The notes under the pieces: generated by a model
What the model was told of the DNA's origin: nothing
Databases searched by the model: none
The model's input: the letters and a program-made list of their open reading frames with translations, nothing else
Assembly (NCBI GenBank): GCA_002086835.1
Contig: MVIG01000001.1
Coordinates: 682,001-746,000 of the forward strand
DNA: 64,000 nt
Direction: 5' to 3'
Source of the DNA: Mycolicibacterium porcinum
Lineage (GTDB): Bacteria > Actinomycetota > Actinomycetes > Mycobacteriales > Mycobacteriaceae
Program-made: the position numbers and the translations under genes
In this document: one piece after another, positions 1 to 64,000 of the stretch
Numbering within the stretch: the stretch's first letter is position 1
Layout of the letters: each line of letters opens with the position of its first letter

Positions 1-874
1 AGTCGCGCAGCACCTCGAGCACATTGGTGATCAGCTCGGAGCCGTGGGTCTGCAGGTGTGCGGCGACGAGGTCGACCCCGAGGGTCGCCGGCGCCAGGGG
101 CACGTAGCGGACTCCGGCGATGTCCAGCGCGGCGGTGGGATCGGGCACGATCGCGACGCCCAGTCCTGCCGCGACCAGCGTCACCAGTGTCGACGTTTCC
201 GAGACTTCCTGTCGGATCCGTGGCGTGAATCCCGCATCGGCGCAGATACCGGTGACCAGGCTGCTCATGACCGACCGGCCGTGGCCGACGTGGACCACGA
301 AGTCTTCGTTCCTCAGGTCGGTCGCCGTCACCTCGGCGCGCTCGGCAAGGCGATGGCCGGCGGGCAGCGCGACCAGGAGACGGTCCCGGCGAACGGTCTC
401 GACCGTGATGTCATCACGGCTGACCGGTGGCCGCAGCAGTGCCAGGTCGATCGCGCCCGCTTCCAGGGCATCGATCTGGGCCGGCGCGAGCATTTCGCCG
501 CGCACGCTGACCTCGACACCGGGTAGGGATTCGCCGAGAGCGCGAACGAGTTCCGGCAGAAGGGAATACGTCGCCGAACCCACGCACCCGATCGCCACCC
601 GACCTTCGACACCGGCTGCGATGCGACGGGCTTCCAGGCCCGCGTCGTCCACCGCACCGAGAATCTCGATCGCGCGCTGGAGAAAGGTGCGGCCGGCCGG
701 CGTCAGCTCCACGCTGCGGGTGGTACGGGTGAAGAGCTCGACGCCGAGCTCGCGCTCGAGCTGGCGGATCTGCTGGGACAACGGGGGTTGCGCGATGTGC
801 AGCCGTTCCGCGGCGCGTCCGAAGTGCAATTCCTCCCCGACGGCCCGGAAGTAGCGGAGATGACGCAGCTCCAT
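1..874 (-). CDS. LysR-type transcriptional regulator of the pca genes, C-terminus cut by window edge
   Basis: Reading leftward from an ATG at 874, the frame is open to the window edge, giving 291 codons, so only the last few residues are missing. It begins MELRHLRYFRAV and has a typical LysR winged helix (FGRAAERLHIAQPPLSQQI) followed by a substrate-binding fold. It closely resembles the second LysR of the window (11823-12734). It faces pcaF across 76 bases that hold a LysR-type T-N11-A palindrome almost touching its start codon, so autoregulation and control of pcaFDIJ are likely. The effector is probably muconate or 3-oxoadipate by analogy with CatR and PcaQ, but the sequence does not show this. 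Confidence 0.9.
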   Translation of the reverse strand, partial: MELRHLRYFRAVGEELHFGRAAERLHIAQPPLSQQIRQLERELGVELFTRTTRSVELTPAGRTFLQRAIEILGAVDDAGLEARRIAAGVEGRVAIGCVGSATYSLLPELVRALGESLPGVEVSVRGEMLAPAQIDALEAGAIDLALLRPPVSRDDITVETVRRDRLLVALPAGHRLAERAEVTATDLRNEDFVVHVGHGRSVMSSLVTGICADAGFTPRIRQEVSETSTLVTLVAAGLGVAIVPDPTAALDIAGVRYVPLAPATLGVDLVAAHLQTHGSELITNVLEVLRD

Positions 875-875
875 G

Positions 876-898
876 ATTAATATCCTACTGATACTAAT
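876..898. promoter_or_regulatory. Predicted LysR operator between the LysR gene and pcaF
   Basis: The imperfect inverted repeat ATTAATATC, CTACT, GATACTAAT matches at 8 of 9 positions per arm. It contains TATC-N5-GATA at 881-893, the T-N11-A pattern of LysR sites. It begins two bases upstream of the LysR start codon and ends 52 bases before pcaF. The core recurs upstream of catR at 11755-11767. Confidence 0.65.
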
Positions 899-950
899 GA
901 CGACAATCTAAGTATTTCAGAATATGTGTGGGCCTGCCTAGCGTGGAGGT

Positions 951-2183
951 ATGAATACCCGCGCGTCCGCTTCCCAGGTGGTGATCTGCAGCCCGGTCCG
1001 CACCCCGGTGGGCCGGATGGGCGGTTCTCTGGCCGCGCTCACCGCCACCGATCTGGCCACCCAGACACTGTGCGAGCTGGTCTCGCGTACCGGGTTGGGC
1101 GAAGGCGATGTCGACGATGTGGTGCTGGGCCAGGGCTACGCCAACGGCGAGTCGCCTGCCATCGGCCGCATCGCCGCGCTCGACGCGGGACTGGGTACGC
1201 GGGTGCCAGGCCTGCAGATCGACCGCCGCTGTGGCTCCGGGCTGCAGGCTGTGCTGTACGCGGCAGGCCAGGTGGCCACCGGGGCCGCTCGCGTCGTGGT
1301 CGCCGGCGGTGTGGAGTCGATGTCCAACGTCGAGCACTACGCCCTGGGGCTGCGTGCCGGGGTGCGGCAAGGCGGGATCGTCTTGCAGGACCGGCTGGAC
1401 CGCGCACGTGAAACAGCCGGTGGTGCAAGCCATCCCGTCAGCGGGGGCATGATCGAGACCGCCGAGAACCTGCGCCGTGAGTACGGTATCTCCCGAGATG
1501 AGCAGGACCAGCTGGCCGTTCGCTCGCATCGGCGCGCCGTGGCCGCGCACGATGCCGGCCGCTTCGCCGATGAGCTCATTCCGGTGACCGTTCCCGGCAG
1601 GCGCGGCAATCCCGACACCGTCGTGGACCGCGACGAACACCCCCGCGCCGACATCACGGCCGAAGACCTGGAGAGGCTGCGCCCGCTCCGGTTCAAGTCC
1701 GACACCGAGTCGACCGTCACCGCAGGCAACGCTTCCGGCCAGAACGACGGCGCAGCCATGTGCGTCGTCACCACCCGCGCTGAAGCTGAGAAATACCAAC
1801 TGACACCACTTTTGGCGCTGAAGTCATGGGCAGTCACCGGCTGCGATCCCGAGACCATGGGCATCGGACCGGTAGGCGCCACCTCCGCGGCGTTGGACCG
1901 CGCGGGCCTGACGCTCGACGAGATCGACCTCATCGAACTCAACGAGGCGTTCGCGGTACAGGTGCTCGCGGTGTTGGCCGAATGGAAGGTCGACCCACTC
2001 GACGAGCGCGTCAACCCGAACGGTTCGGGAATCTCACTCGGACATCCCATCGGGGCGACGGGCGCCCGCATCCTGGCCACTGCGGCCTACGAGGCGGCCC
2101 GCCGTAAGGCCCGCTATGTGTTGGAGACCATGTGCATCGGTGGGGGACAAGGCTTGGCCGCGGTTTTCGAGGTGATCCGATGA
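951..2183 (+). CDS. pcaF: 3-oxoadipyl-CoA thiolase
   Basis: This 410-residue thiolase should cleave 3-oxoadipyl-CoA with CoA into succinyl-CoA and acetyl-CoA, the last step of the pathway. The nucleophilic cysteine is C94 in DRRCGSGLQA. NEAFA, the histidine loop GHPIGATGAR and the second-cysteine motif CIGGGQG follow in order. An in-frame TAG at 939 limits the start to 951, where GGAGG is unusually close to the ATG. The stop overlaps the pcaD start (ATGA). The pcaDIJ partners argue for 3-oxoadipyl-CoA rather than acetoacetyl-CoA as substrate. Confidence 0.93.
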   Translation: MNTRASASQVVICSPVRTPVGRMGGSLAALTATDLATQTLCELVSRTGLGEGDVDDVVLGQGYANGESPAIGRIAALDAGLGTRVPGLQIDRRCGSGLQAVLYAAGQVATGAARVVVAGGVESMSNVEHYALGLRAGVRQGGIVLQDRLDRARETAGGASHPVSGGMIETAENLRREYGISRDEQDQLAVRSHRRAVAAHDAGRFADELIPVTVPGRRGNPDTVVDRDEHPRADITAEDLERLRPLRFKSDTESTVTAGNASGQNDGAAMCVVTTRAEAEKYQLTPLLALKSWAVTGCDPETMGIGPVGATSAALDRAGLTLDEIDLIELNEAFAVQVLAVLAEWKVDPLDERVNPNGSGISLGHPIGATGARILATAAYEAARRKARYVLETMCIGGGQGLAAVFEVIR

Positions 2184-2935
2184 GTGTCGCGGTCCACCAC
2201 GTCGTCACCGGCCGCCCCGACGGTCCCGTGGTGGTGTTCTCCAACTCACTGGGCTCCACCCATCGCATGTGGGATGCCCAGCTGGCCGCCTTCGAGGAGC
2301 GATTTCGGGTGGTGCGCTATGACACTCGAGGCCACGGAGACTCGCCGGTTCCGGACGGGCCGTACTCGATCGACGACCTCGCCGACGACCTTGTGGCGCT
2401 GCTGGATTCACTCGACGTTCCACGCGCTCACCTGGTGGGACTCTCACTCGGCGGCATGACCGCGATGCGGGTGGCAGCCCGCCACCCAGAACGGGTCGAC
2501 CGGTTGGCCGTGCTGTGCACCGGAGCGCAGCTGCCACCGGCCTCGGCGTGGACGGACCGCGCCGCCACGGTACGTGCCCAGGGGAGTGCGGCAGTCGCCG
2601 AAGCCGTTGTCGCGCGCTGGTTCAGCCCCGGTTACAGCGGAGGCCGTGCCTCATGGGAGGCCTTGGTCGCCGCGACCCCGGCCGAAGGGTACGCCGCGTG
2701 CTGCGAGGCGATCGCGGCGCTGGACCTGCGCGGGGATCTGCCGAACATCACTGCGCCCACCCTGGCGATCGCCGGAACCGACGATCCCGCGACCCCGCCG
2801 GCCAAGCTCGCCGAGATCACCGATGCCATCCCCGGCGCCAAGCTGATCGAGGTCGCGCACGCCGCGCACCTGGCCAATGTCGAGCAGCCCGGCATCATCA
2901 CCCCCGCCCTCATCGAGCATCTGGAGCAGTCATGA
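2180..2935 (+). CDS. pcaD: 3-oxoadipate enol-lactonase
   Basis: This alpha/beta hydrolase of 251 residues hydrolyses 3-oxoadipate enol-lactone to 3-oxoadipate. The nucleophile elbow is GLSLGGM and the catalytic histidine lies in the late AHAAHLAN segment. An oxyanion-side motif, SNSLGST, is near the N-terminus. The start ATG overlaps the pcaF stop and the stop overlaps the pcaI start, so the four genes are translationally coupled. It is not fused to a carboxymuconolactone decarboxylase (pcaL), and no protocatechuate genes are present, so here it serves the catechol branch. Confidence 0.92.
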
Positions 2936-3708
2936 CCCTCAACAAGGTGGTCGGCTCGGCCGCGGAAGCGGTGGCCGACATCCCCCGCGGTTCAAGCCTT
3001 GCGGTTGGGGGATTCGGGCTGGCCGGCATCCCGTGGTTCCTGATCGGGGCACTGCTGGAGCAGGGTGCCGACGATCTCACGATCGTGTCCAACAACTGCG
3101 GTGTCGACGGTGCCGGTCTCGGCCTGCTGTTGGAAGCAGGCAGGATCAGCCGTGTCATCGCGTCCTATGTCGGCGAGAACAAGGAGTTCGCCCGCCAGTA
3201 CCTGGCCGGCGAGCTGACCGTCGAGCTCACGCCGCAGGGCACGCTCGCCGAACGAATGCGCGCCGGTGGCAGCGGAATCGGCGCCTTCTTCACACCGACC
3301 GGGGTCGGGACTCTGGTCGCCGACGGTGGCTTGCCCTGGCGCTACCATCCCGACGGCTCGGTCGCGGTGGCGTCGCCGGCCAAGGAAGTCCGCACGTTCG
3401 GCGGCAAGGAGATGGTGCTCGAGGAGTCAATCGTCACCGACTACGCCCTCATCCGCGCCGCGGTCGTCGACAGGGCGGGCAACTGCAAGTTCCATGCCGC
3501 TGCGCGCAACTTCAACCCGCCGGCGGCGATGTCGGGCCGCATCACCGTGGTCGAGGCCGAGAACGTCGTCGAGGTCGGCGAACTGCACCCCGACGAGATC
3601 CACCTGCCCGGCATCTTCGTCAAGCGCATCGTCGAGCTGACCCCGGAACAGGCTGCCCACAAGGACATCGAGCAGCGCACCACTCGCGAACGAGGAGAAA
3701 CCCGATGA
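2932..3708 (+). CDS. pcaI: 3-oxoadipate CoA-transferase, alpha subunit
   Basis: This 258-residue class I CoA-transferase A subunit works with PcaJ to transfer CoA from succinyl-CoA to 3-oxoadipate. Family hallmarks are the early glycine loop [10 protein letters not shown] and the segment [14 protein letters not shown]. The length is somewhat above the usual 230-odd residues because of a charged C-terminal tail. Both ends overlap neighbours by ATGA, between pcaD and pcaJ. An acetoacetate:succinyl-CoA transferase would look similar, and the neighbours decide the assignment. Confidence 0.92.
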
Positions 3709-4385
3709 GCTGGACTCGTGACCAGATGGCTGCGCGCGCCGCTGCCGAACTTCGTGACGGCGACTACGTGAACCTCGGTATCGGCCTGCCCACACTGATT
3801 CCGGACTACCTGCCCGACGGCTCGGATGTCACTCTGCACGCCGAGAACGGAATCCTCGGAGTCGGTCCGTTCCCGTACGACGACGAGGTAGACCCAGACC
3901 TGATCAATGCGGGCAAGCAGACCGTATCGCTGGTGCCCGGCGCGTCATTCTTCGACTCCGCGACGAGTTTCGCGATGATCCGCGGCGGTCACGTCGACGT
4001 CGCGGTGCTGGGCGGCATGCAGGTGGCTGCGAACGGCGACCTTGCCAACTGGATGGTGCCCGGATCCATGGTCAAGGGAATGGGTGGTGCCATGGATCTG
4101 GTCAACGGCGCGGGTCGTGTCATCGTGCTGATGGATCACATCTCCAAAAGTGGTGCGGCCAAGCTCGTTTCGGCGTGCGATCTGCCGATTACCGGGAAGG
4201 GCGTGGTCAGCCGGGTGATCACCGATCTTGGGGTCTTCGACGTCGCGGGCGACGGATTCGACCTGCTCGAATTGGCTCCCGGCGTCGAATACGACCATGT
4301 CGTGGCCAACACCGCCGCGCCTGTTATCTATCCTCCGCGGAGTGCGGCCAACTCGGCACGAGACCGCACACCGAGCTTCGCGTAG
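3705..4385 (+). CDS. pcaJ: 3-oxoadipate CoA-transferase, beta subunit, 3' end overlapping benR
   Basis: This 226-residue B subunit carries the catalytic glutamate in LHAENGILG and the conserved [11 protein letters not shown] and [14 protein letters not shown] segments. The family usually ends soon after a motif like ANTAAPVI. Here the frame runs on for about 17 residues rich in S, A and R, through the end of the converging LAL regulator gene, giving a 58-base antisense overlap. The tail looks like read-through into the neighbour rather than a family feature. The start overlaps the pcaI stop. Confidence 0.92.
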
Positions 4386-6964
4386 ATGCGGGTGAGGTGG
4401 TACTGCACGGTCTTCGGTGACACGTACAGCTCCGCGGCCACCTCACGGTTCGTCAATCCCTTTGCGACGAGCGTGGTTACCGCTTCTTCCTGCGGCGTCA
4501 GCTCGACACTGTCACGAGACCCGCGCAGCTGATGCAACCCGCCCGCCTTGAGCTCACGCTCGCAGCGGGCCACGAATGTCTGCGCACCGAGCGATAGATA
4601 GAGCTCCCGTGCGGTGCTGATCACCTCGTCCGCCTGGCGACGTTTGCCGGCCCGGCGCAGCGTCTGTCCGTAGGCGAAGTTGATCCGCGCACGGTCATAC
4701 CGCAGCGGCAGCCCATCCAAGAGTGCGAGAGACTCCTCGAATCTGGCTCGTGCCGCGGGCAGGTCACCCATTGCGCCCAGCAGCCTGCCGCGTGCGTAAC
4801 CGAGTCTGGCCATCGCCGAGCGGTGCTCGCGCTTTCGGGCCTGGGCTTCGTGCGGTCGCAAGAACTCGTCCGCGGCTGCCAATTCGCCCTGGAGGACAAG
4901 GGCGTTGGCCAACAGATCGGGCCACGGCCAGTACCCCGGCTCGGCCAGCGAGGTGCCCCGCGCCATCCGGGCCAGCGGTTCCAGCACGCGCCACACCTTG
5001 GCGTAGTCGGCGTCGGTCTCGGCGACGTGGGCCCGAGCGAGAATCGTCGGTATGCGGGCCATCTCGTAGTCCTGGGTGACGACGTCGGCGGCCCGCACCG
5101 CCAGATTGGCCTCAGCCCAGTCTCCGCGAAGCGCATGGATCTGCGCCGCAGTCCATTCCAGCAACGGCGTGACGATGACGATGCCGCTCGATACTGCCAA
5201 ATCGCGGCCCGCCCTGACGGCAGACAGCGCGGCGTCCCAGTCGCCGCACACGAAATGCACCCGGGCCAGCCACCCCTGCGCCCACAGCGTGATCCGAGTC
5301 GAACCGCCAAGACCTGCTGTGGAAACCGCACTTTCGAGGTTGCTGCGGGCCGTGTCGACGTCATCGCGGATGAACTGCAGCCAACCCCTGCCCATCGTGA
5401 CCCGCTGGGCCTGTGCCCCGTGCCGCACCCTGGCGGCGAGTTCGTCGTAAGCCGCTGTCGCTTTTCGTGGATGGCCTGCCGCGGCCAGGCCGAGGCCGCG
5501 GATGGCGGCCGATTCGATGCCGGCGGGGGAGTCGCGATCGCTGAGGCGTAGTGCGGTGTCGGCCCAGGACACCAGCTCGTCGCCGCGGCAACGCACGAGC
5601 GAATGCAGGACGTACCGTTGCGCGATCAGCGCGGCCGTGTCGGGCTCCCGCTCGGCGTTGACAATGTCCCAGGCGCGGCGCAGGCGTACCTCGGCCTCGG
5701 TAGCGCGGCCGCGCAGGATGGCGAGATAGGCCAGAACGCCGTTGCGCAAAGGTGTTTCGCGTAGGCTCTCCACCGCCGGGACGAGCGCCGCGGCGGCTCC
5801 GCAGTCGCCTGCGGCCACCAGGGCATCGACGGCACGAGTGAGGCGTTCGTCGCGCAGGAGCGGCTCCGGCGTGAGTCGGCTGGCATCGCGGAACAGCGAA
5901 GCCGCCCGGGCCCAGGCACCCTCGGTGCCATGTTCACGCGCCAGGGCCTCGATGTCACCGGCGAGGTTTTCGTCGGGCATCGGGGCGGCGGCGACGCGGT
6001 GCCGCAAGCGCCGGTCGGGGTCGTTGACGATTTCTGCAGCCCGCTGGTGCGCCTCGGCGGTGCGCTGCGCGCTCATCTGCGCCAGGATGGCCGCCCGGGT
6101 CATGGCGTCGGGCAACCGGGGCTCAAAAGTGACGACGTGCGAGATCAATCCGGCACCGGCGGCCTGGTCGACGGCACGCAGGGGATCGGAAAGCGCAGCG
6201 AGTTCGGCGGCCTCGGCCAACGTGGCGTCGTCGCCCAGCACCGCCAGCGCCTCGACCAGTGTCCGCCCATCCGGTCCACATGCGGCCAGCTGTCCGCGGA
6301 CCCGTTCGACCACGTATCGCGGCGCAGGCAGACTCGCATCGGGGCGTGCCCATACCGCGGCGGGCACCTCGTCGAGGAGGGCGAGGACATCGCGAGGATT
6401 ACCGCGCGTGTGCTCGGTCAACGTGTCCGCCATTGTGGGATGCACGACGACCCCGCGCAGCCGCGCCAACTCGGTGACCGCTGATGCAGGCAAGCCGGTC
6501 AACGCCAGCACCGCACCTGTGAGATCGACGGGCAGGGCGGCGACCGACGATGCGGTGAGGACGATCAGGACGGGGATGTCCCGTTGATGGCGGACCAGAG
6601 TGGACAGCGCTTGGAGCGATTCGGTATCCGCATACTCGGCGTCGTCGATCGCGAGCAGGCCGACCCCCGCCGCACGCAGGTGGTCGACAAGGTGTGCGGC
6701 AGCCGCCACCGGGTCGGCCGGAACTTCATCCTGAACCAGCTGTGCGAGGACGCCGCCCGGCAGATCGGATTCCCACGGAACCGCTCGTGCCCACCACGCG
6801 CCGTGTGCGGCCGTCAGCTCGCGCACCAAGGCGGTTTTCCCGATGCCTGGCTCACCGACCACCGCGACCACGGCCGCACCGTGGTCGACCGTGGCGGCGA
6901 GGTGTTGGGCGAGTTCGGTCAGTTCGCGGTCCCGCCCCACGCAGCCGGGGGAGCCTTCGAGCAC
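4328..6964 (-). CDS. benR: LuxR-family LAL-type ATPase regulator, probable benzoate regulator
   Basis: This 878-residue regulator has an N-terminal AAA/STAND ATPase with Walker A GEPGIGKT (residues 37-44) and Walker [10 protein letters not shown] long helical repeat region follows, then a C-terminal LuxR helix-turn-helix ([20 protein letters not shown]). It starts at a GTG 24 bases after the benC-FCD-benD stop on the same strand, so it is the last gene of the ben unit. In Corynebacterium glutamicum a LAL-type BenR sits with the ben genes and controls them. Sharing that role is inferred from position and architecture. The 3' end overlaps pcaJ. Confidence 0.85.
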
Positions 6965-6988
6965 GGTCCCATGGTAAGCGGCGGAGGG

Positions 6989-9697
6989 TCAGCCCTGGTC
7001 GCCTCCGGCGACCGGGAGGACGGTGCCGGTGATATAGGAGGCCTCGTCAGACGCCAGGAAGCAGATCGCCGCCGATTGCTCGTCGAGCGTTCCATATCGG
7101 TGCATCACGGCCGAGTCCAGTGTCTGGTCGATGTGTCCCTGAAACCACGCTCGCTCGGTATCACTGGCCGGTTCGGGTGTGCCCCGCGAAATGCGGCGCG
7201 GCGGTGCCTCTGTGCCACCGGGCGCGGTGGCCACCACCCGCACCCCGGCGTCGGCATATTCCATCGCCAGTGACGCCGTGATCGCGTTGATCCCACCCTT
7301 GGCCGCGGAGTACGGGATTCGGTGGATGCCACGGGTGGCCGCCGAGGACACGTTGACGATGACGCCGCCGCCGTGGGAAAGCATGGCAGGCAACACCGCG
7401 CGAGACGCGAACAACGTGGTCATCAACGACCGGGTGATCTCCGCCTGGATCTCGGCTTCGGAGAACTCGGTGAACGGTTTGAAGTTGATGGCGCCGCCCA
7501 CATTGTTGATCAGCACATCGATCCGGCCGAACTCCGAGAGTGCCTGGCGGACAACATTGTTCGCGTTCTCGTAATGCTCGAGGTCCGCGGTGACCGCAAG
7601 GTTGCGCGGGCCACCGACCACCAGCTCGTCGGCGAGCTCTTTCACCAGCTCCGAGCGGTCGACGAGAACCAGTGTTCCGCCTTCGGCACTGATGCGCCGG
7701 GCGGTGTGCTCACCGATTCCCTGCGCGGCACCGGTGACCACCACGACCTTTCCGGCGAACCGGCCGGGGGTGATGAACTTCGGTTTGCGGGCTTCGAGAT
7801 GGTCGGCCATCGCACGACGCATGGTCTGCTTCGAACGGTCGGCATGCGCGATCATCAAAGCGCGTGCGGCGCTTCGGTCCCCGCTCTCGAATGCCTTGAC
7901 GATGTCCACGTGGTCTTGGGCACACAACGGATGGCACCATGTTGCATCGCTCAGCACCTCGCTCATGCGGCCTTTCACGCCGAGCGCCTGATATGCCTGC
8001 AGCAGGTGATCATTGCCGGTGAGGGTGAACAGGTAGTCGTGGAATGCGGCGTTGGTCTCGGTGTACTGCCGGGCGTCGACGAATTGATCGCCCTCGACGT
8101 AGGGCAGGGTCGATTCGGCCAGCAATCGGTATCCGGCCAGCTGCCCACTGGTCAACCGGCCCAATGTCAGTTCGAGTGCGCCGAGTTCGAGGGCTTGCCG
8201 CGCCTCGAACAGCGCATCGGACTCGTGTACCTCGGGGTGTTCCTCGCCGATTTGATAGCCGTCGGCAGTGACCGTCGGCGGCTCGGGTTGCCGGACCGGC
8301 ACCGGGGCCAGTGCGGCCGCACCGAAGATTTCCTGACCTGCGACGGTACGAGCGTCCGGATCGCCGGAGGCCTCGGGAGTGGGGGCAGCCCCGCCGGTTT
8401 CGACGATCCTCGCCGGGCCTGCGCCGGCGCCAGCCGCCACCAACTGGCCCGCGATCTTGCGCATGCGGTCGGTCTCGGCGCCATCGTCACCATCCGGAAA
8501 CCGGCCGGTCCAGGCCGCGATGCTGGTGCCGGGGAACAGATTCTGCCCGGTCACGGCGCGCGCATCCCCGGCGGTCAGCAGGTGCTCGGCCGGTGCGACG
8601 GCGGCCGCCGCGGTCGGGGCGGGTGCGGCGGGGGCGGCTGTCGAGGCTGCCAAGGCGAACTTCTCATAGAAGAAACCGCTCGGTTCGATACCCGACTGGG
8701 CGACGTGCTTGCGGACCGCCTCCACCATGGGTGGTGGCCCGCACAGGTAGATCGCGACATCCCCGTTGTAGAGGTGTGCCGGCTCGACAAGGCTGGTGAC
8801 GTAAGCCTTGTCCGGACCCTTGTTGGGTGCGGCGCTGGCCGGGTCGGACACACAGTAGTCCCAGCTGAAGCCCGGCAGATCGGCCGCCAGTTGGGCCAGT
8901 TCGTCGAGCGCCACGACGTCGTCGTCGGTGGAGGCGCCATAGATCAAGTGGGCGCGGCGGTGGCTCCCGTCGTCGCGCAACCGCCGCAGTATGGACAGGA
9001 TCGGTGCCAGTCCGGTGCCGCCGGCCAGCAGCAGAATCGGGCGGTCGGCCGCGCGCAGGAAGAACGAGCCGTGCGGCCCGGTGAACGTGAGGGTGTCTCC
9101 GACCGCTGCCCGTTCGGTCAGGTAGGTCGACATGGCGCCGCCGGGCGTCAGCTTGATCAGGAACGTCAGACGCTCGTCGTCGGGAGCGTTGCTGAACGAG
9201 TACGACCGGGTCACGGTTCCGGAACCGCTGTCGGTTCCCGGAACGGCGATATTCACGTACTGGCCTGGTAGGAAAGCCAATTCGGTGCGGTTCGGGATGG
9301 TGACGGCCAACCGCATGGTGGTCGCCGAGAGGCGTTGCAGCTCCACGACCGTCGAAACATAGGTGGCGGCCGCGGTCTTGGCGACCTCGGAGGTGCTCGC
9401 GATCTGCAGGACCAGGTCCGAGCGCGGCTTCATGCTGCACGGCAACACGTAACCGGCGGCGGCCTCGTCCGCTGACAGCGCATCCTCGATGTAGGTGCCG
9501 CCGTCGTAGCTGCCCGACTCGCACAGCGCTTTGCAGGTACCGCACGCGCCGTCGCGGCAGTCCAGCGGGATGTTGATGCGTTGCCGGTAGGAAGCGTCGG
9601 CCACGGTCTGGTCGGGGCGACAGCTGATGAACCGGGTGACCCCGTCCTCGAAGGACAGGGCGACCCTATGGGTGGCCGGTTCGGATGTGACAGTCAT
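6989..9697 (-). CDS. Fusion: benzoate dioxygenase reductase (BenC), FCD sensor-like domain, dihydrodiol dehydrogenase (BenD)
   Basis: One uninterrupted 902-residue frame contains three units. Residues 1-350 are BenC: a plant-type 2Fe-2S ferredoxin (C47, C52, C55, C87), FAD-binding RSYSFSN and an NAD-binding segment with CGPPPM. After an Ala/Pro-rich linker, about 490-635 match the FCD ligand-binding domain of GntR/FadR regulators. Its metal-type histidines are H553, H596 and H619, but N549 replaces the usual aspartate, and there is no DNA-binding domain. Residues 645-902 are a short-chain dehydrogenase (TGAAQGIG at 655, YSAAK at 796-800) that should oxidise the benzoate cis-diol to catechol. 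The linker repeats DARxVxGQxxF at 378 and 448. It lies 20 bases after benB with GAGG before the ATG. Confidence 0.92.
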   Translation of the reverse strand: MTVTSEPATHRVALSFEDGVTRFISCRPDQTVADASYRQRINIPLDCRDGACGTCKALCESGSYDGGTYIEDALSADEAAAGYVLPCSMKPRSDLVLQIASTSEVAKTAAATYVSTVVELQRLSATTMRLAVTIPNRTELAFLPGQYVNIAVPGTDSGSGTVTRSYSFSNAPDDERLTFLIKLTPGGAMSTYLTERAAVGDTLTFTGPHGSFFLRAADRPILLLAGGTGLAPILSILRRLRDDGSHRRAHLIYGASTDDDVVALDELAQLAADLPGFSWDYCVSDPASAAPNKGPDKAYVTSLVEPAHLYNGDVAIYLCGPPPMVEAVRKHVAQSGIEPSGFFYEKFALAASTAAPAAPAPTAAAAVAPAEHLLTAGDARAVTGQNLFPGTSIAAWTGRFPDGDDGAETDRMRKIAGQLVAAGAGAGPARIVETGGAAPTPEASGDPDARTVAGQEIFGAAALAPVPVRQPEPPTVTADGYQIGEEHPEVHESDALFEARQALELGALELTLGRLTSGQLAGYRLLAESTLPYVEGDQFVDARQYTETNAAFHDYLFTLTGNDHLLQAYQALGVKGRMSEVLSDATWCHPLCAQDHVDIVKAFESGDRSAARALMIAHADRSKQTMRRAMADHLEARKPKFITPGRFAGKVVVVTGAAQGIGEHTARRISAEGGTLVLVDRSELVKELADELVVGGPRNLAVTADLEHYENANNVVRQALSEFGRIDVLINNVGGAINFKPFTEFSEAEIQAEITRSLMTTLFASRAVLPAMLSHGGGVIVNVSSAATRGIHRIPYSAAKGGINAITASLAMEYADAGVRVVATAPGGTEAPPRRISRGTPEPASDTERAWFQGHIDQTLDSAVMHRYGTLDEQSAAICFLASDEASYITGTVLPVAGGDQG

Positions 9698-9717
9698 TTG
9701 CGCTACCTCGGCCCGGG

Positions 9718-10233
9718 TCAGAAGTGGTAGACATCCACCACGTGGTGGATGTAGTCGTTCTTGAGCACCACGGTCTTTCGTCGGATCAGCGGATGCTCAC
9801 CGGAGAAGTCGATGGTGTAGAAGGACGTCCCGTAGTATGGGTCGACCGTCTTGTAGCGGAAGTACATCGTGTGCCAGTTGAATCGGACGTCCACCAGGTC
9901 GCCGCGCCGTTCGATCACCTCGACGTTGCTGATGTTGTGGCTCGTGCGTGGTTCGGGGAGTGACGTCGCCGACGATCGTTCCGTGCGGATCCGGAACACC
10001 CGATCCTCAAGACCGCCCTTGTCGGCGTAGTAGATCAGCGAGATGTCGCGTTGCGGATCCTCGACGAGCCGATCGTCGTCGGTCCACGCCGGCATCCAGT
10101 ACACGACGTCGTCGGCGTAGCAGTCCAGCCACTTCTCGAACTCGCGATCGTCCAGATAGCGCGCCTCCCGGTAGAGAAACTGTTCGATCGCGTTCTGGGT
10201 GATCAGCTTCGAGGTCTGGGTCTCGGTGCTCAT
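9718..10233 (-). CDS. benB: Benzoate 1,2-dioxygenase, beta subunit
   Basis: This 171-residue small subunit of the ring-hydroxylating oxygenase has the NTF2-like fold of the family. Hallmarks include [20 protein letters not shown] at the N-terminus and HNISNVEV in the middle. It is structural and pairs with BenA in a hexameric oxygenase. The ATG overlaps the benA stop (ATGA), so the two are made together. Confidence 0.94.
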
Positions 10234-11600
10234 CGCTCTGCACCTTCCTTGGTCAGCGCCTCGCGCATGGTCTGCAGCCAGTACCCGTGCTGGACGGGGA
10301 ACAGGCCCTCGTCCTCGTTGCGTACGCCGGCCGATACGATGCCGGTCATACCGAGCGACTCCGCCACCGGGTCAGGTCCCGAAAGCCAGTGTGTGGCACC
10401 ACGACTCATGTCGTTCCATGGCGCAGCCTGGGCGCGGAAGGTGAGTTGGCACGAGCGAAACTCTTCGAGATCATCGGGAGTGGCCATGCCGGAGGCGTTG
10501 AAGAAATCTTCGTACTGGCGGATGCGTTGAGCCCGGGCGGCATCGCTCTCACCCTTGGGGGCGATGCAGTAGATGGTGACCTCCGTCTTGTCCGCAGCGA
10601 TCGGGCGAAAATGCCGGATCTGGGTCGAGAACTGGTCCATCAGATACAGATTCGGGTAGACGCACAGGTTGCGTGAGCCTTTGACCATGAATTCACCCTT
10701 GGCGTCGCCGAACTGGGCCTTGAGGTCGTCGAGCTTGTCCCACAAGGGCCGATCCTCAGGGTTGGCCGCCCACGTCCACAAGCACAGGTGGCCATGTGGG
10801 AACGACCAGTAGCCGCCTCCCGACTTGCCCCAACCGCCGGCATCGAGTGCCTTGGTCTCGTTCTTCGATTCGCCGGTGCTGCGCCGGCCGGTGGTGGCCG
10901 CGTAATTCCAGTGGGTCGCGGTGACGTGATATCCGTCGGCGCCGTTCTCGGCCTGCACCTTCCAGTTGCCGTCGTAGGTGTAGGTCGACGAACCTCTCAG
11001 CACCTCAAGGCCTTCCGGGGACTGGTCGACCAGCATGTCGATCACCGCCGTGGCATCGCCGAGGTGCTCGGCCAGCGGCAACACGTCGGCGTTGAGGCTG
11101 CCGAACAGGAACCCCCGGTAGCTCTCGAAGCGTGCGACCTTGGTCATGTTGTGGGAACCGCCGGAGTTGAAGGTGTCCGGATAGCCGGCCCCGTCGGGGT
11201 CCTTCACCTTCAGCAGGGTGCCGTCGTTCCGGAACGTCCAGCCGTGAAACGGGCAGGTCAAGGTGGTGCGGTTGTCGGTCTTGCGGCGGCAGACCATCGC
11301 GCCGCGGTGGGCGCAGGCATTGATCAGACAGTGCAGTTCGCCGTCCTTGTCCCGGGTGATCACCACGGGCTGCCGGCCGATGTAGGTGGTGAAGTAATCC
11401 CCTGGATTGGGCAGTTGGCTCTCGTGGGCGAGGTAGAGCCAGTTGCCCTCGAAGATGTGCTTCATCTCCAGCTCGAAGAGTTCCTCGTCGGTGAAGATCC
11501 GGCGGTTGGCTCGGTACACGCCGGCCTGCGGGTCGTCGATCACCGCATCGGCCAACACGGCGGCCAGATGTGGGTGCGAAACCGGGACTGTAGCTGTCAT
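10230..11600 (-). CDS. benA: Benzoate 1,2-dioxygenase, alpha subunit
   Basis: This 456-residue catalytic subunit has Rieske 2Fe-2S ligands C96, H98, C116 and H119 (CAHRG and CPFHGW) and the mononuclear iron triad H225 and H230 with bridging D222 ([13 protein letters not shown]). It dihydroxylates benzoate at C1-C2. I chose the ATG at 11600 (MTATVPVS), which has GGAGG eight bases upstream. A longer frame begins at 11651 but lacks a ribosome site. It is the first gene of benA-benB-fusion-benR and is divergent from catR. Related substrates such as toluate or anthranilate cannot be excluded from the motifs, but the cat/pca context favours benzoate. Confidence 0.94.
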
Positions 11601-11668
11601 TTGGGATGCCTCCAGATGAGCGCAAATGCGCGAATACCTGAACTCTGGCATTGAGTGGTCGCCATCAC

Positions 11669-11686
11669 ACTAGGAACATGCCTAGT
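11669..11686. promoter_or_regulatory. Inverted repeat in the benA-catR intergenic region
   Basis: The perfect repeat ACTAGG, AACATG, CCTAGT lies 69-86 bases upstream of the benA start. It is one of three dyads in this 222-base divergent control region. It may be a site for the LAL regulator or part of the ben promoter. The protein partner is unknown. Confidence 0.4.
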
Positions 11687-11702
11687 CCTGACCCGGGTAC
11701 TG

Positions 11703-11725
11703 ATTGATGAACAGTGTTTATCAAT
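11703..11725. promoter_or_regulatory. 23-bp dyad in the benA-catR intergenic region
   Basis: The arms ATTGATGAACA and TGTTTATCAAT flank a single G and match at 10 of 11 positions. It lies 103-125 bases from benA and 98-120 from catR, a central place from which one regulator could act in both directions. It does not match the LysR-type TATC-N5-GATA core found 30 bases further on, so a different protein is suspected. Confidence 0.5.
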
Positions 11726-11754
11726 AGGACGTAAATGAGTCCTTGTTGGATATC

Positions 11755-11767
11755 TATCGCGGCGATA
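11755..11767. promoter_or_regulatory. Predicted LysR (CatR) operator
   Basis: TATCG, CGG, CGATA is a perfect 13-bp palindrome of T-N11-A type, 56-68 bases before the catR ATG. It has the same TATC-N5-GATA core as the site beside pcaF at 881-893. CatR-type regulators normally bind such sites upstream of their targets. Confidence 0.6.
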
Positions 11768-11822
11768 CCGTCGATATGTCAGGAGTCACATATCTACCGG
11801 AAATTCGACGTGGGAGGCCGCG

Positions 11823-12734
11823 ATGGAGTTACGGCACCTGCGGTATTTCGTGGCGGTGGCCGAGACCTGTCATTTCGGCCGGGCCGCCGAGCAGTTGCAT
11901 GTCGCTCAGCCCGCGCTGTCCTACGCGATCCGTCAGCTCGAGGCCGAACTCGGTGTCACGTTGTTCAACCGGACCACCCGTCAGGTGTCGTTGACCGCTG
12001 CGGGGGAGTTCCTCCGGTCAGAGGCACATCGCATCCTCGCGGGGGTGGAGGACGCCGAACGCGGCGTGCGGCGAATCGCTCGGGGCAGTGGCGGTGTACT
12101 GCGTCTGGGCCTCACCGGCACCGCGGCCTTCTCGCATCTGCCGCGTATCGCCCGACTCGTCAAACGTGAACTGCCCGCCGTGGCGCTGGAAATCCAGGCT
12201 GACATGTTGACGCCGGCTCAGTGTGACGGATTACGCAGCGGGGCACTCGATCTGGGTGTCCTACGCCCTCCCGCCGTCGGGGAAGGGGTCGAGATGGCCA
12301 CTGTCGACGTCGAATCGCTGGTGCTGGCTGTGTCGGTCGATCACCGGCTCGCTGTGGAACCCGTTGTCTCGCTTACTGATCTACGATCCGAACCGTTCAT
12401 CGCATATGCCAGCCGCGACTCGGCCGTCAACGATGCGGTGCTGCGTAGCTGCCGCGCGGCCGGGTTCGTGCCGCGCCGTGAGCACTCGGCCCCCGGGACG
12501 GCTGTGCTGCTGGCACTGGCGGCGGCCGGTCTTGGTGTCGCGGTGGTTCCCGAGTCGGTGCGGGCACTGCCGCTCGACGGCGTCGTGTTCCGTGATCTCG
12601 TCGACGGAGGAACCGTCGAGCTGGCGCTGGCCTGGCTCCGCGACGCGGACAACCCCTTGGTTGACGCCGTCGTCGACATTCTCAAACCCGCGATCGGCCG
12701 TGAGCTTGCCGGCCGGCATCAGGAGGAGCCATGA
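11823..12734 (+). CDS. catR: LysR-type regulator of the catechol genes
   Basis: This 303-residue LysR protein starts MELRHLRYFVAVAE with a winged helix to about residue 60, then an effector-binding domain. It is a paralogue of the LysR at the left edge. Its stop overlaps the catB start (ATGA), so regulator and enzymes form one unit, catR-catB-catA-catC, rather than the divergent layout usual for CatR in Pseudomonas. GGGAGG precedes the ATG closely. By family analogy the inducer would be cis,cis-muconate. The symbol is given by position and family. Confidence 0.85.
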   Translation: MELRHLRYFVAVAETCHFGRAAEQLHVAQPALSYAIRQLEAELGVTLFNRTTRQVSLTAAGEFLRSEAHRILAGVEDAERGVRRIARGSGGVLRLGLTGTAAFSHLPRIARLVKRELPAVALEIQADMLTPAQCDGLRSGALDLGVLRPPAVGEGVEMATVDVESLVLAVSVDHRLAVEPVVSLTDLRSEPFIAYASRDSAVNDAVLRSCRAAGFVPRREHSAPGTAVLLALAAAGLGVAVVPESVRALPLDGVVFRDLVDGGTVELALAWLRDADNPLVDAVVDILKPAIGRELAGRHQEEP

Positions 12735-13834
12735 AAATAGCTGCGGTCGAGGCGATCCCGTTCGCCATCCCGTATCTGAAGCCGCTGCGGTTCGCGTCCG
12801 GCGAAGTCCAGGCTGCTGAGCACGTGCTCGTGCGGGTGCACACCGACGACGGCATCGTCGGCGTCGCCGAGGCACCGCCGCGTCCGTTCACCTACGGCGA
12901 GACCCAACGCGGCATCGTCGCGGTGGTCGAAGACATCTTTGCCCCGGTGCTGTCCGGGCTGCCCCTCACCGAACGGGAGGTGGCCGGCAGCCGGATGGCG
13001 CGCACCGTCGGCAATCCGACCGCCAAGTCTGCTGTCGACATGGCGATGTGGGACGCGTTCGGCAAGACGCTCGGACTCCCGGTCAGCGAACTGCTCGGCG
13101 GGTACACCGACCGTATGCGGGTCAGCCACATGCTGGGGTTCGACGAGCCCGCCAAGATGGTCGCCGAGGCCCAGCGGATGCGGGATCTGCACGGCATCAC
13201 CACATTCAAGGTCAAGGTGGGGCGGCGTCCGGTGTCGCTCGACACCGTCGTTGTGCGGGCCCTGCGGGATCACTTCGGTGGCGACGTCGAACTCTACGTC
13301 GACGGCAACCGCGGTTGGTCGGCCGCGGAATCGCTGCGTGCGATGCGGGAGATGGCCGACCTGGACCTGCTGTTCGCCGAGGAACTCTGTCCCGCCGACG
13401 ACGTGCTCGGAAGACGTTGGCTCGTAGAAAAACTCGACGTTCCCTTCATCGCCGACGAATCAGTGCCCACCCCTGCCGACGTGACCCGCGAGGTACTCGG
13501 CGGCTCCGCGACGGCGATCAGCATCAAAACCGCCCGCACCGGCTTCACCACCTCGTCGCGTGTCCACCACCTCGCGGAAGGGCTCGGCCTGGAAATGGTG
13601 ATGGGCAACCAGATTGACGGTCAGCTCGGTACGGCATGCGCGATCGCATTCGGTACTGCCTACGAGCGCACCTCGCGCTACGCCGGTGAGCTGTCCAACT
13701 TCCTCGACATGAGCGATGACCTGTTGACCGAACCGTTGCAGATCACCGACGGCCAGCTGCACCGAAGGCCCGGAGCCGGGCTCGGCGTCGACATCGACCC
13801 CGACAAGCTCGCGCGGTACCGCACCGACAACTGA
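12731..13834 (+). CDS. catB: Muconate cycloisomerase
   Basis: This 367-residue member of the enolase superfamily lactonises cis,cis-muconate to muconolactone. The catalytic lysines K160 and K162 are in TFKVKVG. The metal ligands are D191, E216 and D241 (YVDGNRGW, FAEELCP, IADESVPT), and the general acid/base K265 is in ISIKTARTG. The full set is present, so the enzyme should be active. It is coupled to catR at its start and followed 32 bases later by catA. Confidence 0.93.
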   Translation: MKIAAVEAIPFAIPYLKPLRFASGEVQAAEHVLVRVHTDDGIVGVAEAPPRPFTYGETQRGIVAVVEDIFAPVLSGLPLTEREVAGSRMARTVGNPTAKSAVDMAMWDAFGKTLGLPVSELLGGYTDRMRVSHMLGFDEPAKMVAEAQRMRDLHGITTFKVKVGRRPVSLDTVVVRALRDHFGGDVELYVDGNRGWSAAESLRAMREMADLDLLFAEELCPADDVLGRRWLVEKLDVPFIADESVPTPADVTREVLGGSATAISIKTARTGFTTSSRVHHLAEGLGLEMVMGNQIDGQLGTACAIAFGTAYERTSRYAGELSNFLDMSDDLLTEPLQITDGQLHRRPGAGLGVDIDPDKLARYRTDN

Positions 13835-13866
13835 ACACCTCAGCACACCTTCAGGAGACCGACACC

Positions 13867-14724
13867 ATGACCACATTCGGAAAGCCGCCCGCCTCGGCCG
13901 CGTCCTCGGGCGCCTCGGCCACCGAGCGATTCCACGCCGACAAGTCGCCGTTCGAGGCGGTTCGCGACGTGCCCGCCGAGCGTGTCAGCGAGCTGGCGCG
14001 CGAGGTGCTCGACGCCGTGCACGAGACCATCCGCCGGCACCGGGTCACCTACGACGAGTACAACGCCCTCAAGGCGTGGCTGATCAGCGTCGGACAGGAC
14101 GGCGAATGGCCGCTGTTCCTCGACGTGTGGGTGGAACACGTCGTCGAGGAGGTGGCGACGTCGCACCGGCACGGCAACAAGGGCAGCATCGAAGGCCCGT
14201 ACTACGTGCCCGGTTCACCCGAGCTCGGTGCTGACGCGACGATGCCGATGCGTGATGGTGAGATCGGAACGCCGCTGGTGTGGGAGGGCACGATCACCTC
14301 GACCGACGGCCGTCCGCTGGCCGGAAAAGTTGAGCTGTGGCACGCCGACTCCGACGGCTTCTACTCGCAGTTCGCCCCGGGTCTGCCGGAGTGGAATCTG
14401 CGCGGCAGCATCTCGACCGGTCCCGACGGCGCTTTCCGGATCACCACGATCCGTCCCGCGCCGTACCAGATTCCCACTGACGGCTCGTGCGGCAAGCTGA
14501 TCGCTGCCGCCGGTTGGCACGCCTGGCGTCCCGCACACCTGCACGTGAAGGTGTCGGCGCCCGGCCACGAACTGCTCACGGCGCAGCTGTACTTCCCCGG
14601 CGACCCGCACAACGGGGACGACATCGCGACCGCCGTGAAGCCCGAGCTGATGCTCGATCCGATCGCCCAGCCCGACGGTAGTGAGAAGGTCGCGTACAGC
14701 TTCGTCCTGGATCCCGAAAGCTGA
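13867..14724 (+). CDS. catA: Catechol 1,2-dioxygenase
   Basis: This 285-residue intradiol dioxygenase cleaves catechol to cis,cis-muconate with non-haem Fe(III). The expected ligands are Y166 (DGFYSQF), Y200 (PAPYQIP), H224 and H226 (RPAHLHVKV). An N-terminal helical dimerisation domain precedes the beta core, as in other catechol (not protocatechuate) dioxygenases. AGGAGA precedes the ATG. It lies between catB and catC in one direction. Confidence 0.94.
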   Translation: MTTFGKPPASAASSGASATERFHADKSPFEAVRDVPAERVSELAREVLDAVHETIRRHRVTYDEYNALKAWLISVGQDGEWPLFLDVWVEHVVEEVATSHRHGNKGSIEGPYYVPGSPELGADATMPMRDGEIGTPLVWEGTITSTDGRPLAGKVELWHADSDGFYSQFAPGLPEWNLRGSISTGPDGAFRITTIRPAPYQIPTDGSCGKLIAAAGWHAWRPAHLHVKVSAPGHELLTAQLYFPGDPHNGDDIATAVKPELMLDPIAQPDGSEKVAYSFVLDPES

Positions 14725-14732
14725 GTTGCGCT

Positions 14733-15014
14733 GTGTTGTTTCACGTGCGGATGGACGTCCGTATTCCCCACGACATGGATCCCGATACCCGAGCGCAGCT
14801 CGTCGCACGGGAAAAGGCCTACTCGCAGCAGTTGCAGCGTTCCGGGAAGTGGCCGCAGATCTGGCGGATCGTCGGTGAGTACTCGAACTTTTCGATCTTC
14901 GACGTCGAGTCCAATGACGAACTGCACACGCTGATCTCGGCCCTGCCGCTCTTCCCGTACATGAACATCCACGTGACACCGTTGGCCCGGCATCCGTCCG
15001 ACGTGAAGGCCTGA
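14733..15014 (+). CDS. catC: Muconolactone delta-isomerase
   Basis: This 93-residue protein isomerises muconolactone to 3-oxoadipate enol-lactone, the substrate of PcaD. The start is a GTG giving M-LFHVRMDVRIPHDMD, which matches the usual family N-terminus. The internal ATG at 14751 would lose the conserved LFHV. LPLFPYMNIHVTPLARHPS near the end is the family signature. It begins eight bases after catA with no clear ribosome site, so translational coupling is likely. It converges on the YbaK-type gene with a 3-base gap. Confidence 0.92.
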   Translation: MLFHVRMDVRIPHDMDPDTRAQLVAREKAYSQQLQRSGKWPQIWRIVGEYSNFSIFDVESNDELHTLISALPLFPYMNIHVTPLARHPSDVKA

Positions 15015-15017
15015 CGG

Positions 15018-15509
15018 CTAGCCAGAGACACCTATCTCGGCGGTGACCGCGGAGGTCGCGCGGATCAGGTCCTCGGGTGCCAGTGCGACGTCCAGGCCAC
15101 GTTTACCCGCGCTGCAGAGCACTTTGTCGAATGCCAGTGCCGAGGCGTCGACGACGGTGGGCAGGGGTTTGCGCTGGCCCAGCGGGGAGATCCCGCCCAC
15201 CACGTACCCGCTGGAGCGCTGCGCGGCGGCGGGGTCGGCCATCTCGGCCTTGGGCACTCCGAGCGCTGCCGCCGCGGCCTTGAGGGACAGCTTGGCCGGC
15301 ACGGGCACGACCGCTACGGCCAGGCCCTTGGGCAACGCGATCACCAGCGTCTTGAACACCTGCTCGGCGACGATGCCGTCGGCCGCCAGTTGGGCTACGG
15401 CCTCGTCGCCGAACGACTCGTTGCGCGGGTCGTGCTGGTAGGCGATCACTTCGTGGTCGATACCTGCGGCCACCAGAGCCGCGATCGCGGGTGTTGCTGC
15501 ACGTGCCAT
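15018..15509 (-). CDS. YbaK/EbsC-type aminoacyl-tRNA deacylase
   Basis: This 163-residue YbaK/ProX-fold protein probably hydrolyses mischarged Cys-tRNA(Pro). Family features are the central VFKTLVIALPKG, the catalytic-type lysine in VPAKLSLK and the GGISPLGQRKPLPTVVD loop. I chose the ATG at 15509 (MARAATPAI). An upstream extension to 15602 has no conserved sequence. It is divergent from sigH and shares a roughly 210-base control region with it. Confidence 0.88.
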   Translation of the reverse strand: MARAATPAIAALVAAGIDHEVIAYQHDPRNESFGDEAVAQLAADGIVAEQVFKTLVIALPKGLAVAVVPVPAKLSLKAAAAALGVPKAEMADPAAAQRSSGYVVGGISPLGQRKPLPTVVDASALAFDKVLCSAGKRGLDVALAPEDLIRATSAVTAEIGVSG

Positions 15510-15721
15510 CGGGACACGGTAGCCGAGCAAGCCGGGAACACAGCGGCCACCACATGCTGTTATTGCTCTCGACACCTGCTCAGCGCTACCTGTCGGTAGC
15601 ACGCTCTAGGATCTGAAGGAGGATTCTGGTGCCAACCGTATGCCTGGAACGGCCGCCGGATACCCAGAGGTATTCCGGACCCCTTGGTGGCGCCGTGACA
15701 GAAGGGAAGGTGTTTCCCACG

Positions 15722-16366
15722 ATGACTGACGTCGAGCAGGCCGAGCCTGACACGCCGCAGCCTGCCGAAACAGATGCCGAGCTGACCGCCCGGTTCGAAC
15801 GCGATGCCATCCCGCTGCTGGACCAGCTGTACGGCGGTGCCCTGCGGATGACCCGCAACCCCGCCGACGCCGAGGACCTGTTGCAGGAAACCATGGTCAA
15901 GGCCTACGCCGGCTTCCGGTCATTCCGCGAGGGCACCAACCTCAAGGCGTGGCTGTACCGCATCCTGACCAACACCTACATCAACAGCTACCGCAAGAAG
16001 CAGCGGCAACCTGCCGAATACCCGACCGACGAGATCACCGACTGGCAGCTGGCGTCCAACGCCGAGCACTCGTCGACCGGTCTGCGATCGGCTGAGGTCG
16101 AGGCCTTGGAGGCGCTGCCCGACACCGAGATCAAGGCGGCGCTGCAGGCGTTGCCCGAGGAATTCCGGATGGCGGTGTACTACGCCGACGTCGAGGGTTT
16201 TCCCTACAAGGAGATCGCCGAGATCATGGATACTCCCATCGGGACGGTGATGTCCCGGCTGCACCGCGGGCGCAAGCAACTGCGCGACCTGCTGGCCGAT
16301 GTGGCCAGGGATCGCGGTTTCATCCGAGGTCAGCAGCTTGGTGAGCCGGAGGAGGTCTCGTCATGA
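15722..16366 (+). CDS. sigH: ECF sigma factor SigH (oxidative and heat stress)
   Basis: This 214-residue sigma factor is nearly identical over its core to M. tuberculosis Sig[21 protein letters not shown], then region 2 ([20 protein letters not shown]) and region 4 ([20 protein letters not shown]). It drives thioredoxin, heat-shock and mycothiol genes under disulfide stress. I chose the ATG at 15722 because it matches the known protein length. The frame is open upstream to 15629 without conservation. The stop overlaps the rshA start. I could not place a convincing SigH autoregulatory promoter. Confidence 0.95.
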
Positions 16367-16668
16367 GTGACAAGCACGATGAGGACGAGCGCTGGACCCC
16401 GCCGATCGGGCCCGTCGACCCCGAGCATCCTGACTGCGCCGCGGTGATCGCCGAGGTATGGACGTTGCTCGACGGCGAGTGCACGGCCGAAAGCCGTGAC
16501 AAGCTCAAGCATCACCTCGAAGAATGCCCGGCCTGCCTGCGTCACTACGGGGTCGAGGAGCGTGTCAAGAAGCTCATCGCCGCCAAGTGCAGCGGGGAAA
16601 AGGCGCCCGAAGGGCTGCGAGAGCGGCTGCGTATCCAAATCAGCCAGACGACCATCATCCGGGGCTGA
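16363..16668 (+). CDS. rshA: Zinc-associated redox anti-sigma factor RshA
   Basis: This 101-residue anti-sigma factor holds SigH inactive under reducing conditions. The ZAS motif HxxxCxxC is H51, C55, C58 ([10 protein letters not shown]), with additional cysteines C25 and C40. Oxidation or phosphorylation releases SigH in the known system. The ATGA overlap with sigH fixes a near 1:1 supply. It ends before a strong hairpin. Confidence 0.94.
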
Positions 16669-16701
16669 CCTGGCGGTTTGCCGCTGCCAGCCCAACGACA
16701 A

Positions 16702-16732
16702 ACCGCCCGATCTCCGAGTGGAGTCGGGCGGT
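16702..16732. terminator. Hairpin terminator after sigH-rshA
   Basis: ACCGCCCGA and TCGGGCGGT form a perfect 9-bp stem, continued after one bulged base by CTCC/GGAG around a GAGT loop. No T-run follows on the plus strand. It lies between the convergent rshA and bL37 genes and could serve both. Confidence 0.7.
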
Positions 16733-16750
16733 CACAGTCTGCCGAAGCGG

Positions 16751-16843
16751 CTAGCGCACTGACTTCGAACCGGCGTTGGGGCGCTTGCCGTGGTTCGCCT
16801 TCGAGTGCTTGCGGTCCCGCTTCTTGCGGCCACGCTTGGCCAT
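16751..16843 (-). CDS. Ribosomal mini-protein bL37
   Basis: This 30-codon reading frame is too short for most gene finders. It begins MAKRGRKKRDRKHSKANH and is almost entirely basic. This is the actinobacterial large-subunit protein bL37, first recognised in mycobacterial ribosome structures. GGAGG lies six bases before the ATG, an excellent site. The form I remember is about 24 residues ending near GKRPNA. Here a further GSKSVR follows before the TAG. It converges on rshA across a hairpin. Confidence 0.88.
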   Translation of the reverse strand: MAKRGRKKRDRKHSKANHGKRPNAGSKSVR

Positions 16844-16979
16844 GATGATCCTCCAGATGGTGTAAGAGCTTGCTCCCTAGTGTCTCATGCCCCGGGGGCA
16901 GCGCTGTCCACCCGGGGTTGTGGTTCGATATAGGCCGCACAAGTAGTCGGGTTAGCAGCCGTAGTGAAGTGGGGTGAAG

Positions 16980-17195
16980 ATGGCCGAGGACGTTCGCGCC
17001 GAAATCGTGGCCAGTGTGCTGGAGGTCGTGGTTCACGAGGGCGATCAGATCGGTGCGGGGGACACCCTGGTGCTGCTCGAGTCGATGAAGATGGAGATCC
17101 CGGTCCTCGCCGAGGTCGCGGGCACTGTGACCAAGGTCAACGTTGCCGAGGGCGACGTCATCCAGGCCGGCGACCTCATCGCGGTGATCGACTGA
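16980..17195 (+). CDS. Biotinyl/lipoyl carrier protein (TB7.3-type)
   Basis: This 71-residue single-domain biotin carrier is nearly the same as M. tuberculosis TB7.3. The biotinylation motif ESMKMEIPV holds the modified lysine between two methionines, with the paired glycine turns of the beta-barrel around it. I chose the ATG at 16980 (MAEDVRAEIV). A GTG at 16974 is in frame but unsupported. It presumably serves an acyl-CoA carboxylase encoded elsewhere. The pdtaS gene follows 46 bases later. Confidence 0.92.
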   Translation: MAEDVRAEIVASVLEVVVHEGDQIGAGDTLVLLESMKMEIPVLAEVAGTVTKVNVAEGDVIQAGDLIAVID

Positions 17196-17241
17196 CGCTG
17201 CGAGACGTTGAAGCTTTTGCTCCTCGCGTGCGCGGTGCCTG

Positions 17242-18741
17242 ATGTCCACCCTCGGTGACCTTCTCGCCGAGCACACCGTGCTGCCCGGCAGCGCGGTGGA
17301 CCACTTGCACGCGGTGGTCGGGGAGTGGCAACTGTTGGCCGATCTGTCGTTCGCCGACTACCTGATGTGGGTGCGGCGCGACGACGGCGTGCTGGTGTGC
17401 GTCGCTCAGGTGCGTCCCAACACCGCCCCGACCGTCCTGCTGGCCGACTCTGTCGGCACGCTGGCGGCTGCCGCGGATCTGCCGGTCGTCACCACCGCGT
17501 TTGAGTCCGGTGCGATCGGGCGGGGAAACGGTGGCACACAACGACATTCGCCGGATCTGCCCGGCCTGAACGTGGAGGCGGTGCCGGTGCGGCACCGCGA
17601 TCACGTGGTCGCGGTGCTGACTCACCAGACCGCGCTGGCCGCCCGCCGGATGGCCAGCCCGCTGGAGGGCGCCTACCTGGACTGTGCGAGCGATCTGCTG
17701 CACATGCTGTCCGAGGGCACCTTCCCCAATGTCGGCGATCTGGCCATGTCACGTTCGAGCCCGCGGGTGGGTGACGGGTTCATCCGCCTCGACGAGGTCG
17801 GCGACGTGGTGTTCGCCAGCCCCAACGCCATCTCGGCCTATCACCGCATGGGCCTGGCCTCCGAGCTCGACGGGCACAACCTGGTCACCGTGACGCGTCC
17901 GTTGATCTCCGACCCGTTCGAGGCCCAGGAACTGGCCAACCACGTGCGTGACTCGCTGGCGGGCGGCTCCAGCATGCGGATGGAGGTTGACGCCGGGGGC
18001 GCGGCAGTACTGTTGCGGACCCTGCCGCTGGTCGTGCACGGCGCCGCGGTCGGCGCAGCCGTGCTGATCCGCGACGTCACCGAGGTGAAACGACGTGACC
18101 GGGCACTGCTCAGCAAGGACGCCACCATCCGAGAGATCCACCACCGGGTCAAGAACAACCTGCAGACCGTGGCGGCCCTGCTGCGGCTGCAGGCGCGCCG
18201 TACGAACAATCTGGAGGCCCGCGAGGCGCTGATCGAATCGGTCCGGCGGGTGTCGTCGATCGCGTTGGTGCACGACGCGCTGTCGATGTCGGTCGATGAG
18301 GAAGTGAACCTCGACGAGGTGATCGACCGGATCTTGCCGATCATGAACGACGTCGCCTCGGTGGACACCCCGATCCGGATCAACCGGGACGGCGCCCTGG
18401 GTGTGCTCGACGCCGATCGCGCGACGGCGCTGATCATGGTGATCACCGAGTTGGTGCAGAACGCCATCGAGCACGCCTTCGACGCGAACACGTCCCAGGG
18501 GTGCGTGACCATCAAGGCCGAGCGGTCGGCCCGCTGGCTCGATGTCGTGGTGCACGACGACGGCCGTGGAGTGCCCGACGGGTTCAGCCTGGAGAAGTCC
18601 GACCGGTTGGGGCTGCAGATCGTCCGCACCCTGGTCACCGCGGAACTGGACGGGTCGCTCGGCATGCACGACGTCGACTCCGGCGGCACCGATGTGGTGT
18701 TGCGCGTGCCGATCGGCCGGCGCAGCCGCGGGATCCAGTGA
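17242..18741 (+). CDS. pdtaS: Cytosolic sensor histidine kinase PdtaS
   Basis: This 499-residue kinase lacks membrane segments. GAF-like and PAS-like sensor regions fill about residues 1-290. A HisKA_2 phosphoacceptor (H300/H301 in REIHHRVKNNLQ) and HATPase_c (ELVQNAIEHAF, HDDGRGVPDGF) complete it. In M. tuberculosis the orthologue phosphorylates the RNA-binding antiterminator PdtaR, encoded elsewhere. The start gives MSTLGDLLAEHTVLPG, as in the orthologue. Confidence 0.92.
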   Translation: MSTLGDLLAEHTVLPGSAVDHLHAVVGEWQLLADLSFADYLMWVRRDDGVLVCVAQVRPNTAPTVLLADSVGTLAAAADLPVVTTAFESGAIGRGNGGTQRHSPDLPGLNVEAVPVRHRDHVVAVLTHQTALAARRMASPLEGAYLDCASDLLHMLSEGTFPNVGDLAMSRSSPRVGDGFIRLDEVGDVVFASPNAISAYHRMGLASELDGHNLVTVTRPLISDPFEAQELANHVRDSLAGGSSMRMEVDAGGAAVLLRTLPLVVHGAAVGAAVLIRDVTEVKRRDRALLSKDATIREIHHRVKNNLQTVAALLRLQARRTNNLEAREALIESVRRVSSIALVHDALSMSVDEEVNLDEVIDRILPIMNDVASVDTPIRINRDGALGVLDADRATALIMVITELVQNAIEHAFDANTSQGCVTIKAERSARWLDVVVHDDGRGVPDGFSLEKSDRLGLQIVRTLVTAELDGSLGMHDVDSGGTDVVLRVPIGRRSRGIQ

Positions 18742-18774
18742 GCGCGGCTCGCGGGGTTCGCAGCACACTCACAG

Positions 18775-18790
18775 TGGTACGTCAGTACCA
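18775..18790. terminator. Weak hairpin after pdtaS
   Basis: TGGTAC, GTCA, GTACCA forms a 6-bp stem. After one mismatch the arms can extend by two more pairs. It lies 34 bases past the pdtaS stop. No T-run follows, so termination here is uncertain. Confidence 0.35.
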
Positions 18791-18870
18791 GTGAAGCAAT
18801 TCCCCAGCTGCGTCAAAAACGAAATGTGACGACAATTACTCAATTTGCTATCGATAAATGCCGCAAAAAT

Positions 18871-18906
18871 AAGCTATGGCCCCGACATTCGTCGGGGCCA
18901 TAGCTT
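18871..18906 (-). terminator. Intrinsic terminator of whiB1
   Basis: A perfect 16-bp stem (AAGCTATGGCCCCGAC and its complement) has a 4-base loop. On the minus strand it is followed by ATTTTTGC, a classical T-run. It starts 22 bases past the whiB1 stop. Confidence 0.9.
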
Positions 18907-18927
18907 GCGTCGAGGTCTGAGTCGAGA

Positions 18928-19182
18928 TCAGACGACGGTGCGGGCCTTGGTGCGGGCGTTGCGACGCTTGAGCGCACGACGCTCGTCCTCGCTCATCCCA
19001 CCCCACACGCCGGCGTCCTGGCCGGAGTCCAAGGCCCAGGTGAGGCACTCAGTGGTGACCGGGCAACGGTTGCAGACCAGCTTCGCGTCGGCGATCTGAG
19101 CAAGCGCCGGGCCACTGTTTCCCACGGGGAAGAACAGCTCCGGATCTTCGTCGCGACAGACGGCCTTGTGGCGCCAATCCAT
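18928..19182 (-). CDS. whiB1: Fe-S cluster regulator WhiB1
   Basis: This 84-residue Wbl protein has cluster cysteines C9, C37, C40 and C46 and the beta-turn GVWGG before a basic C-terminus (RRALKRRNARTKAR). It binds SigA region 4 and is an essential, NO-sensitive regulator in M. tuberculosis. I chose the ATG at 19182 (MDWRHKAVC), which has GAGGAG nine bases upstream. An in-frame ATG at 19206 would add eight unconserved residues. Confidence 0.95.
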   Translation of the reverse strand: MDWRHKAVCRDEDPELFFPVGNSGPALAQIADAKLVCNRCPVTTECLTWALDSGQDAGVWGGMSEDERRALKRRNARTKARTVV

Positions 19183-19309
19183 AAGATCAAACTCCTCGTT
19201 AGACATGTCATGCGTGCGCGGCGAAGCGCACTAGATTTTCTTCGGCTGTTAACGCGTGCACACGAATGTTTCTGCACTGTTGCATTGATGCTTTCACAGG
19301 CTGAACAGA

Positions 19310-19347
19310 TGTCAATAGCATTGAGTTAACACGTGGGCAAAGTCACT
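19310..19347 (-). promoter_or_regulatory. whiB1 promoter region with Crp-like site
   Basis: On the minus strand a consensus -35 box, TTGACA, lies at 19315-19310, but the -10 is not clear. Directly upstream at 19347-19332 is AGTGA CTTTGC CCACG, a good match to the TGTGA-N6-TCACA Crp consensus. It also closely resembles the upstream Crp site I remember from the M. tuberculosis whiB1 promoter. Confidence 0.6.
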
Positions 19348-19440
19348 GGGTGGGGCGGTGACCGGTGCGCTCACTCCTGTGTACTACACTCAGGAACCAG
19401 CTGCGCCCTAATTCCAGCTTAAGCGGTGTGTTTGCGCAGG

Positions 19441-20403
19441 TCAATCACTTTTATTTGTCGGTGCGACGACGCTCAGCGCCTCGGGAACCGACGTGAACGT
19501 CATGGTTTCGCGCGCGCCGATGTAATCTCCGTCAATCTGGCAGGCGACAGGCGTGTTACTCGTCACGGTGACCGTTGACACGCTGTCATCACGGATCAGG
19601 TGCTTGGCGGCAAGGCGCGGGTTGCGGGCCACCATCTGCCGGACCAGACGCAGATTCGCCCAGACATTCATGCTCGTGGTGGCGAACACACCAAGACCGG
19701 TATCGAACGTGGTGTCGGGGTTCGTCCACACCGGGCGGCTGTTGGCGTACGTCCACGGACTGGAGTTCGACACGAAAGCGAAGTGGACCCCGGAGACGGG
19801 TTCGGCGCCCGGCAGATGCAGCGTCAGATTCGGTTCCTTGCGGGCGCTGGCCATGAACTCGCGGATGGCCACCCGGATGTAGCGCGATGCGGTGACCTTG
19901 CGTCCCTTGGCCCGTTGGGCCTCGACGGCCGCCACGACGTCGCCGTCCACGCCCATTCCCGCGGTGAAAACGCCCCAGCGCTCGCCGCAGTCCATCAGGC
20001 CGATGCGGCGCCACGGACGTCCCATCCGATAGCCGCCGAGCAGGTCGACCAGCTGATTGGTGGCCTCGATCGGGTCCGGGCTGATGCCCAGTGCCCGGGC
20101 GAAGACGTTGGCCGACCCTCCCGGGACGACGGCCACCGCGGGCGCCAGTCCGGCATCGGGGCGGGTGCCACAGTCGCCGAGCACGCCGTTGACCACCTCG
20201 TTGACGGTGCCGTCGCCGCCGTGCACGATCAGCACGTCCACCCCGTCACTGGCCGCATCGCGGGCGATCTCGATCGCGTGACCCCGGTGGTTGGTGTGTT
20301 CCACGGTCAGCGTCACCCGGCTTTCCAGCGCATGGGCGAGCAGGTCACGACCCGCAGGGGTGGTCGAGGTGGCGTTCGGGTTGACGATCAGCACGGCACG
20401 CAC
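19441..20403 (-). CDS. Diacylglycerol kinase-family lipid kinase
   Basis: This 320-residue DagK-type catalytic domain has the nucleotide-binding loop VHGGDGTVNEVVNG and the segment PGGSANVFARAL, where the family usually has GGTGN. The beta-rich C-terminal half includes CQIDGD. The GTG at 20403 begins RAVLIVNPNAT, the normal start of the fold. Possible substrates are diacylglycerol or a sphingosine-like lipid, not resolvable by sequence. It ends 234 bases upstream of the whiB1 ATG frame. Confidence 0.86.
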   Translation of the reverse strand: MRAVLIVNPNATSTTPAGRDLLAHALESRVTLTVEHTNHRGHAIEIARDAASDGVDVLIVHGGDGTVNEVVNGVLGDCGTRPDAGLAPAVAVVPGGSANVFARALGISPDPIEATNQLVDLLGGYRMGRPWRRIGLMDCGERWGVFTAGMGVDGDVVAAVEAQRAKGRKVTASRYIRVAIREFMASARKEPNLTLHLPGAEPVSGVHFAFVSNSSPWTYANSRPVWTNPDTTFDTGLGVFATTSMNVWANLRLVRQMVARNPRLAAKHLIRDDSVSTVTVTSNTPVACQIDGDYIGARETMTFTSVPEALSVVAPTNKSD

Positions 20404-20438
20404 GGGGCATGAGCCTAACGGGGCAACGTGTCCCGCCG

Positions 20439-20828
20439 TTATTCGTAGAGTTCCCCGTCGAGGTAGCGCCACTGGCCATTCACCCGCTCGAAACGGCTTC
20501 GTTCATGAAGGATGTGCCTGCTGCCGTCGTGGACGTACTGGGCACGGAACTCCACCACGCCGGTGGCGTCGTCCTCGTTGCCCGCGTCGGTGTCGACGAT
20601 CTGCAACCGCCGCCAGGTGATGGTCTCGTCGAGGGTCAGGTCAGCGGGTCGGGTGTCGGGATGCCACGAGCTCAGCAGATACGTGACATCACCCACGGCG
20701 AAGGCGCTGAACCGCGAGCGCATCAGTGCGACGGCGGTGGGCGCTCGGCGGACGCCCGTGTGCAGCGGCTCGCAGCATTCGGCGTAGGTGCGGCCGGTGC
20801 CGCACGGGCAGAGGTGGACGCTCGACAC
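20439..20828 (-). CDS. SEC-C motif protein (UPF0225/YchJ-like)
   Basis: This 129-residue protein opens with a zinc-type SEC-C segment ([13 protein letters not shown]), followed by a YchJ-like NTF2-fold domain ([24 protein letters not shown]). The GTG at 20828 puts the SEC-C motif at the N-terminus. Longer versions up to 20954 would run through the divergent aroQ promoter. Its function is unknown. It lies just upstream of the lipid kinase on the same strand. Confidence 0.82.
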
Positions 20829-20886
20829 GCGCTCAAGTATCCCTAGGCGTTGCCGCCGGCGGCGTGTGCGTCGGTACCGTACTAGG

Positions 20887-21339
20887 GTGACCGCACGCCC
20901 GGACAAGCCCTGTTTGCTGCTCGTCAACGGACCGAATCTCAACATGCTGGGCACCCGCCAGCCCGAGATCTACGGCTCCACCACGCTGGCTCAGATCGAG
21001 CAGCGGGTGGCCGAGCTGGCTGCGGAGTTCGGCTTCGAGGTCCGCGCGGTGCAGAGCAATCACGAGGGAGTGCTCGTCGACGCCATCCAGGCGGCCCGGC
21101 AGGACTGCGTCGGCATCATCATCAATCCCGCGGCCTACAGCCACACCTCGGTGGCGATTCGCGACGCGCTGAGCGCCGCCGAACTGCCTGTGGTTGAAGT
21201 GCATCTGAGCAACATCCACACCCGGGAACCGTTCCGGCACCACTCGTATGTGTCGGCCGTCGCGGAGGTGGTGATCGCCGGAGCAGGTCCGGCCGGATAC
21301 GAGTACGCGGTGCGCCATTTCGCGGAGCGGCAGTCGTGA
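20887..21339 (+). CDS. aroQ: 3-dehydroquinate dehydratase, type II
   Basis: This 150-residue type II enzyme converts 3-dehydroquinate to 3-dehydroshikimate. Family motifs are [17 protein letters not shown] (with the catalytic tyrosine), [16 protein letters not shown] (catalytic histidine) and [17 protein letters not shown]. The GTG at 20887 begins four bases after a TACTAG -10-like box, suggesting a leaderless or near-leaderless transcript. Mycobacteria often have a second aroQ near aroB/aroK, so this may be an extra copy. Confidence 0.9.
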
Positions 21340-21713
21340 TCCAGCCTCCCTCGATCCGGTACGCAGGTTTCATCACCGCCGCCGAAGGGGTCGCCGCGCT
21401 GATCATGGCGGTCGTGCTCCTGGTGCGCGCGGTCGCCGGGGCCGACCAGCACATCGTCAGCGGCTACGGCACCGCCATCTGGTTCGTGCTGATCGGTGGC
21501 GGGGTGCTCGCCGGCGGATGGGCGCTGATCACCGCTCGGCGTTGGGGCCGGGGCATCGCGGTGCTGACCAACCTGCTGCTCCTGCCGGTGGCCTGGTACG
21601 TGATCACCTCACACCACGTCGTGTACGGCATCCTGGTCGGATTGCTCGCCCTGGTGACGCTGGGTCTGTTGTTCAGCCCGTCCTCGGTGGAGTGGATCAC
21701 CCGGCGCGACTGA
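21336..21713 (+). CDS. Four-helix integral membrane protein, function unknown
   Basis: This 125-residue protein has four predicted transmembrane helices at about 8-30, 46-66, 73-90 and 93-112, with little loop sequence. The GTG start overlaps the aroQ stop by four bases, so it is coupled to aroQ. It resembles small actinobacterial membrane proteins of unknown role. Nothing suggests a transporter or enzyme. Confidence 0.75.
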
Positions 21714-21716
21714 GCA

Positions 21717-22556
21717 TCACGCCGGTCCTTCGGCGGCGACGAGCCGCTCGAGCCGGCCGGCCGCGGTAGCGTCGGCAGGGGTATAGACGACGATGTTCAG
21801 GTCCGGCAGGTCGGCCGGGGTGAGCCGGTGATACTCCAGTTCGATTTCGCCGGTCACCGAGTGATCGAAGCGCCGGATCCGGGTCTGAAAGCCCTCGATG
21901 GTGTGGTCGTCCCAAATGCGATCGAATTCCGGACTTCTCGTGCGCAGCCGATCGAGCAGGCCGGCGACGGTGGGTTCGCCGAGTCGCCCGCCGTTCTGGA
22001 TGCGGAACTCCGAGACGAACCGTCGACTCTCCACCTCCCAATCGGGCATCAGCACCCTGATCGACGGATCGGTGAACACCAGCGACAACAAATTCCGGTC
22101 CTCGTGAGACACCGTGCGCACCCTCGGATACAGCGCCGCGTATGCGCGATTCCACGCGGTGATCTCCCAATCCGGGTCGAGGGCGAAGGCCGGGGAACGG
22201 CCGAACGCCTCGAGCAACCGGTGCAGGTGTTCCGGCGGTTCGCCGGAGTCGGGCGGCGTTTGGGCGCCACTCGGCGAAAACCCGGCCAGTGACAACAGAT
22301 ACGTCTGATCGGCGGGGGAGAGCCGCAGTGTCTCCCCGATGGCATCGAGCACCTGCCGCGACGGGTTGATGTCTCGACCCTGTTCCAGCCAGGTGTACCA
22401 GGTGACGCTGATGGACGACAGGAACGCCACTTCCTCACGGCGTAAGCCGTTGCGGCGGCCCCTGATCGGTGGCAGACCGTGCTCAGCGCGGTCCACCGAC
22501 TCCCGGCGTATCCGCAGGAACCCGCCCAGTTCTGCGCGGGCGGCCTGATTGGACAT
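21717..22556 (-). CDS. XRE-family regulator with MmyB-like ligand-binding domain
   Basis: This 279-residue protein has an N-terminal helix-turn-helix ([25 protein letters not shown]) of the MmyB class, then an MmyB-like (PAS-related, possibly lipid-binding) domain from about residue 105. It is divergent from ilvD with 83 bases between the starts. A 15-bp near-palindrome lies in the gap. Such regulators usually control the adjacent gene, but ilvD may be a coincidental neighbour. Confidence 0.85.
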
Positions 22557-22579
22557 CGCTCAATGTTAGGACGGGTAGT

Positions 22580-22594
22580 GGCAGTACTAGTGCC
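22580..22594. promoter_or_regulatory. Near-palindrome between the MmyB-type regulator and ilvD
   Basis: GGCAGTACTAGTGCC has 6 of 7 paired positions about its centre. It lies 24 bases upstream of the regulator start and 46 before ilvD, so it is a candidate operator for the MmyB-like protein. Confidence 0.45.
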
Positions 22595-22639
22595 AAGACC
22601 GTCTTCGCCTGTCGAGCAGTGTCCACAACCATGGGCGCC

Positions 22640-24550
22640 ATGCCCGAATTGAGATCCAGGACCGTCACTCACGGCCGGAACATGGCAGGCGCGCGGGCCT
22701 TGCTGCGCGCCGCCGGTGTGTCCGGCGCCGACATAGGTAAGCCGATCGTCGCGATCGCCAACAGTTTCACCGAGTTCGTGCCCGGCCACACGCACTTGCA
22801 GCCGGTAGGGCGCATCGTGTCCGAGGCCGTGCGGGCAGCCGGCGGAATCGCACGGGAATTCAACACGATCGCCGTCGACGACGGCATCGCCATGGGTCAC
22901 GGCGGCATGCTGTACTCGCTGCCCTCACGCGACCTGATCGCCGATTCGATCGAATACATGGTCAATGCCCACCGGGCGGACGCACTGGTCTGCATCTCCA
23001 ACTGCGACAAGATCACTCCCGGCATGCTGATGGCCGCGCTGCGGTTGAACGTGCCGACGGTGTTCGTGTCCGGTGGACCCATGGAGGGCGGCACGGCGAC
23101 GCTCGTCGACGGCACGGTGCGCACCGGCTTGCACCTGATCTCGGCGATGGCCGACGCGGTCGCTCCAGGGATCTCCGACGCCGATCTGGAGCGCGTTGAG
23201 GCCGCGGCGTGCCCAACCTGTGGATCGTGCTCGGGTATGTTCACCGCGAACTCCATGAACTGCCTCACCGAGGCGATCGGGCTGGCGCTGCCGGGCAACG
23301 GCACGACGCTGGCCACCCACACCGCCCGCCGCCGGCTCTACCAGGACGCCGGTGCGACGGTCATGGAACTGGCCAGGCGCTACTACGACGAGAACGACGA
23401 GAGCGCTCTGCCTCGCAATATCGCCTCTGCCGCAGCATTTTCCAACGCCATGGTGGTCGATATCGCCATGGGCGGGTCGACCAACACCATCCTGCACCTG
23501 CTGGCGGCAGCGCGCGAAGCGCTGGCCGACTTCGACCTGGCTGACATCGAGGGCCTCTCGACCCGGATTCCGTGTATCTGCAAGGTCGCACCGAACGGCA
23601 GGTACCTGATGGAGGACGTGCACAGGGCAGGCGGCATCCCCGCGGTGATGGGAGAGTTGTTGCGCGCGGGCCTGCTCGATATCGATGTGCATGCGGTCCA
23701 TGCTGGTTCCCTCACCGCGTGGCTCGGGGAGTGGGATCTGCGATCGCCCACGGTCTCGGACGACGCCGTCGACCTGTTCTACGCCGCGCCCGGCGGCGTG
23801 CGGTCGAGTTCGGCATTCTCGCAGTCTCGCCGCTGGGAAAGCCTCGACCTCGATGCGGAGTCGGGCTGTATCCGTGATGTCGCGCATGCGTATTCCGCGG
23901 ACGGTGGGCTGGCGATCCTGCGGGGCAACATCGCGGAGGCCGGGTGCGTGGTCAAGACGGCCGGCGTCGACGAGTCGATCCTGCGCTTCAGCGGGCCCGC
24001 GGTGGTCGTCGAATCCCAGGAGGAGGCGCAAGACGTCATCCTGACCGGCCGGGTGCGGCCCGGCGACGTCGTCGTGGTGCGGTACGAGGGTCCGCGGGGT
24101 GGGCCGGGCATGCAGGAAATGCTCTATCCCACCTCGTATCTCAAGGGCGTGGGCCTCGACAAGGTGTGTGCGTTGATCACCGACGGGCGGTTCTCCGGCG
24201 GATCGTCGGGCTTGTCGATCGGGCACATCTCCCCGGAAGCCGCGGCCGGTGGCGTCATCGCGCTCGTGCAGGACGGGGACCGCATCGACATCGACATCCC
24301 GGCCCGCCGCATCGAATTACAGGTCGACGCGGCTGAACTCGATGATCGCCGACGCCGACTGGAGCAGGGCGGTGGGTATTGGCCCAGGCGCCGGGACCGC
24401 GAGGTGTCCCCGGCACTGCGGGCCTACGCCGCGATGGCTCTCTCGGCGGACCAGGGGGCGGTGCGGGACGTGTCGTTGATCGAGGCTGCGAGCCGGGCCG
24501 GTGCTCCGGCCCGACTCGCACCGACGGGAGCGCCTACAACGCAATGTTGA
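22640..24550 (+). CDS. ilvD: Dihydroxy-acid dehydratase
   Basis: This 636-residue IlvD/Edd protein dehydrates 2,3-dihydroxy-isovalerate and -methylvalerate in branched-chain amino acid synthesis. The N-terminus ([21 protein letters not shown]) and the cluster cysteines in [10 protein letters not shown] and CPTCGSC are those of E. coli IlvD. The ATG at 22640 fits best. An in-frame ATG at 22631 adds three residues. Some related dehydratases act on sugar acids, so a paralogous substrate is possible, though the IlvD-type N-terminus argues against it. Confidence 0.85.
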
Positions 24551-24553
24551 GGG

Positions 24554-25048
24554 CTACTGCGGCCCGCGACTCTCTCCGGCCAGCGCCGAGAGCTCGGGGC
24601 CAGATACCCGGTAGGTGGTCCACTCGGTCTGCGGCTTCCCGCCGACGGCGTCGTACAGCGCGATGGCGTTGACGTTCCAGTTCAGCACCGCCCAGGTCAT
24701 CCGGGTGTACCCCTGCTCCACACACTCACCGGCCAATGTGGACAACAGTTTCCGGGCCAGTCCGCGACGCCGGAATGCCGGACGCACGTAGAGGTCCTCC
24801 AGATACAGCCCGGCCACGCCGTCCCAGGTGGAGAAGTTGAGGAACCACACGGCAGTCGCGGCGATCTGGCCGTCGACCTCCACCATGTGCGCATACGCCA
24901 CCGGTCGGTCTCCGAAAAGCGCTGTATGCATCTGCTTTTCGGTCACGGTGCATTCGTCTGACGCCCGTTCGAACTCGGCCAGCTCGCGAATCATCGCGGT
25001 GATCTCGACCTCGTCGCCCGGCCGTGCCCGGCGGATCAGCTCGCTCAT
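24554..25048 (-). CDS. GNAT-family N-acetyltransferase
   Basis: This 164-residue GNAT has the acetyl-CoA loop in VRPAFRRRGLARKLL and the terminal NVNAIALYDAVGG segment. It resembles the spermidine/diamine (SSAT-like) subgroup: LEDLYVRPAFRRRG preceded by WFLNFSTWDGVAGLY. The substrate is unknown. The ATG overlaps the entC stop. It converges on ilvD with a 3-base gap. Confidence 0.85.
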   Translation of the reverse strand: MSELIRRARPGDEVEITAMIRELAEFERASDECTVTEKQMHTALFGDRPVAYAHMVEVDGQIAATAVWFLNFSTWDGVAGLYLEDLYVRPAFRRRGLARKLLSTLAGECVEQGYTRMTWAVLNWNVNAIALYDAVGGKPQTEWTTYRVSGPELSALAGESRGPQ

Positions 25049-26130
25049 GTCGCCCCTAGTCCCGTCAGGATGGTTCTGAATTTCGTGGTGGTCTCGTCGA
25101 CTTCGTCATCTGGATCGGACTCGGCGACAATACCGCCGCCCGCACTGGCCAGGGCCGTATATCGGTCCGCGGACAGCACGGCGCACCGGATCGAGACCAC
25201 CCACCGGCCGTCGCCGTCACTGTCGCACCAGCCGACGGCGCCCGCGTAGAAGCCCCGGTCGCCCTCCAGCTCGGAGATCAGCGCCGCGGCGCGGTCTGCT
25301 GGGACTCCGCCGACTGCCGGGGTGGGATGTAGCGCGAGCGCCAGATCGATTGCCGTGGTCTGCTTTTCGCGTAGTCGTCCGATGACCGGGGTGCTCAGGT
25401 GCCACAGCGCGTCGGTGCCGTGCAACTCGGGCTCCTCGGCGATCTGCAGGTCCACACACAACGGGTCCAACGCTTGGCGCATCACGTCGACCACGAGTTG
25501 ATGCTCATGACGGTTCTTCGCCGAGGCCGCCAGCGCGGCCGCATTGGCGGCGTCGATCTGCGGATCGGCCGATCGGGGTGCCGATCCGGCGAACGGCTGG
25601 CAGATCACCCGCTCGCCCTCCCGCGCTACCAGCAATTCGGGGCTCGCGCCCACGAGCACGGTGCCGGCGTGGGCTTCTCCCGCCGCGGTCAGATCGGCCA
25701 GATAGACAGTGGCGGCCGGGTCGGCGTCGGCCAGCCGGCGCAGCACCCCGCGCACGTCCCACGGAGAATCTGCCGTCAGCCGCAGCGCGCGGGCCAGCAC
25801 CACCTTGTCGATCGGGACCTGTGGGTCGCGCAGCCGCCGGATGGCCTCGGCCACTCGCCCGCGGTGCACCGGGCCCGGCGGCAGGGTTTCGCGGTCCAGC
25901 ACGGTCGGGGGAGGGGTGGCGGACCATTCCGGCAGCGTGCCGGTGAACTGCACGGTCTCGGGTTCGTACAGGGCGGCGGGGGCTGTCAGGTCGAAGGGTA
26001 AGGCGCCCAACACAATTGGCGTTCCTGATCGCAATGCTGCCTGGGCGTCGGCGATCTCGGGGAACCCGGCGCGCACCCCGTCGGCCAGGACGGCGCCGGT
26101 CGGGCCGGCCAGCACGAACGAGGGGTTCAC
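25045..26130 (-). CDS. entC: Isochorismate synthase
   Basis: This 361-residue chorismate-utilising enzyme converts chorismate to isochorismate for menaquinone or siderophore synthesis. Family hallmarks are IDKVVLARALRL, LVGASPELLVAREGERVICQPFAGSA, ELHGTDALWHLSTP and HPTPAVGGVP. The GTG start at 26130 overlaps the gpm2 stop (GTGA). A longer frame upstream lies inside gpm2. The order GNAT-entC-gpm2 is as in M. tuberculosis. Confidence 0.9.
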   Translation of the reverse strand: MNPSFVLAGPTGAVLADGVRAGFPEIADAQAALRSGTPIVLGALPFDLTAPAALYEPETVQFTGTLPEWSATPPPTVLDRETLPPGPVHRGRVAEAIRRLRDPQVPIDKVVLARALRLTADSPWDVRGVLRRLADADPAATVYLADLTAAGEAHAGTVLVGASPELLVAREGERVICQPFAGSAPRSADPQIDAANAAALAASAKNRHEHQLVVDVMRQALDPLCVDLQIAEEPELHGTDALWHLSTPVIGRLREKQTTAIDLALALHPTPAVGGVPADRAAALISELEGDRGFYAGAVGWCDSDGDGRWVVSIRCAVLSADRYTALASAGGGIVAESDPDDEVDETTTKFRTILTGLGAT

Positions 26131-26738
26131 AGCGACAGGCACGGGTTGGGGTGGCCGGTCAGACCCAGCGCGGTGATCTGACGCACGCCGTGCTCGAAAC
26201 CGCACACCGCCAGCGAAGCGGGAACCATCGACACCCGGATGCCTTCGGACACCGGCAGTTCCGTCCAGCGGGTCAGCATCGCACGGGAGAAATGCCCGTG
26301 CCCGACGAACACCACGTCCCGGGTGGGCACGTGCTCCAGCGCCAACGCCACGGCCCGATCGGCCCGGGCGCCGACCGCCGCCACGGTCTCCCCGCCCGGA
26401 CAACCATGCGTCCACACCAGCCAATCCGGCACGGTCTGCCGGATCTGCGGCGTGGTCAGCCCCTCGTAGTCCCCGTAATCCCACTCGGCCAGCACGGGGT
26501 TGACCTCGTCGACGTGCAGGCCGGCCAGCTCGGCGGTGACCAGCGCACGGCGCCGCGGGCTGCTGATCACCAGCGGGTCGCTCAACTGCAGCTCAGCGAG
26601 GGCGGGGCGGGCCAGCACGGCCTGCTCGCGCCCGGTCTCGGTGAGTTCCAGCTCGGTGCGGCCGGTGTGCCTGCCGGTCGCCGACCACTCGGTCTCGCCG
26701 TGGCGGAGCAGGATCAGGCGGTGCAGGCGGTCGCTCAC
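26127..26738 (-). CDS. gpm2: Histidine phosphatase (Gpm2-like acid phosphatase)
   Basis: This 203-residue branch-2-size histidine phosphatase has the catalytic motif LLRHGETEWS near the N-terminus and the second histidine in FVGHGHFSRAM. The M. tuberculosis orthologue (Rv3214) was annotated as phosphoglycerate mutase but behaves as an acid phosphatase. The short form here lacks the mutase insertions. It starts at the GTG at 26738 and is coupled to entC. Confidence 0.86.
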   Translation of the reverse strand: MSDRLHRLILLRHGETEWSATGRHTGRTELELTETGREQAVLARPALAELQLSDPLVISSPRRRALVTAELAGLHVDEVNPVLAEWDYGDYEGLTTPQIRQTVPDWLVWTHGCPGGETVAAVGARADRAVALALEHVPTRDVVFVGHGHFSRAMLTRWTELPVSEGIRVSMVPASLAVCGFEHGVRQITALGLTGHPNPCLSL

Positions 26739-26796
26739 ACCGGCGATTCTGCCCCACGTTCCGGCAATGCCGCCGAGAGCGTGCTTGGATGAAGGT

Positions 26797-27594
26797 GTGA
26801 CGCGAGTATTAGCGGTCGCCAATCAAAAGGGTGGGGTAGCCAAGACGACCACGGTGGCATCGCTGGGGGCGGCGATGGCCGAGCAGGGGCGTCGCGTTCT
26901 GCTGGTCGATCTGGATCCGCAAGGCTGTCTGACGTTTTCATTGGGCCATGACCCGGACAAGCTGCCGGTTTCGGTGCACGAGGTACTGCTGGGCGACGTC
27001 GAACCGGGGGCAGCCCTGGTGGAGACGGCCGAGGGGATGACGCTGCTGCCTGCCAACATCGACTTGGCCGGCTCCGAGGCCATGCTGTTGATGCGGGCCG
27101 GGCGTGAGTACGCGCTGAAACGCGCCCTGGCCAAGGTCGAGGCCGACTTCGATGTGGTGATCATCGACTGTCCGCCGTCGCTGGGCGTGCTGACGCTCAA
27201 CGGCCTGACAGCCGCGAACGAGGTGATCGTGCCGTTGCAGTGCGAGACCCTGGCGCACCGCGGCGTGGGTCAGTTCCTGCGCACCATCTCCGACGTGCAG
27301 CAGATCACCAACCCGGATCTCGCGCTGCTGGGTGCGCTGCCGACGCTCTACGATTCGCGCACCACCCACAGCCGCGACGTACTGCTGGATGTCGCGGACC
27401 GCTACGAGCTGCCCGTGTTGGCCCCGCCGATCCCGCGCACCGTCCGGTTCGCCGAGGCCAGTGCGTCAGGATCCTCGGTGCTGGCGGGCAGGAAGAGCAA
27501 GGGGGGCCTGGCCTATCGCGAGCTGGCGCAGGCGTTGCTCAAACACTGGAAGTCCGGCAAGAAGCTCCCGACGTTCACGCCAGAGGTGGTCTAG
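26797..27594 (+). CDS. ParA/Soj-family ATPase
   Basis: This 265-residue ParA-like ATPase has the deviant Walker A ANQKGGVAKTTT, LLVDLDPQG and IIDCPPSLG. No ParB or parS-like palindrome is nearby, so it is not the chromosome-partition ParA but the conserved orphan found next to gpm2 in M. tuberculosis (Rv3213c). It starts at the GTG at 26797 and is divergent from gpm2. The last 15 or so residues are basic. Confidence 0.88.
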   Translation: MTRVLAVANQKGGVAKTTTVASLGAAMAEQGRRVLLVDLDPQGCLTFSLGHDPDKLPVSVHEVLLGDVEPGAALVETAEGMTLLPANIDLAGSEAMLLMRAGREYALKRALAKVEADFDVVIIDCPPSLGVLTLNGLTAANEVIVPLQCETLAHRGVGQFLRTISDVQQITNPDLALLGALPTLYDSRTTHSRDVLLDVADRYELPVLAPPIPRTVRFAEASASGSSVLAGRKSKGGLAYRELAQALLKHWKSGKKLPTFTPEVV

Positions 27595-27644
27595 GCCCTA
27601 CTTGTTGACTGTGTCCCATGGGCAGACCCGATGCTGACGAGATG

Positions 27645-27820
27645 AACGAAGACCTGCCGAGCATCGGGACCAGATTGCTCAGGCTCGGACAGTGGGATTG
27701 CTCCGGGGCGCCCAGATACCGGTCGCCGAGATCGCCGAGTTCCTGCGCGATCCGACCGGGCAGCAACTGGCTGCCTGGCGGACCGCACTCGATGATGAAT
27801 ATGCGACGAGAGGACGATCT
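27645..27820 (+). pseudogene. Remnant of a MerR-family regulator
   Basis: The ATG at 27645 opens MNEDLPSIGT, the typical N-terminus of a TipAS-type MerR protein. The frame then loses homology. A second frame, shifted, carries the later part of a MerR domain: DQIAQARTVGLL, GAQIPVAEIAEFL and WRTALDDEYATR (about 27670-27817). The middle helices and wing are missing, as if an internal deletion removed roughly 50 codons and shifted the frame. It lies directly before the PPM phosphatase, which uses a third frame. Confidence 0.5.
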
Positions 27821-27822
27821 GG

Positions 27823-28524
27823 ATGGCTTCGGTGTTACGGTCCGCGACGGCCACCGATCAGGGGCCGGTGCGGGAGAGCAACCAGGATTCCCTGCTCGCC
27901 GACGGCATCCTGTACGCGATTGCCGACGGTTTCGGACCCGGCGGTGAGCACGCCAGCCGGATCGCGGTCGAGGTGCTGGCCGCGGGATTCGCCGCGGCGC
28001 CCGACCGTGACGGGCTGGTCGGTGCCGTCCAGCGAGCCAACGAGCAGGTGTTCGCACACGTCAGTGCCTCGGGGACCAGTTCAGGTGCCACGCTGACCGT
28101 GGTGGCGATGTTCGGCGACGAGCAGGGTGGGCCGATGGCCATCAACATCGGGGATTCGCCGCTGAACCGGATCCGGGACGGCGTGATGTGTCAGCTCACC
28201 GATGATCACAGCGTCTCGGGGGAACTGGTGCGGGCCGGTGAGATCACCCGGGAGGAAGCCCGCTTCCACCCGCACCGCCACCTGTTGACCAGGGCGCTGG
28301 GAATCGGACCCGTCATCCGTCCGGATCTGTTCGATCTCGACTGCAGGCCGGGCGACCGATTGGTGATCAGCAGTGACGGGTTGTTCGCCGGTGCCGAGGA
28401 CGCCGAGATCGTCGTCGCCGCGGCGGATGACGAACCCGAGGTCGCGGCGCAGCGGCTGGTTCAGGTGGCCAACGATGCCGGCGGCAGCGACAACACCACG
28501 GTGATCGTGATCGACATCGGCTGA
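27823..28524 (+). CDS. PPM-family Ser/Thr protein phosphatase
   Basis: This 233-residue PP2C-type phosphatase has the metal-site motifs in order: TDQGPVRESNQDS, IADGFGPGGEHAS, GDSPLNRIRDG, LTDDHS, SSDGLF and GGSDNTTVIVID. The usual N-E-D of the first motif reads N-Q-D here. No membrane segment is present, unlike PstP. AGAGGA precedes the ATG. The MerR remnant just upstream suggests an ancestral regulator-phosphatase pair or fusion. The partner kinase and substrate are unknown. Confidence 0.85.
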   Translation: MASVLRSATATDQGPVRESNQDSLLADGILYAIADGFGPGGEHASRIAVEVLAAGFAAAPDRDGLVGAVQRANEQVFAHVSASGTSSGATLTVVAMFGDEQGGPMAINIGDSPLNRIRDGVMCQLTDDHSVSGELVRAGEITREEARFHPHRHLLTRALGIGPVIRPDLFDLDCRPGDRLVISSDGLFAGAEDAEIVVAAADDEPEVAAQRLVQVANDAGGSDNTTVIVIDIG

Positions 28525-28531
28525 CGCCGGA

Positions 28532-29758
28532 TCATGCCGCGCCCAGTGCCACCAGTTCGGTTCCGCGCTGCTCGAGCACGGTGTCTCCGGCAGCCACCGG
28601 CACCACCGGTGACACGCTGGGTGTGCGGGGCAGCGCGATGTGGCGCTGTCCGGTGCCGGTCTGCGGGTCGAAGAGGTCGTAACCGTCGGTGACCGGAACC
28701 AGGAGCTGGCCGGCCATCACGGTGCCGGGGCCCACCGGGAACTGGGGACCGGCGGGGGTCACCGTGAACTTGTACTGAAGGCCTGCGGTCCCGGTGGTGC
28801 TGAAGATCAGCACCGAGTCCCCGGTCCACCAGCTGATCACGTCGCCGGAGCGGGTGGTGGTCGCCTGCGGCGCGGCCGGTTTGGGCAGCGGCAGGCTGGC
28901 GAGGGTCTTTCCGGTCTCGTCGATGATGTTCACCATCGGCCTCGGGGTGGGCAGGTAGACCGCCGTCGTGGTGCCCGACACGGCGACCACCTGGGCCCCG
29001 GACTCGTCGGTGACGTCCTGCAGTTCGACGTAACGCACGTCGGGGGTGTCCTCTTCGTCGGCCGGGCGCAGCAGCGTCAGCCGGATGAACTTGCTCTTCG
29101 GGCAGGACTCCAGCACCGACACCGCCGAGGAACTCGCCGCGGCCGACAGCTTGCGGCACACCGGCTGGGCCGGTACGTCCGGCTTGATGCGGGCGTCCAG
29201 GGCGCCGTAGGACAGCATGCGAACCATGTCCGAGCGCCACAGCTCCAGGCGACTGTCCCCGGCGGAGAGCACCGTGGAGCCGTCGGAGGACAGCCGGACC
29301 TCGGGGTCGGCGTACGCGGTACGGGCCGGCCCGCGTCTGCCGGTCTTGCCGTCGACGGTGCTGACCTGTCCGCAGCCGCGGGCGTCCGGATACACGCCGA
29401 CCGCGTACTGGTACACCGCGGTCACTCCGCACAGCTCGAGGTCGCGTGCGTAGCTCCACAACACCGCGCCGGTGACCGGGTCCCGGCCCTCGACAGTGGA
29501 GCCGTCGCCGGTCACCACCGACCCGCCGGCGAGCACGGGTTCGGTGGTCTTCGGGCTTTGTGTGGTCCACAGCTGCTGCAGACCGGCCGGTACCTCGCGT
29601 GCCGGCGTCAGGTAGGGGACAGGTGCGGCGGCAGGCCTGCTGTTGGTGGCCCGGGCATCACTGGTCCACCAGATCAGGCCGGCCGCCAGCGCGACGATCA
29701 CGACGATGGCCGCCGCGGCAACCATGTCGCCGCGGGTGCGGCGTTCGGGTTTGACCAT
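28532..29758 (-). CDS. Membrane-anchored beta-propeller protein (Rv3212-like)
   Basis: This 408-residue protein has one N-terminal transmembrane helix (about 12-31, after a basic RRTRG stretch) and an extracytoplasmic domain with PQQ-like propeller repeats such as VEGRDPVTGAVLWSYARD and DLFDPQTGTGQ. Paired cysteines in the outer part suggest disulfides. Position next to rhlE matches M. tuberculosis. No catalytic motif is seen, and a scaffold or sensor role is possible. Confidence 0.8.
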   Translation of the reverse strand: MVKPERRTRGDMVAAAAIVVIVALAAGLIWWTSDARATNSRPAAAPVPYLTPAREVPAGLQQLWTTQSPKTTEPVLAGGSVVTGDGSTVEGRDPVTGAVLWSYARDLELCGVTAVYQYAVGVYPDARGCGQVSTVDGKTGRRGPARTAYADPEVRLSSDGSTVLSAGDSRLELWRSDMVRMLSYGALDARIKPDVPAQPVCRKLSAAASSSAVSVLESCPKSKFIRLTLLRPADEEDTPDVRYVELQDVTDESGAQVVAVSGTTTAVYLPTPRPMVNIIDETGKTLASLPLPKPAAPQATTTRSGDVISWWTGDSVLIFSTTGTAGLQYKFTVTPAGPQFPVGPGTVMAGQLLVPVTDGYDLFDPQTGTGQRHIALPRTPSVSPVVPVAAGDTVLEQRGTELVALGAA

Positions 29759-29785
29759 GGACCGGTGTCGTCAGGTCTTCCGGCG

Positions 29786-31285
29786 TCAGCCGGCCGCGGC
29801 GGTCTCGGTCTTGCGGGGACGGCGCCGGCGGCGGCGACGTGCGGCGGTCGACGCATCGCCCGCGGTGTCTTCCGACTCGGTCGCCGGTGCGGCATCGCCG
29901 TTGTCCTGCGCGGCAGGAGCGGAGCCCTCGGGATGTCCGTTGGACGACTGGCCGCCGCGGGTGCGCCGCCGGGTGCGGGTCCTGGTCTTGGCCGGCCGAT
30001 CCGCGTCCGCCGAGGAGATGCGCTTCTCGTCGGGGCTGCGCTTGGCCGCGGCCTTGCGGGGTTCGCCGATCTGGCCGGTGACATCGGCCGGGATACCCAA
30101 CTCTTCGTAGATGTGCGGTGAGCTGGAGTAGGTCTCGGCGGGATCGGGGCAGCCCAACTCCAGCGCCTTGTCGATGGTCTCCCAACGGGTCAGCTCGTCC
30201 CAGTCGACCAGGGTGATCGCGACGCCGGTCTTGCCGGCGCGGCCGGTACGGCCGATGCGGTGCACGTAGGCCTGTTCGTCCTCGGGGCACTGGTAGTTGA
30301 TGACGTGCGTGACGTCGTCGATGTCGATGCCGCGGGCCGCGACGTCGGTGGCGACCAGCACGTCGATCGCTCCGGTGCGGAAGGACTTCAGGGCCTTCTC
30401 GCGGGCGGCCTGGCCCAGGTCGCCGTGCACGGCGCCGACCTTGAACCCGCGCTCGGCCAGTTCGTCGGACACCTTCTGCGCGGTGCGCTTGGTGCGCGTG
30501 AAGATCATCGTGGCGCCGCGGCCTTCGGCCTGCAGGATCCGGCTGACCAGTTCCGACTTGTCCAGGGCGTGGGCCCGGTAGACGAACTGCTCGGTGGTGT
30601 CGTGGGTGGCCGCCGAGTGCGGGGCCTCGGCCCGGATGTGGGTCGGCTGGTTCATGAACGTGCGGGCCAGCGTGATGATCGGGTCCGGCATGGTCGCCGA
30701 GAACAGCATCGACTGCCGGTCGTCGGGGGTCAGCCGCAGGATGCGCTCGATATCGGGCAGGAAGCCCAGGTCCAGCATCTCGTCGGCCTCGTCGAGCACC
30801 AGCACGGACAGCCCGCCCAGCTGCAGGTGTCCCTGCTGGGCCAGGTCGAGCAGCCGGCCCGGGGTGCCGACGACGACGTCGACGCCCTTGCGCAGCGCCT
30901 CGATCTGCGGCTCGTACGGACGGCCGCCGTAGATCGAGGTGACGGAGAACTTGCGGTCGCCGGTGGTCAGGTACTTGGCGGCTCCGGCGAGGTCGTCGTA
31001 CACCTGCAGACACAGTTCGCGGGTGGGCACCACGATCAGGGCCCGGGGAGTGCCGTTGAGCGGGCGGGTTTCGTCAGAGGAGACGCGGTGCAGCAGCGGG
31101 ATACCGAACGCATAGGTCTTGCCCATACCGGTGCGGGCCTGACCGATCAGATCGTCGCCGGCCAGCGCCAGCGGGAGGGTCAGCTCTTGGATGGCAAAGG
31201 GATGTTGGATGCCGTTCTCGCTGAGTGCGCGGACAATTTCGTCGCGGACGCCGAGCTCGGCAAACGTTTTATTTACGTGGGTCAT
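29786..31285 (-). CDS. rhlE: DEAD-box RNA helicase RhlE
   Basis: This 499-residue DEAD-box helicase has a Q motif ([14 protein letters not shown]), motif I ARTGMGKT, motif [11 protein letters not shown], motif III SAT and motif [12 protein letters not shown], all present. A basic, R/K-rich tail of about 90 residues probably binds RNA. I chose the ATG at 31285 ([13 protein letters not shown]). An earlier in-frame ATG at 31321 is possible, and neither has a good ribosome site. It likely works in RNA degradation or ribosome assembly, including in the cold. Confidence 0.93.
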
Positions 31286-31580
31286 GGTGGGTGGAGGTGG
31301 CCTTTCACTGTCAAACCTCATGGGCATCCAGCGCACACGGAGTTCGACGGTGAAACGGTCGGGTTCGCCCGGACAAAGGTTCGTATCCTCGGCGCTGCCG
31401 ATCCGTTGGGCCCAGCTCCACAGGGCGGGCCAACTGCGTGCACGCACATTTCCTGGTAGCGGTTCGGGCGCCGAAATTGTCGGCTCGAAGCCGTTACCAC
31501 ATGCCATTGTAGCTGGTCGCGGGATCTGGGCCGATTTGCCAGCCGATCATGGCCTGCCGGCGGCGTCTAGAGTTGGCCTC
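31286..31580. other. Divergent intergenic region rhlE / ferritin-like gene
   Basis: This gap of 295 bases holds both promoters. A TAGAGT box about 12 bases before the ferritin-like ATG may be its -10. I see no clear palindrome, hairpin or additional gene. Confidence 0.4.
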
Positions 31581-32279
31581 ATGAATTCGCCTCAGCCTGC
31601 CGCGGAACAGATCGCCAAACCGGTCGATTCGGGCGTGTCGGCGGATCATCCGGGCGTCAACGAGTTGTTCGCGGTGCTGGCCTACGGCGAGGTCGCCGCG
31701 TTCTACCGGCTGACCGAAGAAGCGCGCATGGCGCCCAACCTGCGGGGCCGGATCAACATGGCGAGCATGGCCGCCGCGGAGATGGCCCACTACGAGCTCT
31801 TGCGGGATGCGTTGGAGCACAGGGGAGTTGACGTCGTCCCGGCGATGACGAAGTACGCGTCCGCCCTGGAGAACTATCACCGGATGACCACTCCGAGCAC
31901 GTGGCTGGAGGCGTTGGTCAAGACCTACATCGGCGATGCGCTCGCCGCGGATTTCTACCTGGAGATCGCCGACGCCCTGCCCGAAGCGGTGGCGACGGTG
32001 GTGCGTGCGGTGCTGTCCGAAACCGGGCATTCACAGTTCGTGGTCGCCGAGGTGCGGGCGGCGGTGACGGCCAGCGATCGCCAGCGCCACCGGTTGGCGC
32101 TGTGGGCGCGTCGTCTGCTCGGAGAGGCCGTCACCCAGGCGCAGTTCGTGCTGGCCGATCACGACGAACTCGTCGACCTGGTGATGTCCAGCGGTGAGGG
32201 TCTGACCCAGCTGGCCGAGTTCTTCGGCCGGCTGCAGAACACCCACCAGTCCCGGATGCAGGAACTGGGCCTGGCGTAA
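31581..32279 (+). CDS. Ferritin-like fold protein
   Basis: This 232-residue all-helical protein has a ferritin-like di-iron arrangement: E and ExxH in AYGEVAAFYRL and ASMAAAEMAHYELL, then E and ExxH in the second pair (SETGHSQFVV). It resembles MiaE-type tRNA hydroxylases and is found next to rhlE in mycobacteria (Rv3210c-like). The reaction is not known. It starts at ATG 31581 and is divergent from rhlE. Confidence 0.8.
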   Translation: MNSPQPAAEQIAKPVDSGVSADHPGVNELFAVLAYGEVAAFYRLTEEARMAPNLRGRINMASMAAAEMAHYELLRDALEHRGVDVVPAMTKYASALENYHRMTTPSTWLEALVKTYIGDALAADFYLEIADALPEAVATVVRAVLSETGHSQFVVAEVRAAVTASDRQRHRLALWARRLLGEAVTQAQFVLADHDELVDLVMSSGEGLTQLAEFFGRLQNTHQSRMQELGLA

Positions 32280-32317
32280 TACTCGCCAGACCCAGTTGCC
32301 GTCGATCGATTCGGTGG

Positions 32318-33121
32318 CTACTGCGTGCAGGTGGTGATCATCGTGTTGTTGGCCTGCGCGACCAGCACGGCACCCGCTGCGTCGGTGATGGAGCAGTTGA
32401 GTTGGCCTGCGACGCTGGTCGCGGTCACGGACTTCAGCGTCACGCCCGGGTTGAGCACCACGGTCTTGGTCCACGGCAGCGCGACGTTGATGTCGGTCTG
32501 CAGGGCGCCCTGCGCGTCGGTGTAGACGATGGTCACCAGGTCGATGAGCTGCCGGGTGCCGGTCACGGTGTAGGTGACGGCGTTCGGGGTCGCGACCCCG
32601 GCGGGCGGTTCCGCCGCGGCGGGCGGTGCGGGCGCGGGTGTCGCGGTGGCGCTGGGCGTCGGCGTCAGCGTGGTGACGGTTTCGGGTGACAGAGGAGCGG
32701 TCGGCGCTGCCCGTGGCGGGACCGGCTTCGAGGTGGCGTCCTGCGCGGGCTGGGTGGTCTGGGTCGGCTGCGCCGACGGGGAGGTCAGGGTGGCCGACAC
32801 CGAGCCACTGTCTCCGCCGCCGAGGATCACCACGGTGCAGATGACCGCGATCAGCAAGATCGCGCCTGCCACGCCGGCCACCCAGATCCAGCGCCGGTCG
32901 ATGGGGTCCTCGTAGAACGTGACGTCGTCGTCGTAGTCCGCGTCGTAGTCGTCGTAATCGGCGTCGTAGTCCGGCTGGGCGTCGGTGGGGTAACTGCTGT
33001 GGCCCGCCGCGTAGTCGGTCCGGTAGTCGGGGGTGTAGCCGGAGTACCCGCTCGGCTCATACGGGCGGTCCCCGAAGCGCTCGGTCGGGGTGGTGTCGTA
33101 CGGCGAATAATGCCTGGTCAT
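32318..33121 (-). CDS. Membrane protein with Tyr/Asp-rich head and MmpS-like outer domain
   Basis: This 267-residue protein has a cytoplasmic N-terminus (1-75) very rich in Y, D, S and P, with DYDADYDDYDADYDDD. A single transmembrane helix follows (about 78-98), then a T/P-rich linker and a C-terminal beta domain resembling MmpS (VTYTVTGT, DINVALPWTKTV, CSITDAAGAV). MmpS proteins assist MmpL exporters, but no mmpL is near. The charged head is unusual and could bind partners. It converges on the ferritin-like gene. Confidence 0.78.
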   Translation of the reverse strand: MTRHYSPYDTTPTERFGDRPYEPSGYSGYTPDYRTDYAAGHSSYPTDAQPDYDADYDDYDADYDDDVTFYEDPIDRRWIWVAGVAGAILLIAVICTVVILGGGDSGSVSATLTSPSAQPTQTTQPAQDATSKPVPPRAAPTAPLSPETVTTLTPTPSATATPAPAPPAAAEPPAGVATPNAVTYTVTGTRQLIDLVTIVYTDAQGALQTDINVALPWTKTVVLNPGVTLKSVTATSVAGQLNCSITDAAGAVLVAQANNTMITTCTQ

Positions 33122-33352
33122 GGGGCTGCCCCAGTCGTCTCGTCCAATATCGAAACTGATGCTATCGAGGCAGAAGTGACAGATGAGGTTGAGCTCAAGG
33201 CGTGTCGGTCACGGTCCGGACTCGGTTCGGTCTCTGCGTTTCGCGCACGGCGTAGGCAACTCCGCACCCGCTGGCGCCGACGGGGTCCGACGGTCTACTA
33301 GCCTGCTCAGGGAAGTCGACAAACGACGCGAGAAAAGAAAGAAGGGTCCAGC

Positions 33353-33592
33353 GTGGAGGTCAAAATCGGTGTCACGGACAGCCCGCGCGAGCTGACCTTC
33401 AACAGCGCGCAGACACCCACCGAGGTGGAGCAGCAGGTCACCGAGGCACTCGCCAAGGAATCGGGTGTGCTGGCGCTGACCGATGAGAAGGGACGGCGAT
33501 TCCTGGTGCAGAACAGCCGGATCGCCTACGTAGAGATCGGCGCCGCCGATGTGCGCCGGGTGGGCTTCGGCGTGGGCGCCGAAACCGCCTGA
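33353..33592 (+). CDS. DUF3107 protein (TB9.4-like)
   Basis: This 79-residue conserved actinobacterial protein begins MEVKIGVTDSPRELTF at the GTG at 33353, with GAAGGG upstream. It is very similar to M. tuberculosis TB9.4. Its function is unknown. It converges on the TetR gene with a 3-base gap, as in M. tuberculosis. Confidence 0.88.
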   Translation: MEVKIGVTDSPRELTFNSAQTPTEVEQQVTEALAKESGVLALTDEKGRRFLVQNSRIAYVEIGAADVRRVGFGVGAETA

Positions 33593-33595
33593 GAT

Positions 33596-34336
<741 letters not shown>

Positions 34337-34453
34337 TCAGATCTGTCGCGCGGTCGTTGCGAAACGGGCGCGGGTTTCGAAATGACACCAGCGTGGTCAC
34401 GGCATAGCTGCGCCGAGAACCGATCCACAGGAGTCTGTGCCATTCTGGTTCCC

Positions 34454-35491
34454 GTGACCTACGACCCGGGACGTCGCGGGGGTGGCCGTGTCCCGGCGCT
34501 GCGCAACGAGTGGCGGGAGCCGCTACGCGCTCAGCGAGATCCGATCGCCGTCGATTCAGGACGAGCCAGATCGAACAGGGACGACCACCAGCAGTGGCGT
34601 AAACAGACGTGGATCGGCCGATTCGTATCCACATACGGCTGGCGCGCGTACGCGTTGCCGGTGCTGATCGTGCTGACCGTGGTGGTGGTCTACCAGACCA
34701 TCACCGGCACCAGCGCGCCGCACGCCGCCCAGGAAGAAGAGGGCCCGGTGCAGGGCCCGCCCACCATCGACGTGGCCAGCACCTCGATTATCGGTGCGCC
34801 GCCCAAGGGCCTGACCCAGTTCGACGCGAACCTGCCGACCGGGATCCTGCCGGCAGGCGGTCAGTTCACCGAGGCCGGGGCGCGGACCTGGCGGATCGTG
34901 CCGGGCACCACCCCCAAGATCGGTGAGGGCACCACGAAATCCTTCACCTACTCCGTCGAGGTCGAGGACGGCGTGGACACCACCGCGTTCGGCGGTGACG
35001 AAGGGTTCGCCCACATGGTCAGTGAGACCCTGGCCAACCCGAAGAGCTGGACGCACAACGGGTTGTTCGCCTTCACTCGAGTGGACGCCGGCAGCGGCGT
35101 CGAACCCGACTTCCGGGTGTCGTTGACCTCGCCGATGACGGTGCGCGAGGGCTGCGGGTACGACATCGAGCTGGAGTCCTCCTGCTACAACCCGTCCTAC
35201 GACGGCAATCAACCCCGGGTGTTCGTCAACGAGGCCCGGTGGGTTCGCGGCGCGGTGCCGTTCCAGGGGGACATCGGCTCCTACCGGCAGTACCTGATCA
35301 ACCATGAGGTTGGTCACGCCATCGGCTACCAGCGGCACGAGGCCTGCGAGGCCAACGGCAAGCTGGCCCCGATCATGATGCAGCAGACGTTCTCCACCTC
35401 GAACGACGACGCCGCCAAGTTCGACCCGGGAACCGTCAAGGCTGATGGCCTGACCTGCCGGTTCAATCCCTGGCCTTACCCGATCGCCTGA
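34454..35491 (+). CDS. DUF3152 membrane-anchored protein with metzincin-type zinc motif
   Basis: This 345-residue protein has one transmembrane helix (about 70-90), an acidic linker and an outer domain with HEVGHAIGYQRH, which fits HExxHxxGxxxH exactly. A methionine turn candidate, PIMMQQTF, lies about 30 residues later. Two cysteine pairs (EGCGYDIELESSC and EAC/LTC) suggest disulfides. The family carries a domain-of-unknown-function name, and zinc peptidase activity is inferred from the motif. The start is uncertain: GTG at 34454 or a later codon. Confidence 0.82.
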   Translation: MTYDPGRRGGGRVPALRNEWREPLRAQRDPIAVDSGRARSNRDDHQQWRKQTWIGRFVSTYGWRAYALPVLIVLTVVVVYQTITGTSAPHAAQEEEGPVQGPPTIDVASTSIIGAPPKGLTQFDANLPTGILPAGGQFTEAGARTWRIVPGTTPKIGEGTTKSFTYSVEVEDGVDTTAFGGDEGFAHMVSETLANPKSWTHNGLFAFTRVDAGSGVEPDFRVSLTSPMTVREGCGYDIELESSCYNPSYDGNQPRVFVNEARWVRGAVPFQGDIGSYRQYLINHEVGHAIGYQRHEACEANGKLAPIMMQQTFSTSNDDAAKFDPGTVKADGLTCRFNPWPYPIA

Positions 35492-35616
35492 TCCCGCGAC
35501 TGTGTCCGGATTCCGTCGCGGTGGCCGGGGCGCGGGAAGCATGAGCAGCGGATTACCGTTGTGGGTACGAGGAGCTGGGACGATGAACCGACCCAACAGA
35601 TCTGAGGAGACATACG

Positions 35617-36807
35617 GTGTCCGCGAATTTGGACGTGTCGTTACCGCCGTTGGTTGAGCCGGCCGCCGAGCTGACGCGCGAAGAGGTGACGCGCTACAGC
35701 CGCCACCTGATCATTCCGGACGTCGGCGTGATCGGGCAGAAGCGGCTGAAGAACGCCAAGGTGCTGGTCATCGGGGCCGGCGGGCTCGGTTCGCCGACCT
35801 TGCTCTATCTGGCCGCGGCCGGCGTGGGCACCATCGGCATCGTCGAGTTCGACGTGGTCGACGAGTCCAACCTGCAGCGGCAGATCATCCACGGCCAGTC
35901 CGACATCGGGAAGTCCAAGGCGCAGAGCGCCAAGGAATCGGTGCAGGAGATCAATCCGCTGGTGACGGTGAACCTGCACGAGTTCCGGCTGGAACCCGAC
36001 AATGCCGTGGAGCTGTTCAGCCAGTACGACCTGATCCTGGACGGCACCGACAACTTTGCCACCCGCTACCTGGTCAACGACGCCGCGGTGCTGGCAGGCA
36101 AGCCCTACGTGTGGGGCTCGATCTACCGGTTCGAAGGCCAGGTGTCGGTGTTCTGGGAAGACGCCCCCGACGGCCTGGGCCTCAACTACCGCGACCTGTA
36201 CCCCGAGCCGCCGCCACCGGGCATGGTGCCGTCCTGCGCCGAAGGCGGGGTGCTGGGCATTCTGTGCGCCTCCATCGCTTCGGTCATGGGCACCGAGGCC
36301 ATCAAGCTCATCACCGGCATCGGCGAACCGCTGCTGGGCCGGCTCATGGTGTACGACGCGCTTGAGATGTCGTACCGCACCATCCGGATCCGCAAGGATC
36401 CCGCGACTCCGAAGATCACCGAGCTGATCGACTACGAGGCGTTCTGTGGCGTCGTTTCCGACGAAGCAGCAGCCGCCGCGGCCGATTCCACGATCACTCC
36501 GCTGGAGCTCAAGGAACTCATCGACTCCGGGAAACCGTTGGCGTTGATCGATGTCCGCGAACCGGTCGAGTGGGACATCAATCACATCGAGGGCGCCGAG
36601 CTCATCCCGAAGCCGACGTTCGAGTCGGGTGACGCGCTGGCCAAGCTCGCGGTGGACCGCACACCGGTGCTGTACTGCAAGACCGGGATCCGTTCGGCCG
36701 AGGTGCTCGCCATCGTGAAGAAGGCCGGTTTTTCCGACGCGATGCATCTGCAGGGCGGAATTGTGGCCTGGGCCAAGCAACTCGAGCCCGACATGGTGAT
36801 GTACTGA
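35617..36807 (+). CDS. moeZ: Adenylyltransferase/sulfurtransferase MoeZ
   Basis: This 396-residue E1-like enzyme is fused to a rhodanese. The ATP site is VIGAGGLGSPTL (about 50-61), followed by DGTDNFATR. The rhodanese domain covers about 290-396, with active cysteine in LYCKTGIRS. It activates and sulfurylates ubiquitin-like carriers for molybdopterin, thiamine and CysO-dependent cysteine synthesis. It starts with GTG at 35617 and has a GAGGAG site. The zinc CxxC pairs of MoeB are absent, as in MoeZ. Confidence 0.93.
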   Translation: MSANLDVSLPPLVEPAAELTREEVTRYSRHLIIPDVGVIGQKRLKNAKVLVIGAGGLGSPTLLYLAAAGVGTIGIVEFDVVDESNLQRQIIHGQSDIGKSKAQSAKESVQEINPLVTVNLHEFRLEPDNAVELFSQYDLILDGTDNFATRYLVNDAAVLAGKPYVWGSIYRFEGQVSVFWEDAPDGLGLNYRDLYPEPPPPGMVPSCAEGGVLGILCASIASVMGTEAIKLITGIGEPLLGRLMVYDALEMSYRTIRIRKDPATPKITELIDYEAFCGVVSDEAAAAAADSTITPLELKELIDSGKPLALIDVREPVEWDINHIEGAELIPKPTFESGDALAKLAVDRTPVLYCKTGIRSAEVLAIVKKAGFSDAMHLQGGIVAWAKQLEPDMVMY

Positions 36808-36843
36808 CAGCTGGTTTGCCAGTCAACCGCTTAGGCTGAGGCT

Positions 36844-37698
36844 GTGAGTGTGGAACGGCCGCCGGAACATGTGCTGGCGGCGTTCGGCCTGTCCGGGGTG
36901 CGCCCCGTACCGCTCGGCTCGGGCTGGGAGGGAGGCTGGCGCTGCGGCGAAGTCGTGATGTCGATGGTGCCCGAGCACGCCCGTGCGGCGTGGTCGGCCA
37001 AGGTGCGGGAGTCGCTGTTCATCGACGGCGTACGGCTGGCCCGTCCGGTCCGTTCGACGGACGGCCGCTACGTGGTCGCCGGGTGGCGCGCCGACACCTT
37101 CGTCGCAGGCACCCCTGAACCCCGCCACGACGAGGTGGTATCGGCGGCAGTGCGATTGCACGAGGCCACCGCGAAGTTGGAACGCCCACGCTTCCTCACC
37201 CAGCCGCCGGTCGCGCCGTGGGCGGATGTCGACGTGTTCATCGCCGCCGATCGGGCGGCCTGGGAGGACCGGCCGCTGCACTCGTTGCCGCCGGGCGCCA
37301 GGGTGTCGCCCGGCTCGTCGGATGGTCAACGGTCCGTGGAGCTGATCAATCAGCTGGCCGGTCTGCGCAGGCCGACCAGGAGTGCCAGTCAACTGGTGCA
37401 CGGTGACCTCTACGGCACAGTGCTTTTCGCGGGCACGGCGGCGCCGGGGATCACCGACATCACTCCGTACTGGAGGCCGGCGCCCTGGGCCGCGGGCGTG
37501 GTGGTGGTCGACGCGCTGTCCTGGGGCGATGCCGACGACGGGTTGATCGAGCGGTGGCAATCGCTACCCGAATGGCCGCAGATGTTGTTGCGGGCATTGA
37601 TGTTCCGGTTGGCCGTACACGCGCTGCATCCGCGGTCCACCGCGGCGGCGTTCCCCGGCCTGGCCCGCACGGCCTCACTGGTCCGCCTGATCCTCTGA
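36844..37698 (+). CDS. TIGR02569-family protein, phosphotransferase-like
   Basis: This 284-residue mycobacterial conserved protein has an aminoglycoside-phosphotransferase-like segment, LVHGDLYGTVLF, and a late DALSWGDAD. The N-terminal nucleotide-binding half is weak. It lies just after moeZ, as in M. tuberculosis (Rv3205c). No activity is known, and I would not assign antibiotic resistance. Confidence 0.8.
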   Translation: MSVERPPEHVLAAFGLSGVRPVPLGSGWEGGWRCGEVVMSMVPEHARAAWSAKVRESLFIDGVRLARPVRSTDGRYVVAGWRADTFVAGTPEPRHDEVVSAAVRLHEATAKLERPRFLTQPPVAPWADVDVFIAADRAAWEDRPLHSLPPGARVSPGSSDGQRSVELINQLAGLRRPTRSASQLVHGDLYGTVLFAGTAAPGITDITPYWRPAPWAAGVVVVDALSWGDADDGLIERWQSLPEWPQMLLRALMFRLAVHALHPRSTAAAFPGLARTASLVRLIL

Positions 37699-37721
37699 CC
37701 CGCTCTCGCCGGCGTCAGGGG

Positions 37722-38018
37722 TCAGAACCGGTGCCGGTACTCGGACAGGCGCACCCGCCCGTCGACAGCCAGCACCCCCTCTGCGCGCAGGCGTTCCAGC
37801 TGCCGCGTGGCCAGGTGCGGGGCCGGGCGCCCCGACGCCGTGATCACCCGGTGCCACGGCAGGTCCGAGGAGTCGGTCCGCATGATCCAGCCGACGATCC
37901 GTGGACTGGAAAGTTCTGCGGCATCGGCGATGTCGCCGTATGTGCAGACCCGCCCCGGCGGGATCGCGGCGACCAGGGCCCGCACGGCTTCCACCTGCTC
38001 CTCGGTGACGGCAGGCAT
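37722..38018 (-). CDS. Alkyltransferase-like (ATL) DNA-damage protein
   Basis: This 98-residue protein resembles the C-terminal domain of O6-alkylguanine-DNA alkyltransferase. The acceptor motif PCHR reads PWHR here (LPWHRVITASG), so it can bind alkylated DNA but cannot accept the alkyl group. The helix-turn-helix (TYGDIADAAELSSPRIVGWIM) with the arginine finger is intact. ATL proteins flag lesions for nucleotide-excision repair. It overlaps nothing; lipV ends two bases upstream. Confidence 0.9.
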   Translation of the reverse strand: MPAVTEEQVEAVRALVAAIPPGRVCTYGDIADAAELSSPRIVGWIMRTDSSDLPWHRVITASGRPAPHLATRQLERLRAEGVLAVDGRVRLSEYRHRF

Positions 38019-38019
38019 G

Positions 38020-38793
38020 TCAGCCCAGTTGCTCGAGGATCAACTTCGCGGTGTCGGCGGGTTTGGCCTGGGCCACCATGTGGTCGCAATCCCAGTCCAG
38101 CAGGGCGAAATCCGGGCCGAGGTGATCACCCAGTGCGCTGATGAGACCGTCGCGTGCGTACGGCGGGTTGGTGCGGGTGGCGCGGACCAGGACGGTGGGA
38201 GTGCCCTTGCGCGGCAAGGCAACCGGGCGCGCCAGCTCACTCCAGTAGGACATCATGGCCGGAATGCTGATCCGCCATCCGTAGCGGCCGCCGGGGAGCT
38301 CGACCAGATGCTCGTCGAGGTCCCGGTCCAACTCCGCCGGTGCCACGTCGCCCCACGAACCGTTGGCCTTCTCGGTGCGCGCCTCGGCGCGGTCGGGATA
38401 ATCGGGTGAGGCCAACATGGAATCGGCGATCTCACGCATCCACTCGCCGTCGAGCTCCACCGCCGGGTCCAGCAGAACCAGCCCGCTGACCAGATCCGGA
38501 TGTGCGGCAGCGAGATTGAGTGCCACCGCACCGCCGAACGAATGCCCGGCGACCAGGGTCGGGCCGTCCAGCAGTGCGGCCAGGGCCTCGACGTTGGCGT
38601 CGAGGGTCCACGGGGCGGCCCACGACGAGCGACCGTGCCCCAGCAGGTCAGGGGCCAGCACCGCCACCTCGGGCAGGTGTTGCTCGGCCAGCGTCTTCCA
38701 GCGTTGGCCGTGCCCGGTCAAGCCGTGGACGAGCAACAGCCGGGGTGGCTCGTCGGGGCCGTAGCGGTGAACATGCAACTTCTCGGCTGACAT
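38020..38793 (-). CDS. lipV: Alpha/beta hydrolase LipV
   Basis: This 257-residue serine hydrolase has oxyanion motif LVHGLTGHG, nucleophile elbow GHSFGGAV, and acidic and histidine residues in LLDPAVEL and CDHMVAQ. The orthologue position (Rv3203) is the basis for the symbol. The substrate is unknown; the family includes lipases and esterases. Same strand as, and just upstream of, the ATL gene. Confidence 0.85.
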   Translation of the reverse strand: MSAEKLHVHRYGPDEPPRLLLVHGLTGHGQRWKTLAEQHLPEVAVLAPDLLGHGRSSWAAPWTLDANVEALAALLDGPTLVAGHSFGGAVALNLAAAHPDLVSGLVLLDPAVELDGEWMREIADSMLASPDYPDRAEARTEKANGSWGDVAPAELDRDLDEHLVELPGGRYGWRISIPAMMSYWSELARPVALPRKGTPTVLVRATRTNPPYARDGLISALGDHLGPDFALLDWDCDHMVAQAKPADTAKLILEQLG

Positions 38794-38817
38794 CTCATAG
38801 ATGCTGCCAGAACTCAG

Positions 38818-38902
38818 GCTCCGCTACTTGTCGGGTCTATCGCTCCAATCCGCTCCGCTACTTGTCTGGCCGTTCGCTCCAATCCGCTCCGCTACTTGTC
38901 GG
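38818..38902. repeat. 34-bp tandem repeat, two and a half copies, before adnA
   Basis: Copies lie at 38818-38851, 38852-38885 and, truncated, 38886-38902. Each begins GCTCCGCTACTTGTC and ends TCGCTCCAATCC with an 8-base variable middle. The period is exactly 34. The third copy overlaps an in-frame TTG and stops 14 bases before the adnA ATG. It resembles a MIRU/VNTR-type locus. There are no spacers, so it is not CRISPR. Confidence 0.85.
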
Positions 38903-38916
38903 TGCCCTCTGGTGTC

Positions 38917-41900
38917 ATGCATCCCATGACCGCACAACACGTCCAGCCCACGCTGACCGGCACCGAACTGCTGGCACCGGGGCGCAACGGCGTGGTGCGG
39001 GTGCTTGGTGGTTCGGGCACCGGGAAGAGCTCGCTGTTGATCAGCACCGCGGTCGAGCACATCGCGGCGGGCACCGACCCTGAGTCGGTGTTGCTGCTGA
39101 CGGGTTCGGCCCGGCTGCGTTCGGAGGCCAGGGCCGCCATCACCGCGCGGCTGCTCGGGGCGGGCACCCATGGTGTGGTGCGGGAACCGTTGGTGCGCAC
39201 CGTGCACTCCTACGCCTTCGCGCTGCTGCGGCTGGCGGCCCAGCGCAACGGGGATCCGCCGCCCCGGCTGATCACCACCGCCGAACAGGACGGCATCATC
39301 CGCGAGCTGCTGGCCGGCGATTTGGAGGACGGTGCCGATTCGCCCGTGGGCTGGCCCGAGCAGTTGTGGCCCGCGCTGAGCACCGCGGGTTTCGCCACGG
39401 AGCTGCGTGACCTGCTGGCCCGCTGCACCGAGCGCGGTGTGGATCCTCGTGCGCTGCAACGGCTCGGTCGCTCGGCGGGGCGCCCGGAATGGTTGGCGGC
39501 CGGCCGGTTTGCGCAGGCCTACGAGCAGATCATGCTCCTGCGGTCGGCGGTCGGGATGGCCGCGCCGCAGGCCACCGTGCCTGCACTGGGCGCGGCCGAA
39601 CTCGTCGGCGCGGCGCTGGAAGCGCTCGGGACCGATGCCGATCTGCTGGCCGCCGAGCGCGCGCGGATCAGCCTGCTTCTGGTGGACGACGCGCAGCACC
39701 TGGACCCGCAGGCCGCGCTGCTGGTCCGGGTGCTGGCCGCGGGTGCGGGGTTGACCGTCATCGCGGGCGATCCAGACCAGGCGGTGTTCGGTTACCGCGG
39801 CGCCGATCCGGTCTTGTTGCGCGATCAGGGTGACGCCGACGCCCCGGCCATCACCCTCACCCGGTCACACCGCTGCGCGCCTGCGGTGGCAGCGGCGATC
39901 TCGGGTATCGGACGCCGGCTGCCCGGCGTGGGGCCCGGCCGCGTGCTGGAGGGCAACCCCGAGCGGGGACAGGGTGAAGTGACCCTGCGGATGGCGGCCA
40001 CCGCGCATGCCGAGAATGCGTTCATCGCCGATGCCCTGCGCCGGGCCCACCTCGTGGACGGGGTGCCGTGGTCGGAGATGGCCGTTGTCGTGCGCTCGAT
40101 TCCTCGGGTGGGCGCGGGGCTCGCTCGGGCGCTGAGCGGGGCCGGCGTGCCCGTTCGGGCGACGGGTCCCGACCTGGGGCTCGCACAGCAGCCGGCGGTC
40201 GCGGCCCTGCTGACGGTGCTGGAGACGACGGCATCCGGTCACCTGGACGGTGACAGCGCGGTCAGCCTGCTCACCGGCCCGATCGGGCGCGTCGACCCGG
40301 TGACGCTGCGGCAGTTGCGCCGGGCATTGCGCCGGGCCGACGGCTCCACGCCGCCAAGGGATTTCACCGATCTGCTGGTCGCGGCCATCGCGGCGGAACC
40401 GGCCGGACTGTCGGCCGAACACGTCAAGCCACTGCGCCGGCTGCGGTCGGTCCTGGCCGCCGCCCGCCGCAGCGAGCGGGACGGCGCCGACCCGCGCTAC
40501 ACCCTGTGGCAGGCCTGGAACGCCTGCCGCTTGCAGCCGCGCTGGCTGGCCGCCAGCGAGCGGGGCGGCACCATCGGAGCTCAGGCCGATCGGGATCTGG
40601 ATGCGGTGACCGCCCTGTTCGACGTGGCAGACCAGTACGTGAACCGCACGGCGGGAGCGTCGTTGAGCGGGCTGGTGGACCATGCGATTGGGCTGGGCGC
40701 GTCGATGTCGACAGCGGATGCCGCACCGCAGACCGACGCCGTGGCGGTGCTCAGCGCACATGCCGCCCTCGGCCGGGAATGGGACTTCGTGGTGATCGCC
40801 GGTGTGCAGGAAGGCTTGTGGCCCAACACTGTTCCGCGCGGCGGCATCCTTGGTACGCAGAATCTGGTGGATGTGCTCGACGGTGTGGCCGCCCCGGACG
40901 ACCGTGCGGTGTCGACCCGGGCCCCGCTGCTGGCCGAGGAGCGTCGGCTGCTGATGGCGGCCATGGGCCGGGCCCGCACGCGCCTGCTGGTGACCGCGGT
41001 GGACAGCGACGGTGGCGACGAATCGCTGCTGCCCTCGCCGTTCTGCGCCGAACTGGCCGAGGTGGCAACCGAATCCGTGTCCCTGCCGCCATTGGCCGCA
41101 CCGCGGGTGCTGCAGTCCTCGGCGGTGGTCGGCCGGTTGCGCGCTGTCGTGTGCGCGCCGGAAGGTGCTGTCGATGAGGAGTCGCGGTCCTGCGCGGCAA
41201 CCCAATTGGCCAGGCTGGCCGCTGCCGGGGTGCCGGGTGCCGATCCCTCGCAATGGCACACCATGACCGCGCTGTCCACCGAGGAGCCGCTGTGGTCGGA
41301 CCCCGAACACGTGGTGACCCTTTCGCCGTCGACGCTGCAGATGCTCACCGATTGCCCGCTGCGTTGGCTGCTGGAGCGACACGGCGGCAGCGACGGGCGC
41401 GATGTGCGGTCGACGGTCGGTTCGCTGTTGCATGCGCTGGTGTCCGACTCCGGCAAGACCGAGAGCCAGCTGGTCAATGACCTGGAAAAGGTCTGGGAAG
41501 ACCTGCCTTTCGAGGCGAAGTGGTATTCGGACAACGAGTTGACGCGCCATCGGGCGATGCTGGAGACCTTCACCCGGTGGCGTGCGGACTCCCGGGGCCA
41601 GCTGACCGAGGTCGCCACCGAGATCGACGTCGAGGGCACCATCGTGGAGCCGGGGGCCGAGGGGCCGGGCGTCCAGGTGCGCGGCCGGTTGGACCGCCTC
41701 GAGCGGGACCGGGCCGACCGCCTCGTCGTGGTCGACCTCAAGACCGGCAAGAGCCCTGTCACCAAGGGCGATGCGCAGAAGCACGCCCAGCTGGCCACCT
41801 ATCAGCTCGCGGTGGCCGCGGGCTTGTTGCCGCACGGGGATGAGCCGGGCGGGGGCCTGTTGGTATACCTGGGCAAGGCGGGGGCGGCCGGCGCCACCGA

Positions 41901-42072
41901 ACGCGAACAGGATCCGATGACACCCGACACCCGTGCCGACTGGTTGGGCACCGTCAGTACGGCGGCCGCCGCCACGGCCGGGCCGCAGTTCACCGCCCGG
42001 GTCAACGACGGCTGCGCGAACTGCCCGGTGCGGTCGTCGTGCCCGGCCCAAGCCCTCGGGGACCGGTCATGA
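38917..42072 (+). CDS. adnA: AdnA subunit of the AdnAB helicase-nuclease
   Basis: This 1051-residue subunit has a UvrD-like motor (Walker A GGSGTGKS at 31-38) and a C-terminal RecB-like nuclease (VVDLKTGKSP, HAQLATYQLA). Iron-sulfur cysteines are C813 (TDCPLRW) and C1033, C1036, C1042 (CANCPVRSSC). Its Walker B reads LLVDDAQHLD, not DE. AdnAB resects double-strand breaks in mycobacteria. The start is ATG 38917 or 38926, and neither has a good ribosome site. The stop overlaps adnB (ATGA). Confidence 0.93.
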   Translation: MHPMTAQHVQPTLTGTELLAPGRNGVVRVLGGSGTGKSSLLISTAVEHIAAGTDPESVLLLTGSARLRSEARAAITARLLGAGTHGVVREPLVRTVHSYAFALLRLAAQRNGDPPPRLITTAEQDGIIRELLAGDLEDGADSPVGWPEQLWPALSTAGFATELRDLLARCTERGVDPRALQRLGRSAGRPEWLAAGRFAQAYEQIMLLRSAVGMAAPQATVPALGAAELVGAALEALGTDADLLAAERARISLLLVDDAQHLDPQAALLVRVLAAGAGLTVIAGDPDQAVFGYRGADPVLLRDQGDADAPAITLTRSHRCAPAVAAAISGIGRRLPGVGPGRVLEGNPERGQGEVTLRMAATAHAENAFIADALRRAHLVDGVPWSEMAVVVRSIPRVGAGLARALSGAGVPVRATGPDLGLAQQPAVAALLTVLETTASGHLDGDSAVSLLTGPIGRVDPVTLRQLRRALRRADGSTPPRDFTDLLVAAIAAEPAGLSAEHVKPLRRLRSVLAAARRSERDGADPRYTLWQAWNACRLQPRWLAASERGGTIGAQADRDLDAVTALFDVADQYVNRTAGASLSGLVDHAIGLGASMSTADAAPQTDAVAVLSAHAALGREWDFVVIAGVQEGLWPNTVPRGGILGTQNLVDVLDGVAAPDDRAVSTRAPLLAEERRLLMAAMGRARTRLLVTAVDSDGGDESLLPSPFCAELAEVATESVSLPPLAAPRVLQSSAVVGRLRAVVCAPEGAVDEESRSCAATQLARLAAAGVPGADPSQWHTMTALSTEEPLWSDPEHVVTLSPSTLQMLTDCPLRWLLERHGGSDGRDVRSTVGSLLHALVSDSGKTESQLVNDLEKVWEDLPFEAKWYSDNELTRHRAMLETFTRWRADSRGQLTEVATEIDVEGTIVEPGAEGPGVQVRGRLDRLERDRADRLVVVDLKTGKSPVTKGDAQKHAQLATYQLAVAAGLLPHGDEPGGGLLVYLGKAGAAGATEREQDPMTPDTRADWLGTVSTAAAATAGPQFTARVNDGCANCPVRSSCPAQALGDRS

Positions 42073-45000
42073 CGCACATCGCACCGGCCGGCGTGCGGTA
42101 CAGCCCGGCCGAATTGTCTTCCGCACTAGGGCTGTTCCCGCCGACCGAGGAGCAGGCCGCGGTGATCGCCGCACCGCCCGGGCCTGTCGTGGTGATCGCC
42201 GGCGCGGGCGCAGGCAAGACCGAGACCATGGCAGCCCGGGTGGTCTGGCTGGTGGCCAACGGCTATGCCACGCCATCGCAGGTGCTGGGACTGACCTTCA
42301 CCCGCAAGGCCGCCGGGCAGTTGCTGCGCCGTGTGCGCACCCGGCTGGCCCGGCTCGCCGGTGCCGGCCTGGCGCCGGTGCAGAGGGCAGGCGACGAGGC
42401 GGTGGAGTCGGCGACGGTCAGCACCTATCACGCGTTCGCCGGCACACTGCTGCGCGAACACGGGCTGCTGTTGCCGGTCGAGCCGGACACCCGGCTGCTC
42501 AGCGAGACCGAGCTGTGGCAGCTGGCGTTCGAGGTGGTGTGCGCCCATCCGGGGGAGCTGGCCATCGAGAAGACGCCGGCCGCCGTCACCGACATGGTGC
42601 TGCGCCTGTCCGGCGCGCTCGCCGAGCATCTGGTGGACACCGACCAGCTCCGCGACACCCACGTGGAGCTCGAGCGGCTGGTGCACACCCTGCCTGCCGG
42701 CCTGTACCAGCGGGATCGGGGGCCCAGCCAGTGGCTGCTGAAAATGCTGGCCACCCAGACCGAGCGCACCGAGCTGGTGCCGTTGATCGATGCGCTGCAC
42801 CAGCGGATGCGGGCCGACAAAGTGATGGATTTCGGTATGCAGATGTCCGCGGCGGCCCGGCTCGCCTCGAAGTTCCCTCAGGTAGGCGAGCAACTGCGGC
42901 AACGTTTCCGGGTAGTACTGCTCGACGAGTACCAGGACACCGGGCACGCGCAGCGGGTGGCGCTGTCCTCGTTGTTCGGCGGCGGCGTCGACGACGGCCT
43001 CGCGCTGACCGCGGTGGGGGATCCGATCCAGTCGATCTACGGCTGGCGGGGTGCGTCGGCGACGAACCTGCCCCGGTTTACCACGGACTTTCCGCTTGCC
43101 GACGGTACGCCCGCGCCGACCCTGGAGCTGCGGACCAGCTGGCGCAACCCGCCGAGCGCCCTGCATCTGGCCAATGCGGTGTCGGCCGAGGCGCGGCGTC
43201 GTTCGGTCACGGTGCATGAGCTGCGGCCCCGGCCCGACGCCGAGCCCGGCACCATCCGGTGCGCACTGCTCAATGACGTCGAGACCGAACGTGACTGGGT
43301 GGCAAACCATCTGGCCCGGATCTACCACGGTGCGGTGGCTCAAGGTGTGGATACGCCCACCGCTGCGGTACTGGTGCGGCGCAACGCCGACGCCGCGCCG
43401 ATGGCCGAGGCGTTGAGCGCCCGCGGGGTGCCGGTCGAGGTGGTCGGGGTGGCCGGGCTGCTGGCCGTACCCGAGGTGGCCGATCTGGTGGCGATGCTGC
43501 GACTGGTCGCCGATCCCGCCGCCGGGTCGGCGGTGATGAGGGTGCTGACCGGGCCGCGGTGGCGGTTCGGTGCCCGCGATATCGCCGCATTGTGGCGGCG
43601 CGCCAGGGAACTCGACGATCGGGTGGCGGGGGAGCCCAGCCCGGCCGAGATCGTGGCACAGGCCGCGCCAGACGCCGACGCGGCCTGTCTGGCGGACGCG
43701 ATCTGCGATCCCGGTGCCGCCGAACACTATTCGCCGGCCGGTTATCAGCGGATCGAGGCCCTCGGGCGCGAGCTGACCATGTTGCGTGCGCACCTGAGCC
43801 ACCCCCTGCCCGAATTGGTGGCCGAGGTGCGGCGCGTCGCCGGACTGGATGCCGAGGCGCGTGCCGCGCGTCCGGTTGCCGCGGGCTGGTCCGGGACCGA
43901 GAACCTCGACACGTTCTGCGATCTCGTGGCCGACTTCGCCGGGCGGCCGGGCGGTTCGGTGCTCGCGCTGCTGGCGTATCTGGACGTGGCGGCCGACGTG
44001 GAGAACGGCCTGGCTCCTGCCGAGTTGACGGTGTCGCACGAGCGGGTGCAGATCCTGACCGTGCACGCCGCCAAGGGGCTGGAATGGCAGGTGGTGGCGG
44101 TTCCGCATCTGAGCGGCCGAGTGTTCCCGTCGACGGCCTCGGTGCGTACCTGGCTGACGGATCCCTCGGATCTGCCGCCGCTGCTGCGCGGCGACCGGGC
44201 GACCGAGTCGGAGCTCGGTGTCCCGGTACTGGACACCTCGGACATCAACGACCGGAAGATCTTGTCGGACAAGATCTCCGATCACAAGCGCAGCCTCGAG
44301 CAGCGCCGCGTCGACGAGGAGCGGCGGCTGCTGTACGTCGCGATCACCCGGTCGGAGGACACGTTGCTCATCTCCGGGCATCACTGGGGTGCCACCGAGA
44401 GCAAGCCGCGTGGCCCGTCGGAGTTCCTCTGCGAGATCAAGGCCATCATCGAGGACGCCGCCGCGCAGGGCACACCGTGCGGGGAGATCGAACAGTGGGC
44501 TCAGGACCCGCCGGCCGGTGAAGCGAACCCGTTGCGGGACAAGGCTGTCGAGGCCATCTGGCCGGCGGCCCCGGCCCGGGCCTCCGATGTCGACCGAGGC
44601 GCGGCGCTCGTGGCCCAGGCCCAGGCCCAGACACAGCCAGGTGACGATGAGCGCCAAGACAGCACGCCAGACGATGCTGCCGACGTAGAGGGCTGGGCGG
44701 CCGACGTCGACGCGCTACTGGCCGAGCGTGATCGCGCACCCCAGGCCGCCCCGGTTGAGCTGCCCGGCCAGTTGTCGGTCAGCACACTGGTGGAGCTCAG
44801 CCGTGATCGGCAGGCCGCGTTGCAGCGGCTGCACCGCAGGCTGCCGCAGCGGCCGGATCCGCATGCCTTGTTGGGCACCGCATTCCACGAGTGGGTGCAG
44901 CGGTACTTCCACTCCGAGCGGTTGTTCGACCTCGATGATCTGCCCGGCGCGGTCGACGGCGACAGCGGTCGGGCCAGTGCTGCCGAGCTGTCCGAGCTGC

Positions 45001-45395
45001 AGGACGCCTTCGTCATGTCGCCGTGGGCGGCGCGCACCCCGATCGAGGTGGAGGTGCCGTTCGACATGGCGATCGGGCGGACCCGGACGACGGTCGTGCG
45101 GGGGCGCATCGATGCGGTGTTCGCGCAGGAGGACGGCACCACCACCGTGGTGGACTGGAAGACCGGCGAGCCCCCGGCCACCCCGGAAGCCTTGGCGCAG
45201 GCGGCGGTTCAGCTCGGGGTGTACCGCCTGGCTTGGGCGTCACTGCGTGGATGCCCGCCGGAGTCGGTGCGGGCCGCGTTCCATTACGTGCGGTCAGGGC
45301 AGACCGTGAGCCCCGAATCGCTTCCCGGCGAGGACGAACTCGTCGCCCTGCTGACCGACCCAGAGACCGCCCCGGATCTCGCGCAGGAGTCCTAG
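42069..45395 (+). CDS. adnB: AdnB subunit of the AdnAB helicase-nuclease
   Basis: This 1108-residue subunit has the lead UvrD-like motor: Walker [10 protein letters not shown] (43-51), motif [23 protein letters not shown] and VHAAKGLEW. The C-terminal nuclease has [10 protein letters not shown] (about 1027) and [10 protein letters not shown]. Unlike AdnA it shows no iron-sulfur cysteine cluster. A charged linker of about 60 residues rich in A, Q and D separates motor from nuclease. The ATG at 42069 overlaps the adnA stop. Confidence 0.94.
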
Positions 45396-45883
45396 CGGTC
45401 GCCGGCCGAGGTCAAGTTGGCGATCTCGGATCCCCAGACCGACCGTGCTCCGAGATCGCCGATGCGGTAGATCTGAACGATCGAGGCTACCCCTATCAGC
45501 ACGGCGACCACTCCCACAACGCCGTTGTAGAGCAGCCGACGGCTGGTGTCGCGCCGTTCGGCGAAATGCAGCCCTACCAAGGCCAGCGCGACGACGAGCA
45601 GCGCGAGTGCGAAGTAGATCATGGTGTCGCCGCGCTCGGCGTGCTCTTGCAGCACCGCATCCTGGGCAGGCCGCAGGTCGTAGAGCCATTCCCCGGCGTA
45701 GGTGGTCAATGGGGTCAAAACCGTTGTCACGACGGCCAGGACGAGGGTGAGCCACAACAGGTGCCCGCGGCGTGCGGCGGGCCACAGCGCGCAGAGCATC
45801 TCCAGCACCGCGGTCAGCGGCACCAGCACGACCAGCGCGTGGACGAGTAGGACGTGGGCCGGTAGGCCGTTGATGATTGTCAC
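45392..45883 (-). CDS. DUF2231 four-helix membrane protein
   Basis: This 163-residue integral membrane protein has four hydrophobic helices (about 12-32, 38-60, 88-108, 118-138) and an early histidine (LPAHVLLVHALVV), a common feature of DUF2231. The GTG start has AGGAG just upstream. The stop overlaps the convergent adnB stop by four bases. The role is unknown, though haem or redox links have been suggested for the family. Confidence 0.82.
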   Translation of the reverse strand: MTIINGLPAHVLLVHALVVLVPLTAVLEMLCALWPAARRGHLLWLTLVLAVVTTVLTPLTTYAGEWLYDLRPAQDAVLQEHAERGDTMIYFALALLVVALALVGLHFAERRDTSRRLLYNGVVGVVAVLIGVASIVQIYRIGDLGARSVWGSEIANLTSAGDR

Positions 45884-45917
45884 GGGGCTCCTTGGCTGGT
45901 CGGACGACGCTGAGAGG

Positions 45918-46631
45918 TCAGGCGATGGTGGTGCCCACCAGGAGCCCGATGAGATAGGTGATCACCAGGGCCAGACCGCCGCCGATCACGTTGCGCAGCA
46001 CCGCCCGTCCCTTCGGCGCCCCGCCCAGGCCGGCCGATACCGCCCCGGTGAGCATCAGCGCCAGCAGCACGGCCACCACGGTCACCGGGATCCGCCACGT
46101 CGTGGGCGGCACCAGGATCGCGATCAACGGCAACAACGCACCGATCGTGAACGACAGCGCCGACGACGCGGCAGCCTGCCACGGATTCGTCAGATCCTTG
46201 GGGTCGATACCCAATTCGACCTCCGCGTGCGCGGCGAAGGCATCGTGGTCGGTGAGCTCCTCCGCCACGGTGCGCGCAGTCGTGCTCGACAGGCCCTTGG
46301 CCTCGTACAGCGCGGTCAACTCGTCCAACTCGGCAGCCGGGTCGTCCCGCAGTTCGCGCCGCTCCTTGGACAGCAGTGCGCGTTCGGTGTCACGTTGCGT
46401 GCTCACCGAGACGTACTCGCCCAACGCCATCGAGACCGCGCCCGCGGCCAGGCCGGCGATTCCCGCGGTCAGGATCGGCGCCGTCTCCACTGTCGCGGCC
46501 GCCACGCCCACGACGATGCCGGCTGTCGACACGATGCCGTCGTTGGCGCCCAAAACCCCGGCGCGCAGCCAGTTCAGCCTCGATGACAGTGAACCCACGT
46601 GCGGCTCGGACGGATGGTTGGGGATCGTCAC
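45918..46631 (-). CDS. VIT1/CCC1-family metal transporter
   Basis: This 237-residue protein has five membrane helices and the family's signature LRAGVLGANDGIVSTAGIVVGVA, plus MALGEYVSVSTQRD. A cytoplasmic helical segment with E/H residues (LTDHDAFAAHAEVELG) would bind Fe(II) or Mn(II). It probably exports Fe/Mn. It starts at GTG 46631. Confidence 0.88.
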   Translation of the reverse strand: MTIPNHPSEPHVGSLSSRLNWLRAGVLGANDGIVSTAGIVVGVAAATVETAPILTAGIAGLAAGAVSMALGEYVSVSTQRDTERALLSKERRELRDDPAAELDELTALYEAKGLSSTTARTVAEELTDHDAFAAHAEVELGIDPKDLTNPWQAAASSALSFTIGALLPLIAILVPPTTWRIPVTVVAVLLALMLTGAVSAGLGGAPKGRAVLRNVIGGGLALVITYLIGLLVGTTIA

Positions 46632-46775
46632 GGGTCAGACGATATCGGTGAAAACCGCGCGCCACCAGCAACGATAGCCTTGCCAAACTTCGTCCGGCGC
46701 GGCTCGGGGTGCTGAGCGGCAATGAATCAGGCTGCTGCCCAGGTGTTCTGGTCAGCGGGCACGCGGGCCGCGCGA

Positions 46776-47165
46776 TCAGGAGTTGCGGTATACGCGCAGG
46801 GCCGACGTGATCATCGGGATCTGCAGCGGCAACCGGGCGATGGCCACGATCCGCATCGGCCATGGTTTGTCCCACCACAGCCGGACCATGTTCAGGTTCC
46901 CGGGAAACACGGCGATGAACAGCGCCACGGCGGCCAGCGCACCGAGTCGCCGGGTGCGGGGCACCGCCAGCAGCGCACCGGTCGCCAGCTCACCCACCCC
47001 GGAGGCGTAGGTGTAGAACCGGGCGCTGCCGGGCAGCTCGGCCGGGACGATCGAGTCGAAGGGCTTGGGGGCGACGAAGTGCAGCGTGCCCATGCCAAGG
47101 AGCAGGGCCGCCATGCGTTGGGCGGCGGGTGCGGCGGAGATCCGCTGAGCCTCGGGTGCGGTCAT
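46776..47165 (-). CDS. DoxX-like membrane protein
   Basis: This 129-residue protein with four membrane segments contains GTLHFVAPKPFDSIVPAELPG and NLNMVRLWWDKP, typical of DoxX/MauE-like proteins. Specific function is unknown. The gene is divergent from the potassium channel, with 75 bases between starts. Confidence 0.8.
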   Translation of the reverse strand: MTAPEAQRISAAPAAQRMAALLLGMGTLHFVAPKPFDSIVPAELPGSARFYTYASGVGELATGALLAVPRTRRLGALAAVALFIAVFPGNLNMVRLWWDKPWPMRIVAIARLPLQIPMITSALRVYRNS

Positions 47166-47240
47166 GGTTACATTGTGGCGTGCGTCTGATCAGAACGATC
47201 CCGGCGCGTCCCGGGGCACTTTGCTCGTTGATGGGGTCGC

Positions 47241-48335
47241 GTGGCTAAAGGCAGGCTGCGGCGCCGCCTCGCCGCGATCGACTCGAACCTGACTTCGCGC
47301 CCGGATGCCGCGCTCGTCGATGTGTTGCGCATCCCCGAGCCGTTCGTCAGTCCGGCCCGCAAGATCTTCATGCGGGTGCTGTACGCGTTGGGGGCGCTGT
47401 TCGCCGCGGTGCTCATCGTGTACGCGGATCGTTACGGGTATCGGGACAACGACAGCGCCCCGGATCCGAACAATCCGTTGACGTTCCTGGACTGCCTGTA
47501 CTACGCCACGGTGTCGCTGTCGACGACCGGCTACGGCGACATCACGCCGTACACGGATTCGGCTCGCCTGGTGAACGTCATCGTCATCACCCCGCTGCGG
47601 GTGGCCTTCCTGATCGTTCTCATCGGTACCACCGTGGAAACCCTGACCACCCAATCCCGGCAGGCGCTGAAGATTCAGCGATGGAGGAACAAAGTGCGCA
47701 ACCACACCGTCGTCGTCGGATACGGCACCAAGGGGCGGACGGCGGTCGCCGCGATGGTCGGCGACGAGGTCTCCCCGGCTGACATCGTCGTCGTCGACGA
47801 GAACGCGGCCGCGCTGGAACGGGCCAAGGGCGCCGGCCTCGTGACGGTGCACGGTGATGCCACCAATTCGGGTGTTCTGCGGCTGGCGGGTGCCCAGCAC
47901 GCCAAGTCGATCATCGTCGCGGCAGACAACGACGCCAGCGCGGTGCTGGTCACGTTGACCGCCCGTGAGCTGGCACCCAAGGCGAAGATTATCGCCGCGG
48001 TCCGGGAGTCGGACAATCTGCATCTGCTCAAGCAGTCCGGCGCGGACTCCACGGTGGTGTCCTCCGAGACCGCCGGGCGGCTGCTCGGTATCGCGACGCA
48101 GACGCCCAGCGTGGTGGAGATGATGGAGGATCTGCTGACGCCCGACGCCGGATTCGCGATCGCGGAACGGGAGGTGAGTCCCAAGGAAGAGGGCGGTTCA
48201 CCCCGGCATCTGCACGACATCGTGCTGGGCGTAGTGCGGGAGGGCCGTCTGGTGCGGGTGGACGCGCCCGAGGTGGATGCGCTGGAGGCCGGAGACCGGC
48301 TGCTCTACATCCGCAGCGCGGACGCCGAGCGATGA
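47241..48335 (+). CDS. Potassium channel with cytoplasmic RCK (TrkA-N) domain
   Basis: This 364-residue protein has two membrane helices (about 43-62 and 108-130) around a pore loop with selectivity filter TTGYGD (95-100). A Rossmann RCK domain follows (VVVGYGTKGRTAVAAM) and a TrkA-C domain at the end. It resembles MthK-type channels and Rv3200c. The GTG start at 47241 gives MAKGRLRRRLA. The stop overlaps nudC (ATGA), an unusual pairing of ion channel and NADH hydrolase that could link K+ flux to NAD(H) status. Confidence 0.9.
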   Translation: MAKGRLRRRLAAIDSNLTSRPDAALVDVLRIPEPFVSPARKIFMRVLYALGALFAAVLIVYADRYGYRDNDSAPDPNNPLTFLDCLYYATVSLSTTGYGDITPYTDSARLVNVIVITPLRVAFLIVLIGTTVETLTTQSRQALKIQRWRNKVRNHTVVVGYGTKGRTAVAAMVGDEVSPADIVVVDENAAALERAKGAGLVTVHGDATNSGVLRLAGAQHAKSIIVAADNDASAVLVTLTARELAPKAKIIAAVRESDNLHLLKQSGADSTVVSSETAGRLLGIATQTPSVVEMMEDLLTPDAGFAIAEREVSPKEEGGSPRHLHDIVLGVVREGRLVRVDAPEVDALEAGDRLLYIRSADAER

Positions 48336-49279
48336 CGGAACGCCTCTCCTTCGGACTGCGCAACGTGCCCCTGCTCTCGCGGGTCGGCGCCGATCGGGCC
48401 GATGCGCTGCGCACCGATATCGATGCCGCGACCGAGGGCTGGCGGGACGCGCTGCTGCTGCGGGTCGACCGGCGCAACCAGGTACTGATCTCCGGTGGCC
48501 AGGTGGTGCTCGGCAAGGCCTCGAGCCTGGGTGGCGACAAACCGCCGGAGCACGCGGTGTTCCTGGGCAGGCTCGGTGACGGCCGCCATGTCTGGGGCGT
48601 CCGCAGTGCGCTGGAGGGGCCCGACGATCCCGACACTCCCGCCGAGGTGCTCGATCTGCGCCGGGCCGGTGAGGTGTTCGACGACGTCAGCGCGCAGCTG
48701 GTAGCGACCGCGACGGCGTTGCTGAACTGGCATGACCGGGCCCGGTTCAGCGCTGTGGACGGTGCGGCGACGCGGTCGGCGAAAGGTGGCTGGTCGCGAG
48801 TCGATCCGGTCAGCGGCCACGAGGAGTTTCCGCGGATCGATCCGGCGGTGATCTGTCTCGTGCATGACGGCCACGATCGTGCGGTGCTGGCCCGGCAGAC
48901 GGCGTGGCCCGAGCGGTTGTTTTCGATCCTGGCGGGGTTCGTCGAGGCCGGCGAATCGTTCGAGACCTGCGTGGTGCGGGAGATCTCCGAGGAAGTCGGC
49001 CTGACGGTCACCGATGTGCAATATCTGGGCAGCCAGCCGTGGCCGTTCCCGCGGTCGCTGATGGTGGGCTTCCATGCCATCGGCGATCCGGAACAGCCGT
49101 TTTCGTTCAACGACGGCGAGATCGCCGAGGCCGACTGGTTCACCCGCACCGAGATCCGCGAGGCGCTGGATCAGGGTGACTGGAGTGCGGCCGACAGCAA
49201 TCCACGTTCGAGGCTGCTGCTGCCCGGGTCCATCTCGATTGCCCGCGAGATCATCGAGTCCTGGGCCGCTCTGGACTGA
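48332..49279 (+). CDS. nudC: NAD(H) pyrophosphatase NudC, without zinc ribbon cysteines
   Basis: This 315-residue Nudix hydrolase has the box GFVEAGESFETCVVREISEEVGL and the NADH-specific SQPWPFPRS downstream. It cleaves NAD(H), and possibly NAD-capped RNA. The four zinc-ribbon cysteines of E. coli NudC are absent: the segment WHDRARFSAVDGAATRS has none. The fold is otherwise complete. It overlaps the channel gene at its start. Confidence 0.9.
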   Translation: MTERLSFGLRNVPLLSRVGADRADALRTDIDAATEGWRDALLLRVDRRNQVLISGGQVVLGKASSLGGDKPPEHAVFLGRLGDGRHVWGVRSALEGPDDPDTPAEVLDLRRAGEVFDDVSAQLVATATALLNWHDRARFSAVDGAATRSAKGGWSRVDPVSGHEEFPRIDPAVICLVHDGHDRAVLARQTAWPERLFSILAGFVEAGESFETCVVREISEEVGLTVTDVQYLGSQPWPFPRSLMVGFHAIGDPEQPFSFNDGEIAEADWFTRTEIREALDQGDWSAADSNPRSRLLLPGSISIAREIIESWAALD

Positions 49280-49301
49280 AGGCCGGACCCGCGGGGGACC
49301 G

Positions 49302-49550
49302 TCAGCTGAGCTTGGCCTTGACCTGCTTGATCGTGGGGTTGGTCAGCGTCGACCCGTCGGCGAACTTCACGGTCGGTACCACGTGGTTGCCGCCGTTGAC
49401 CGAGCCGACGAACTCGGCGGCTGCCGGATCCTGCTCGATGTCGACCTCGGTCCACGCGATCCCCTCTGACTTCAGCGCCATCTTGAGCCGCGAGCAGTAG
49501 CCGCACCACGTCGTGGTGTACATGGTCAGAGCAGTGGGTGTAGCAGTCAT
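49302..49550 (-). CDS. mrx1: Mycoredoxin-1
   Basis: This 82-residue glutaredoxin-like protein has the active site WCGYC (C16, C19) and cis-proline VVPTVKFADG. It reduces mycothiol mixed disulfides using mycothiol. I chose the ATG at 49550 (MTATPTALTMYTTTW). An ATG nine bases earlier is also in frame. In M. tuberculosis uvrD2 follows directly, but here about 6.4 kb of other genes intervene. Confidence 0.92.
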   Translation of the reverse strand: MTATPTALTMYTTTWCGYCSRLKMALKSEGIAWTEVDIEQDPAAAEFVGSVNGGNHVVPTVKFADGSTLTNPTIKQVKAKLS

Positions 49551-49650
49551 AGTGCACATAACGTAGCCGAACCGTCGTCCCATGCCCGCGGTGACGCAGG
49601 TCTCCCACCGGCACCGGTAAGTTGCTAATCCGCAGGGGACGGAGCTGAAC

Positions 49651-50787
49651 ATGACCCGATTGGTGCCGCCGGTGGCCGGCGACCCGCATGCGCTCGACGA
49701 GTTGCGGCTGCAGGTGCGGCAGTTCGTCGCCGAGCAGCAACAGGCCGGAACCATCGGCCGGTACGCCGACAGTTGGTTGACCGGTTGGGACGAGAACTTC
49801 ACGCGGGCGCTGGCGGGCCGCGGGTGGCTGGGCATGACGGTGCCGGTCGAATACGGCGGGCACGGGCGCAGTCACCAGGAGCGGTTCGTGGTCACCGAGG
49901 AGCTGCTGGCGGCCGGGGCGCCGGTGGGCGCGCACTGGATCGCCGACCGTCAGATCGTGCCGTCGTTGCTCAAGTACGGCACCGAGGAGCAGCGGCGAAA
50001 GTTCTTGCCCGCCATAGCCAAAGGCGAGTGTTACTTCGGCATCGGGATGAGCGAACCAGATTCCGGGTCGGATCTGGCCAGCGTGCGCACCAAGGCCGTG
50101 CAGGTGGACGGTGGCTGGGCGATCACCGGTGCCAAGGTCTGGACGTCAGGGGCGCATCTGGCCCATGCGTTCATCTGCCTGGCCCGCAGCGCACCAGTGG
50201 ATCCCGCGCACCGGCACGACGGGCTGAGCCAGTTCATCGTCGATCTGCGCGCACCGGGCGTCGACATCCGGCCCATCATCTCGATGAACGGCAAGCATCA
50301 TTTCAACGAGGTGATCCTCGATGAGGTGTTCGTGCCCGACGCCATGGTGTTCGGCACCATCGGCAACGGGTGGCAGCAGGTCACCTCGGAGCTGAGCTTC
50401 GAACGCAGTGGACCCGAGCGCTTCCTGTCGACGTTCCCGTTGCTGGCCGACATGGCCACGCACATGCGGGACGGATTGCTGCCCCGCCATACCGACCTCG
50501 GGCGTTACCTGGGCCGGATCACCGGTCTGCACCAGATGTCGATGGCGGTCGCCGGCGCGCTGGAGCGGCATGAACCGGCCGATACCGCGGCCGCTGTGGT
50601 CAAGGTGCTGGGCACCTCCACCGAAGGTGACATCGCCGATTTCGCCGATGTCCTCGGCGAGACCGATGACGAGGGGTATCGCGCCATGCTCGCCGATGCG
50701 GTGGTCCAGCGCCCGGGCTTCACGCTGCGTGGCGGGACCAACGAGGTCTTACGCGGGGTCATCGCTCGCGGATTGGGGTTGCGGTAG
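49651..50787 (+). CDS. Acyl-CoA dehydrogenase, subunit 1 of a two-gene enzyme
   Basis: This 378-residue FadE-type flavoprotein has the FAD/substrate motifs YFGIGMSEPDSGSDLASV and WAITGAKVWTSGA, and the late RGGTNEVLRGVIARGLGLR. It is followed, with a 1-base TAGTG overlap, by a shorter, divergent homologue. Such pairs form alpha2beta2 dehydrogenases in actinobacteria, often for steroid side chains or other bulky acyl-CoAs. The substrate is not deducible. AGGGGACGGAG precedes the ATG. Confidence 0.88.
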   Translation: MTRLVPPVAGDPHALDELRLQVRQFVAEQQQAGTIGRYADSWLTGWDENFTRALAGRGWLGMTVPVEYGGHGRSHQERFVVTEELLAAGAPVGAHWIADRQIVPSLLKYGTEEQRRKFLPAIAKGECYFGIGMSEPDSGSDLASVRTKAVQVDGGWAITGAKVWTSGAHLAHAFICLARSAPVDPAHRHDGLSQFIVDLRAPGVDIRPIISMNGKHHFNEVILDEVFVPDAMVFGTIGNGWQQVTSELSFERSGPERFLSTFPLLADMATHMRDGLLPRHTDLGRYLGRITGLHQMSMAVAGALERHEPADTAAAVVKVLGTSTEGDIADFADVLGETDDEGYRAMLADAVVQRPGFTLRGGTNEVLRGVIARGLGLR

Positions 50788-51803
50788 TGGACGTTGCAGA
50801 CGCCGAACTGGTGGAGATGATGTCGGCGGTGTTCGCCGCGCATCGCGAGCAGCACCCTCCCGGTGAGGGTATCGCCGAATTGTGGGGCCGCCTGGCCGAA
50901 CTCGGCTTGGCCCGGCTCACCGGCTCCGAGGAGTCCGGCGGCAGCGGCGCAGGCTGGCCCGAGGCGGTCGAGCTGTTGCGTGCCGCCGCCTGGCACGGGG
51001 TGAGAATTCCACTGGCCGAACATGATCTGCTGGCCTGCTGGTTGTTGGAGACGGCAGGGCTGGCGGTCGATGACCAGCGCCGGACCGCCTGCCTGCTCGA
51101 CGACGACGGTGTCGCCAGGGGCGTGCCGTGGGCGGCCGACTCCGAGCGGGTGGTACTGCTCTGGCGTGACGCCAACGGTCACCGCGTGGCGGATGTGGAC
51201 ACCGCGTCGCTGGCGGTCACCGCGGGGCACAACAACGCGGGGGAGCCGCGCGACGATGTCCGGGCAGATCTCGCGGCCCTGTCCGGAACTCCGGTATCCC
51301 ACGATGTGGTGGCCCGGTTCGCGCACCGTGCCGCGCTGATCCGCGCTGTCCAGGTGTGTGCGGTGCTGGACCGGATTCTGGAGTCGTCGGTGGCGCACAC
51401 GCGCGAACGCACCCAGTTCGGCCGGCCGCTGGCCAAGTTTCAGGCCGTGCAGAATCTGGTGGCGGACATCGCCGCCGAGTCGGCGCTGGCCCGGGCGGCC
51501 ACCGACGGCGCCCTGGCCGAGGCGCTGCGATCGGACTGGTCGTCGCCGCAACTGGATTTCCTTGTCGCCGTGGCGCGTTCGTGTGTGGGACACGCAACCT
51601 CGGTGGTGGTACGCAACGCGCACCAGGTGCACGGCGCCATCGGCACCACACTCGAGCACCGCTTGCACGAGTTCACGATGCCCGCGTTGTCCTGGCGTTC
51701 GGAGTACGGCTCGGTTGCGCACTGGGACGACGTGCTCACCGAGTACGCCACTCGGGTGGGCTCGGACGGGTTGTGGGCGTTGGTCACTGGCGCCGGCGAG
51801 TAG
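50787..51803 (+). CDS. Acyl-CoA dehydrogenase, subunit 2 (degenerate partner)
   Basis: This 338-residue acyl-CoA dehydrogenase-fold protein has a reduced N-terminal half but a conserved C-terminal RTQFGRPLAKFQAVQN and QVHGAIGTTLEHRLHEFT. The missing N-terminal FAD motifs and the 1-base overlap with the gene before argue that it functions only as a heteromer. It starts at the GTG at 50787. Confidence 0.86.
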   Translation: MDVADAELVEMMSAVFAAHREQHPPGEGIAELWGRLAELGLARLTGSEESGGSGAGWPEAVELLRAAAWHGVRIPLAEHDLLACWLLETAGLAVDDQRRTACLLDDDGVARGVPWAADSERVVLLWRDANGHRVADVDTASLAVTAGHNNAGEPRDDVRADLAALSGTPVSHDVVARFAHRAALIRAVQVCAVLDRILESSVAHTRERTQFGRPLAKFQAVQNLVADIAAESALARAATDGALAEALRSDWSSPQLDFLVAVARSCVGHATSVVVRNAHQVHGAIGTTLEHRLHEFTMPALSWRSEYGSVAHWDDVLTEYATRVGSDGLWALVTGAGE

Positions 51804-51848
51804 TTCGCGCACCCTGGAGATCGTGCGGCCGAACGGTATGTCGACCAT

Positions 51849-51866
51849 ATGACACCCGCTGTCCTA
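51849..51866 (+). promoter_or_regulatory. Operator copy 1, upstream of the XRE-cupin gene
   Basis: ATGACAC, CCGC, TGTCCTA sits in the spacer of a promoter TCGACC-N18-TATGGG (51841-51870), 50 bases before the ATG at 51916. The surrounding bases extend the dyad: CCATATGACA and TGTCCTATGG. The same sequence recurs at 52809 and 52936. Confidence 0.75.
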
Positions 51867-51915
51867 TGGGACCATTGGTCGAACTGGGTATTCTTCGCTG
51901 TGGGCAGGAGGTGTG

Positions 51916-52443
51916 ATGAGCGCTCTGTTGCGTGCTGTGCGTCAACAGCGGGGTATGACGCTTGAGGAGCTCGCCGAGGCTACCGGGTTGACCAAGAGCT
52001 ACCTGTCCAAGGTCGAACGTCAGCGTTCCACGCCGTCGATCGCGGTGGCGATGAAGCTGGCGCGTGCGCTCGAGGTCGATGTCGCACAATTGTTTTCCGA
52101 GGACCCGGCGGTCACCACGTTGTCGATCGACCGCGCGGGCGAGCGCGGCAACAGTCGCTATCAAGCCGTGGCGGCGGGGATGCTCGGTAAGTCGATGTCG
52201 CCGTTCATCGTCCGGCCCACGCTGAAGTTCGCCGAGCACCCGCATCCGGAACACGCCGGGCAGGAACTGGTGTTCGTGCACGCGGGCGTGGTCGAGCTGC
52301 GGTATCAGGACGATTTGATCGTCCTCGAGACCGGAGACTGCGCGTACTTCGACGCCTCGTTGCCGCACCAGCTGCGTCAGCGGGGGAGTACGCCCAGTGA
52401 GGTTCTGGTGATCACCCACACCGAGTACGGCCGTAATCGCTGA
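51916..52443 (+). CDS. XRE-family regulator with C-terminal cupin domain
   Basis: This 175-residue regulator has helix-turn-helix QRGMTLEELAEATGLTKSYLSKVER (about 12-36) and a cupin sensor (HPEHAGQELVFVHAGVVELRYQ, LETGDCAYFDASLPHQLR). GGAGG precedes the ATG at 51916; a GTG three bases earlier is possible. Its own promoter and two neighbours share an operator placed between -35 and -10, so it is probably a repressor that releases when a small acid binds. The ligand is unknown. Confidence 0.9.
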   Translation: MSALLRAVRQQRGMTLEELAEATGLTKSYLSKVERQRSTPSIAVAMKLARALEVDVAQLFSEDPAVTTLSIDRAGERGNSRYQAVAAGMLGKSMSPFIVRPTLKFAEHPHPEHAGQELVFVHAGVVELRYQDDLIVLETGDCAYFDASLPHQLRQRGSTPSEVLVITHTEYGRNR

Positions 52444-52462
52444 CTCGCGCTCTTGTGCCCCG

Positions 52463-52762
52463 TCAGCATGTGAGGTTCACGTGCACGGTGGGGATGGGTT
52501 CGAAATCCGGTAGGCCGTGGATGGTGACGGTTCTCGCTTGCGGGCGTACGACGACCGTGTGGACATTGGTCACCGTGCATTGACCGAGCGGACCGCTGCC
52601 GACCTTGTTGATGATCACCCGCTTGCCATCGGCCTGTAGCTGCGCGATGGTTTCGGCTGCCGACGGGCCGGTGGGGGCCGCCGCGGCGACGGCGGCCCCC
52701 GTGGCGAGCCAGGCGGCGACCGCGCCGATGAAAAACGCCGTGGACGTTGCGATGTGTTTCAT
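52463..52762 (-). CDS. Small exported protein, function unknown
   Basis: This 99-residue precursor has a Sec signal peptide (MKHIATSTAFFIGAVAAWLA, then AAVAAAAPTG with a likely cleavage after AAA). The mature part of about 70 residues has two cysteines (GQCTVTNV and a C-terminal NLTC) that could pair. It resembles small secreted mycobacterial proteins with an INKVG-x-PLxxCTVTxV motif. GAAGGAG lies before the ATG. Its promoter carries operator copy 2, placing it in the XRE-cupin regulon. Confidence 0.82.
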   Translation of the reverse strand: MKHIATSTAFFIGAVAAWLATGAAVAAAAPTGPSAAETIAQLQADGKRVIINKVGSGPLGQCTVTNVHTVVVRPQARTVTIHGLPDFEPIPTVHVNLTC

Positions 52763-52808
52763 GGCTACTCACTCCTTCTTCGACGGTTCGATCGAGGTGT
52801 CTCGATCA

Positions 52809-52826
52809 TAGGACACAATGTGTCAT
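52809..52826 (-). promoter_or_regulatory. Operator copy 2, upstream of the exported protein
   Basis: Read on the minus strand it is ATGACAC, ATTG, TGTCCTA, 47 bases before the ATG at 52762. It lies between a weak -35 (TTTCCT) and a near-consensus -10 (TATGAT at 52810-52805). The core GACAC-N3-GTGTC is a perfect dyad. Confidence 0.78.
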
Positions 52827-52935
52827 GAAGGAAACAGGTGCTGGCTGCGCGTCGGAGTTAGGGGCCGGGCCGCCGCTCTCGAACCGGTGCCGGCGACGCC
52901 GTGGTTCTCGTGCATGTCGAAGAACTGTTGACTAG

Positions 52936-52953
52936 ATGACACACAGTGTCCTA
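52936..52953 (+). promoter_or_regulatory. Operator copy 3, upstream of the aldolase operon
   Basis: ATGACAC, ACAG, TGTCCTA lies inside the 18-base spacer of a good SigA-type promoter, TTGACT (52928-52933) and TACAGT (52952-52957). It is 47 bases before the ATG at 53000, the same distance as copy 2. The core GACAC-N3-GTGTC is a perfect dyad. Confidence 0.8.
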
Positions 52954-52999
52954 CAGTCGTACGTGTTGCCGATCCCTCGATTTAGAAAGGTGGGCCGAG

Positions 53000-53785
53000 A
53001 TGACCACCACGCTCGGTGATTCGAAGCAGGTTCTGATGCAGCGGGCCCTCGACGGGCTGTCCACCCACATCGAGGAGTCCACGCTGACAACGCGGCAAAA
53101 ACTGGCCTTGACGTGTCGGGCGTTGTACGACGCGGGCCACGACTCGGGCCTGGCGGGCCAGATCACCGCGCGGGCCGAAAAGCCGGGTACGTACTACACC
53201 CAGCGACTCGGGTTGGGCTTCGACGAGATCACCGAAGGCAACCTGCTGCTCGTCGACGAGGACCTCAACGTTCTCGAGGGTGGGGGAATGGCGAACCCCG
53301 CCAATCGTTTTCACAGCTGGATCTACCGCGCGCGCCCCGATGTGCAGTGCATCGTGCACACCCACCCCTTCCATGTCGCCGCACTTTCGATGCTGGAAGT
53401 TCCGTTGCAGGTGTCACAGATGGACATCGCGCCGCTGTATGACGACTGCGCCTTTCTGGCCGATTGGCCTGGCGTTCCGGTGGGCAACGAAGAGGGTGAG
53501 ATCATCAGCGCCGCACTGGGCGACAAGAAGGCCATCCTGTTGGCCCACCACGGCCATGTGATCGCCGGGGCCAGCATCGAGGAGTCGTGCTCGCTGGCGA
53601 TGCTCATCGAGCGCGGCGCCAAATTGCAACTGGCCGCCATGGCGGCGGGCACCATCGCTGACCTGCCTCCGCGTCTGGCGCGGGAGGCCCATGACTGGAC
53701 GTTGCGCCCCAAGCGCAGCCAGGCCAACTTCGCCTACTACGCCCGGCGCGCGCTTCGCAACCATCCCGACGCCCTGACCAGCTGA
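53000..53785 (+). CDS. Class II aldolase/adducin-family protein
   Basis: This 261-residue protein has the zinc motif HTHPFHVAAL and the later histidine in LAHHGHVIAG, typical of class II (fuculose-phosphate-type) aldolases and related decarboxylases. The ATG at 53000 has AGAAAGG upstream. A frame open to 52946 would overlap the promoter and operator. It forms an operon with a DapA-like lyase, suggesting breakdown of a keto-acid or sugar-acid in two steps. The substrate is unknown. Confidence 0.85.
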   Translation: MTTTLGDSKQVLMQRALDGLSTHIEESTLTTRQKLALTCRALYDAGHDSGLAGQITARAEKPGTYYTQRLGLGFDEITEGNLLLVDEDLNVLEGGGMANPANRFHSWIYRARPDVQCIVHTHPFHVAALSMLEVPLQVSQMDIAPLYDDCAFLADWPGVPVGNEEGEIISAALGDKKAILLAHHGHVIAGASIEESCSLAMLIERGAKLQLAAMAAGTIADLPPRLAREAHDWTLRPKRSQANFAYYARRALRNHPDALTS

Positions 53786-53831
53786 TCTATCGAACCGGCC
53801 CATGCCCCGCACAGCAGAAGGACACCGAAAC

Positions 53832-54710
53832 ATGACCTCCAACAACGATATCCACGGAATTCTCGCCTATCCCGTGACTCCGTTCACCGAAGACCAGCGG
53901 GTCGACACGGACAAGCTTGCCACCCTGGTCGACCGTTTGGTGACCGGCGGCGCGCACGGGATCGTCCCGCTCGGTAGTACCGGTGAGTCGGCCTATCTCA
54001 CCGAGGTCGAGTTCGATGCCGTCATCGACACCACCATCGGGGTGGTCGACCGCCGGGTGCCTGTCATCATCGGCGCGTCAGATCTGACCACTGCCAACAC
54101 TATTCGACGGGCACAACACGCCGAGCGGTCCGGTGCTGACGCGGTGATGGTGCTGCCGATTTCCTACTGGAAGCTGTCGGAACGGGAGATTGCCCAGCAC
54201 TACGCGGCGATCGGTGCCGCGATCGGCATTCCGATCATGGTGTACAACAACCCGGCTACCAGTGGCATCGACATGCGGCCGGAGTTGTTGGTGCAGATGT
54301 TCAGCGACATCGACAACGTCACCATGGTCAAAGAATCCACCGGGGACATCACCCGCATGGAGCGCCTGTCTGAGCTCACCGGCGGCAGGCTGCCGTTCTA
54401 CAACGGGAGTAATCCCATGATTCTCAAGGCTTTCAAGGCCGGGGCCAAGGGCTGGTGCACCGCGGCACCGAATCTGTTGCCGCAGCCGTGCCTGGATCTC
54501 TACGCGGCGGCACGGGCCGGAGACTGGGCGAAGGCCGAGGCCATCTACACCGAGCTCAAGCCCTTCCTGGAGTTCATCGTGGCAGGCGGCCTGCCCACGA
54601 CGATCAAAGGCGGACTCGAGCTGCTCGGCCGCGGCGTCGGCGACCCCCGTCCGCCGCTGCTGCCGCTCGACGCCGGCGGCCGCGAGGAACTGGCCAGGCT
54701 TCTGCTCTGA
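53832..54710 (+). CDS. DapA/N-acetylneuraminate-lyase superfamily enzyme
   Basis: This 292-residue TIM-barrel class I lyase has the Schiff-base lysine in VTMVKESTGD, the tyrosine in MVYNNPATSG and the carboxylate-binding loop PLGSTGESAYL, where DapA itself has GTTGE. The substitution and the aldolase neighbour suggest a catabolic pyruvate- or 2-oxoacid-forming lyase rather than lysine synthesis. GAAGGA precedes the ATG at 53832. It is co-transcribed with the aldolase and thus under the shared operator. Confidence 0.86.
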   Translation: MTSNNDIHGILAYPVTPFTEDQRVDTDKLATLVDRLVTGGAHGIVPLGSTGESAYLTEVEFDAVIDTTIGVVDRRVPVIIGASDLTTANTIRRAQHAERSGADAVMVLPISYWKLSEREIAQHYAAIGAAIGIPIMVYNNPATSGIDMRPELLVQMFSDIDNVTMVKESTGDITRMERLSELTGGRLPFYNGSNPMILKAFKAGAKGWCTAAPNLLPQPCLDLYAAARAGDWAKAEAIYTELKPFLEFIVAGGLPTTIKGGLELLGRGVGDPRPPLLPLDAGGREELARLLL

Positions 54711-54713
54711 TTC

Positions 54714-55181
54714 CTACCTGCCCAACAGCTTTCGGGTGCGGGCCGGTGCTGCGGCCGGGATGTCGGCGAGAATGTCGGCAAGTGTGACGCCGTCGAGGCT
54801 GGCCCGCCAGGCCTGGTGGGCGTCAGCCATCTTCACCGCAAGGATGCACTCGTGGCGGCACCACGAGGCGGGCAGGGCGCCGCGACCCTGCTGGCGGATC
54901 TCGCGGCATTCGTATGGCGGCGACGCGCCGTCGACCGCCTCGACGATCTGCAGCAGGGTGACGTCGGCGGGTGCCCGAGCGAGCCGGAACCCGCCGCGTG
55001 GGCCGGTCGTCGCGGCCAGCACCCCCGCGCGAGTCAGGGCCTGCAGTTGCTTGGCGAGATAGGCGGCGGGCAGGTCGAAATACTCGGCGAGATCGGCGGC
55101 CGACGCGGTGGTCCCCGGCTCGAGCTGCGCCAGTGACGTCGCGCAGTGCAGGGCCCACTCGGTGGCCACGGGAAGTTTCAC
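54714..55181 (-). CDS. Rrf2-family regulator
   Basis: This 155-residue Rrf2 protein has a winged helix (SAADLAEYFDLPAAYLAKQLQAL, TGPRGGFRLARAP) and three cysteines (YECRE, SWCRHEC) in the region where IscR/NsrR bind an Fe-S cluster. The spacing is not exactly NsrR's. It is divergent from an NmrA-like gene with a 31-bp dyad in between, an obvious operator. It converges on the DapA-like gene with a 3-base gap. Confidence 0.88.
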   Translation of the reverse strand: MKLPVATEWALHCATSLAQLEPGTTASAADLAEYFDLPAAYLAKQLQALTRAGVLAATTGPRGGFRLARAPADVTLLQIVEAVDGASPPYECREIRQQGRGALPASWCRHECILAVKMADAHQAWRASLDGVTLADILADIPAAAPARTRKLLGR

Positions 55182-55199
55182 AGCCCGTAGTTTATTACA

Positions 55200-55230
55200 G
55201 ATATTGAGGACCTATATAGTCCGAGATATC
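55200..55230. promoter_or_regulatory. 31-bp dyad, predicted Rrf2 operator
   Basis: GATATTGAGGAC, CTATATA, GTCCGAGATATC: the arms match at 9 of 12 positions around an AT-rich centre that may include a -10. It lies 19 bases from the Rrf2 start and 24 from the NmrA-like start, so it can control both. Confidence 0.65.
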
Positions 55231-55253
55231 CATCGGTGAGGACGGGAGACATC

Positions 55254-55997
55254 ATGCGGATCGCAGTTGCCGGATCTACGGGAAACATCGGGGCGCGCGT
55301 GGTCGCCGCCCTGCGGGCCGCAGGACACGAGGTGGTGCCCATCAGTCGCTCGTCCGGTGTAGACCTGTCCACGGGGGCGGGCCTCGACGCCGCCCTGGCC
55401 GGGGTGCAGGCCGTGGTCGACGCGATCAGCGCCCCGCCCACCGATCGGGACAGCACCGTGGACTACCTGGGTACCGCCACCCGCAACCTGTTGGCCGCCG
55501 AGGGCCGCGCCGGGGTGGGCCATCACGTGCTGCTGTCCATCGTCGGGATTCACGGCGTCGACGGCAATCCGCACTACGCCGGGAAACGGGAGCAGGAGAG
55601 GCTGATCGAGGCCGGGTCCGTGCCGTGGACGATAGTGCCGGCCACCCAGTTCCACGATTTCGCCGAGATGGTGGTGAGCTGGACCGAGCGGGACGGACGG
55701 GCCGAGATCGCGCCCCTGCTGATTCAGCCCATCGATCCCGACGACGTGGCCGCGGTGCTGGCCGAGATCGTCGCGGGTGACCCGCAGGGGCGCTACGCCG
55801 ACGTGGCCGGCCCGCAGACCCAGGATCTGGTGGACCTGGCCCGGCGGACCCTGGCGGCCCGGGGCCGGGACGTGACCTTGGTGCCGACCTGGTCGTCGAT
55901 CTTCGGGGTCGAGATGGCGGGCAATGCCCTGCTGCCCGGCGCCGGCGCGCGCATCGCACCCACCACCTTCGACCAGTGGCTGAGCCGGCAGCGATAG
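55254..55997 (+). CDS. NmrA-like NAD(P)-binding oxidoreductase or sensor
   Basis: This 247-residue atypical short-chain dehydrogenase has the nucleotide loop MRIAVAGSTGNIGARVV. It lacks a YxxxK catalytic pair, the closest being HYAGKREQE. Such proteins reduce quinones or ROS products or act as redox sensors. The ATG at 55254 follows GGGAGA. It is the probable target of the divergent Rrf2 regulator. Confidence 0.85.
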   Translation: MRIAVAGSTGNIGARVVAALRAAGHEVVPISRSSGVDLSTGAGLDAALAGVQAVVDAISAPPTDRDSTVDYLGTATRNLLAAEGRAGVGHHVLLSIVGIHGVDGNPHYAGKREQERLIEAGSVPWTIVPATQFHDFAEMVVSWTERDGRAEIAPLLIQPIDPDDVAAVLAEIVAGDPQGRYADVAGPQTQDLVDLARRTLAARGRDVTLVPTWSSIFGVEMAGNALLPGAGARIAPTTFDQWLSRQR

Positions 55998-56033
55998 ACG
56001 GCGCTCCCAGACCTGTCACCGGTCTCTGACACC

Positions 56034-58157
56034 ATGGAGCGCATGCCGTTGGAGGCTCCCTCGCCCGCCCTGGGTGATTTGGACGATGAGCAGCGGGAGG
56101 CCGTGCTGGCCGCCCGCGGCCCGGTGTGCGTGCTGGCCGGTGCGGGTACCGGCAAGACCCGCACCATCACCCGTCGGATCGCCCATCTGGTGGCCGGCGG
56201 GCATGTCGCGCCCAGCCAGGTGCTCGCGGTGACCTTCACCGCGCGGGCCGCGGGGGAGATGCGCGGTCGGCTGCGGCTGCTGGGCCAGGAGTCGGGCGTG
56301 AACACCTCGGCGGTGCAGGCGGTGACCTTCCACGCCGCCGCGCGCCGGCAGTTGCAGTACTTCTGGCCCCGCCTGGTCGGCGACACCGGGTGGGAGCTGC
56401 TCGACAGCAAGTTCGCCGTGGTCGCGCAGGCCGCGAACCGCGCAGGCATGCAGACCAGCACCGACGACGTCCGCGATCTGGCCGGCGAAATCGAGTGGGC
56501 CAAGGCATCTTTGATCACCCCCGAGGGCTACGGCGCCGCGGTGGCCAAGGTCGGCCGCGACATCCCGTTCGATGCGGCCAAGGTCGCCTCGGTCTATTCG
56601 AACTACGAGAAGCTCAAGGCCCGCCGGGACGGTTCGGCCCTGTTGGACTTCGACGATCTGCTGCTGCACACCGCCGCGGCCATCGAGAACGACGCCGCCG
56701 TCGCGCAGGAATTTCGCGATCGCTACCGCTGCTTCGTCGTCGACGAGTACCAGGACGTCACGCCCCTGCAGCAGCGCGTGCTCGATGCCTGGCTCGGGGA
56801 GCGCGACGACCTGACTGTGGTCGGTGACGCGAACCAGACCATCTATTCGTTCACCGGGGCCACTCCGCGCTTCCTGCTGGACTTCTCGCGGCGCTTCCCG
56901 GATGCCGCGGTGGTGCGGCTGGAGCGGGACTACCGGTCGACGCCGCAGGTGGTGTCGCTGGCCAACCGCGTGATCGCGGCCGCCCGCGGCCGGATGGCGG
57001 GCAGCAAGCTGCATCTGGTGGGGCAGCGTGACCCCGGTCCGGAGCCGACGTTCTCCGAGTATCCCGACGAGGTGGCCGAGGCCAATGCCGTCGCCCGGTC
57101 CATCAAGAAGCTGATCGAAAACGGAACGGAGCCCGCCGAAATCGCGGTGCTCTACCGGATCAACGCGCAGTCCGAGGTGTACGAGGAAGCGCTCACCGAA
57201 GCGGGGATCGCGTTCCAGGTGCGCGGCGGTGAAGGTTTCTTCAGCCGTCAGGAGATCCGCCAGGCGTTGGTCGCCATGCAGCGCTTCGCCGAACGCGACA
57301 TTCCCGAGGACAACCTGCCGGCGCTGGTGCGTGAACTGCTCGAGCCGCTCGGATTGACCGTCGAACCGCCGGCGGGCACCAAGGCCCGCGAGCGCTGGGA
57401 GGCGCTGACGGCGTTGGCCGAATTGGTCGACGAGGAGGTGGCGCTGCGTCCGGAGCTGGACCTGCGGGCCCTGGTCGCCGAACTGCGCCAGCGGGCCGAC
57501 GCGCGGCACCCACCCGTGGTGCAGGGCGTGACACTGGCATCGCTGCACGCGGCCAAGGGCCTGGAGTGGGACGCGGTGTTCCTGGTCGGTCTGGCCGACA
57601 ACACACTGCCCATCTCGCATGCCCTCGCGCACGGGCCCGACAGCGAGCCGGTGGAGGAGGAGCGTCGGCTGCTCTACGTCGGGGTCACCCGCGCCCGGGT
57701 TCATCTGGGGCTGAGCTGGGCGCTGGCCCGCACGCCCGGCGGGCGGCAGGGCCGCCGGCCGTCGCGGTTCCTCAACGGCATCGCCCCGCAGCTGCAGAAC
57801 TCGGCCGGCTCGGGCCCGGATCGGACGCGTCGTCAACGTGGCCCGGCTCCGCGCTGCCGGGTGTGCAATGCCGCGTTGACCACCCCGCCGGCGATCATGT
57901 TGCGCCGCTGCGAAACCTGTCCCTCGGACCTGGACGAAGAGTTGCTCGCCGAGCTCAAGGAGTGGCGGCTGCGGGTCTCCAAGGAGATGAAAGTGCCGGC
58001 GTATGTGGTGTTCACGGACAACACCCTGATCGCCATCGCCGAGTCGTTGCCGGCCGACGAGGCCGCGTTGGTGGCGCTCCCCGGAATCGGTGCCCGCAAG
58101 CTCGAGCAGTACGGCCCGGACGTTCTCGAGTTGGTCAAGGGCCGCCAAAATTCGTAA
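56034..58157 (+). CDS. uvrD2: DNA helicase UvrD2
   Basis: This 707-residue SF1 helicase has Walker A AGAGTGKT (35-42), motif [22 protein letters not shown] and [12 protein letters not shown]-terminal tetracysteine (CRVC-x14-CETC) and an HRDC domain ([14 protein letters not shown]) are the mycobacterial UvrD2 signature. Ku is not required for this paralogue, unlike UvrD1. It has an ATG at 56034 and one nine bases later. The whiB7 control region follows. Confidence 0.93.
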
Positions 58158-58181
58158 AAATCACGCCAAAACCGCAGGTAG

Positions 58182-58219
58182 AAAATAGGTTGTGCGATTC
58201 GGCTGTTAGGCTTTAGCCT
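58182..58219 (+). promoter_or_regulatory. WhiB7-type promoter of the whiB7 leader
   Basis: AAAATA (58182-58187) lies directly upstream of -35 TTGTGC (58190-58195), with an 18-base spacer and -10 TAGCCT (58214-58219). An AT-rich block beside the -35 is the known signature of promoters activated by SigA with WhiB7, here autoregulating whiB7. Confidence 0.8.
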
Positions 58220-58262
58220 CGTAACACAGCTCTGGTGACGAGACGGAAGGAGGGTGCCCGCA

Positions 58263-58487
58263 ATGGATAACAACATCGAATTCAGCGGTGTAGCGGTTGC
58301 AGGCATGCCGTTGTCCGTGCTCGCCGTCGGCGTTTCCCCGGTTGCCCCGGAGGCACGTCGGCATGCCGCACCCGCTGCCCCCGCCGCCGCTGGATGGCCG
58401 GCCGCCGCTGCTGCTGCTATTGCACCGCAGCACAAGCGCCGCCCCGCCGCCGCGACTGGCGCGTCCGTGGATCGGAGCCCCTACTAG
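58263..58487 (+). CDS. whiB7 leader peptide (uORF)
   Basis: This 74-codon frame starts MDNNIEFSGVAVAGM after a strong ribosome site (GGAAGGAGGG, 9 bases upstream). The C-terminal half is rich in A, P and R. It ends with TAG at 58485, 23 bases before the attenuator stem. Translation status of the uORF is known in mycobacteria to decide whether RNA polymerase reads into whiB7 when ribosomes are impaired. The peptide sequence itself is probably of little matter. Confidence 0.8.
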   Translation: MDNNIEFSGVAVAGMPLSVLAVGVSPVAPEARRHAAPAAPAAAGWPAAAAAAIAPQHKRRPAAATGASVDRSPY

Positions 58488-58521
58488 GTAGAGCTCCCAT
58501 CACAGCCAAATGGCCACGGAC
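58463..58521 (+). promoter_or_regulatory. Predicted antiterminator pairing in the whiB7 leader
   Basis: GTCCGTGG (58463-58470), inside the uORF, is complementary over 8 bases to CCACGGAC (58514-58521), which includes the left arm of the terminator. A ribosome finishing the uORF would cover the first segment and leave the terminator free to form. A ribosome stalled earlier would let this pairing form and block termination. Confidence 0.6.
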
Positions 58522-58554
58522 CCGCAGTCAACCGGATCCGTGGCCAATGTTTTT
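58511..58554 (+). terminator. Attenuator terminator of whiB7
   Basis: TGGCCACGGA (58511-58520) and TCCGTGGCCA (58537-58546) form a perfect 10-bp stem with a 16-base loop. TTTTT follows at 58550-58554. It lies between the uORF and whiB7, as in other mycobacteria. Confidence 0.9.
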
Positions 58555-58645
58555 GGGAGTTGTTCCACCCCGAAAAACCTGGTCGCAGATCCCTCGAAGA
58601 GACAGATCGCCGACAACTACGACCAGGAAGCAGGGGGACGAACAC

Positions 58646-58945
58646 ATGTCCATTGCGATGACCGCTCCGGAGATGAGCGTCGCGCCGGTGACATGCGAAG
58701 AGCGGCTGCCGGCGGTGCCATGCCACATCGGGAATCCCGATCTGTGGTTCGCCGAGAGCCCAGTCGATCTGGAGCAGGCCAAGGCACTGTGCGCGGATTG
58801 CCCGATCCGTAGCGAGTGCCTGGCTGCCGCGCTGGAACGGCAAGAGCCATGGGGTGTTTGGGGTGGTGAGATCCTCGACCGCGGAACCATTGTGGCGCGC
58901 AAGCGGCCGCGTGGGCGTCCGCGGAAGAGCGTGGCCGCGGCCTGA
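58646..58945 (+). CDS. whiB7: Antibiotic-resistance regulator WhiB7
   Basis: This 99-residue Wbl protein has Fe-S cysteines C26, C49, C52 and C58, the turn EPWGVWGGE and a C-terminal AT-hook RPRGRPRK, the WhiB7 signature. It activates intrinsic resistance to macrolides and other ribosome-targeting drugs. GGGGGA precedes the ATG at 58646. Expression is controlled by the autoregulated promoter and leader upstream. A bidirectional terminator follows. Confidence 0.95.
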   Translation: MSIAMTAPEMSVAPVTCEERLPAVPCHIGNPDLWFAESPVDLEQAKALCADCPIRSECLAAALERQEPWGVWGGEILDRGTIVARKRPRGRPRKSVAAA

Positions 58946-58966
58946 CACCGGGCGCTGACGTCGATA

Positions 58967-59013
58967 CTGCGCTCAGGGTGCGAAAGTTCGAGAAGAACGC
59001 ACCCTGAGCGCAG
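58967..59013. terminator. Bidirectional terminator between whiB7 and the ABC1-type gene
   Basis: CTGCGCTCAGGGTGCG (58967-58982) and CGCACCCTGAGCGCAG (58998-59013) form a perfect 16-bp stem with a 15-base loop. It lies between convergent genes and has no long T-run on either side. Confidence 0.85.
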
Positions 59014-59024
59014 CTTCGTCGCTT

Positions 59025-60359
59025 TTAGGCGGCTTCCTCGGTGAAACCCGGAACGAATTGCGTGGCAATCGCTTTCACGGGTACGTGGGCGTCGAGCTGA
59101 CAGCAGATCGCCGTTATCGAGGCGATCACCCGGGCCGGGATCGCCAGGTTGGCCGGGAGGTCGAGCTGGCGGGCCATCTTGATCTGCGCCACCGAATTGT
59201 CCATCTGCCCGGCAGCCATCTTCTGCAACCACCGGCGGGTGTAGTGGAAGACGTCGACCTCGATGGGCTCGACATACTGGCGCAGCATGTCGTTGACCTC
59301 CTCGATGGAGACCTGTTCACCCTTCTGGATGAAGCCCGCTGCCTCCATGACCGGCAGCAGCTCGTCGTAGTTCTTGTCGCGGGCCAGTCGGATCATCTCG
59401 CCGAGCGCGTAGGGCAGTCCGCCGGGCAGCGGCGCCACCGCGCCGAAGTCGATGACGCCCATCCGGCCATCGGGCAGGAGCATGAAGTTTCCGGGATGCG
59501 CGTCGCCGTGCATCATCTCGAGCCGTTCGGGTGCCCCGAAGGTCAGCTCGGTCAGCCGGGTGCCCATCAGATCGCGTTGCTCAGGCGTCCCGTCACGGAT
59601 GATCTCCGACATCGGGATGCCTTCCATCCATTCGGCGATGACCACTTTGGGGGCGCTGGCCACGATGTGGGGGATCGCGAAATGAGGATCGTTGGCGTAG
59701 GCCTTGGCGAAGGCCCGCTGGTTGTCTGCCTCCAGCCGGTAGTCGAGTTCCATCTCGGTGCGTTCGATCAGCTCGTCAACCACACCCTGGATGTCCGCGC
59801 CCGGGGCCAGCTGCTTGAACACCCCGACCAGACGCTGGATGGTCTTGAGGTCGGCACGCAGGGCCTCGTCGGCACCGGGGTACTGGATCTTGACGGCCAC
59901 CTCACGTCCGTCCGACCACACCGCCTTGTGCACCTGGCCGATGCTGGCCGAGGCCACCGGGGTGTCGTCGAATGAGGTGAACCGGTCCCGCCACTTGGTG
60001 CCCAGCTGGGCGTCGAGCATCCGGTGCACCTTGGCGGCGGGCAGAGGCGGGGCCTCCCGCTGCAGTTTGGTGAGGGCCTCGCGGTAGGGCTTGCCGTACT
60101 GCTCGGGGATGGCTGCTTCCATCACCGACAGGGCCTGGCCCACCTTCATCGCGCCGCCCTTGAGCTCACCCAACACGGTGAACAGTTGTTGCGCGGCTTT
60201 GTCCATCAACTCGGCAGTGACCTCGTCCTTGGACTTGCCGGTCAGACGCTTGCCGAAGCCCAGTGCGGCCCGACCCGCCATGCCGCCGGCCAAGCCGGCG
60301 AGCTTCGCATTCCGTGCCACGCTTCCACGTTTGATGTCAGACACCAGACCATCATCCAT
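59025..60359 (-). CDS. ABC1/UbiB-family atypical kinase-like protein
   Basis: This 444-residue ABC1 protein has the KxGQ motif (MKVGQALSVMEAA), the alanine-rich loop ASASIGQVHKA, VAVKIQYPG, MHGDAHPGNFML and VIDFGAVAP. The same gene sits beside whiB7 in M. tuberculosis (Rv3197). I chose the ATG at 60359. The GTG at 60344 (VSDIKRGSVARN) aligns better with the orthologue and may be the true start. A role in lipid or quinone metabolism, or in macrolide tolerance through the whiB7 locus, is inferred only. Confidence 0.88.
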   Translation of the reverse strand: MDDGLVSDIKRGSVARNAKLAGLAGGMAGRAALGFGKRLTGKSKDEVTAELMDKAAQQLFTVLGELKGGAMKVGQALSVMEAAIPEQYGKPYREALTKLQREAPPLPAAKVHRMLDAQLGTKWRDRFTSFDDTPVASASIGQVHKAVWSDGREVAVKIQYPGADEALRADLKTIQRLVGVFKQLAPGADIQGVVDELIERTEMELDYRLEADNQRAFAKAYANDPHFAIPHIVASAPKVVIAEWMEGIPMSEIIRDGTPEQRDLMGTRLTELTFGAPERLEMMHGDAHPGNFMLLPDGRMGVIDFGAVAPLPGGLPYALGEMIRLARDKNYDELLPVMEAAGFIQKGEQVSIEEVNDMLRQYVEPIEVDVFHYTRRWLQKMAAGQMDNSVAQIKMARQLDLPANLAIPARVIASITAICCQLDAHVPVKAIATQFVPGFTEEAA

Positions 60360-60401
60360 GACTCGTCTGAATCGCCCACAACCAACTGGCAACAAACGTT
60401 T

Positions 60402-61250
60402 TCAACACGGACAGTCCGGGTGCCGGGACCACCGCCGCGCGACGATCGAGTACCCCTCGGGGTCGAGTTCCAGGGTGGTGTTCAGCGTCGGCGGCGCTTC
60501 CGGGGTGGGCTGATCGCCGCCGGTGTGTCCGACCGCCCGGATCACCAGGTCCACCTGGCGCATCGCCAGTGCCGCGGTGGCCAGGATGGTCGGCCGGCTG
60601 GCACTGCCGACCGTGCCGCGGAGCTGCGTGGCCAAGGCCGGCCATGCCGCGTCCCGATCGGTGCGGTGAAGATCGGCGCAATGCAGACAACTCGTCAGCC
60701 CGGGGATCACCAGCGGCCCCACCAGCCCGGCGCCGTCACGCACGCACACCGACAGGTGCGCGATGCCGTCGCGATGCAGGTCCTGCAGCAGCCGCGGATC
60801 GTTGAGCTGATCGTCGGCCAGCACCACCAGGTCGGTGGAGGACGCGACGTTCCCGGTGTGGGGGTTGGCGCTGCGCCTGACCTTCGCGCCCGAACAGCGC
60901 AGGCCGCCGGCCAGTAGTTCGGACAGGGGGCCGCGGCCGTGGACGCGGACCGACGCCGTGCGGACCCGTCGGGCCGGCCGCGTGGGTACCGCGGTGAGCA
61001 GGCCGGTTTCGATGAGCGCCGCGATCAACTCGTCGATTGCCGCGGCGTCGTCGAATGACTCTGCGGCCATGACCAATTCGTCCCGGGTCGCACCGGCCTG
61101 CAGCACGCGCAGCAGTCCGGCCAGTTGGTGCTGCGACATCCCGGCCGGGGGACAGACCAGCACCGCGCGCCGCGGATCCCAGCCGAGCTGAACCGCCTCG
61201 TCGGGACGCAGCAGGATCTGCTTGCCTGCGGCGAGCACGTAGCGCGTCAT
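60402..61250 (-). CDS. Cyclodehydratase/E1-like orphan protein
   Basis: This 282-residue protein matches the E1-like half of TOMM (thiazole/oxazole peptide) cyclodehydratases. It has the segment GLTSCLHCADLHRTDRDAAW and a final RHPDCPC, which together give a CxxC plus CxC zinc tetrathiolate. The N-terminal half resembles a precursor-binding fold. No YcaO protein, precursor peptide or dehydrogenase is nearby. It sits in the conserved whiB7-region cluster (Rv3196-like), so it may have a housekeeping role. Confidence 0.75.
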   Translation of the reverse strand: MTRYVLAAGKQILLRPDEAVQLGWDPRRAVLVCPPAGMSQHQLAGLLRVLQAGATRDELVMAAESFDDAAAIDELIAALIETGLLTAVPTRPARRVRTASVRVHGRGPLSELLAGGLRCSGAKVRRSANPHTGNVASSTDLVVLADDQLNDPRLLQDLHRDGIAHLSVCVRDGAGLVGPLVIPGLTSCLHCADLHRTDRDAAWPALATQLRGTVGSASRPTILATAALAMRQVDLVIRAVGHTGGDQPTPEAPPTLNTTLELDPEGYSIVARRWSRHPDCPC

Positions 61251-61302
61251 GCGATGACTCTGCCACGGCAGCGGCCATCGCCGTTTCAGTTATCCACAGG
61301 GC

Positions 61303-62709
61303 TCAGTCGCCGCTGTCGCCGCCCTCTTCGCGGCGCTTGCCCTCTTCCTTCTCCAGGTCCGCGATGGCCTGCTCGAAGGCGCTGTCGATGCCGGTGGTGT
61401 CGCCGCCGATCATCCGGTCGATGAACCCGGCCGGCTCATCGAGATCGGCTGCGCTCGGCAGCAGGTCGGGGTGCTGCCAGACACCGTCGCGGGCGTCGGT
61501 GCCGACCGCCTCGGTGAGCCGCTCCCACAGCACCGCGGCCTCGCGCATCTTGCGGGGGCGCAATTCCAGGCCGACGAGCGTGGCGAAGGTCTGTTCGGCC
61601 GGCCCGCCGGTGGCGCGACGACGACGTAGTGTCTCGGCCAGTGCCGACGTGCCGGGGATGCGGTCGCCCAGTGCCGCGGTGACGACGGTTTGCACCCAGC
61701 CCTCGATCAGCGCGAGCAGGGTTTCCAGCCGCTCCAGGGCGGCCTCCTGCTCGGGGGTGGCCTTCGGCTCGAAGATGCCCTGGTTGAGCAGTTGCTCCAT
61801 CTCCGACGGGTCGCCGAGGGAGGCCGGGTTGAAGCCGCGGGCGAAGTCTTCGATGCCGGTCATGTCGACCTTCATGCCCTTGGCGAAGGCCTCGACGGTG
61901 CCGAGCAGCTGGCTGGACAGCCACGGCACATGGCTGAACAGCCGGTGATGGGCGGCCTCGCGGGCGGCCAGGAAGGTCAGGATCTCGCTGCGGGGGCGTT
62001 CGAGCCCTTCGGCCAGCGATTCGATGGCCTCGGGCATGAGCGCCGCGACCCCTTTGGGGCCCAGCGGCAGGCCGACGTCGGTGGAGGTCAGCACCTCGCG
62101 GGACAGCTTGCCCAGCGCCTGGCCCAGCTGGGAGCCGAACGCCATGCCGCCCATCTGCGACATCATCGCCAGCAGGGGACCGGCCATGCTCTTGGCCTCT
62201 TCGGGCAGCGCCGACGCCCACACCGAGGAGATCTGCTCGGCCACCGGATCGCACAGCCGCTTCCAGGTGTCCAGCGTGTTGTCCAGCCAGTCGCTGGGAG
62301 TCCAGGCCACCGATCGGGTGGTGCCCGCGGGCAGCGGGGTGACGCCGTCGAGCCAGGTCTCGGCCAACCGGACCGCGTCGTTGACGGCGCCTGTGGTCTT
62401 CTCCGGCACCGGCGCGACGAACCCGATCGAGTTGGACGCCAGCTGCCGGGCCAGGTCGTAGTTCACCGGGCCGGATTGTTTGCCGCCGGCCATCGCACTG
62501 CCCGCGCCGCTGAACATCTCGCCGAGCTTGGTGAAGATCTGCCCCAGGTCACCCATGTCGAAGTTGGCTCCGCCCATGCCGAAACCGAACGGATCCGATC
62601 CCGGACCTGGTCCGGAGTCGCCGGAGCCGGACCCCGAATCGGGGTCCTTCTTGTCTTTGTCTCGGTCGGGGTCATTCCCGGCGGAGAAGCCGAAAGGCAG
62701 GTCAGCCAT
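61303..62709 (-). CDS. Zincin-like metallopeptidase-type protein (Rv3195-like)
   Basis: This 468-residue protein opens with a G/D/P-rich disordered region (about 10-60). The rest is mostly helical, with LAAREAAHHRLFSHVP carrying an HH pair and nearby E residues typical of the actinobacterial zinc-dependent metallopeptidase family 2. The strict HExxH motif is not present, so activity is uncertain. I chose the ATG at 62709 (MADLPFGFSAGNDP). The first 90 residues suggest a scaffold-like N-terminus. Confidence 0.8.
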   Translation of the reverse strand: MADLPFGFSAGNDPDRDKDKKDPDSGSGSGDSGPGPGSDPFGFGMGGANFDMGDLGQIFTKLGEMFSGAGSAMAGGKQSGPVNYDLARQLASNSIGFVAPVPEKTTGAVNDAVRLAETWLDGVTPLPAGTTRSVAWTPSDWLDNTLDTWKRLCDPVAEQISSVWASALPEEAKSMAGPLLAMMSQMGGMAFGSQLGQALGKLSREVLTSTDVGLPLGPKGVAALMPEAIESLAEGLERPRSEILTFLAAREAAHHRLFSHVPWLSSQLLGTVEAFAKGMKVDMTGIEDFARGFNPASLGDPSEMEQLLNQGIFEPKATPEQEAALERLETLLALIEGWVQTVVTAALGDRIPGTSALAETLRRRRATGGPAEQTFATLVGLELRPRKMREAAVLWERLTEAVGTDARDGVWQHPDLLPSAADLDEPAGFIDRMIGGDTTGIDSAFEQAIADLEKEEGKRREEGGDSGD

Positions 62710-62800
62710 ACCCACAACGGTACTCATGAGCGGGTGCCCGGGTGCGGTCGTGGGTCACGCTGTGGGTGAACACGGAGGCGCAGGCTTTACTGTGGGCGGC

Positions 62801-63829
62801 GTGAACAGGCGGATTTTGACGCTGCTGGTTGCGCTGGTGCCCATCGTGGCGTTCGGCGTACTGCTGTCGGTGGTGACGGTGCCCTTCGTGTCGCTGGGAC
62901 CCGGTCCGACCTTCAACACCCTGGGTGAGGTCGAGGGCAAGCAGGTGGTGGACATCGAGGGACCGGACGCCCACCTGCACCCGACCTCGGGGCATCTGAA
63001 CATGACCACGGTGTCCCAGCGGGACGGCCTGACCCTGGGCCAGGCCATGGCGTTGTGGATGTCGGGCCGTGAGCAGCTGGTGCCGCGCGACCTGGTGTAC
63101 CCGCCGGACAAGTCGAAGAACGAGATCGACGAGGCCAACTCCTCCGACTTCAAGAAGTCCGAGGACAGCGCCGAATATGCGGCGCTGTCGTTCCTGAAGT
63201 ACCCGGTGGCGGTGACCGTGCAGAGCGTCACCGATCCGGGGCCCTCGGCGGGAAAGCTCCGCGACGGCGACGCGATCGACGGGGTGAACGGGACACCGGT
63301 GGCCAACCTCGACGCGTTCCAGGCGATCTTGAAGAAGACCAAGCCCGGCGACCAGCTGGTGATCGACTTCCGTCGCAAGAATGCGCCGCCCGGGGTCGCG
63401 ACCATCACCCTCGGCGACAACCCCGACCGGGACTACGGGTTCCTCGGCGTCGGCGTGCTCGACGCGCCGTGGGCACCGTTCGACATCGACTTCAACCTGG
63501 CCAACATCGGCGGACCGTCGGCCGGGCTCATGTTCAGCCTCGCCGTCGTCGACAAGCTGACCACCGGTGACCTCAACGACGGCAAGTTCATCGCGGGCAC
63601 CGGAACCATCACCGGCGAGGGCAAGGTCGGATCCATCGGCGGCATCACGCACAAGATGCTGGCTGCGAAGGAGGCAGGCGCCACCGTGTTCTTGGTGCCC
63701 GCCGACAACTGCACCGAGGCACGCTCGGCGCCCCAGGACGGCATGGATTTGGTCCGGGTGGAAACGCTGACCCAGGCGGTCGACGCGCTGCACACGATTT
63801 CTGCCGGTGGCGAACCGCCTCGCTGCTAG
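62801..63829 (+). CDS. Membrane-anchored PDZ and Lon-like protease
   Basis: This 342-residue protein has one N-terminal membrane helix (about 5-27), a PDZ-like domain (KLRDGDAIDGVNGTPVANLDAFQ) and a C-terminal Lon-type protease domain. The catalytic serine is in IGGPSAGLMF and the lysine in GSIGGITHKM. The outer domain faces the cell wall. It is Rv3194c-like and starts at the GTG at 62801. It is divergent from the zincin-like gene. Confidence 0.88.
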   Translation: MNRRILTLLVALVPIVAFGVLLSVVTVPFVSLGPGPTFNTLGEVEGKQVVDIEGPDAHLHPTSGHLNMTTVSQRDGLTLGQAMALWMSGREQLVPRDLVYPPDKSKNEIDEANSSDFKKSEDSAEYAALSFLKYPVAVTVQSVTDPGPSAGKLRDGDAIDGVNGTPVANLDAFQAILKKTKPGDQLVIDFRRKNAPPGVATITLGDNPDRDYGFLGVGVLDAPWAPFDIDFNLANIGGPSAGLMFSLAVVDKLTTGDLNDGKFIAGTGTITGEGKVGSIGGITHKMLAAKEAGATVFLVPADNCTEARSAPQDGMDLVRVETLTQAVDALHTISAGGEPPRC

Positions 63830-63925
63830 ACCGCACCCGGCCCGTGGATGGCTAGAGTTGTAGAAAATCGGACGGCCCCGGCGGGCATGTCACGAGTCCA
63901 CCGAGGCTGAAACGGGAGTTCACGA

Positions 63926-64000
63926 GTGGGGATGCGGCCGGCGGCGAGGATGCCGAAGCTGACGCGACGTAGCCGAGTACTGATCGGGCTTGCACTGGTG
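63926..64000 (+). CDS. UPF0182 membrane protein, first 25 codons only
   Basis: The GTG at 63926 opens MGMRPAARMPKLTRRSRVL, the typical N-terminus of the large UPF0182 membrane proteins found next to this protease in mycobacteria (Rv3193c). Only the basic head and the start of the first membrane helix are in the window. Confidence 0.85.
   Translation, partial: MGMRPAARMPKLTRRSRVLIGLALV

Follow-up and report, generated by a model that had tools for sequence, protein, structure and literature searches.

A BenC-FCD-BenD fusion protein of actinobacterial benzoate operons with a conserved metal-site residue set and a repeated linker motif

BenC transfers electrons from NADH to the BenAB oxygenase, an alpha3beta3 enzyme, and BenD then oxidizes the diol product to catechol, a step in which NADH is regenerated. 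In the usual description of Rieske dioxygenase systems, oxygenase and reductase are separate, loosely grouped proteins. The same enzymes are found in Pseudomonadota (e.g. H7 and H14) in the order benA-benB-benC-benD, but benC and benD are separate genes there. A fusion of BenC and BenD with an FCD domain is already in print for Gordonia alkanivorans YC-RL2 (PMC6362181). The accessible part of that paper gives this one statement in two places and covers neither the distribution nor the metal site, the linker motif or a mechanism. The Gordonia locus resembles the one analyzed here in its benABCD order and in the LysR-type and LuxR-type regulator genes at its two sides, whereas the accessible text puts the FCD at the C-terminus and not, as in the present protein, between BenC and BenD (PMC6362181). 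In the accessible text on Rhodococcus sp. TG-1, the protein given as benC is named 'FCD domain-containing protein'; that system differs in having a separate benD, and the FCD is not discussed in this text (PMC11858498). A paper on R. ruber gives benC under a joint reductase/dehydrogenase name in its accessible part (PMC6498646), and benC is not mentioned in the accessible part of PMC10215345. Within the accessible portions of the open-access literature, no mention was found of the linker motif, the BenC metal set, the history of the fusion or the FCD losses described below.

In the window (the whole stretch of 64,000 nucleotides that was analyzed, from Mycolicibacterium porcinum), the fusion gene lies at 6989..9697 on the minus strand and encodes 902 residues from an ATG start without an internal stop. 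The initial annotation had proposed that this single open frame contains BenC, FCD and BenD, and the Pfam and NCBIfam matches, above their cut-offs, bear it out. The BenC unit (residues 10-348, 8654..9670, minus strand) matched NF040810 with 460.4 bits against a cut-off of 430, and Pfam assigned Fer2 to residues 17-91, FAD_binding_6 to 116-212 and NAD_binding_1 to 223-330. The BenD unit, a short-chain dehydrogenase (residues 646-902, 6992..7762, minus strand), matched NF040811 with 410.4 bits (cut-off 380) and adh_short at residues 650-832. Between them, the FCD domain (residues 484-640, 7778..8248, minus strand) matched PF07729 with 60.2 bits (gathering score 24.3, E 3.4e-16) over positions 2-124 of the 125-position profile. 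The domain had been expected at residues 490-635 and is placed by Pfam at 496-620; no stop separates the units in this sequence. The domain had also been described as complete and free of a DNA-binding part, and indeed no match to the GntR winged helix PF00392 was found in the 902-residue protein up to E 10 (Pfam). FCD domains normally occur in GntR regulators, as had been stated, and all six of the more distant FCD matches examined carry both PF00392 and PF07729. The position of the FCD between the two enzymes therefore stands, the points made about the metal site and H619 are corrected below, and the fusion itself is not new.

We use "triple fusion" for BenC-FCD-BenD in one frame and "two-domain" for BenC-FCD without a fused BenD. 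An alignment of 34 triple fusions was built from the window protein and 33 of the 35 loci found by a seeded search (L033 and L039 were left out). In this alignment, C47, C52, C55 and C87 of the BenC unit are invariant, and we take them to be the ligands of the BenC 2Fe-2S cluster. Y796 and K800 of the BenD unit are also invariant and presumably form the functional Y-x3-K of short-chain dehydrogenases. Judged by their conserved residues, the BenC, FCD and BenD units all look intact.

The gene sits in a benzoate operon. Directly upstream of the fusion is benB, encoding the small oxygenase subunit (9718..10233, minus strand, TIGR03232 above cut-off), preceded by benA for the large subunit (10230..11651, minus strand, TIGR03229 above cut-off). 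The next frame in the same direction (4328..6964, minus strand) encodes 878 residues with a LuxR-like C-terminus by inspection of the sequence. NCBIfam gave it no match up to E 1e-15, and among 21 listed loci, 18 have a homologue after BenD. Across 123 BenC loci (98 distinct BenC), benB is immediately upstream of BenC in 120, and BenB was not matched at the other three (L121, L132 and the short L143). Moreover, benC adjoins benD also where the two genes are separate.

The profile search and actinobacterial survey proposed in the initial annotation recovered both triple fusions and BenC-FCD proteins from many genomes. The genome-contig search gave 35 loci, and in all 35 the BenC, FCD and BenD matches share one open frame, although at L033 the first part of BenC falls outside it. 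This search was seeded with peptides of the 902-residue protein and is therefore biased to triple fusions; the 35 shared frames nevertheless argue that the fusion is not the assembly error of one genome. In the window's family, 65 of 201 genomes match the BenC model, 61 of them above cut-off. By open frames, these 61 comprise 32 triple fusions, 25 two-domain proteins, three cases of BenC alone with BenD adjacent (G015, G024 and G068) and one BenC at a contig end (G200). Where two-domain loci are listed, BenD is in another frame. A class sample of 394 genomes, which overlaps the family sample, gave 19 matches, 13 above cut-off: 11 triple fusions, one two-domain protein (G202) and one BenC without FCD (G523). 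Control searches also detected BenC in Corynebacterium glutamicum ATCC 13032. Of 104 matching records in a plasmid collection, a single one, from Tsukamurella and annotated only as BenC electron transfer component, reaches a query coverage of 80% or more; the listed others cover about two thirds. Five further loci considered as fusions (L104-L107 and L127) were set aside as BenC-like paralogues scoring 287-299 bits, below cut-off, with no FCD in any of the five; L104 combines a reductase with a segment that weakly matches flavin oxidoreductases.

The history of the fusion was examined in two trees. The quick tree has 108 BenC domains, including the long branches L126, L121, L106 and L107, and its outgroup does not form one side of a branch. 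The careful tree has 68 BenC rows and leaves out those four, L071, four duplicates and about every second triple fusion. In both trees, the triple fusions together with L120, a derived loss, lie on one side of a branch (support 100/98 with 68 rows and 99 with 108 rows). The members of this clade named in the 108-row tree come from Mycobacteriaceae, Gordoniaceae, Nocardiaceae, Pseudonocardiaceae, Nocardioidaceae, Kribbellaceae and Dermatophilaceae. A clade spread over so many genomes rules out a sequencing artefact or a chance fusion, and the gene encodes a genuine bifunctional protein, long conserved in the benzoate operons of actinobacteria.

Two-domain proteins occupy two parts of the tree, one Corynebacterium-like (on our reading, genus g4) and one Rhodococcus-like (on our reading, g24 and g28). 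The branching order of these two groups and the triple fusions is not settled by the 108-row tree. A single clade of the 26 two-domain rows was rejected in the 68-row tree (p-AU 6.8e-5), a rejection that could stem solely from the BenC-alone rows nested among them. Since all three groups possess the FCD, the simplest reading is one FCD gain, one later fusion to BenD, and FCD losses in L048, L063, L058 and L120. The absence in L048 could also be original, as L048 branches first in its group. L071 (G200), whose BenC frame ends at a contig edge, and L121 (G403), a BenC alone of 378 bits and thus below cut-off, were not counted as losses. In L120 (G523), BenC stops within the stretch that is linker in its relatives, one copy of the linker motif is left at the BenC end, and BenD comes next, on our reading from a possible GTG start overlapping the BenC stop. 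No separate FCD gene was found at E 0.01 or better in G523 or G024. Weak FCD matches occur in G015 (two, best 1.2e-9) and G068 (four, best 3.9e-11); an FCD split off as its own gene was rejected there, the three examined of these six matches (L179, L180 and L183) being GntR regulators. The FCD is thus missing at four places in the tree where BenC and BenD are separate genes. This finding indicates that the domain is dispensable in those lineages and counts against an essential catalytic role.

Where present, the FCD is not a decaying relic, a candidate ruled out by conservation to the same degree as the enzymes: mean pairwise identity among the 34 triple fusions is 0.776 for FCD, 0.733 for BenC and 0.779 for BenD, and 0.331 for the linker. 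BenC-type FCDs were found in 57 of the 201 family genomes with E values from 4.5e-81 to 3.6e-68, and the next FCD followed at 3.9e-15. The open-frame lengths equal those of 57 of the 61 above-cut-off BenC frames, so the subfamily was not seen outside BenC in these 201 genomes. The single FCD sequence matched no solved structure up to E 10. With the FCD profile, 14 structures matched weakly, the best at E 0.0048; one of them is an F1 inhibitor, and the other 13 bear the names of transcription regulators or repressors. In NCBIfam, the domain scored best against a regulator model, TIGR03338, with 45.8 bits, far under the cut-off of 271.5. A separate FCD alignment holds 32 domains of our own choosing.

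The initial annotation listed three metal-site histidines and an asparagine, N549, at the place of the usual aspartate. H553 and H596 are confirmed; the third is H618, residue 619 being alanine. Among 92 distinct FCDs, the three histidines are present in all, and position 549 is Asn in 90 and Thr in two. The asparagine is correctly placed, and it is no departure from a metal site: according to the accessible text of two papers, Asn137 with three histidines binds zinc in Atu1419 (PMC7797058) and Asn144 with three histidines binds nickel in PS5454 (PMC7674646). The spacing of the metal residues is 4/43/22 in the fusion FCD vs. 4/44/22 in PS5454. Both reference proteins are VanR-type DNA-binding GntR regulators, whereas the fusion has no GntR helix. 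Since Asn and three His bind metal in both, the site in the fusion looks complete, and the fusion FCD, judged from these residues, likely binds metal.

The linker between BenC and FCD (residues 349-479, 8261..8653, minus strand), hypervariable in the alignment of 34 triple fusions, is the part of the protein in which a conserved feature was least expected, and it was not raised in the initial annotation. A motif search located three copies on the minus strand, at residues 378-389 (core R380, 8531..8566), 411-422 (core R413, 8432..8467) and 448-459 (core R450, 8321..8356). For comparison, 104 BenC + FCD frames yielded 90 distinct linkers, 24 of them two-domain; after removal of similar sequences, 63 of the 66 triple-fusion linkers were left. 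The triple-fusion linkers are 79-189 residues long, and the 63 pooled contain 19% Ala and 12% Pro. The strict core R-x-[ILV]-x-G-Q has 126 copies in 61 of the 63 nonredundant linkers, vs. a mean of 0.28 and a maximum of 3 in 500 shuffles. With a relaxed core (shuffled mean 1.1, maximum 5, 300 shuffles), 32 of the 63 linkers have three copies, 18 two, 12 one and one none, so that at least two are present in 50. The one linker without a relaxed core, L082, has similar but altered stretches by inspection. The motif was picked after viewing the linkers, and the shuffles therefore exclude chance composition rather than showing a predicted motif; related sequences also share it by descent.

The copies are regularly spaced. 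With the relaxed core, 74 of 82 neighbor spacings are 28-38 residues, 57 of these 30-33, and the others are 12, 40, 42 and 63-65. The strict core gives 65 spacings, 48 of them at 28-38 and 13 at 60-66, about double. None of the 24 two-domain linkers contains the strict core. Six distinct two-domain proteins of genus g4, with linkers of 146-211 residues, have instead another motif, [IL]-x-[AT]-R-P-x-G, which occurs three times at a spacing of 28-32, and the other 18 two-domain linkers (one from g4), 21-48 residues long, contain neither motif. With the core missing in all 24 and neither motif in the 18 short linkers, a two-domain BenC presumably works without the motif. Taken from the sequences, the best sign of a docking partner would be that the motif occurs where linkers are long, and its conservation and repetition suggest that the protein physically organizes the pathway rather than being a sequencing accident.

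These data led us to an overall explanation, to which we give somewhat less than an even chance: a bifunctional protein in which the FCD is a metal-stabilized module and the motif-bearing linker docks BenAB with BenC and BenD. BenC uses NADH and BenD regenerates it, so the fused chain contains both steps of an NADH cycle, and NADH may be recycled locally within a chain that also docks the oxygenase. The FCD would be the effector domain of a former regulator, reused as a metal-stabilized helical module, with dimerization as its most likely role and aromatic-acid binding as a possible one. The linker is probably flexible, and the motif copies may serve to dock a partner, with the alpha3beta3 BenAB as the most plausible one, so that oxygenase, reductase and dehydrogenase would be kept together. 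The position of benB immediately upstream at nearly all the loci (120 of 123) makes BenAB the natural choice of partner. A strict match of motif copies to a trimer fits poorly, because three relaxed copies occur in only about half of the triple linkers (32 of 63). Positions distinguishing the triple lineage from the others (14 in BenB and 18 in BenA) were considered as contact sites and set aside as inseparable from ordinary descent.

A more specific form of docking, which we put forward tentatively, is a benzoate metabolon scaffold: trimeric BenAB would be gripped by a disordered linker in which as many as three motifs follow one another at intervals of about 30 residues, and the regulator-derived, metal-bearing FCD would set the oligomeric state or gate the NADH cycle between BenD and BenC. 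EPYC1 and CsoS2 are multivalent linker scaffolds, in which a short motif is repeated in a disordered chain beside an oligomeric pathway enzyme. A scaffold-like trait is present here: within a variable linker, a short conserved motif recurs at regular intervals. The likeness to EPYC1 and CsoS2 is one of analogy, drawn without sequence comparison, and the fusion has only one to three copies.

Alternatively, the FCD may be an allosteric sensor, in which benzoate, the diol, catechol or muconate at the metal centre changes how BenC delivers electrons or how active BenD is. We consider this rather unlikely. R500, E504 and R524 are unchanged in 92 of 92 distinct FCDs, which favors a sensor together with the retained metal set (90-92 of 92) and with conservation equal to that of the enzymes. 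In addition, the accessible text of PMC7797058 and PMC7674646 describes a VanR-type FCD regulator with the same Asn + 3His site that serves a hydroxycinnamic-acid pathway, and a DgoR that requires metal for binding its sugar acid. However, metal and fold may be kept for stability alone, as Atu1419 without the three histidines has a melting point almost 20 degrees lower (PMC7797058, accessible text), and the four FCD absences in the tree also speak against a sensor.

A further alternative, unlikely in our estimate, gives the FCD no role beyond that of a structural spacer or dimerization clamp; with neither sensing nor docking, the fusion would serve to coordinate the expression of reductase and dehydrogenase. 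FCD domains contribute to the dimerization of GntR regulators. This role, the repeated absence of the FCD and the adjacency of benC and benD even as separate genes all agree with a clamp, but the metal residues, the putative pocket residues and the linker motif are conserved beyond the needs of a spacer.

The linker repeats themselves could be by-products of duplication, or could bind in cis to the FCD or BenD of the same chain rather than dock BenAB. The DNA pattern for A-R-x-[IVM]-[AG]-G-Q, which of this gene's copies only copy 3 fits, has 20 matches in its own genome vs. 17 for a reversed control, so that use of the motif elsewhere in the genome was not seen. The core motif is absent from 120 of 120 BenA and 120 of 120 BenB frames, and single loose matches occur in 7 of 37 CatB, 3 of 67 LuxR-type, 2 of 140 BenD and 1 of 139 BenC frames. 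A general targeting signal was rejected on the same genome counts, with no extended motif in other frames of 148 loci. Codon agreement among copies was close to that expected from codon use (observed/expected: G 0.25/0.28, Q 0.67/0.66, R 0.40/0.31, the last slightly higher; 91 comparisons), and recent DNA duplication therefore does not explain the copies. Although the genome counts close to the control and the absence of the core from the BenA and BenB frames fit by-products or binding in cis, codons that differ as in old repeats, a motif retained inside a linker of 33% identity, and a different motif at similar spacing in g4 proteins without a fused BenD make this account improbable.

If the linker motif docks the oxygenase, the protein would be a natural assembly of reductase, oxygenase and diol dehydrogenase in which NADH is recycled on the spot, and it would be useful for dioxygenase biocatalysis. 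The FCD would then be a clear case of a regulator effector domain taken up by an enzyme. If the metabolon scaffold is correct, linker repeats would work in a Rieske dioxygenase system as they do in Rubisco scaffolds, and the Corynebacterium-like lineage would have its own equivalent linker. The lineages lacking the FCD offer natural controls.

The genome that carries the BenC-FCD-BenD fusion also encodes a second, free-standing BenD (G000:C70:98482-99252; locus L002, 1498-2271), which scored 405 bits against the diol dehydrogenase profile NF040811, above the cut-off, and shares 57% identity with the fused BenD. The 5' end of this gene overlaps the 3' end of an upstream aromatic acid/H+ symporter-like gene, whose score of 288.7 bits falls under the cut-off.

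In a Pseudonocardia draft genome (L033), the first part of BenC lies outside the open frame holding the remaining fusion, which reflects either a sequencing error or a real break. The fusion at L120 (genome G523) has lost its FCD domain: BenC and BenD occupy two frames, a GTG representing a possible BenD start overlaps the BenC stop, and a single copy of the linker motif is kept at the BenC end.

Among the BenC-FCD proteins without a fused BenD, the short linkers of L047, L049-L052, L057, L059-L062 and L066 have in common a single copy of an AAAEKAAAETGxPVxL-like stretch, which perhaps forms a helix. BenC-like reductase paralogues, scoring 287-299 bits, under the BenC cut-off, are encoded at L104, L105, L106, L107 and L127 in frames of approximately 850-930 aa; L104, the only one of the five searched, showed a weak flavin-oxidoreductase match in its C-terminal half.

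A ben-cat cluster that includes a long BenC gene (2583 bases) is carried by the 239-kb Tsukamurella tyrosinosolvens plasmid NZ_LR134459.1 (L191).
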